Shown piece after piece: positions 1 through 26,023 of a stretch of 26,023 nucleotides of DNA. A model generated the notes under the pieces. It saw nothing but the letters and a program-made list of their open reading frames with translations, was not told the origin of the DNA and did not search any database. Source of the DNA: Spirogloea muscicola. Taxonomy: Eukaryota; Streptophyta; Zygnematophyceae; Spirogloeales; Spirogloeaceae. The number at the start of each line of letters is the position of its first letter. Position 1 is the first letter of the stretch. Both the position numbers and the translations under genes were made by a program. The stretch spans positions 64,972 to 90,994 of the forward strand of contig WELB01000170.1 in NCBI GenBank assembly GCA_009602725.1. The letters run 5' to 3'.

Positions 1-160
1 CCCCTCCTCCCTCACCTCCCTCCCTCCTCTCCTCCCTCAAACCCCTCCCCCCTCCCTCACCTCCCTCCCTCCTCCCTCCTCCTCCTCTCTTAAACCCCTC
101 CTGCCTCCCTCACCTTCCCCCACCCTCCCTCCTCCTCGGGCTGGTGGGCGCTCCGTCTCT
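1..160. repeat. CT-rich low-complexity tandem tract
   Basis: Nearly pure pyrimidine sequence made of imperfect repeats of CCTCCCTCACCTCCCTCC-like units, each followed by a TCAAACCCCTCC-like or TTAAACCCCTCC-like segment, recurring about every 50–60 bases. The complementary strand is G-rich. Nothing in it looks coding. Confidence 0.8.
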
Positions 161-381
161 GCCTCTCTATGCCGAGAGCGCCACATTCACCTCCTCCAGT
201 CACCTTCGAATCGTAACTCCGCCTCCGCTGAGCCCTCCATGGTATGGCCTAAGAGCATTCCGAAATTATTGTCCTGATGGGTACACGACAGTGACGAGGT
301 AGTGGCGATCACTGATGTGCTGCCCGACTGCAAGATCCTGAGCTCAGCGGCGGCATCGGCGGTGGGTTTGCAGAGCTCCGT

Positions 382-1723
382 GTGCAGACGCTGGTGGTGA
401 TGCGGCACGGGGAGCGGGCGGACGACGCGGACCCGGCGTGGGCGCCGGCGGCGGACCGGCCATGGGACCCGCCGCTGACAGCGCGCGGCGCCGCGCAGGC
501 GCGAGCGGCCGGTGAGGCGCTTGGCGCTGCGGGTCTCGGCATCACGCGCGTCGTCACCTCGCCGTTCCTGCGCTGCGTGCAGACCACTGCGCAGGTGCTG
601 GCTGGCTTGGCGGCGGCTGCCGAGCGCGCCGGCGGCGGCCAGCCTCAGCCGGACGTCAGGGTAGCCGGCTCAGCCTCACCCAGCTCCTCAGCAGTCCCAT
701 AGCAGCTGCGCCCATTTGTGCCAACGTAAACACTTGATCAATAGAGTTGAGATGTCATAGTACTTAAGAGTAAGCTGCTAACTAATCTTGTATGCCAGGT
801 ATCGATCGACTGCGGTTTGGGAGAGATTATGAGCCCGCGCGCAATACGGTCGCCGCCGTCCACGCGCGGCCGCGATGACAACGACCCAGCCGTCTGGCTG
901 GCGCCGCTCGCGGACCTGGAGGCGCTCCTCCCGACCGACTCGCTCGACCGCTCAGTGCGGCCGCTGCTTGACCAGGTCAGTCCACCCTCCGTGCACTGCA
1001 GCAGGCGTGTCTGCCGTCGAGCCTGGCTTACCGCGTCCTGGACTGCTGGCAGCTGCCAGCGTTTCCTGAGGTGGAGGTCATGAGCCACATGCGCTTTGCG
1101 AACGCGTTCGAGGCCATCGCGGACCAGTTCCCGAATGAGAACATCCTCTGCATCTCCCATGGTTGGCCTCTTACCAGATGTCAAGCCCTTCTCATCGCCA
1201 AATTGGTCAATGCTAGGAATCACGACGACACAAGCAAGTCAGACATCCCATGCCAAAGCCTCAATTACCCGTGTGCTAAGCAGATTAGAAAAGGCATAAC
1301 ATTGTGTCCCAAAGCCTCCGATCATACAAGTCTCATGAAGCACTGCTTTTGTGGCCCTTCTGTCAACAATTATAATCTGGATCACTACTGCTCTGAGATT
1401 GACATGTACTTCACAGATGTAGTACTAAATTTCATCAAGATCAGCATATAGCCGAGGTGCGACCAATGCGGCCTGATCAAGCTGGGTTGGCAGCATGCTC
1501 GTTCACATGACTGCAATCATTGCACTGCTGGGTTGCAGGCGAAGGTGTATCCGTCTCAGTGTCCCGTCTCGTGCCTGTAACTGTGTATACTGTGGCGTAC
1601 TGTGGCTACTCAGTGACGCAACGGCCCATCTTCTTGCTCCACCCGGAGCTGACGCAGCGTCCAGGTGGGGAGTGGGAGCTAGTGTCACAGCCGGAGACAA
1701 CCGGCGTGTCCTGGATTTTGTAG
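382..1723 (+). CDS. Histidine phosphatase superfamily (PGAM-like) protein, plant type, 4 exons
   Basis: Exons proposed: 382–660, 799–975, 1002–1161, 1539–1723. The first exon holds the nucleophile motif VMRHGER, then DRPWDPPL and SPFLRCVQT. The second begins VSIDCGLGEIMS. The third contains FEAIADQFPNENILCISHG, and the fourth completes HGEGV and ends at TAG (WIL-stop). These match the plant/algal histidine phosphatases related to UBASH3/TULA: His of RHG (phosphohistidine), Arg of RHG, Arg of SPFLR and His of the late HGE motif are all present, so activity is plausible; the substrate is unknown. Introns 1 (661–798) and 3 (1162–1538) are normal GT–AG. The gap between exons 2 and 3 is only 26 nt, so either it is a minute intron or a one-base indel shifts frame near 976–1001. 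No ATG lies in frame upstream of 400 before a stop at 313, so translation starts at 400 or in an upstream exon joined at the AG at 385–386. Total about 270 residues, typical for the family. Confidence 0.85.
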
Positions 1724-2600
1724 GATAGACTTGCGGTGTCAATGACATTGCCTGTATCCAACAGAGAATGGTATATAAGGTTCCAGACAGACAAGAGGAA
1801 TCCTTGGGGGCCTTCACACATTGGTAGAAGGACCATATTGCCGCTCGAATTGCCTTCTTTCACTTGCAAGACTTTATTACCTACTACACAAGACTCTATT
1901 CAGTGTCGAGAAAGCTGTGTGCCCATTGGCAGATTATGCACTTGCAAATAGTGATTGCTGAAGGTCTGGAGATGGGTGGTGAGAGATCTTGTGTGATACA
2001 CTTCGATCTGTTAATCCTCCCTTGGCGATCTTGCCTCAGGCAGTATTGCACAACAGCCGTTAAGGCCTTTCTGTCAAGAAGTCGCAGGGCACGTCTCAAC
2101 AGCGATTCTCCAGATGCTTTTCCCCCTGGCGAGAAGCTACATAGCCGCATAGAGCAAGAATACAAGGCAAAAGGTGGCTCGTATGGAGGGACATGAGTAG
2201 GGCAGAATATTGCGCTAGTTGATACTGATCTATTTAGAGACCTTCATAAGAATCTCGTATCTGTAGTCATGTGCTATTTCGAAGGTACAACGCACGCCCA
2301 ATAAACTGGCACCACACAGATGCATTGGCAGGCCACATTAGAATTAAGGCCTCACGAGCCCCGCCTGATGATCAGATCCAACATTCAGCAACGCAGTTAT
2401 TTCTGATTGATCGGGCACTGCTCTGCTGCTTCGCAAGCTAGCACTGACTTTGAAATCTTGGCAACCAGACGTTATTGCCTGCGCCTTTTATCGTTGCAAG
2501 CACACACTTCTGCAAATCTACACAGTCGTCCACTTACCCCTAACTTGACAAGCAAGCATTAACTTGAACGTCCTCGCAACTGGCTGCGAGCTCTGTTACA
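1724..2600. other. Downstream region with unassigned exon candidates
   Basis: No recognisable gene. Some stretches read like coding sequence on the plus strand. One spans 1864–1949 (LARLYYLLHKTLFSVEK in frame). It could join to 2041 through a GT at 1951 and an AG at 2040, continuing as QQPLRPFCQEVAGHV to a stop near 2150. A competing open frame covers 1864–2196 and ends KAKGGSYGGT-stop. Both cannot be right and I recognise neither. The interval may also simply be the 3' UTR and flank of the phosphatase gene. Confidence 0.3.
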
Positions 2601-2606
2601 CCTGCA

Positions 2607-2861
2607 ATGTATAACTTTCTGTGCTTCCCTCCTTATGCTGATAGGCCGAGAAAGACATGCAATTCAGACAGAGCAATCCTATGTGGCGCTCATATTGGTG
2701 CTGTTGCCACTAGCAGCAGCAGTGTTGCAAATGCGAGGAGCACACGCAAGTTAGCAGCAGATAAAACCGAGGCGACCAACCTGCAGCAAGAAAACAATCT
2801 ATTTGCTGATGCCCTCAAGCGCCAGAAGTTGGCCACGTCAAGTACGGGCAGGACATATTAG
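2607..2861 (+). CDS. Hypothetical short ORF or terminal exon
   Basis: An open frame of 84 codons. The second half is hydrophilic and heptad-like (ADKTEATNLQQENNLFADAL), as in a coiled coil or bZIP-type tail, and ends at TAG. A possible splice acceptor (TGATAG) sits at 2640–2645, so this could be a last exon starting there. No family recognised and no upstream exon identified. It may be a chance ORF. Confidence 0.2.
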   Translation: MYNFLCFPPYADRPRKTCNSDRAILCGAHIGAVATSSSSVANARSTRKLAADKTEATNLQQENNLFADALKRQKLATSSTGRTY

Positions 2862-3149
2862 CGCTATAATGTTAGTTCTTGCTTTCTAAGTAATCTGCTA
2901 AGCTCCACTTGACTGCATCAGACATCCGTTATATTTGAAATCAGATTCTGCTTCCTTCTCTCAGTGACCAAGCAGTGACTGCCTCGCGTCAAGGAGCCAT
3001 GAGGACGCAAGCACAGAGGAAGCAGCTCTGTCCAAAAAGGACTCTTCCAGAGAGTGCGATAGCTGTGATTGGCTAGTCCAGAGGAAAGATAATACTTTGA
3101 AGGGGCCAAAAAATCGTTATAGCACACAGCGACTCAAGTGGCCACTAGG
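2862..3149. other. Intergenic sequence
   Basis: AT-richer sequence without a convincing ORF, RNA gene or repeat. It precedes the first LINE-derived block. Confidence 0.4.
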
Positions 3150-3157
3150 AGCTCAAT

Positions 3158-4060
3158 ACCCCCCTGATGAGCAGCCGCAGATCAGAGAAACTAGTCTCCA
3201 AGTAGCGAGTCCCCTCTGTCTATAGCCATCGGCCGCAGCCAAAGCGAGACCAGCACGCAAAGCCAACGCGTGTGCTATTGCAGCAAGACTGATAGGCGCA
3301 TGGGCTATGGAAATCCAGCCCACAAGACCGAGCAAGGTCGATAAAGGGAAGTGGCTCTTCCCAAAGGGGCAAGGGCTGGGAACAGCCAGCCCGAAATGAC
3401 AAGGTCCGAAGGGGCTGAAAAGAAGACAGATGCCTCCAGTAGACGGCGATGGCTGTGAATGGCCAGCCCAAACAAAGGACAGAACATTGTGGGCTGCTTG
3501 CCGCAGGTCTGCTGATAGTGGGGTCGAGCTGGAAAGTAGCAGCTAACAGCTGAAAAAGCGCTTTCAGGGTTTGCAAGCACATATATGGCACAGGAGCAGG
3601 AGCACAGGAGCGCAGGAGCCCAGCACAACGCTCGAGGCAGGACGGCCGCCGTCGACAGGGGTGTCGGCTGCTGGCCGCCTGAAGATTCGGTGGGGCCCTA
3701 TGGGACGGGTCCCTGCCGTGCGTGCGTGATGCTCGCATCCAATCCCTTCGACGGGCAGGGGCGGCGCTGCGTATTCCCTGCTTTCTCAGGCTGCGCGCTG
3801 AAATGCACCGGCAAGAAAGTGGCTCATCCAAAAAGGCGCCGAGGGCAGTGAATGCCAGCCAGAAAAAGGTCGACAAGGTCCGAAAAAGCGCTTGCTCAAA
3901 GTTCTTCGGTAAGCCGGCAAGCCACCGACATACAGCTCTCCAGCTTTATCGGCCCCTTCGGACCTTGTCCCTTTTCCGGGCTGGCTGCACATGCCGTCGC
4001 CTCCTTTCGGGAGAGCCACTTGTTTACTTTCTTCATTCACAATAGCTTTTCCAAATAAAG
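3158..4060 (-). mobile_element. Degenerate LINE 3'-end fragments, minus orientation
   Basis: Read on the minus strand, 3158–3192 encodes TSFSDLRLLIRG, the terminal signature of the LINE family in this window, with one extra G breaking the final Tyr-stop. Upstream of it (about 3195–3290) lies an ALALRAGLALAAADG stretch parallel to the ALHLRAGRALAAASG stretch of other copies. Hairpin motifs follow at about 3378–3396 and 3447–3467, with the companion phrase AAGGTCCGAAGGGGC. More remnants, some in the opposite orientation (about 3978), continue to 4060. All frames are broken. Confidence 0.6.
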
Positions 4061-4084
4061 GGTTCCATTCCAGCTGGGCAGAAG

Positions 4085-4530
4085 TTGTGTGGAGGCCCCC
4101 CCGAGACTATGGCGTCCTCTTTCCTCAGTGACGTGGTAACCAAAGATGCTGCTACTATTTTGAGCCTGCCAAGTAAGCAGCGGGGGAGAAGAGCCGAGTC
4201 GAGACGAGAGTTGGGGGTTGGGGTCCTGGGCTGGCGCAAGTGTATCGAATGCGCCTGGCCGTCTCGCTGCAGAGGTCCATGGCCCGGGCGCTGCACCTTC
4301 GTGCCGGCAGAGCCCTCGCTGCTGCCTCTGGCTCTGGCCAGGGGACCCACTTCCAGGAGCCCAGCATCTCTGATCTGCGGCTGCTTAGCAGGGGTTACTG
4401 AGTGTCTCGTAGCAGCTTTGTTTCTGTTACTTAGCGCTTCCCCTGGCCCCCTTCTCGTACTCTGTTCATTCTTTTTCGGGCTGGTTGTTCCAGCCCCTAT
4501 TCTCAATGGGCGAGCACTTTCTCCTGGGCC
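4085..4530 (+). mobile_element. 5'-truncated LINE 3' end (family A), with hairpin
   Basis: From 4249 to 4401 an intact 50-residue C-terminal piece of a LINE ORF is readable: MRLAVSLQRSMARALHLRAG at its start and SDLRLLSRGY-TGA at its end. A short 3' UTR follows (GTAGCAGCTTTGTTTCTG, then TTCCCCTGGCCCCCTTCTCG, then CTCTGTTCATTC). It ends in a perfect hairpin GGGCTGG-TTGTT-CCAGCCC (4478–4496) and TTCTCAATGGGCGAGCAC. The 4085–4245 part may be more degraded ORF of the same copy. The same arrangement recurs at 7380–7690, which defines family A. Confidence 0.75.
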
Positions 4531-4839
4531 CCAGCAAGTAACAGAAGCATTCTCGCTGATACCAGCTCCAGTCTGCCGTGATGCGGAGGGCCCCACAAGT
4601 ACAGTGGGGCCTCGAAAATCGGGAAAGGCCGGTGGGGCCGGCGGGGTCACCGGCCAGCCTGGTTCTGACACACTAAATATGGAGGTGACAATTGTCGCTG
4701 GTGAGCCACGGTAAGGCTCGCGTACGCGGGCCTCCCCCGAGGCCACCACCGTTTCATGTTATGAACTTCTGCTTTCGACGGCCGGCACCGCGGCTCACGA
4801 TCGACCAGTGACCCAGTCAACAAGCTGAGCTGGGAAATA
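4531..4839. other. Repeat-flanking GC-rich sequence, no gene
   Basis: No ORF worth calling. The sequence is GC-rich (for example GGCCGGTGGGGCCGGCGGGG near 4627) and sits between oppositely oriented LINE fragments. I see no recognisable feature. Confidence 0.35.
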
Positions 4840-5260
4840 GCTCTTCCAGAGTTAGGGCAATGGCCATAAGAGGCCAGCCCAAAGATTGTTAGAGGTTTGA
4901 AGGGCCGGAAGGCGCGGCAAAAGCAGGATACGATTCTCCTGGTTCACCAGAGCCGCAAGCCGTGCTACAGGAGCTGGTCAAGGTGGCTCGAGAAGAGGCG
5001 CGCGGCGCATATGGGTGGTTGGATGGGAGGCCAAATCAAGCCAAGACACTGTTTAGGGGCTACAGAAGGTGAAGCCCTATGCTATGCTTAACGGGTCTAA
5101 GTAACAGTGCGAGATCTGGCTAAAGGGAAGAGGAGAGCTTCCTTCAGAGAAGAAAGTGCTCGCCCATTGAGAATAGGGGCTGGAACAACCAGCCCGAAAA
5201 AGAATGAACAGGGTACGAGAATGGGGGCCAGGGGAAGCGCTAAGGTTCCTTCAGAACCTC
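4840..5260 (-). mobile_element. LINE 3' UTR and hairpin remnants, minus orientation
   Basis: Around 4855–4885 there is a decayed hairpin unit (GGCCATAAGAGGCCAGCCC). At 5154–5250 the reverse complement of the family A 3' end is clear: GTGCTCGCCCATTGAGAATA, the hairpin GGCTGGAACAACCAGCC (5178–5195), GAAAAAGAATGAACAGGG, and a CGAGAATGGGGGCCAGGGG stretch that is the complement of the CCCCTGGCCCCCTTCTCG phrase. No coding part of the LINE is recognisable here. Confidence 0.6.
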
Positions 5261-6420
5261 CCCAAATGTTGGATTGGCCTCTTACAGCCCAACTCTGTCA
5301 CAGCCGCCGCCTCTGTTAAGAAGAGCCTCTTCGTCAGTTAAGACCTCGTGACTCGGCTGGCCTTTCCCATCCTCCTTGGAGCAGGCTCCCCTCAAAAGGC
5401 TGCACAGGAGCCAATAAGCATAAGCATCATTGCCTGCACTGCAGCTCAATACAGAGGAGTCAGAAGCCACAGGGTTTTACAAGCTGGAACAATCCAGAGA
5501 ATGAAAGCCCAACGATAGTAAGATGCAGTAGCCATTGCCCAAACATCGCATCGATGCATTGATGAAGTTAATAAGTGGGTGTAGCCTCAGCCGCATGACC
5601 TCAGTACCTGCTTCAAACGCCACCTACCTCCTTGGACTCAGCAATTAGTACCCAAGATGAGTCGAGGCCTAGCAGACTTGCCAAGCCGGGCTTGAGACCA
5701 ACCTTATCAGCAGGGACGCTCTGAGCCTGGCGCTGGCTACAGAAGTCGACCACAGCTTTTCAAAAAGCTCAGTCCTCCATTTTACTCTTGAGAGCAACAC
5801 TTCGTCTGGAAGAATTGCTCTTTTCCTCCCTTGGGGACCTGTTCCTTGACAGGCATGCTGCGCGGGTGCCATCAGGGAATGGCGTGGGTATTGAATGTTG
5901 AGATGAGTTCTGTGGCTGTGGGGTTCACAGCCACAGAAGCCGTCTGGACCATACCAAGACTCAATTCAAGCATCTAGGCTACGCCAAGCCCTAACCGGGG
6001 GTCTAATTGGCCAGCCAAGGCACGAGCCGCCTCGTGGGTGGGAGGGGGGGCGGCTCTGGTAAGAAGTCCTGAGCCCAAATACCAATCACCACGTGTCGCA
6101 CGACCATGGCACGTGGCTGCTGGCCGTGCCACGCGGCGGAGTATGGGCGGCAGGATCTGTCCCAGAGCGGGCCCGGCCGAAACTTGCCAGGTGGTCCCGG
6201 ACTCGCCCCTCCCTCCCCTGGCACCGTATAGTCGCTTACCAGCGCCCTCGCCCGGCCGCCGGCCTGCCGCCCAAACCCCCCTCCCCGCCTCCCTCCTGCT
6301 TGCCCGCCACAGAGCGCAGCGCGCCCCGTGCTCCCCCCCTCCTCTCCCGNTCCCCTCCGGCGCGCCGTCCCGTCTCCCTTCTGCCCCCTCTTCTTTCTCT
6401 TTTCCCCACTTCATCTTGCC
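5261..6420. other. Intergenic region; GC-rich island near 6000–6350
   Basis: No supported gene. 5261–5980 is mixed sequence without strong ORFs. 6000–6350 is GC-rich and contains two CACGTG-type boxes (about 6090 and 6109) in sequence like CCATGGCACGTGG, followed by a pyrimidine-rich tract with one undetermined base near 6350. It could be a promoter remnant, but no coding start follows it. Confidence 0.3.
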
Positions 6421-6424
6421 TGAA

Positions 6425-6960
6425 CAATGCATTGGCTTGAATGGCCAGCCTTTCATTCCGCGCGCCTCTCTCGATGGGCTGTGAAAGTCCAGCCCAAAAA
6501 GAATGACAAGGCCCAAAGAAGAAAGTGCTCGCTCATTGAGGATAGGGGCTGGAAACGCCAGCCCAAAAATGGAATAAACAAAAGGGCTGAAAGGCGCCAA
6601 ATCCACACTCTTTGGGCTGGCTTCACAGCCATCCGCCCTCTATTCTCTTTAAGTGGAAGAAAGTGGCTCTCCCAAAGGGGGCAAGAAAGAAAGAGCTCGC
6701 CCATAGAAAAGAGGGGCTGGCAGAAGGGGGCAAGGGCTGTAAAGAAATGGCTCGCCCATTCATGGAAACATATTGCATACTTCATGAGTTCTATATATGC
6801 TTTTGATGATTCTGACTAGAAAGAAGCTGAAGAGACAGCCCGTGATGAATTGACAAGGCACGAAGGGGCCATAAAGAAGGTGCTCGCCCATTGAGAAGAG
6901 GGGCTGGCAAAGCCAACCCAAAAAGAATGGACAATGTTCAGAGCCAAAGAAAGAGGTGCT
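6425..6960 (-). repeat. Array of hairpin repeat units, minus orientation
   Basis: At least five copies of the hairpin unit lie close together: about 6477–6494 (GGGCTGTGAAAGTCCAGCCC), 6545–6563 (GGGCTGGAAACGCCAGCCC), 6610–6628, 6822–6842 and 6900–6920. Most are followed by AAAAAGAATG-ACAAGG and then GAAAGTGCTCGCCCATTGAG-like sequence. The first two lie about 70 bases apart. This is the reverse complement of the unit that ends the plus-strand LINE copies. Confidence 0.65.
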
Positions 6961-7134
6961 GAAAAAGGACTACACTACAAAGTGCAAGATGGTGCAGAGG
7001 GAGATGCAGATGGCTGCTCAGTATTCCCGTGTGAGCCATAAAGCGCTTTCCCAAAGCTTTGGAAGAGTCTGCCCCCCTCCGGACCGTGTGCAATCTTCCA
7101 AAAAAAAAATTTAACATCTTTCGTCCCCTTTGCC

Positions 7135-7290
7135 CGGCAGGAAAATGCGTGTATATTAAGAGATGGGGAGGCCATGTGTGGCCAAGTACAAAGGCAAGCA
7201 CATTGGACAAATGTACGTCACCTGCTGCTAAGCTGACCCGCTCAGTAACCACGAGTCAGCACATAGAGGTCGCTAGCTGACGCTCGAATA
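7135..7290 (-). mobile_element. LINE 3' tail remnant (family B), minus orientation
   Basis: Read in reverse, this carries ACTCGTGGTTACTGAGCGGG, encoding LTRGY-like residues with TGA, then a 3' UTR with GTGCTTGCCTTTGTACTTGG and CTTAATATACAC. It parallels the 3' end of the intact LINE at 20945–21080 (GTGCTTGCCTTTGTACCTGG, TAATACAC) and the copy ending near 25289, so it is an older, diverged, very short 3' fragment. Confidence 0.65.
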
Positions 7291-7306
7291 CCGGGCAGGC
7301 CACGCC

Positions 7307-7690
7307 ATGGAGCGGCGGCCGGGTCCGCCAGGGGGGCTGCCCGGCTTCAACGCGGCCGGCTCCCTGGCCCAGGTTTTCCGGATGCGGCTCTCCGTGTCCC
7401 TTCAACGCTCCCTCGCTCATGCCGTCCACTCGCGCGCGGGCCGTGCTCTTGCTGCTGCCTCTGGCTCTGGCCAGGGGACATACTTCCAGGAGCATAGCCT
7501 CTCCGACCTGCGCCTGCTTAGCAGGGGTTACTGAGTGGTTAGTAGCTGCTTCGTTTTTTCTTGTGTGCTTGTCATTTCTGCTGCTTCGCCTTAGGGCTTC
7601 GCCTGGCTTCCCCCCCCCTCTTCTTGTACTCTGTTCATTCTTTTTTGGGCTGGCTGTTCCAGCCCATATTCTCAATGGGCGAGCCCTTCT
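7307..7690 (+). mobile_element. 5'-truncated LINE 3' end (family A), with hairpin
   Basis: An open frame from 7307 to 7534 ends in the family A C-terminus: RMRLSVSLQRSLAHAVHSRA, then GRALAAASGSGQGTYFQ, then SDLRLLSRGY-TGA. The 3' UTR resembles that at 4402–4477, and the perfect hairpin GGGCTGG-CTGTT-CCAGCCC lies at 7647–7665, followed by TTCTCAATGGGCGAGC. The copy is truncated on its 5' side near 7290–7300, next to an oppositely oriented tail. Confidence 0.75.
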
Positions 7691-7960
7691 TCCTCTTGTT
7701 GCTGCTTCCGGGTCTCGCCCGGCTGCATCTTTTCCAGCCTCGAGCTACTCTGACCTGATGTTGCTCACCCGCGGGTATTGAACTTCGTGTGGTTCCGTCA
7801 TGTCTAGTTGTCTCGATGCCTAGCTAGTGTGTTTCCCTTCTTTTGGATATTGTCCATTCTTTTTTGGCTGGCTTCTGCCAGCCCCTCTCCTCTATGGGCG
7901 AGCTCATCTTCTTCGGACCTTGTCCGTTCTTTTCGGGCTGGCTGTTCATAGAGCAGCAAA
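7691..7960 (+). mobile_element. Second adjacent LINE 3' tail plus hairpin units
   Basis: Immediately after the previous hairpin, 7733–7781 encodes FPASSYSDLMLLTRGY-TGA, another LINE C-terminus, so two 3' ends lie head-to-tail within 250 bases. Its hairpin GGCTGGCTTCTGCCAGCC is at 7866–7883, followed by TCTATGGGCGAGCTC, then CGGACCTTGTCCGTTC and a half-decayed hairpin at about 7937. Confidence 0.65.
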
Positions 7961-8289
7961 CACATCGTTGCGCAATTTGTGCCAGCCCGCCGTCCCCTTC
8001 AGATGAGCTGAATTTTCATACTCACTGCGGCACGGCCACGCCATCGTGTGCCGTGGGGCCCGACATGTCCTGCGTGCGCAGACCCCCCGCGGCTGCCTCG
8101 CCGCCCCACCACTCAGATGAGGTGCTCTTCGCACTTTCGCAAAGGGCGGGTGGCCGGTGGATTTCATGTTTCCTCTCTCCAGAAGCGCTCGAGAAGAACC
8201 TCCACCTGTATGCATCTGGCTGGCAATTTACAGCAATTCTTTAATATCAGCAGCAGCATTTCTAGTAGAGGGCAATGGCTGTGAGTGGC
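7961..8289. other. Intergenic, LINE-derived or unique sequence
   Basis: No supported gene. A degraded hairpin-like phrase (GGCTGTGAGTGGCCAGGCC) closes the interval near 8276–8294. Confidence 0.3.
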
Positions 8290-8299
8290 CAGGCCAGAG

Positions 8300-8402
8300 A
8301 GGAGAAAGAACAACCTCTCTCCCCTCCCCTCCCCACCCCCCCCCTCTCCCTCTCTATATCTCCCTCTCTCCCTGTCTCTCTCTCCCCTCCCCCTCCCCCG
8401 CT
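8300..8402. repeat. CT-rich low-complexity tract
   Basis: Polypyrimidine sequence of CCCTC, TCTCTC and CCCTCCCC units. It lies upstream of the universal-stress-protein-like gene. Confidence 0.8.
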
Positions 8403-8751
8403 TTCACCTCCCCGCCGCCACTTACTCCGTGCCACCGTCATGAGAAACAGCGCTTCAGCTCCCCAATAGCCGGGGGCACTTGGCTGCTGTATACACCCAG
8501 CTTCTGGGTTCCCTGTACCCTTTGTGCTTGCCTTCGCACTTGGCCCGTGAGGCCCTCCATCACTCGATACACGCTGCAGTTCTAGCTCGTCCTTCCTTGC
8601 GGCCCTTCGCCGCTGCCGCCGCCGCCGCCACCGCGTTCGCTGCTCCCGCTGATCTTGGCTGGGAGCCCTGCCGAAGCGGCGGCTGCAGACACCACTGCCT
8701 GTGTGCCCAGCTTCTGCGCCGGGCCCTGCAGAACGGCACACTACGTTGGCG

Positions 8752-10532
8752 ATGGCCGCCGTGCCGACATCGTCCGGCCGCGCCGTCGTTGCAGTGGTGG
8801 TGGACAAGGACAGCGGCGCCAGCCAGGCTGCGCTGACCTGGGCGCTCACCCACCTGGCCAATGGCGGCGGCTCCGAGCTCGTGCTCCTGCACATCATCAC
8901 CCGCGTGCCCAACCCAAGTCCGGCCCTTGCTCCCTCCCTCCACCTCCCCCACCTCCCTGCCACCATCTCCTCGCTCCACCCCCTCCCCCCTCCTCCTCTC
9001 TCTTCATCTTGCCAGCCACCATATCGCCCAGCTCTGGGGTACTGTCTCTGCCGCTGCCAAACGAGCTGCAGCTCCAGTCTCCCCCTCCTTCTGCGCGAAC
9101 CTGTGCGCCCCCCCCNCCCCCCTCCCTCCCCCCCTCTCTAACCCCAACATGAACCACTTCTCCTACCACCTCACTGCCTGCTTCGAGTGCGGGGCAAGAC
9201 ACTGCAGTGGCCTCTGCTCCTCTGATTCGCTTTGGCGCGCCGCTTAAGAACCTCGGCCGCCGCTGCTCGCAGCCAGCAGGTCGCTGCGAGCATGACCGCA
9301 ACAACCCACCCAAAGCTACTGCAGCCTCCACCACATTCTTCCCTCGCCCCTGCCTTAGCCCTTCCTGCCAGAGCCTTTCTCCTCCCACCCTCCTCTTCAC
9401 TTTTCTGATCGAAGCCCCTCCCTCCCTCTCTCCTTGTTGATCGCAGTCGGCACATATGACTCCGTTAGTGAGTCGAAACGGCTGATCCTGGACGGCCACG
9501 TGCGCTTCAAGGTGCGGCCCTTCTTGGAAAAGCATGCGGCCTTCTGCCGCGGCCGTGGTGCTGGGGCTTCGGCACCCACCATCACCATCCGCATCGGCGA
9601 GAACGACTGCGCCATCACTGGGGTCATCGCAGAGGCCGCCGCAGCTGGCGCTACAGCGCTCGTTGTGTCGCGCCCCACCAGCATTTTCGGCAGGTGCGGC
9701 ATCTGGCCGCTTGCTTGCGCTTTCATGGCGCTATGCAGGCTGTGGCGACCTTGGTTACTGGAACCGGGCCACAGTTGCTTGCCCTCACCTCACACCTGCC
9801 ACCATTGCACGACGTGCAGCGGCAAGACCCTGGGCCCACTGGCGACCCAATGTCGCAAGTGCCTGCCACCAGGCTGCACGCTCTTCGTAGTCGCGAAAGG
9901 CCGCCTTGTGCACCAGGAGGCCGCAACTTGCAGCGAGCTTGTCATCTCTGCCCCCAAGAGTACTGTGTTCCGGACCTGTGGTGCGTTGGTCTTTCCCTTC
10001 AACCATTTTTCCCTCTTCTCTTCCCTCCCTCCTCCCTGATGTCCATCTCCTTCATGCTTCTTCACGTGGCAGGGCATCATGCTTCCCGCAGCTCATAGTC
10101 TGTGCGCCCTGCTAACATGCTGTCCCCTCCTTCCGCTGCACTTGTGCAGACTCCCCAACCACGGCACTGTCGCCACCGTTGTCCGTGTGTTCGACGCCAC
10201 AGCACACCAGCAAGATCGCGCCCTCCCTCAGTGCCTCAGACATTCCCCTGCTATCCGTCGTCTCCATCTCCTCCTCCTCCATCTCCTCATCCGCTTCTAC
10301 CTCTTCCCTCTCCCCAACCTCCTCACTCTGCTCCACGCCGTCGTGGCGGTCAGCCCCAGATTCCAGGCCTGCTCGGGTGAGCCGAGACGGGACCATGGGA
10401 AATGACGAGGATGATGAGAGCACAATACGTATCTTGCTGGGGAGGACCTCGTTGCTCTCCCTCGTCCGTGATGCCAGCCCCGACGACATCCTCAAGGGCC
10501 CCGCTGATGAGCTCTGGTGCACGCCTCACTGA
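8752..10532 (+). CDS. Universal stress protein (USP)-like domain protein with Ser-rich tail
   Basis: Proposed exons: 8752–8917, 9447–9693, 9820–9980, 10150–10532. Exon 1 starts at ATG and reads AVVAVVVDKDSGASQAALTW, then ELVLLHIITRVPNP, the first strand-helix-strand of a USP fold. Exon 2 has SESKRLILDGHV, a ITIRIGENDCAITGVIAEA stretch and ATALVVSRPTSIFG. Exon 3 has QCRKCLPPGCTLFVVAKGRL. This is the order found in the USP domain of plant USP/U-box receptor-like kinases, which bind nucleotide in some members. The usual G-x2-G-x9-G-S/T loop is not clearly kept. The last exon is Ser-rich, then acidic (NDEDDEST), ending WCTPH-stop; no kinase domain is seen. An alternative splice at the strong donor CGG|GTGAGC (10377) to 10584 would replace the end with a Pro-rich tail ending at 10775. 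The 529-nt first intron is very pyrimidine-rich and holds the N near 9116. Confidence 0.65.
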
Positions 10533-11316
10533 GCTCCTGATGCTGCTGGCTGTTGCCACCTACACTTGACACACATTGTGCAGTTTGAGCACAAGGAGAA
10601 TCAAGCTGCAAATGAGGGTGAAACACCAGCTTTCCCCCTCCTGCCTCCTCCTCCTCCCTCCTCTACAACCTCCAACTTATTACCTCTGTCCACGGAACGT
10701 GCTCCACCTATGAATGACAGGGCTGCTATTGCCTCAGAGCCTCGCCGCTGCCTTAGCCAGCCTACTGCCAGCTGATGTGCCCAGCGTGCAGAAGGTCTCT
10801 TCAAGCGCTGGCCCAGCTCTAGCTCTGTTCTCGTCATCTGGTGATGATGTGGACATTCATACACCTACTGTGTGCGTAGCTCCTGGCATGCCCCATGGGA
10901 GTGCTCCAGGAGCTATACACCAACTGAGCCCGCCTGCTCATTGATTAGGAACAGAGCTACTGTCCCAATCAGGGATTATGGTAGCACAACCCAACAAATT
11001 ATTCTGCACCTTCCTAAGCAAATAACGTGTCTGTACCTAATAACGAGTTCCTTGCTCTGGTTCTTTTGTGACATAAGGAAGGGCCCTGCATATGGTGCAT
11101 ATGCGTATTTGATTTTGCTATCTTCAGGAAGGCCAAGCCTGTGTAGTCCTGAAAGCATTGTACCAGCATAGCAGCTATATTCAGACACTAAAACATGCAG
11201 AGCATTCAGCAAATGACCATACACCGGCACCAAAGCATAGGCACCAGAAAATGAGTGGGGGTTGCTGAGAGGCTCCTCAGCTTATGTGTGCTCGTCCAAA
11301 GACCAATGGGATGGTA
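10533..11316. other. Convergent intergenic region
   Basis: Space between the 3' ends of two converging genes. 10584–10775 is an open frame (FEHKENQAANEGETPAFP…LSQPTAS-stop) that may be an alternative last exon of the USP-like gene. A further open stretch ends at 10944 (GAIHQLSPPAH-stop). The remainder is AT-richer, as expected for UTRs. Confidence 0.35.
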
Positions 11317-14300
11317 TCATGTGCTGTTAGATGGCTCTGTTGCTAGTGTTGATGGATTGGTGATGTTGATGTTGCAATTAATTAAGAGAGGGCCGTCAAG
11401 GTCCAGATCTGCCGCCTTCATGGCCGCCTCAAGTTCCTGCAAGCAAATAATATTTGTTTGAAGGCATGCTACTTGATGATCAGACTTCTTGTTGCAGGCC
11501 TGAAGCTTGCACTGATTGAAACGGTCTTCTGACATAAGTAGACTCTGTGACCACCTCCCCGGCAAGCGCCTCTTGAGGTTGTCAATGGAATAGTGAAACG
11601 AGAAGCTTGACTTGAAGGTATGATAAATAAAGAAAGCAGAATCTTGACCTGCTAGCTTCCCAAGCAGGATATAGCCTCATGAAGGACTCTCAAGACTGAA
11701 TGAAGGGCAGATTTGCTTCTGAGGTCCTTCTGTAGTAGGTGTACATTTCACGAATGTGGCAGAAGTAAGCGTGCTAGGGGACTTATCATACCTTCTGTTC
11801 TGTCACATGGAAAGCTTTGCTGGTGCAGTGCTCCGTGCACAGTACCTCAATCAGCTTGTGATTCTGCCAGCTTGCGCAGCTGAGATGCAAAGGAAGGCCT
11901 TCGCTTCTGGGTGCACGTGACCCAGTGTTCAGCACGAGTATGATGGGTTTGACACCAAGTCTCATCGCCGTTGAAAGCTCCTGATGAACATCACGCTATG
12001 AAGTTAGAAGAGTGGTGCAGAGTGATAGCGTACGTGTATGCGAGCATTGCATAGTCAATGTGATCACAATAGCCCTAAATAAGGAGTCAAGCCAAGCAGC
12101 TCAGCATGGCTCCCTACAGCATAAAGTTCAAGACCAAGTGTGTTCTACATTTGTCTTAAACAACTCATTTGCCAATGATCCTTAACATGGATACTCACTC
12201 ACAGATAATTTGGTCAATCGCACCTGGGCAGTCATTTGGAATGAATGTTCGTTGATGACTGACACAAACCTGCGGCCAGGCCTGCTCACTGCCATGCCCA
12301 GCGTGGCTGGCAGCGACCAGCCCATGGCCATGTGCACAGATTGGACCTGCAGACTGCCTTGCAGCGTAGCATGTCAGCAGCATTGCATACGAATCTGATA
12401 TAGTAGCTGCAAAACTGCTGGCTTTTTCACTTACGTAGCCCCTGCTGGCAATTTGAGAGACAGGGCACTGATGAGGAAGTCGCCAAAGTCAGTCACCAGA
12501 GTGGTATTGCTTGTGAGAAGGTCCTGCGGCATGGCAAGCGGTACAGCAAAATGAGATGCATTCATACACAATGCCTTACCACTGGTGGGAATGGCATTAG
12601 GTAAAGGGTCGTACACGCTCGTTCGGCAACGCTAGTAAGCAGAACTTCAGTATGTTAACATGGTCACTGGTAGTATATGCTTGAGGATATAGACTTGTGT
12701 AATGGGCTTGAGGTCCAGCTCCAATCGGTGTTGATCAGTCGTGACATACAATTTCGCGATAACGTTTAGCATTTCGTTGGCTGTTGCAGGGCTTTAAGTA
12801 CCTGAACTGCTGTCTTCACCAAAGAGTATGTAAGCAGCTCAGTCTGGGGCTTCCTAGCTGGGTCGACCACTACTGGCATCTCGGTCGTGGGTGTACCAAG
12901 ACGTACTGCATTTGGGTGAGGAATCTGAGCTAATTCCGTCTCAGCTGCTGAGTGTACCTCTAGGACTACTGGTGGCACCAGCAGCTCCTTGTCCTCTCCT
13001 TCGGCACATTCTTCTGACCCAAGTGGTATATCTTCCGAATTACCTGCAATATCACCTGCAACACCTCCTGCTTCTATATGAGAGCCTTTGACGTCCTTGT
13101 TGAGACTTCTTGAGGGGCTGCCCATGTAGAGGGGGAAGCTGTCCCGTTGCGGGAGGTCGTCAACGCAAACGAGCTCCTCGCTGCTGTACCCGTCATCTAG
13201 GCCATAACCAGAGGCTGCTCTTGCACGCACTTCGGCGCACCGAGGGTCCTCCCCTTCTTCTTCTTCTTCCGCACACTCCAGTCCTTCCTCGTGGGTAAGC
13301 AGGAGCTTTCTTGCGTGCGTGCTCTCACTCGTCTTCTCTTTCACATCATGCAACTGCAGGTTGGTGATTGTGCTCAGCAAGTTGACAGTATAAAATTGTT
13401 CCTGCTTGATACATCTGCTGAAGCCACTGAAAGCTCTGATTATGTTATATGATGGGTTGAGATGCTCACTTTTTCGGCCAGCAAACCCAGGAAGTCCACC
13501 ATGCATACAGCTGGATATTCGCAGTCTGGCAGTTTGACAGCATCAGGCATCACCTAGGAGCACAAAGCAAGGTCCACAGGTCAAAAGGACAGTCCTTTTC
13601 ACTGTTGCTATTGACTGTGGGAAAGGCATGCAAGAAACTCCAGACTAGTAAGGCTGCTGCTACATCCAACATATGTCGGTGAAACGTCGACCAGCGTTTG
13701 ACCGTAGAAATTGCGCCACTGTTCAGACGTAGCATTTCTATACGCAATTCCTCCTGCACCTTGGCTGACTAATGCGCCGATGCATGTGGCATACCTGGAT
13801 GAGTCTATGTGAACTCCAAGGCAGGGAATATTGAAACGTTGAGAGGTCAATTGAATATGGTCCAACCGCCATTGCTGCGTCTGCTTCTTCAACGACCTGG
13901 CGACATGATGGGGGAACGGAGACCTGTAGTAACAGCAGCCGCTAGCAAGTGTCAGATGTAGCTTGCTGGTACATAATTTGCAGCTAAAGAATCAAGTAAC
14001 CAAACCAGATATATGATGCGAGATAGAGTACATCTGCATGATGTATCGGGACTTCTCACATGCCCCATATAGGTCCCGGCGAAAGCAGGGTGGTCCTCTT
14101 GGAACAAGCCCTTGGCATCAAAGGTCACTGCCAGCTTGCAGCCCAGAGCTTCTGCTACGTCGGCAAGTGCAGTCTGTACTGGAACAATTTCTGCCCTCGC
14201 CTTCGGTCCTACGAGCAGCACAGGGTGCCGCTGCAAGACAAGGGCATCAGCAGTGCATCTATGATGGCAGAGTCTAGCATAAGCTTTGCTGCGAGTTAGC

Positions 14301-15938
14301 GACAGCCGCTTCCTGGTCACCTACAGTCGGCAAGTGTACACAATGGAATCAACACAACTTTCGGAGTAATCTGCAGGTATGTGGATTTGGATGCAAATTT
14401 GCATCGGGCGTCATGCTTCATCACAACCTGAAATCAGTTTCTTGCTCACAGATTGTTTGAGAAGGTGCGCAGCAGAGGAAGCAGCTGCCTCCAGGTTGGG
14501 GGGATGACTAGGAACAACAATGGGAGACGCTAGAGCTGCTGGCCTTCTAGCTGCTGAGGAAGCGACGTCCTCACAGACCTCAATCAACACAGGCTTGGAA
14601 CTTGTGCGCATGCATAGCAGTGCCCTGCTCAAATTTCAAAACGTCAACATTTCTGTCAAAACTTATGGTACGCCGCGTTCATGCCACTGAGCACAAGTTT
14701 GACGCACTAGGTAAGCAGTAATCTGTTTCAAGATGCTTGACAAATGAGGTTGATTGCGCATGAGGAAGATGAGTTACCATCCACAAGGCTTCAGCAATGG
14801 AGCTGAAGTACAGTAGTAAGGTTCCCATGGCTGCAGAGATGGATTGTATCTAAGTATGGCGTTCTACTCAGCTCTTCAAGAAGGGCGTGCAGTTGGGAAA
14901 GATGACCAACACGGACCTGTCAATCAGTTGAGGTGCCGCACCAACCTCACGAAGCTGAACAGCATCACATGTTACTTCTTTATACATCCGGAATGCCTGA
15001 CACTTGTCCGTCTCACCCGTTGTATTGGGTAGGATCTTTGTGCTTGCTGCAAGATAGCTATATGATGCTCAGATGGTTCAACACTGACCAGGGTTTTCAT
15101 CCAACAACCAAGCCGTCATTCAGGTGCTCGATATTATAAGAACTTGCAGGCTTAGGCGTCAGGCGCATTGAGATCGCTCACCCAGGTCTTCGCTGGAAGG
15201 TGCTGCAGTGAGCAGAATGATTTGCAGATTGTGGGCATAGGCGCCAGCAATGGCATTCAGTGCGCTGACACTGCCCGTGCCATATGTAACACACATTGCG
15301 CCAACCCCCCCCATTCGAGCATAGCCATCGCTGAAGTAGCCCGCATTGAGCTCGTTGCAGCAGCTGCATGGAGTCCAGTCAAGAATGCAGTGACTTCGGC
15401 ACCAAAGGCAGAGCTAGGCGGCAATTGCTACGGACTTCTGGCATCTATGGGGCTGTGTTAATGCGATAACATGTATCAAAATGCAAAAGTCGCGTGAGTT
15501 CCAACTTTGATACATCAAAAGAATGCAGTTACCACTTCTTCCTTCAGTCATGCTCTTACTTGATGAACTGCAGCTTTTCATTCCTTGCTAGCTGGTCCAT
15601 GCCAAGACAATATCCAGCATGAGCAGACCACTGTGCAGCAGTAAACGTGCGCGGAAAGAGTCTTCTCCATCTCGACTGTGCTGGCAAATATTTCCAAATC
15701 TGAAGCTGCGCCAGAGGCGTGGGCAGGCTCATACCTGGTTAAGGAGGGGAAGCGAGTAGCCGCTGGGCACCACAAAGACGTGGCCCACTTTTGCTTCCAC
15801 CAGGCGTGCTGAAATATACGTTCCCACAGTCCACCGCGGGCCATCACCAGGTGCCGCAGGTATACCGAGCCATGCTCCCTTCTCATTTGAACCTTGCTCG
15901 ACAGCTAGCGGCTCAAGCATATCGGTTGAGATGGTCAT
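11317..15938 (-). CDS. Pyruvate decarboxylase-like protein, 13 exons, probable pseudoenzyme
   Basis: Exons in transcription order: 15938–15735, 15591–15560, 15363–15182, 15046–14917, 14624–14450, 14230–14060, 13923–13795, 13553–13470, 13353–12802, 12523–12435, 12353–12224, 11980–11792, 11436–11317. All junctions are GT–AG with consistent phase and give 728 residues. Homology to PDC is collinear: TVGTYISARLVEAKVGHVFV, CCNELNAGY, YGTGSVSALNAIAGAY, FRMYKEVTC, SSKPVLIEV, PVLLVGPKARA, DAKGLFQEDHPAFAGTYMG, QVVEEADAAMAVGP, GWSLPATLG, SFQMTAQELSTAM. Working enzymes decarboxylate pyruvate with ThDP/Mg in the cytosol. Here only the cofactor-activating Glu (in NELNAGY) survives. The GDFN Asp, the His-His pair, the GDG…NN metal-binding motif and the GYTIE Glu are all substituted. 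Exon 9 adds a roughly 150-residue acidic insertion between the central and C-terminal domains. The start is the first in-frame ATG; an upstream 5' exon is possible because GTGCAG precedes it. Confidence 0.88.
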
Positions 15939-16600
15939 TCTCAGCTGCACATTGTTGAATAATGGTCAGCAGATCAGGTCCGAGTCTTGTGCTTCATGCA
16001 AGGGTCCAATAAACAAGGGGTTCACATGGCAGAGCTGACAATTAGTGCATATGTGGAACAAGCTGTGCGCGTCGGTACATGTCGCCTGGTGAAGCCAAGG
16101 GGCGTGCAATCAAGCTCAGTTAAGCCGGTGGTATATTTTTCCGCTAAGTCGCAGCACTCGTTTTGGAAGTGGACCTCTGCATAGACATCAGGTATATCAG
16201 CTAGTCGGTCTACTACAGCCAGGACTGTTGCTGAGTCCAGAACTCCATTACATGTTGGGCTGGGGACCAGGCGCAAATGCAGGACACATCAGACAAGAAG
16301 GGGCGTGATCAGGCTTTATCTTTACCAGCGATCTGAGAGCTGCAAGCGTAGCTGGAGCAAGCGGACTGCGGAGGTGACGGAGCATCAGGAGCGTGCCAGG
16401 CCGAGTGCAGATGCAAGAAGCTTGCTTGGCCGTCTATCAGGCGCTTCCACGAGGCTGCAGGAAGAAGAAAACGACTGCTGATATCTAAAAGAACGGCAGG
16501 TATCAGAAGAGCGGCTGTAATAGGCAGCCAGGTGCATACAGATGGTACTCATGACCATGTAGCGGAGCCACAGGCCAGGCAGGCAGGGCGATCTGGGATC
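15939..16600. other. Region upstream of the PDC-like gene
   Basis: On the minus strand 16276–16022 is open for 84 codons and reads plausibly (SATVLAVVDRLADIPDVY), but it ends in a stop and has no PDC or other recognisable similarity. It could be 5' leader sequence or an unrelated exon. Otherwise no feature is seen. Confidence 0.3.
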
Positions 16601-16603
16601 TTA

Positions 16604-16660
16604 CTACCCCCGTGTCAGCGATAGGAGGTCAGATGAGCTAAGAGGAGGAGGAGCAGCCAA
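16604..16660 (-). mobile_element. Possible LINE tail-like segment
   Basis: The minus strand reads SSSDLLSLTRG followed immediately by a stop, close to the SSSDLYVLTRGY-stop end of the intact LINE. No 3' UTR or hairpin of the family follows, and the upstream part is CGG-repeat sequence, so this may be coincidence. Confidence 0.25.
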
Positions 16661-16712
16661 GCCGGAAGGGGCGCCACAACGGAGCGGCGCAGGCTGACGA
16701 GTCGTCGCCGCA

Positions 16713-16753
<41 letters not shown>
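16713..16753. repeat. (CGG)n trinucleotide microsatellite
   Basis: About 13 uninterrupted CGG/GGC units within a GC-rich island (about 16620–17000) that lies between two divergently transcribed genes. It encodes poly-Pro, poly-Ala or poly-Arg depending on frame, which explains several spurious ORFs. Confidence 0.9.
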
Positions 16754-17620
16754 AGCCCGAAGCCGAGAGCTCTCCGCGGCGGCCATGGCGGCGGCCGCGC
16801 CATGCAGGAAGCCCTTCTGCTGATCGACTGAGACCAAGCGACCAATGGGATCGACGGGGCGCCGCCTGACGCTGACGCCTCGTCATTCCGACGGGACGGT
16901 ACGGGACGAGCGCTCTTGGCCAGGGGCGCCGCCGCCGCCGCCGCTCCGCCGCCGCCGCGGCCGCGCGCGCCTTCCGTCCGTGCGACCAAGAGTCCTGGGC
17001 CTGATTGCTTATCCAAGGGCTTCGGTGGTGCGCGAGGTTTGAACAGATATCACTAGTGCGGCTTCCTCGAGTCGCTTGCCGTCGAGGCCTGCATGGGAGC
17101 TCGCCCTCTGCAATCCGATGCGCTTGCATTAGTTGACTTGATTATTGGCATCCACGGCCTTAGCCCAGTGGGTATGTTATGGGTTTAGGGTTTGCCTTCA
17201 GCGTTTTCTATTGTTTTTGTCCATGATGCTGCACCTTAAGCATCAGCAGGCCAGCTTGCGTAGATAGATCAAAGAACCTGACAGAATGTAGGGCCCTTCC
17301 TCTTCTGGTCATCATCAAGGTGCCGGTAGAGACGCCTATCGCAATTGTGCAGCAGGTTATCGGGGAGCAGGTGCTCAGCTTGCTCCTCCACCCCTGCCTA
17401 GCACGCTTACTCTTCTTTGCGCGTCTGGTCAAGCCTCTGCTCAAGAGCCTGGAAAGCTTTCTTCTCATCACATGAGCATCAATGGAATTCTTATACGACT
17501 ATATTAACAAGCGCATATATATACGCATATGTATGTATATACATACCCCTCGCTGTGCCAACTTTCCAGTGACCACGGTACTCAGTCAACTAGGAGGGTT
17601 GTGTTAGCAGCTGCTGAGAA

Positions 17621-18692
17621 ATGGATGACATGCGGACACTGCAAGCAGCTACTGATTGCTGCTCCTTGTTTCAAAAGCTCAAAACCCTTAATGACTGTCA
17701 TTTCAAAATCCAGGTGACAATTGCAAAGAAAGAACTGGAAGGACTGCGTGTGCAGCTGCTCAGGAACCTCCAACCAGCACCTGGACCCTGCTGACATGCA
17801 GGCAGTGCAAGCAGCAATTCGATCCGTCCCAAAACAAGGATGGCGCTTGCAGGTTCCATCCTGCACACTATGGAGGTACTTGAGCACAATGCACTTAAGC
17901 ACAGTTTGTTTGAGCCTTGAAGGGGGGCCTGTAGCAGTTGTAGCTTGCTTATCAATAATAGGAGGGGCTTGCAGCCTGCTAAGTACCTGCAGAGAGTCCC
18001 AGGCTTTAAAGCAGCGATCCGCCTGACTGCCACATGGTAGTTGGCAGAGCATTGAGTGCTCTTGCCATCCACCTGCCACAATGCCTCATACTACTGACTG
18101 CTTGGGCAGATTTAGTTGCTCGCGGTATCTGCATCAATCAGCCACAGTCGATCAGGAGCCACATGCTCAAGTAAGATGCTAATGTTGTTGTAAGCTGGCC
18201 TGCCTGGCTTGTTCAAATACACCCAGGTGAGGTGAAGCGGAAATGGAAGGTGCGTACATGCTGAGCCCGACATGTACATTGCCACCTGTTGCGGGCAAGC
18301 ACACTGTCTACAAGAAATTATTGTGATAGATCAGTAAGGAGGATAGTAGTAGCACAGTATCATAGTGTCTGCTGAAGTACATGAACTCAATTTCTACTGC
18401 TGCACAAGACAGTCCAAGTAGCATGTGACCACATCCAACAAAGGTGAGCTCGTGTTTGTGCTCCTTATAATGTCATGACGAGGTTGGTTCTGTTGTGAGT
18501 GATGCCCATGGCTCTGCAAGCATTGTATTGCAGTCCTACAGTTATCATCAAGTTGGAATAGAGTTCCTCTACCACACAGAAGAGACAAGGGCAGAGGAGG
18601 GCGAGGTCACAACCTTCTGGGACTGCTGCGGTCGTTCGAATCAATTTGATCCAGGATGTTGTAAAGGACCACATATATCATATGATGACTAG
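17621..18692 (+). CDS. Cys/His-rich putative zinc-binding protein, green-lineage type
   Basis: C-terminal exons are firm: an exon ending at 17875, a 23-nt exon 18227–18249, and 18534–18692 with TAG stop. Together they read LLTCRQCKQQFDPSQN, then ACRFHPAHYGG, then EVKRKWK, then TTFWDCCGRSNQFDPGC and KGPHISYDD-stop. Paired C-x2-C and C-x-F-H ligands followed by W-x-C-C-G, G-C and a late His form a pattern I know from uncharacterised eukaryotic Cys/His-rich proteins; it suggests two zinc sites, but no function is established here. Upstream, 17621–17794 is an amphipathic coiled-coil-like stretch (VTIAKKELEGLRVQLLRNLQ) in a different frame from the Cys motif. Joining them needs a one-base shift or an implausibly short intron around 17745–17765. 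The N-terminus may lie further upstream. Confidence 0.7.
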
Positions 18693-18960
18693 GCCACTTG
18701 GTGGTAGAGGCCAATTTGCAAGGAACAACAGCGGGAAGCTGCTAGTTCTTCTCAATGTGCACCTCTACTGCCTGTCAAAGATCACGCTATTCCATGTCAT
18801 CGATTTGTCTCGCCCCTATCATACTGCCAATCTGTGATAGGCATTCCATGCTTGCACTTTCTTATCAATTCCTCCTGCATCTTGACCTTACAGTGCTCAT
18901 CATTCATACTTATGTCAAAAAAATCTGTCACTACCTACCATTACCTCGCGGCTGCTTAGC
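18693..18960. other. Intergenic sequence
   Basis: 3' flank of the zinc-binding gene. No ORF or repeat I can support. Confidence 0.35.
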
Positions 18961-18966
18961 TGGTAC

Positions 18967-19143
18967 CTGCCACAGCTTGTTGAGGTAGGTCACAACCCTT
19001 AAAGCTGGCTTACGGCTTTTTGGCACTTGGGCTTCCCCTTGAGCAAAGCGAGCGGCAGAATGGTTCTGTGCACCGATGCCAGATGCCATCTGGGCACGGG
19101 CAGATGGCTGTGTTCCTTGTCTGAACTGAACTGGAGGTGCCAT
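18967..19143 (-). CDS. Hypothetical N-terminal exon
   Basis: From an ATG at 19143 the minus strand reads MAPPVQFRQGTQPSARAQMA, then FAQGEAQVPKSRKPALR and VVTYLNKLWQ, reaching a good donor CAG|GTACC at 18967 after exactly 59 codons. Composition looks coding, unlike the flanks, but I do not recognise the protein and found no continuing exon in the 270 bases before the neighbouring gene ends. It could be a gene fragment. Confidence 0.3.
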
Positions 19144-19379
19144 GCTCGCAAACCCCTTCAAATGACCTGAAAAGTGAGTCCGCCTCATATGTCCACGTGT
19201 GCAGCTACCTCACAACTTCCATCATATTGAATGAGCCACCGAAAGGATGAATGACAAGATACCCCATTACTGAGATGATGGCATGCTGCGCCCTATGTCA
19301 GTTGTTGACTGAGTTGGTTACTACTGGCCAGCCATGGCAGCCACTTGTTCAGCTTAGTCGCTTGTGCTCCATGCTGGGG

Positions 19380-20105
19380 CTCTGTTCCTAGCCTTGTCCG
19401 CTTATCTGGGCTGGCCTTCCACGCTAGGCCCTTCTGGCTGCTAGTCTTTTGGGTATGCGGCTCCTCATTCGTCGTTACCAAGTGCCTCATCCTACCGGGC
19501 AGCGCTTTTGGCACTTAGCACTTGGTACCTTGCCTATTGCGCCATCCGGCTCCTTCAGACCGTCCATTCCTTTGGGCTGGCCTTTCCCAGCCACCAGTCA
19601 ATCTGGCCGCGCATCTTCTTTGGGCTGGCCTCTCACAGCTTGCATCTCCTGACTAGAAGTTACTGAGCGTTCCCTGGCTGATGTCTTAGCATAGTCGCTC
19701 GCACTCAGGCTCCCTCAGACCTTGTCCATTCCTTGGGGCTGGCCTTTCCCAGCCACCAGTCAATCTGGCCGCGCTTCTTCTTTGGGCTGGCCTCTCACGG
19801 CCACCAGTCAATTTGGCCGCGCTTTCTTTTGGCCACTTCGTACTTGGCCCCTTCGAACCTTTGTCAAAAATTTTCGGGCTGGCTTATCACAGCCCTTGCC
19901 CCCACTGGGAAAGCCACTTCTCGTGTGGCCCCTTCGGACCTGGTCAACTCTTTTCGGGCTGGTCGTTCACAGCCCTTGCCCCCTTTGGGTCAGCCACTAA
20001 TTTCACAGCCATGGCTTCCTTTTGGCAGCCTCTGGCCCTGGCCAGGGGACCCACCATGGGGCGACCAGTTTCTCCGACCTGCGGCTGCTCACCGGGGTTT
20101 ACTGA
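19380..20105 (+). mobile_element. Cluster of LINE 3'-end fragments and hairpin units
   Basis: A degenerate tail SLHLLTRSY-TGA lies at about 19641–19665. Hairpin units GGGCTGG…CCAGCC occur near 19574, 19621, 19737, 19783, 19877 and 19955, several followed by ACCAGTCAATTTGGCCGCGC and separated by GGCCCCTTCGGACCTGGTC. The interval ends with a LINE C-terminus at about 20026–20105: LLAASGPGQGTHHGATSF then SDLRLLTGVY-TGA, where one G displaced the usual TRGY. The last two hairpins lie about 78 bases apart, showing a tandem unit. Confidence 0.65.
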
Positions 20106-20245
20106 GGGTCAATTCACGCCGGGTCGGTCGTTTGCGGCTAAGGGGTACGTGTCGTGCGTTGTATGCATTCTTGGTGTCAAAACTTTGCTAACTCGAGGCC
20201 AATGCGAGGCCAATTGCGACCAATTGACCCGGTGTGAATCGGCCC
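20106..20245. mobile_element. MITE-like element, copy 1
   Basis: A 140-bp element begins GGGTCAATTCACGCCGGGTC and ends with the imperfect reverse complement (the end reversed reads GGGCCGATTCACACCGGGTC). It is flanked by TGA on both sides (20103–20105 and 20246–20248), a 3-bp target duplication. The left TGA is the stop codon of the preceding LINE fragment, and the LINE 3' UTR resumes after the right one. Its internal part matches copy 2 (23423–23557) in opposite orientation. There is no coding capacity, so it would need a transposase supplied elsewhere. Confidence 0.8.
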
Positions 20246-20345
20246 TGAGTGTTTCCTAGCTACTTTAATTCCCTTGTGTGTGCTGTAGCCCCCCTCGAAA
20301 TTTGTTCAATCTTTGGGCTGGCCTCTCCCAGCCACCGCCCTCCTG
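20246..20345 (+). mobile_element. LINE family A 3' UTR resuming after the MITE
   Basis: GTGTTTCCTAGCTACTTTAA, then CCCCCCTCGAAATTTGTTCA and the hairpin GGGCTGG-CCTCT-CCCAGCC near 20315. This continues the LINE copy interrupted by the MITE. Confidence 0.65.
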
Positions 20346-20640
20346 CATCAGAAAGCTGGTCGAGCCTTAGCTGGTAGCTCAAGAGCTTGCAATTGCCGTC
20401 TGGTATTCGGGCATCAGTCAGCGACCTCTATGTGCTGACTCGTGGTTACTGGGCGGGTCAGCTTAGCAGCAGGTGACGTACATTTGTCAATGTGCTTGCC
20501 TTTGTACTTGGCCACACATGGCCCTCCATCCCCCTGGGCCCCTTCTCGTACTTTGTTCATTCCTTTGTGGGCTTGCTTTTCCAGCCCCTATCCCCAATGG
20601 GCGAGCACTTTCTTCTTCCATCTCTTAATACACACGCATT
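20346..20640 (+). mobile_element. LINE family B tail followed by family A 3' end piece
   Basis: LLHQKAGRALAGS (about 20341–20380) and SGIRASVSDLYVLTRGYW (about 20399–20455) are the family B C-terminus with its stop codon changed to TGG. The 3' UTR phrase GTGCTTGCCTTTGTACTTGG follows at about 20494. Then a family A 3' UTR and hairpin (GGGCTTGCTTTTCCAGCCCC near 20570, CCAATGGGCGAGCACTTTC) and CTTAATACACACG appear. Confidence 0.65.
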
Positions 20641-20659
20641 GTGCCTCCTGGAAGCGTCC

Positions 20660-20935
20660 TTCCCTCCTTTGCCGCAGGCTCGCTCGTACAGATTACCGCA
20701 TGCGCTTGTCCGTAGCGCTGGAGAGGTCCATGGCTCGCGGTGTTTCACCTGCGTGACGGTCGTGCCCTAGCTGCAGCCTCTGGCCCTGGCCAGGGGACAA
20801 GCTACCAGGAGCCCGACCTGCGGCTGCTCAACAGGGTGTTTCGTAGCTACTTGATTCCCTGTGTGCTTTAGCGCTTTCCCTGGCCCCCTCGAACTTTATT
20901 CATTCTCTTTTTGGGCTGGCCTCTCCCAGAAAAAA
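20660..20935 (+). mobile_element. LINE family A 3' end, frameshifted
   Basis: RMRLSVALERSMARGVSPA from about 20699, then a shift of frame into DGRALAAASGPGQGTSYQEP and DLRLLNRVF, followed by GTAGCTACTTGATTCCCTG, a CCCTGGCCCCCTCGAACTTT phrase and a hairpin GGGCTGGCCTCTCCCAG near 20913. It abuts the 3' end of the intact minus-strand LINE at about 20940. Confidence 0.7.
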
Positions 20936-20939
20936 GATC

Positions 20940-23422
20940 GTGTATTAGAAAGAAATGTAGGCCAAATGGCCAGGTACAAAGGCAAGCACATCTAAAAATC
21001 TACATAACCAACAGCAGATTGACCCGCTCAATAACCACGGGTCAAAACATAAAGGTCACTACTCGATGCATGAATACTAGATGCCAGGAACGGAGCCCTT
21101 CTGCCACCTACTAGAGCTCGCCCAGCTTTCTGGTGCAAGGCACTAGCCTGAGCACGCTGCAAACAGGCCGAAACTCGACGTCGCAAGAGCGACAGATATG
21201 CAGCTGGCAAGCCCATCTCAGCCGGAAACACATCTGCGCGTCGAGTGTAGCCTAGATTGGCAATGTTTTGAAGCAGAGTGTGGAAGCGAGGACCCAGACA
21301 GCCAAAGATGTCGATTGCAGCTGGCAGGAGTTGATCGCATTGGGGGTAATCGGAGTAATGCCGCAGTTTTCTTTGCTCTGCTCCGCCCACTGCGTGCCCA
21401 GCAATGTGTGTTGATGCTGGGCCTTTATATGCCTCCGTAACAACAACGTCGACCAGGGCCCGTGGTCCTCCACCAGGTTGCACGCCCACAATGTCAAGTG
21501 TGCGGCGATGATGACGTCCCTGGGCGTCCGTGGTGATAGGCATGATATTGTTGACTTCCACGACCGCACGGTAGCCGGCGTCGCGCATCAAGCCCGCCAG
21601 GGCATCGCGAAGGAGGTTGTGAATGCCCACCACTTCTGGTCCAGTGGGGCATCTCAGCATGTGAGTGGCGAGCACAGCACCCTCTGCACGGAAGCCGCAC
21701 TCGCACTGGCGCACCCCAATCAGGCAATTAGGTGGGAGGCCGAGGAAGAGTTGAAGCGATGTCCGAAAGGCCTCGGAGCTGATGCTGAAGGCGTTGGCGA
21801 CGGGGGGAGAGGTGATCCAGTCAGTGGCACCAGGTGTGGCCAGAGAAGTGAGTCTTGCCAAGCTCCTCGGATTGTTCTGAATCTCTGGCAGCCTCCTCAA
21901 CCTTCTGCGGCGTTCGTCTTCCACTGCCGTAACCAGTCTGGATTGTGCCCCTCTATCAGAAGCTTGGGCGAGGGTGGAGAATGGCGTGAGTAGGGGTTGG
22001 AGAGAGGGGAAAGAGCTGATGGCTGAGTCGCGGATGCTCCTCAGATCCGCTTGGAAGGGGAAGGAGCCTTCCTCCACATTGCGTACAGGGTCGTGGAGGC
22101 AAGGGAAGCGCATGGGGAGCAGGGAGGCGATCTGGTGCCAGCAGCCCAGGAAGGCTGCTTGCGCCGTCTGCTCCAACGACCGGCAGCCAAGGCCGCCCAT
22201 GCGAGTAGGGAGGGAGGCCTGGAGGGAAGCTGAAGCTGAGGGGAAAGATGAAGAATGTAGTAGGGCTGCCAGGGACTGCTGAAGGGAGTCATCATATTCC
22301 TTGTAGAGCTCCGCCACCATGCCCAATGGGGCAACTGTCCGTTGCAGATAGCAAGCCCGTTGGCCGATGCAGCGGGTGAGGATGGCCAACGCCAGCTGCG
22401 TGTCCCCAAGGAGGGGAAGGGAAGGGAGGGGGGCGAGGTGTTTTTGAAGGCGTTCCCGCAAGTCCACCGCCACGTGAGCTGGTGTACCGAAGGGGACCTT
22501 GAGGATGGCCAGCCCATTGGCAGGGGTCTGACAGCCGTGGGGGAGCTGAAGGTTGGCAGGGAGACCGCGTGGGGACCAGGCCACGCTCTTGGACGGGCAA
22601 ACCCGCAGGCCCATCAGGTCCAATTCGCGAACGAGCAAGGGGTAAGCCGCCATGACTTCAGCTGGAGGTCCAATGATGTGTGTGTCATCCGCGTAGGAAG
22701 GGAAGAGGAGGTATGGGTGTTGGCTCTGGGTGCGCCGAATAGCCCGGCAATGTGCCAATGCAAACAGGATTGGGCTAAGGGGATCCCCCTGGCGTGTGCC
22801 AGAAGATGACCACAGCGTCTTCCACGACTCTCCTGCTTGCCACAGCAGCCGCCCTGGGCGTCCATAGGCCATGAGGAAAAAGGGTATAAGGGAAGGGAAG
22901 TGGTCGCGCAGCTCCTCCATAATGACGCTGCGCTCCACTGTATTAAAGGCGTTAGTGATATCCAGCCCAAGGACCATCATTGAAGGGTCCACATCGAGAG
23001 CGGCACGGATGCCGTGGATGAGGGCCTCCGCCCCGCAGGACATGCCAGCACCAAATTGGTGGGGTGATAGATGGCTGGTCAGCTGGGGTTTCAGCTCGCT
23101 GCACACGGCCTTTGATACCAGCCGCATGACAACCTCCGTCATCGCAATGGGTCTCACTCCGCCTGTTGGCTTTGCAAGGGCTAGCAGGTGGCTGGAGTTT
23201 AAGGCATCAGCAATGCGTGGTGGAATGGCAGCCCTGGCGATGTGCCGGCAGGTGGACAGGAACAGGGAGAAGCTCCTCTCATCCCCATCAAGAAATAGGT
23301 CCTGTAGGTGCTCAAAGAGCCATCCAGAAGGGCCTCCAGACACCAGAGGGCGGTGGCCTTATTCCGATTTGCATCTACTGAGGAGAGGGTCACTAAGAGC
23401 CCCCTTGCTGCCGTAGCACTTC
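20940..23422 (-). mobile_element. 5'-truncated LINE retrotransposon with open RT ORF
   Basis: The element runs on the minus strand from a MITE-interrupted 5' side (about 23422) to a 3' end near 20940 marked TAATACAC, without a poly-A tail. The 3' UTR (about 20940–21027) is shared with the plus-strand copy ending near 25289. The open frame and the close similarity of the two copies point to recent activity of the family. Anything upstream of the RT domain is missing. Confidence 0.85.
21028..23343 (-). CDS. LINE reverse transcriptase with C-terminal CCHC motif and putative nuclease
   Basis: Open frame of 771 codons, lacking a normal ATG start because the element is truncated at the 5' side (reading continues to a TAA about 20 bases upstream of the GTG at 23343). 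RT motifs are all present: GPSGW at the front (5–8), KPTGGVRPIAM (58–68), LGLDITNAFNTV with Asp128, RQGDPLSPILF (184–194) and the YADD active site (217–220). After a long linker, residues 547–565 form C-x-C-x11-H-x3-C, and 612–638 read RRTLDIVGVQ…ALVDVVVTEA, a D-x14-D-V-x-V arrangement like the PD-(D/E)xK restriction-like nuclease of R2/CRE/NeSL-type LINEs. The protein would copy its RNA by target-primed reverse transcription. The C-terminus SSSDLYVLTRGY is the signature seen in the many fragments nearby. Clade assignment is inference. Confidence 0.9.
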   Translation of the reverse strand: MSGGPSGWLFEHLQDLFLDGDERSFSLFLSTCRHIARAAIPPRIADALNSSHLLALAKPTGGVRPIAMTEVVMRLVSKAVCSELKPQLTSHLSPHQFGAGMSCGAEALIHGIRAALDVDPSMMVLGLDITNAFNTVERSVIMEELRDHFPSLIPFFLMAYGRPGRLLWQAGESWKTLWSSSGTRQGDPLSPILFALAHCRAIRRTQSQHPYLLFPSYADDTHIIGPPAEVMAAYPLLVRELDLMGLRVCPSKSVAWSPRGLPANLQLPHGCQTPANGLAILKVPFGTPAHVAVDLRERLQKHLAPLPSLPLLGDTQLALAILTRCIGQRACYLQRTVAPLGMVAELYKEYDDSLQQSLAALLHSSSFPSASASLQASLPTRMGGLGCRSLEQTAQAAFLGCWHQIASLLPMRFPCLHDPVRNVEEGSFPFQADLRSIRDSAISSFPSLQPLLTPFSTLAQASDRGAQSRLVTAVEDERRRRLRRLPEIQNNPRSLARLTSLATPGATDWITSPPVANAFSISSEAFRTSLQLFLGLPPNCLIGVRQCECGFRAEGAVLATHMLRCPTGPEVVGIHNLLRDALAGLMRDAGYRAVVEVNNIMPITTDAQGRHHRRTLDIVGVQPGGGPRALVDVVVTEAYKGPASTHIAGHAVGGAEQRKLRHYSDYPQCDQLLPAAIDIFGCLGPRFHTLLQNIANLGYTRRADVFPAEMGLPAAYLSLLRRRVSACLQRAQASALHQKAGRALVGGRRAPFLASSIHASSSDLYVLTRGY

Positions 23423-23557
23423 GGGCCATTTCACACCGGGTCGGTCGGTCACATACTGCCTTCGTCTTGGCCTCGAATTGGCAGTATTTTTGACCACAAA
23501 CCATCCATACAACGCGCGACGCGTTATACTCGGCCGACCGACCTGGTGAAGTGGCCC
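23423..23557. mobile_element. MITE-like element, copy 2
   Basis: A 135-bp element with inverted termini: the left end reads GGGCCATTTCACACCGGGTC and the right end, reversed, reads GGGCCACTTCACCAGGTCGG. Flanking triplets are TTC and TTA, compatible with a decayed 3-bp duplication. The interior (reverse) shares CGCGTTGTATG, a GTGTCAAAA/GTGGTCAAAA phrase and TTCGAGGCCAA with copy 1. It lies at the 5' boundary of the minus-strand LINE. Confidence 0.75.
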
Positions 23558-23812
23558 TTAGTACCTTGCTTTCAGCACCATCTGGCTCCTTCAGACCTTG
23601 TTTACTCTTTTTTGGGCTGGCTTGTCCAGCCCCCTATCCTCAGAGGGCCCTTTCCTTGTCTATTTTTTCGGGCTGGCCCTCCCAGCACACCAGTCAGTTT
23701 GGCCGCGCTTTCAGGAGCCTAGCGTATCTGACCTGAAGGCTGCATAGCAGGGGTTACTTAGTAATCCGTAGCTGCTTTGTTTCCGTGTGCTTGTTTTCTC
23801 AGCGCTTCCCCT
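23558..23812 (+). mobile_element. LINE family A 3' end fragments
   Basis: Two hairpins (GGGCTGGCTTGTCCAGCCCC near 23613; GGGCTGGCCCTCCCAGC near 23670), ACCAGTCAGTTTGGCCGCGC, then a tail QEPSVSDL broken by an insertion just before the AGCAGGGGTTACT segment (about 23716–23758). The 3' UTR GTAGCTGCTTTGTTTCCGTG follows and ends at the insertion point of the next LINE copy. Confidence 0.6.
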
Positions 23813-25290
23813 TTCTCTTCCCCTCCTCGGGGACACGCAGCTGGCGTTGGCCATCCTCACCCGCTGCATCGGCCAACGGGCTTGCTATCTGCAACGGACA
23901 GTCGCCCCATTGGGCATGGTGTTGGAGCTCTAAAAGGAATACGATGACTCCCTTCAGCAGTCCCTGGCATCCCTACTACATTCTTCATCTTTCCCCTCAG
24001 CTTCAGCTTCCCTCCAGGCCTCCCTCCCTACTCGCATGGGCGGCCTTGGCTGCCGGTCTGTGGAGCAGACGGCGCAAGCAGCCTGCCTGGGCTGCTGGCA
24101 CCAGATCGCCTCCCTGCTCCCCATACGCTTCCCTTGCCTCCACGACCCTGTACGCAATGTGGAGGAAGGCTCCTTCCCCTTCCAAGCGGATCTGAGGAGC
24201 ATCCGCAACTCAGCCATCAGCTCTTTCCCCTCTCTCCAACCCCTACTCACGCCATTCTCCGCCATCGCCCAAGCTTCTGATAGAGGGGCACAATCCAGAC
24301 TGGTTATGGCAGTGGAAGACGATCGCCGCAGAAGGTTGAGGAGGCTGCCAGAGATTCAGAACAATCCAAGGAGCTTGGCAAGACTCACTTCTCTGGCCAC
24401 ACCTGGTGCCACTGACTGGATCACCTCTCCCCCCGTCGCCAACGCCTTCAGCATCAGCTCCGAGGCCTTTCGGACATCGCTTCAACTCTTCCTCGGCCTC
24501 CCACCTAATTGCCTGATTGCGGTGCGCCAGTGCGAGTGCGGCTTCCGTGCAGAGGGTGCTGTGCTCGCCACTCACATGCTGAGATGCCCCACTGGACCAG
24601 AAGTGGTGGGCATTCACAACCTCCTTCGCGATGCCCTGGCGGGCTTGATGGGCGACGCCGGCTACCGTGCGGTCGTGGAAGTCAACAACTTTATGCCTAT
24701 CACCACGGACGCCCAGGGACGTCATCATCGCCGCACACTTGACATTGTGGGCGTGCAACCTGGTGGAGGACCACGGGCCCTGGTCGACGTTGTTGTTACG
24801 GAGGCAGAAAGGCCCAGCATCGACACACATCGCTGGGCACGCAGTGGGCGGCGCAGAACAAAGAAAACTGCGGCATTACTCCGATTACCCTCAATGCGAT
24901 CAGCTCCTGCCAGCGGCAATCGACATCTTTGGCTGTCTGGGTCCTCGTTTCCACACTCTCCTGCAAAATGTCGCCAATCTAGGCTACACTCGACGTGCAG
25001 ATGTGTTTCCGGCTGAGATGGGCTTGCCAGCTGCCTATCTGTCACTCTTGCGACGACGAGTTTCGGCGTGTTTGCAGCGTGCTCAGGCTAGTGCCTTGCA
25101 CCAGAAAGCTGGGCGAGCTCTAGTTGGTGGCAGAAGGGCTCCGTTTCTGACATCTGGTATTCATGCATCGAGTAGTGACCTTTATGTTTTGACCCGTGGT
25201 CTGGTCATTCTGCTGTAGGTTATGTAGATCTTTAGATGTGCTTGCCTTCGTACTTGGCCATTTGGCCTACATTTCTTTCTAATACACGGA
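23813..25290 (+). mobile_element. 5'-truncated LINE copy, inverted relative to the intact one
   Basis: Starts inside the post-RT linker (GGGGACACGCAGCTGGCG at 23830, equal to the minus-strand copy near 22410) and runs to the shared 3' end TAATACAC near 25289. It is non-functional. An in-frame TAA replaces the Tyr codon of ELYKEY near 23932. A two-base loss at about 24806 (GAGGCAGAAAGG against GAGGCATATAAAGG) shifts frame just after the DVVVTEA motif. A small deletion removes the Tyr-stop of the C-terminus near 25198, so that frame runs on to a TAG at 25218. The long remaining frames (24036–25016 and 24667–25218) retain the CECGFR…H…C motif. It is highly similar to the intact copy. Confidence 0.85.
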
Positions 25291-25430
25291 ATTTTCCCTG
25301 GCCCCCTTCTCGACCTCTGTTCATTCTCATTCTTTCTTGGGCTGGCTTTTGCAGCCCCTATTCTCAATAGGCGAGCACTTTCTCTTTCATGGGCGAGCAC
25401 TTTCTTCTTTTCAAGGTCTCATGAAAGCGT
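25291..25430 (+). repeat. LINE family A 3' UTR and hairpin remnant
   Basis: TTTTCCCTGGCCCCCTTCTC, CTCTGTTCATTC, hairpin GGGCTGGCTTTTGCAGCCCC near 25340, then TTCTCAATAGGCGAGCAC and a second GGGCGAGCACTTTCTTC. The plus-strand LINE copy appears to have inserted into or next to this unit. Confidence 0.6.
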
Positions 25431-25584
25431 CCATTGAAGCCCATGCTTGACCTATGCTTGATCCTTCTCCCTTATCGGGGAGTGAGATGAGACCCATGGG
25501 CGGCTGTCCGCCACCCGTCCAGCCGGCGGCGCCGGGCCACTCGCGGCGCCAGCGGGGCCTCCCAGGTGATCCCAGCTGACTGCG

Positions 25585-25641
25585 AGATCGATTACCCGGC
25601 CCCCATTGGTCACGTGAGATCCTCCGCGCGTGGGTCAGGAC
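25585..25641 (+). promoter_or_regulatory. Possible promoter boxes (CCAAT and G-box)
   Basis: CCCATTGGTCACGTGAG (about 25601–25617) combines an inverted CCAAT box and a CACGTG palindrome, 30–40 bases upstream of an ATG at 25642 in a GC-rich island. A second CACGTG lies at about 25836. Box presence alone is weak evidence. Confidence 0.25.
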
Positions 25642-25746
25642 ATGAGCGCCAATGAGAAGTCGCAGCCGACAGCCAGACAGCTGGCGGCGGCTGTTGTCGC
25701 GACCCCGCCGGCGCCGGCCACGCGTCGCATTGTGCGGCGGCCGCCG
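25642..25746 (+). CDS. Hypothetical first exon, gene continuing off the window
   Basis: From ATG the frame reads MSANEKSQPTARQLAAAVVA then TPPAPATRRIVRRPP, to a donor-like CCG|GTATCT at 25746 after 35 codons; reading on without splicing gives a stop at 25801. The N-terminus is Ala/Pro/Arg-rich with no recognised family. It lies in a GC-rich region with promoter-like boxes. Confidence 0.25.
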
Positions 25747-25803
25747 GTATCTAGGGGCCGGCGGCTGGGGGCGGCCGCCGGTTCCCCGCTAAATTATGGC
25801 TAA

Positions 25804-26023
25804 GTACCGGGCCGGCAGGTACTGGCATGACGGACCACGTGCCTTTCTCCACGGTGTAACGTGTCACGATGATGAAGGCCGGGTGGCCAAAAGGGGAGGC
25901 GCTATCGGCGGCCGCTTGTCGATAGCGGGAGATGGCGCCATTCCGATAATTGGCCGTTTTCGAACCTCCCCCCCCCCGGGGCCCGCCCAGCCGCCCCTCT
26001 GGCGCCCCACCCCGCCCCCCCAC
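25804..26023. other. GC-rich terminal sequence
   Basis: No supported gene. It contains a CCCCCCCCGGGGCCCGCC-like low-complexity end, and the minus-strand ORF there is compositional. Confidence 0.3.

Follow-up and report, generated by a model that had tools for sequence, protein, structure and literature searches.

To our knowledge, the nearest precedent for a relative of pyruvate decarboxylase (PDC), the enzyme of alcoholic fermentation, turned non-enzymatic is Thi3 of yeast. Two plant proteins to be set beside it, TSB-like, in tryptophan synthase, and PDX1.2, in vitamin B6 synthesis, are not known to be PDC relatives. The excerpt of PMC10246790 used here presents Thi3 as PDC-related and, together with that of PMC4299793, as a regulator working with Pdc2 and Thi2. 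According to their abstracts, neither plant protein is catalytic: TSB-like, a paralogue of the active subunit TSB, activates its partner allosterically (PMC12727527), and PDX1.2 is a pseudoenzyme that regulates vitamin B6 synthesis (PMC6829848). The latter abstract also gives PDX1.2 as dispensable for viability, so that a pseudoenzyme may be a good precedent without being essential. As to algae, the excerpts of PMC12924338 and PMC9637915 deal with ordinary PDC only. No PDC pseudoenzyme such as the one described below was met in the literature searched, though the protein may still have been reported.

The window that we analysed is a stretch of 26,023 nucleotides from the alga Spirogloea muscicola (contig WELB01000170.1). 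On its minus strand, from position 15938 down to 11317, lies a gene of 13 exons (Table 1), with 2187 coding bases for a protein of 728 residues that ends at a single, terminal stop. The gene model is comparative only, built without transcripts, and GT-AG dinucleotides border all 12 introns of the window copy. Three Pfam domains, TPP_enzyme_N, TPP_enzyme_M and TPP_enzyme_C, follow one another in this order along the protein, all above cut-off, and the whole is collinear with PDC, with its three-domain architecture. Among solved structures, the top match is 5npu_A, labelled only 'ANC27' (2.3e-94); next comes 2vbi_A, a pyruvate decarboxylase (6.6e-84), the bacterial PDCs being met from 6.6e-84. 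The preliminary description of this locus, as a full-length collinear PDC homologue with 13 exons and consistent GT-AG junctions, therefore holds in outline. It did not mention an acidic and hydrophilic insert of 165 residues (371-535, net charge -24), encoded in exon 9, between the central and PP domains. Used as a query, the 184 residues of exon 9 match, at E up to 1, nothing in the genome but the three copies of this gene.

Table 1. Position of the gene and of its exons in the window, with the residues of interest (PDC positions in Zymomonas numbering)
Feature	Positions	Strand	Content or evidence
Putative PDC-like pseudoenzyme gene, 13 exons, 728 aa	11317..15938	-	Exon structure, GT-AG 12/12, PDC-family homology
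Exon 1	15735..15938	-	N-terminal extension and PYR domain start; D27 position = residue 60 (15761-15759) = Gly
Exon 2	15560..15591	-	
Exon 3	15182..15363	-	CCNELNAGY; E50 position = residue 83, kept in 3/3 copies
Exon 4	14917..15046	-	H113-H114 positions = residues 146-147 (15029-15024) = Pro-Asn
Exon 5	14450..14624	-	PYR domain end, linker, central domain start
Exon 6	14060..14230	-	Central (R) domain
Exon 7	13795..13923	-	Central domain
Exon 8	13470..13553	-	Central domain end
Exon 9	12802..13353	-	Acidic insert (residues 371-535, net charge -24) and PP domain start
Exon 10	12435..12523	-	PP domain; T388 position = Phe, D390 kept
Exon 11	12224..12353	-	GDGS replaced by NEHS (DEHS in C148); D440 metal position (12250-12248) = Glu
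Exon 12	11792..11980	-	N467 position (11926-11924) = Thr; G469 replaced by Ser; E473 position = Arg (Ser in C148)
Exon 13	11317..11436	-	C-terminus and stop

A query of 58 residues, taken from one exon, returned five matches in the 153-Mb genome: that of the window itself, two at 97% identity (C148 and C59) and two at 46-48% (C105 and C82). With the window, C148 and C59 can be aligned over the gene and over its flanking DNA as well, in pieces that are 82-95% identical, the long ones 85-86%, so that, judged from this alignment, they are syntenic copies of the window gene, either haplotypes or homoeologues. With exon limits transferred by alignment to C148 and C59, each of the three copies has 13 exons, splice dinucleotides at 12 of 12 introns, one terminal stop and an intact frame, and retains the replacements that we now describe. 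One intron of C59 holds besides some 1.3 kb of inserted DNA, which was cut out before alignment and is excluded from the intron indel counts given below.

The alignment on which the active site was read comprises 26 rows, namely the three copies, the canonical algal PDC and 22 other members of the family; it is numbered after the PDC of Zymomonas, the roles of whose individual positions we take to be those given in the PDC literature. D27, E50, T72, H113, H114, G439, D440, G441 and N467 do not vary among the 23 rows outside the pseudoenzyme, and E473 is Glu in 21 of them. In the pseudoenzyme, D27 has become Gly, H113 Pro, H114 Asn and E473 Arg (Ser in C148). The metal- and diphosphate-binding motif GDG...NN is disrupted too, D440 being changed to Glu and N467 to Thr, and the flanking glycines being replaced (G439 by Asn, or Asp in C148; G441 by His; G469 by Ser). 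The motif replacements announced earlier, seen in the window copy as VPSGYS, ILPNTTG, INEHS and LNTGSRAPR beside an unaltered CCNELNAGY, are thus all present; the strings of C148 differ slightly (PSGDS, CCTELNAGY, DEHS and APSREG). It had been claimed that only the Glu of CCNELNAGY remains. This Glu, E50, which activates ThDP, is kept indeed, but T72, D390, S442 and N466 remain as well. All 21 pocket sites listed are identical across the three copies, except G439 (N/D) and E473 (R/S). When columns invariant in the 10 rows of the PDC clade are considered, 3 of the 17 pocket or catalytic ones are kept in all three copies, against 50 of the 95 others (Fisher p=0.0086), a value that is only indicative, as the list of pocket sites was fixed before the columns were counted but after the replacements had been seen. 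Since none of the three copies retains the catalytic Asp, the two His, the second Glu or the Asn that binds the metal, one does not expect from this sequence the usual chemistry of a PDC; the change of D440 to Glu is conservative, and the protein may still bind a metal.

One could see in these losses the mark of a decaying pseudogene, the stops of which have not yet been acquired, and it is true that its dN/dS exceeds that of the canonical gene (0.29 vs 0.048) and that its PP domain is relaxed. Against this reading, dN/dS, proposed at the outset as a check, is well below 1: it amounts to 0.292, 0.292 and 0.293 in the three copy pairs, with bootstrap intervals within 0.21-0.40, and equal rates are rejected for all three (Fisher p 8.5e-16 to 6.0e-15). 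Introns have diverged by 0.183-0.205 in the three pairs, that is, about as much as dS (0.185-0.200), and they have accumulated 41, 35 and 48 indels in the respective pairs, most of them (38, 30 and 41) of a length not divisible by 3, whereas the exons of these pairs differ by indels of 3, 3 and 6 bases, of 3, 3 and 3, and of 3 and 6, none of them frame-breaking, and all 12 splice pairs are kept in each copy. The amino-acid sequence is under purifying selection. The pseudogene, a very improbable reading, is contradicted by dN/dS and by the indel pattern, on average, since the split of the three copies.

Still less credible is an artefact of the gene model, in which alternative exons would restore the catalytic motifs. 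A comparative, transcript-free model leaves some room for such a mistake, but synonymous changes are in excess in the predicted exons, which carry no frame-breaking indel, and when the gene region of all three copies was read in its three forward frames, no string of the GDFN/GDYN, GDGS/GDGA, GYTIE or NNxGY type came up, the scan returning two stray 'LHH' only; dN/dS, indels and motif scan thus concur in contradicting it. With respect to PDC chemistry, the gene is very probably a retained pseudoenzyme, a homologous protein that appears to have lost its catalytic residues and that selection maintains as a protein. Measured against an active PDC, it possesses the three TPP_enzyme domains and E50, and it lacks D27, H113, H114, E473 and the D440/N467 motif. 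The preliminary description, which had noted a frame free of stops and frameshifts and proposed a retained pseudoenzyme, is supported on both counts, now with three copies that share the substitutions; its further suggestion, of a regulatory or structural partner or of a new function, stands as a hypothesis.

A separate canonical PDC, the presence of which had been put forward as something to look for in the same genome, is found on C105 and C82. It is known there from exon pieces rather than from full gene models; these carry PGDFN, CCNELNAGYAADGYAR, ILHHTIG, GDGSFQ and NNGGYTIE, and correspond to at least two genes. The pair has a dS of 0.187 and a dN/dS of 0.048 (interval 0.018-0.087) over 436 codons, a few of which, at the borders, may be intronic. 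Constraint on the pseudoenzyme is thus looser than on the canonical PDC, with a dN/dS about six times higher, and especially so in the PP domain; a control, the ORF of an acyl-CoA ligase, gave 0.103 over 235 codons. A query of 100 residues retrieved only C105 and C82 at 98-100% identity, together with six weaker places at 35-44%, and the PDC of Acetobacter matched three of 12 loci (L009, L011 and L012) at E up to 0.01, the other nine being without a match. When the genome was searched for the thiamine-diphosphate family, 15 matches to the N domain came up, five of which are the PDC-type places already named (the window, C148, C59, C105 and C82). A fragment on C7 resembles oxalyl-CoA decarboxylase and another, on C36, acetolactate synthase; the places on C4, C1, C3 and C61 have similar scores, and other matches are on C16, C223 and C345. 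The canonical PDC of C105 and C82 supplies the catalytic function and, possibly, a partner for the pseudoenzyme.

The origin of the gene is told differently by the tree and by the introns. In a tree of the 26 rows, the stem that leads to the trio of copies measures 2.02 changes per column; the trio belongs to the PDC group (13 rows, 99/98) but lies outside the canonical algal and bacterial PDCs (10 rows, 98/96), and a topology that constrains it with canonical C105 is rejected (p-AU 0.0164). Contrary to this placement, two intron positions common to the pseudoenzyme and to the canonical gene, after LLxQ (phase 0) and after LPxGx (phase 2), both read by eye with L011 as the canonical side, suggest common eukaryotic descent: the chance of sharing at least two positions is 0.0013-0.0030, assuming 8-12 introns in the canonical gene. 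Our preference, a tentative one, goes to an ancient duplication within eukaryotes, after which the pseudoenzyme would have diverged rapidly and the tree would be misled by a long-branch error. In the viral and prokaryotic collections that were searched, no orthologue of the pseudoenzyme was found outside the source genome. A scan of the viral collection had one stretch matching a pattern and none confirmed; a scan of genome contigs had 27 stretches matching a pattern and gave three distant bacterial loci. Matches at 1e-35 or better, 28-37% identical, were present in 18 of 398 genomes of Pseudomonadota, and 258 plasmid records had a match, the best among the matches listed (Granulicella) being 37.7% identical. 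Pocket motifs were compared in the aligned rows only.

What could such a protein be kept for? In ThDP enzymes, two subunits contribute to each cofactor site, one its PYR domain and the other its PP domain. Of the three domains of the pseudoenzyme, constraint is strongest in PYR (dN/dS 0.13-0.16), intermediate in the central domain (0.18-0.27) and weakest in PP with its tail (0.35-0.54); the N-terminal extension is at 0.06-0.17 (35 codons) and the acidic insert at 0.39-0.42. Counted on a star tree, synonymous and nonsynonymous changes are 27.5 : 13.5 in PYR against 25 : 41 in PP (Fisher p=0.0055). Because ThDP sites pair PYR with the PP domain of a partner subunit, this order of constraint fits docking onto an intact partner. 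Our main reading, to which we give about one chance in two, is that the gene encodes a non-catalytic PDC descendant kept as a protein, most probably a partner, in assembly or in allosteric control, for the cell's own canonical PDC or for some other ThDP enzyme. It would have retained the PDC fold, at least in its PYR and central domains, and would act through binding, not catalysis; the acidic insert, which is new in the dead lineage, would serve, at its place between the central domain and PP, for regulation or docking.

That the partner be an active PDC is a more tentative proposal, and identity to the canonical enzyme, 36.5% over 433 positions, makes mixed oligomers uncertain. Were it so, the gene would offer a handle on how the branch leading from pyruvate to acetaldehyde and ethanol is controlled in algae. 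A precise version of this proposal, which we hold to be improbable, makes the protein a half-site regulatory subunit, forming mixed dimers with canonical PDC: its constrained PYR domain, with E50 kept, would complete a cofactor site on the PP domain of the partner, a site devoid of D27, H113 and H114; the PP domain of the pseudoenzyme, unable to hold ThDP, would leave the second site silenced; and subunit mixing would tune fermentative flux, with the acidic insert as a gate. The pocket could also have been remodelled (P-N, E-H-S, T-G-S-R) and conserved for a new binding, the protein being neofunctionalised for a different, ThDP-independent reaction or for a ligand. That the replaced pocket residues are mostly identical across the three copies at a dS of about 0.19, and that E50, T72, D390 and S442 are kept, speaks for this possibility; however, constraint is among the lowest in the PP domain, where such a pocket would for the most part be situated, and no new catalytic motif was recognised by eye, which makes us see it as rather unlikely.

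Placed beside the PDCs of plants and bacteria (EC 4.1.1.1), which are among its best matches, the pseudoenzyme shares the three-domain order, the central domain, E50 within CCNELNAGY, T72 and D390; it differs by the replacement of D27, H113, H114, E473, N467 and the GDG turn, by the 165-residue acidic insert and by its stem of 2.02. With the canonical PDC of its own genome, it has in common the domain order and two apparently identical intron positions, but, besides the 36.5% identity, PGDFN, ILHHTIG, GDGSFQ and NNGGYTIE are kept only in the canonical copies. Relatedness to PDC is what it shares with yeast Thi3, and the latter's role in regulation (PMC10246790, PMC4299793, in excerpt) raises the thought of a similar sensor or transcriptional co-regulator, a PDC relative that would control genes of carbon or thiamine metabolism and to which the acidic hydrophilic insert could serve as an interaction segment. 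We deem this unlikely: as described in the excerpt of PMC10246790, Thi3 holds TPP in its pseudo active site, whereas the metal and ThDP motif is here largely gone, E50 being kept, and among the eight ORFs of the window scanned with Pfam, three have a match and none of these is in a thiamine-pathway family. The pseudoenzyme is set apart from Thi3 as there described: it has lost its catalytic residues together with most of the anchors of the cofactor, and three copies are still under selection beside a normal enzyme. As a non-catalytic partner, the reading that we prefer, it would resemble TSB-like and PDX1.2, with the difference that TSB-like is reported, in the abstract of PMC12727527, to activate its partner, which we only infer for the PDC pseudoenzyme.

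The pyruvate decarboxylase (PDC)-like gene is present in three syntenic copies in the 153-Mb source genome, and of canonical PDC only two copies were found there. Other matches to enzymes dependent on thiamine diphosphate (ThDP) likewise come in sets of three or four with similar scores. Because the PDC-like gene is found three times and other ThDP-enzyme matches are grouped by three or four, a triploid genome, or an assembly of three haplotypes, is suggested. When the three PDC-like copies are compared, that of contig C59 displays an insertion of approximately 1.3 kb within its last intron, the one preceding the final exon, which is absent from both other copies.

Further open reading frames appear in the window, as listed below. 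The long frame on the reverse strand, with its reverse transcriptase domain, is probably a retroelement; the frame that resembles its C-terminal part lies in inverted orientation relative to it.

Other open reading frames in the window
Feature	Position	Strand	Pfam or domain match
Exon-like ORF, histidine phosphatase domain	316-699	+	7.4e-11 (Pfam)
Exon-like ORF, weak universal stress protein match	8653-9138	+	3.5e-4, below cut-off (Pfam)
Long open frame, reverse transcriptase domain	21028-23358	-	RVT_1, 4.7e-17
ORF with peptide strings near-identical to C-terminal part of the 21028-23358 frame	23934-25016	+	

Elsewhere in the genome, a ThDP-enzyme fragment on contig C7 (near 751000-753000), with oxalyl-CoA decarboxylase as its top match, lies close to an acyl-CoA ligase ORF on the same strand, and the two might possibly form an oxalate-degradation pair. 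A ligase ORF on contig C4 is 94% identical to that of C7.
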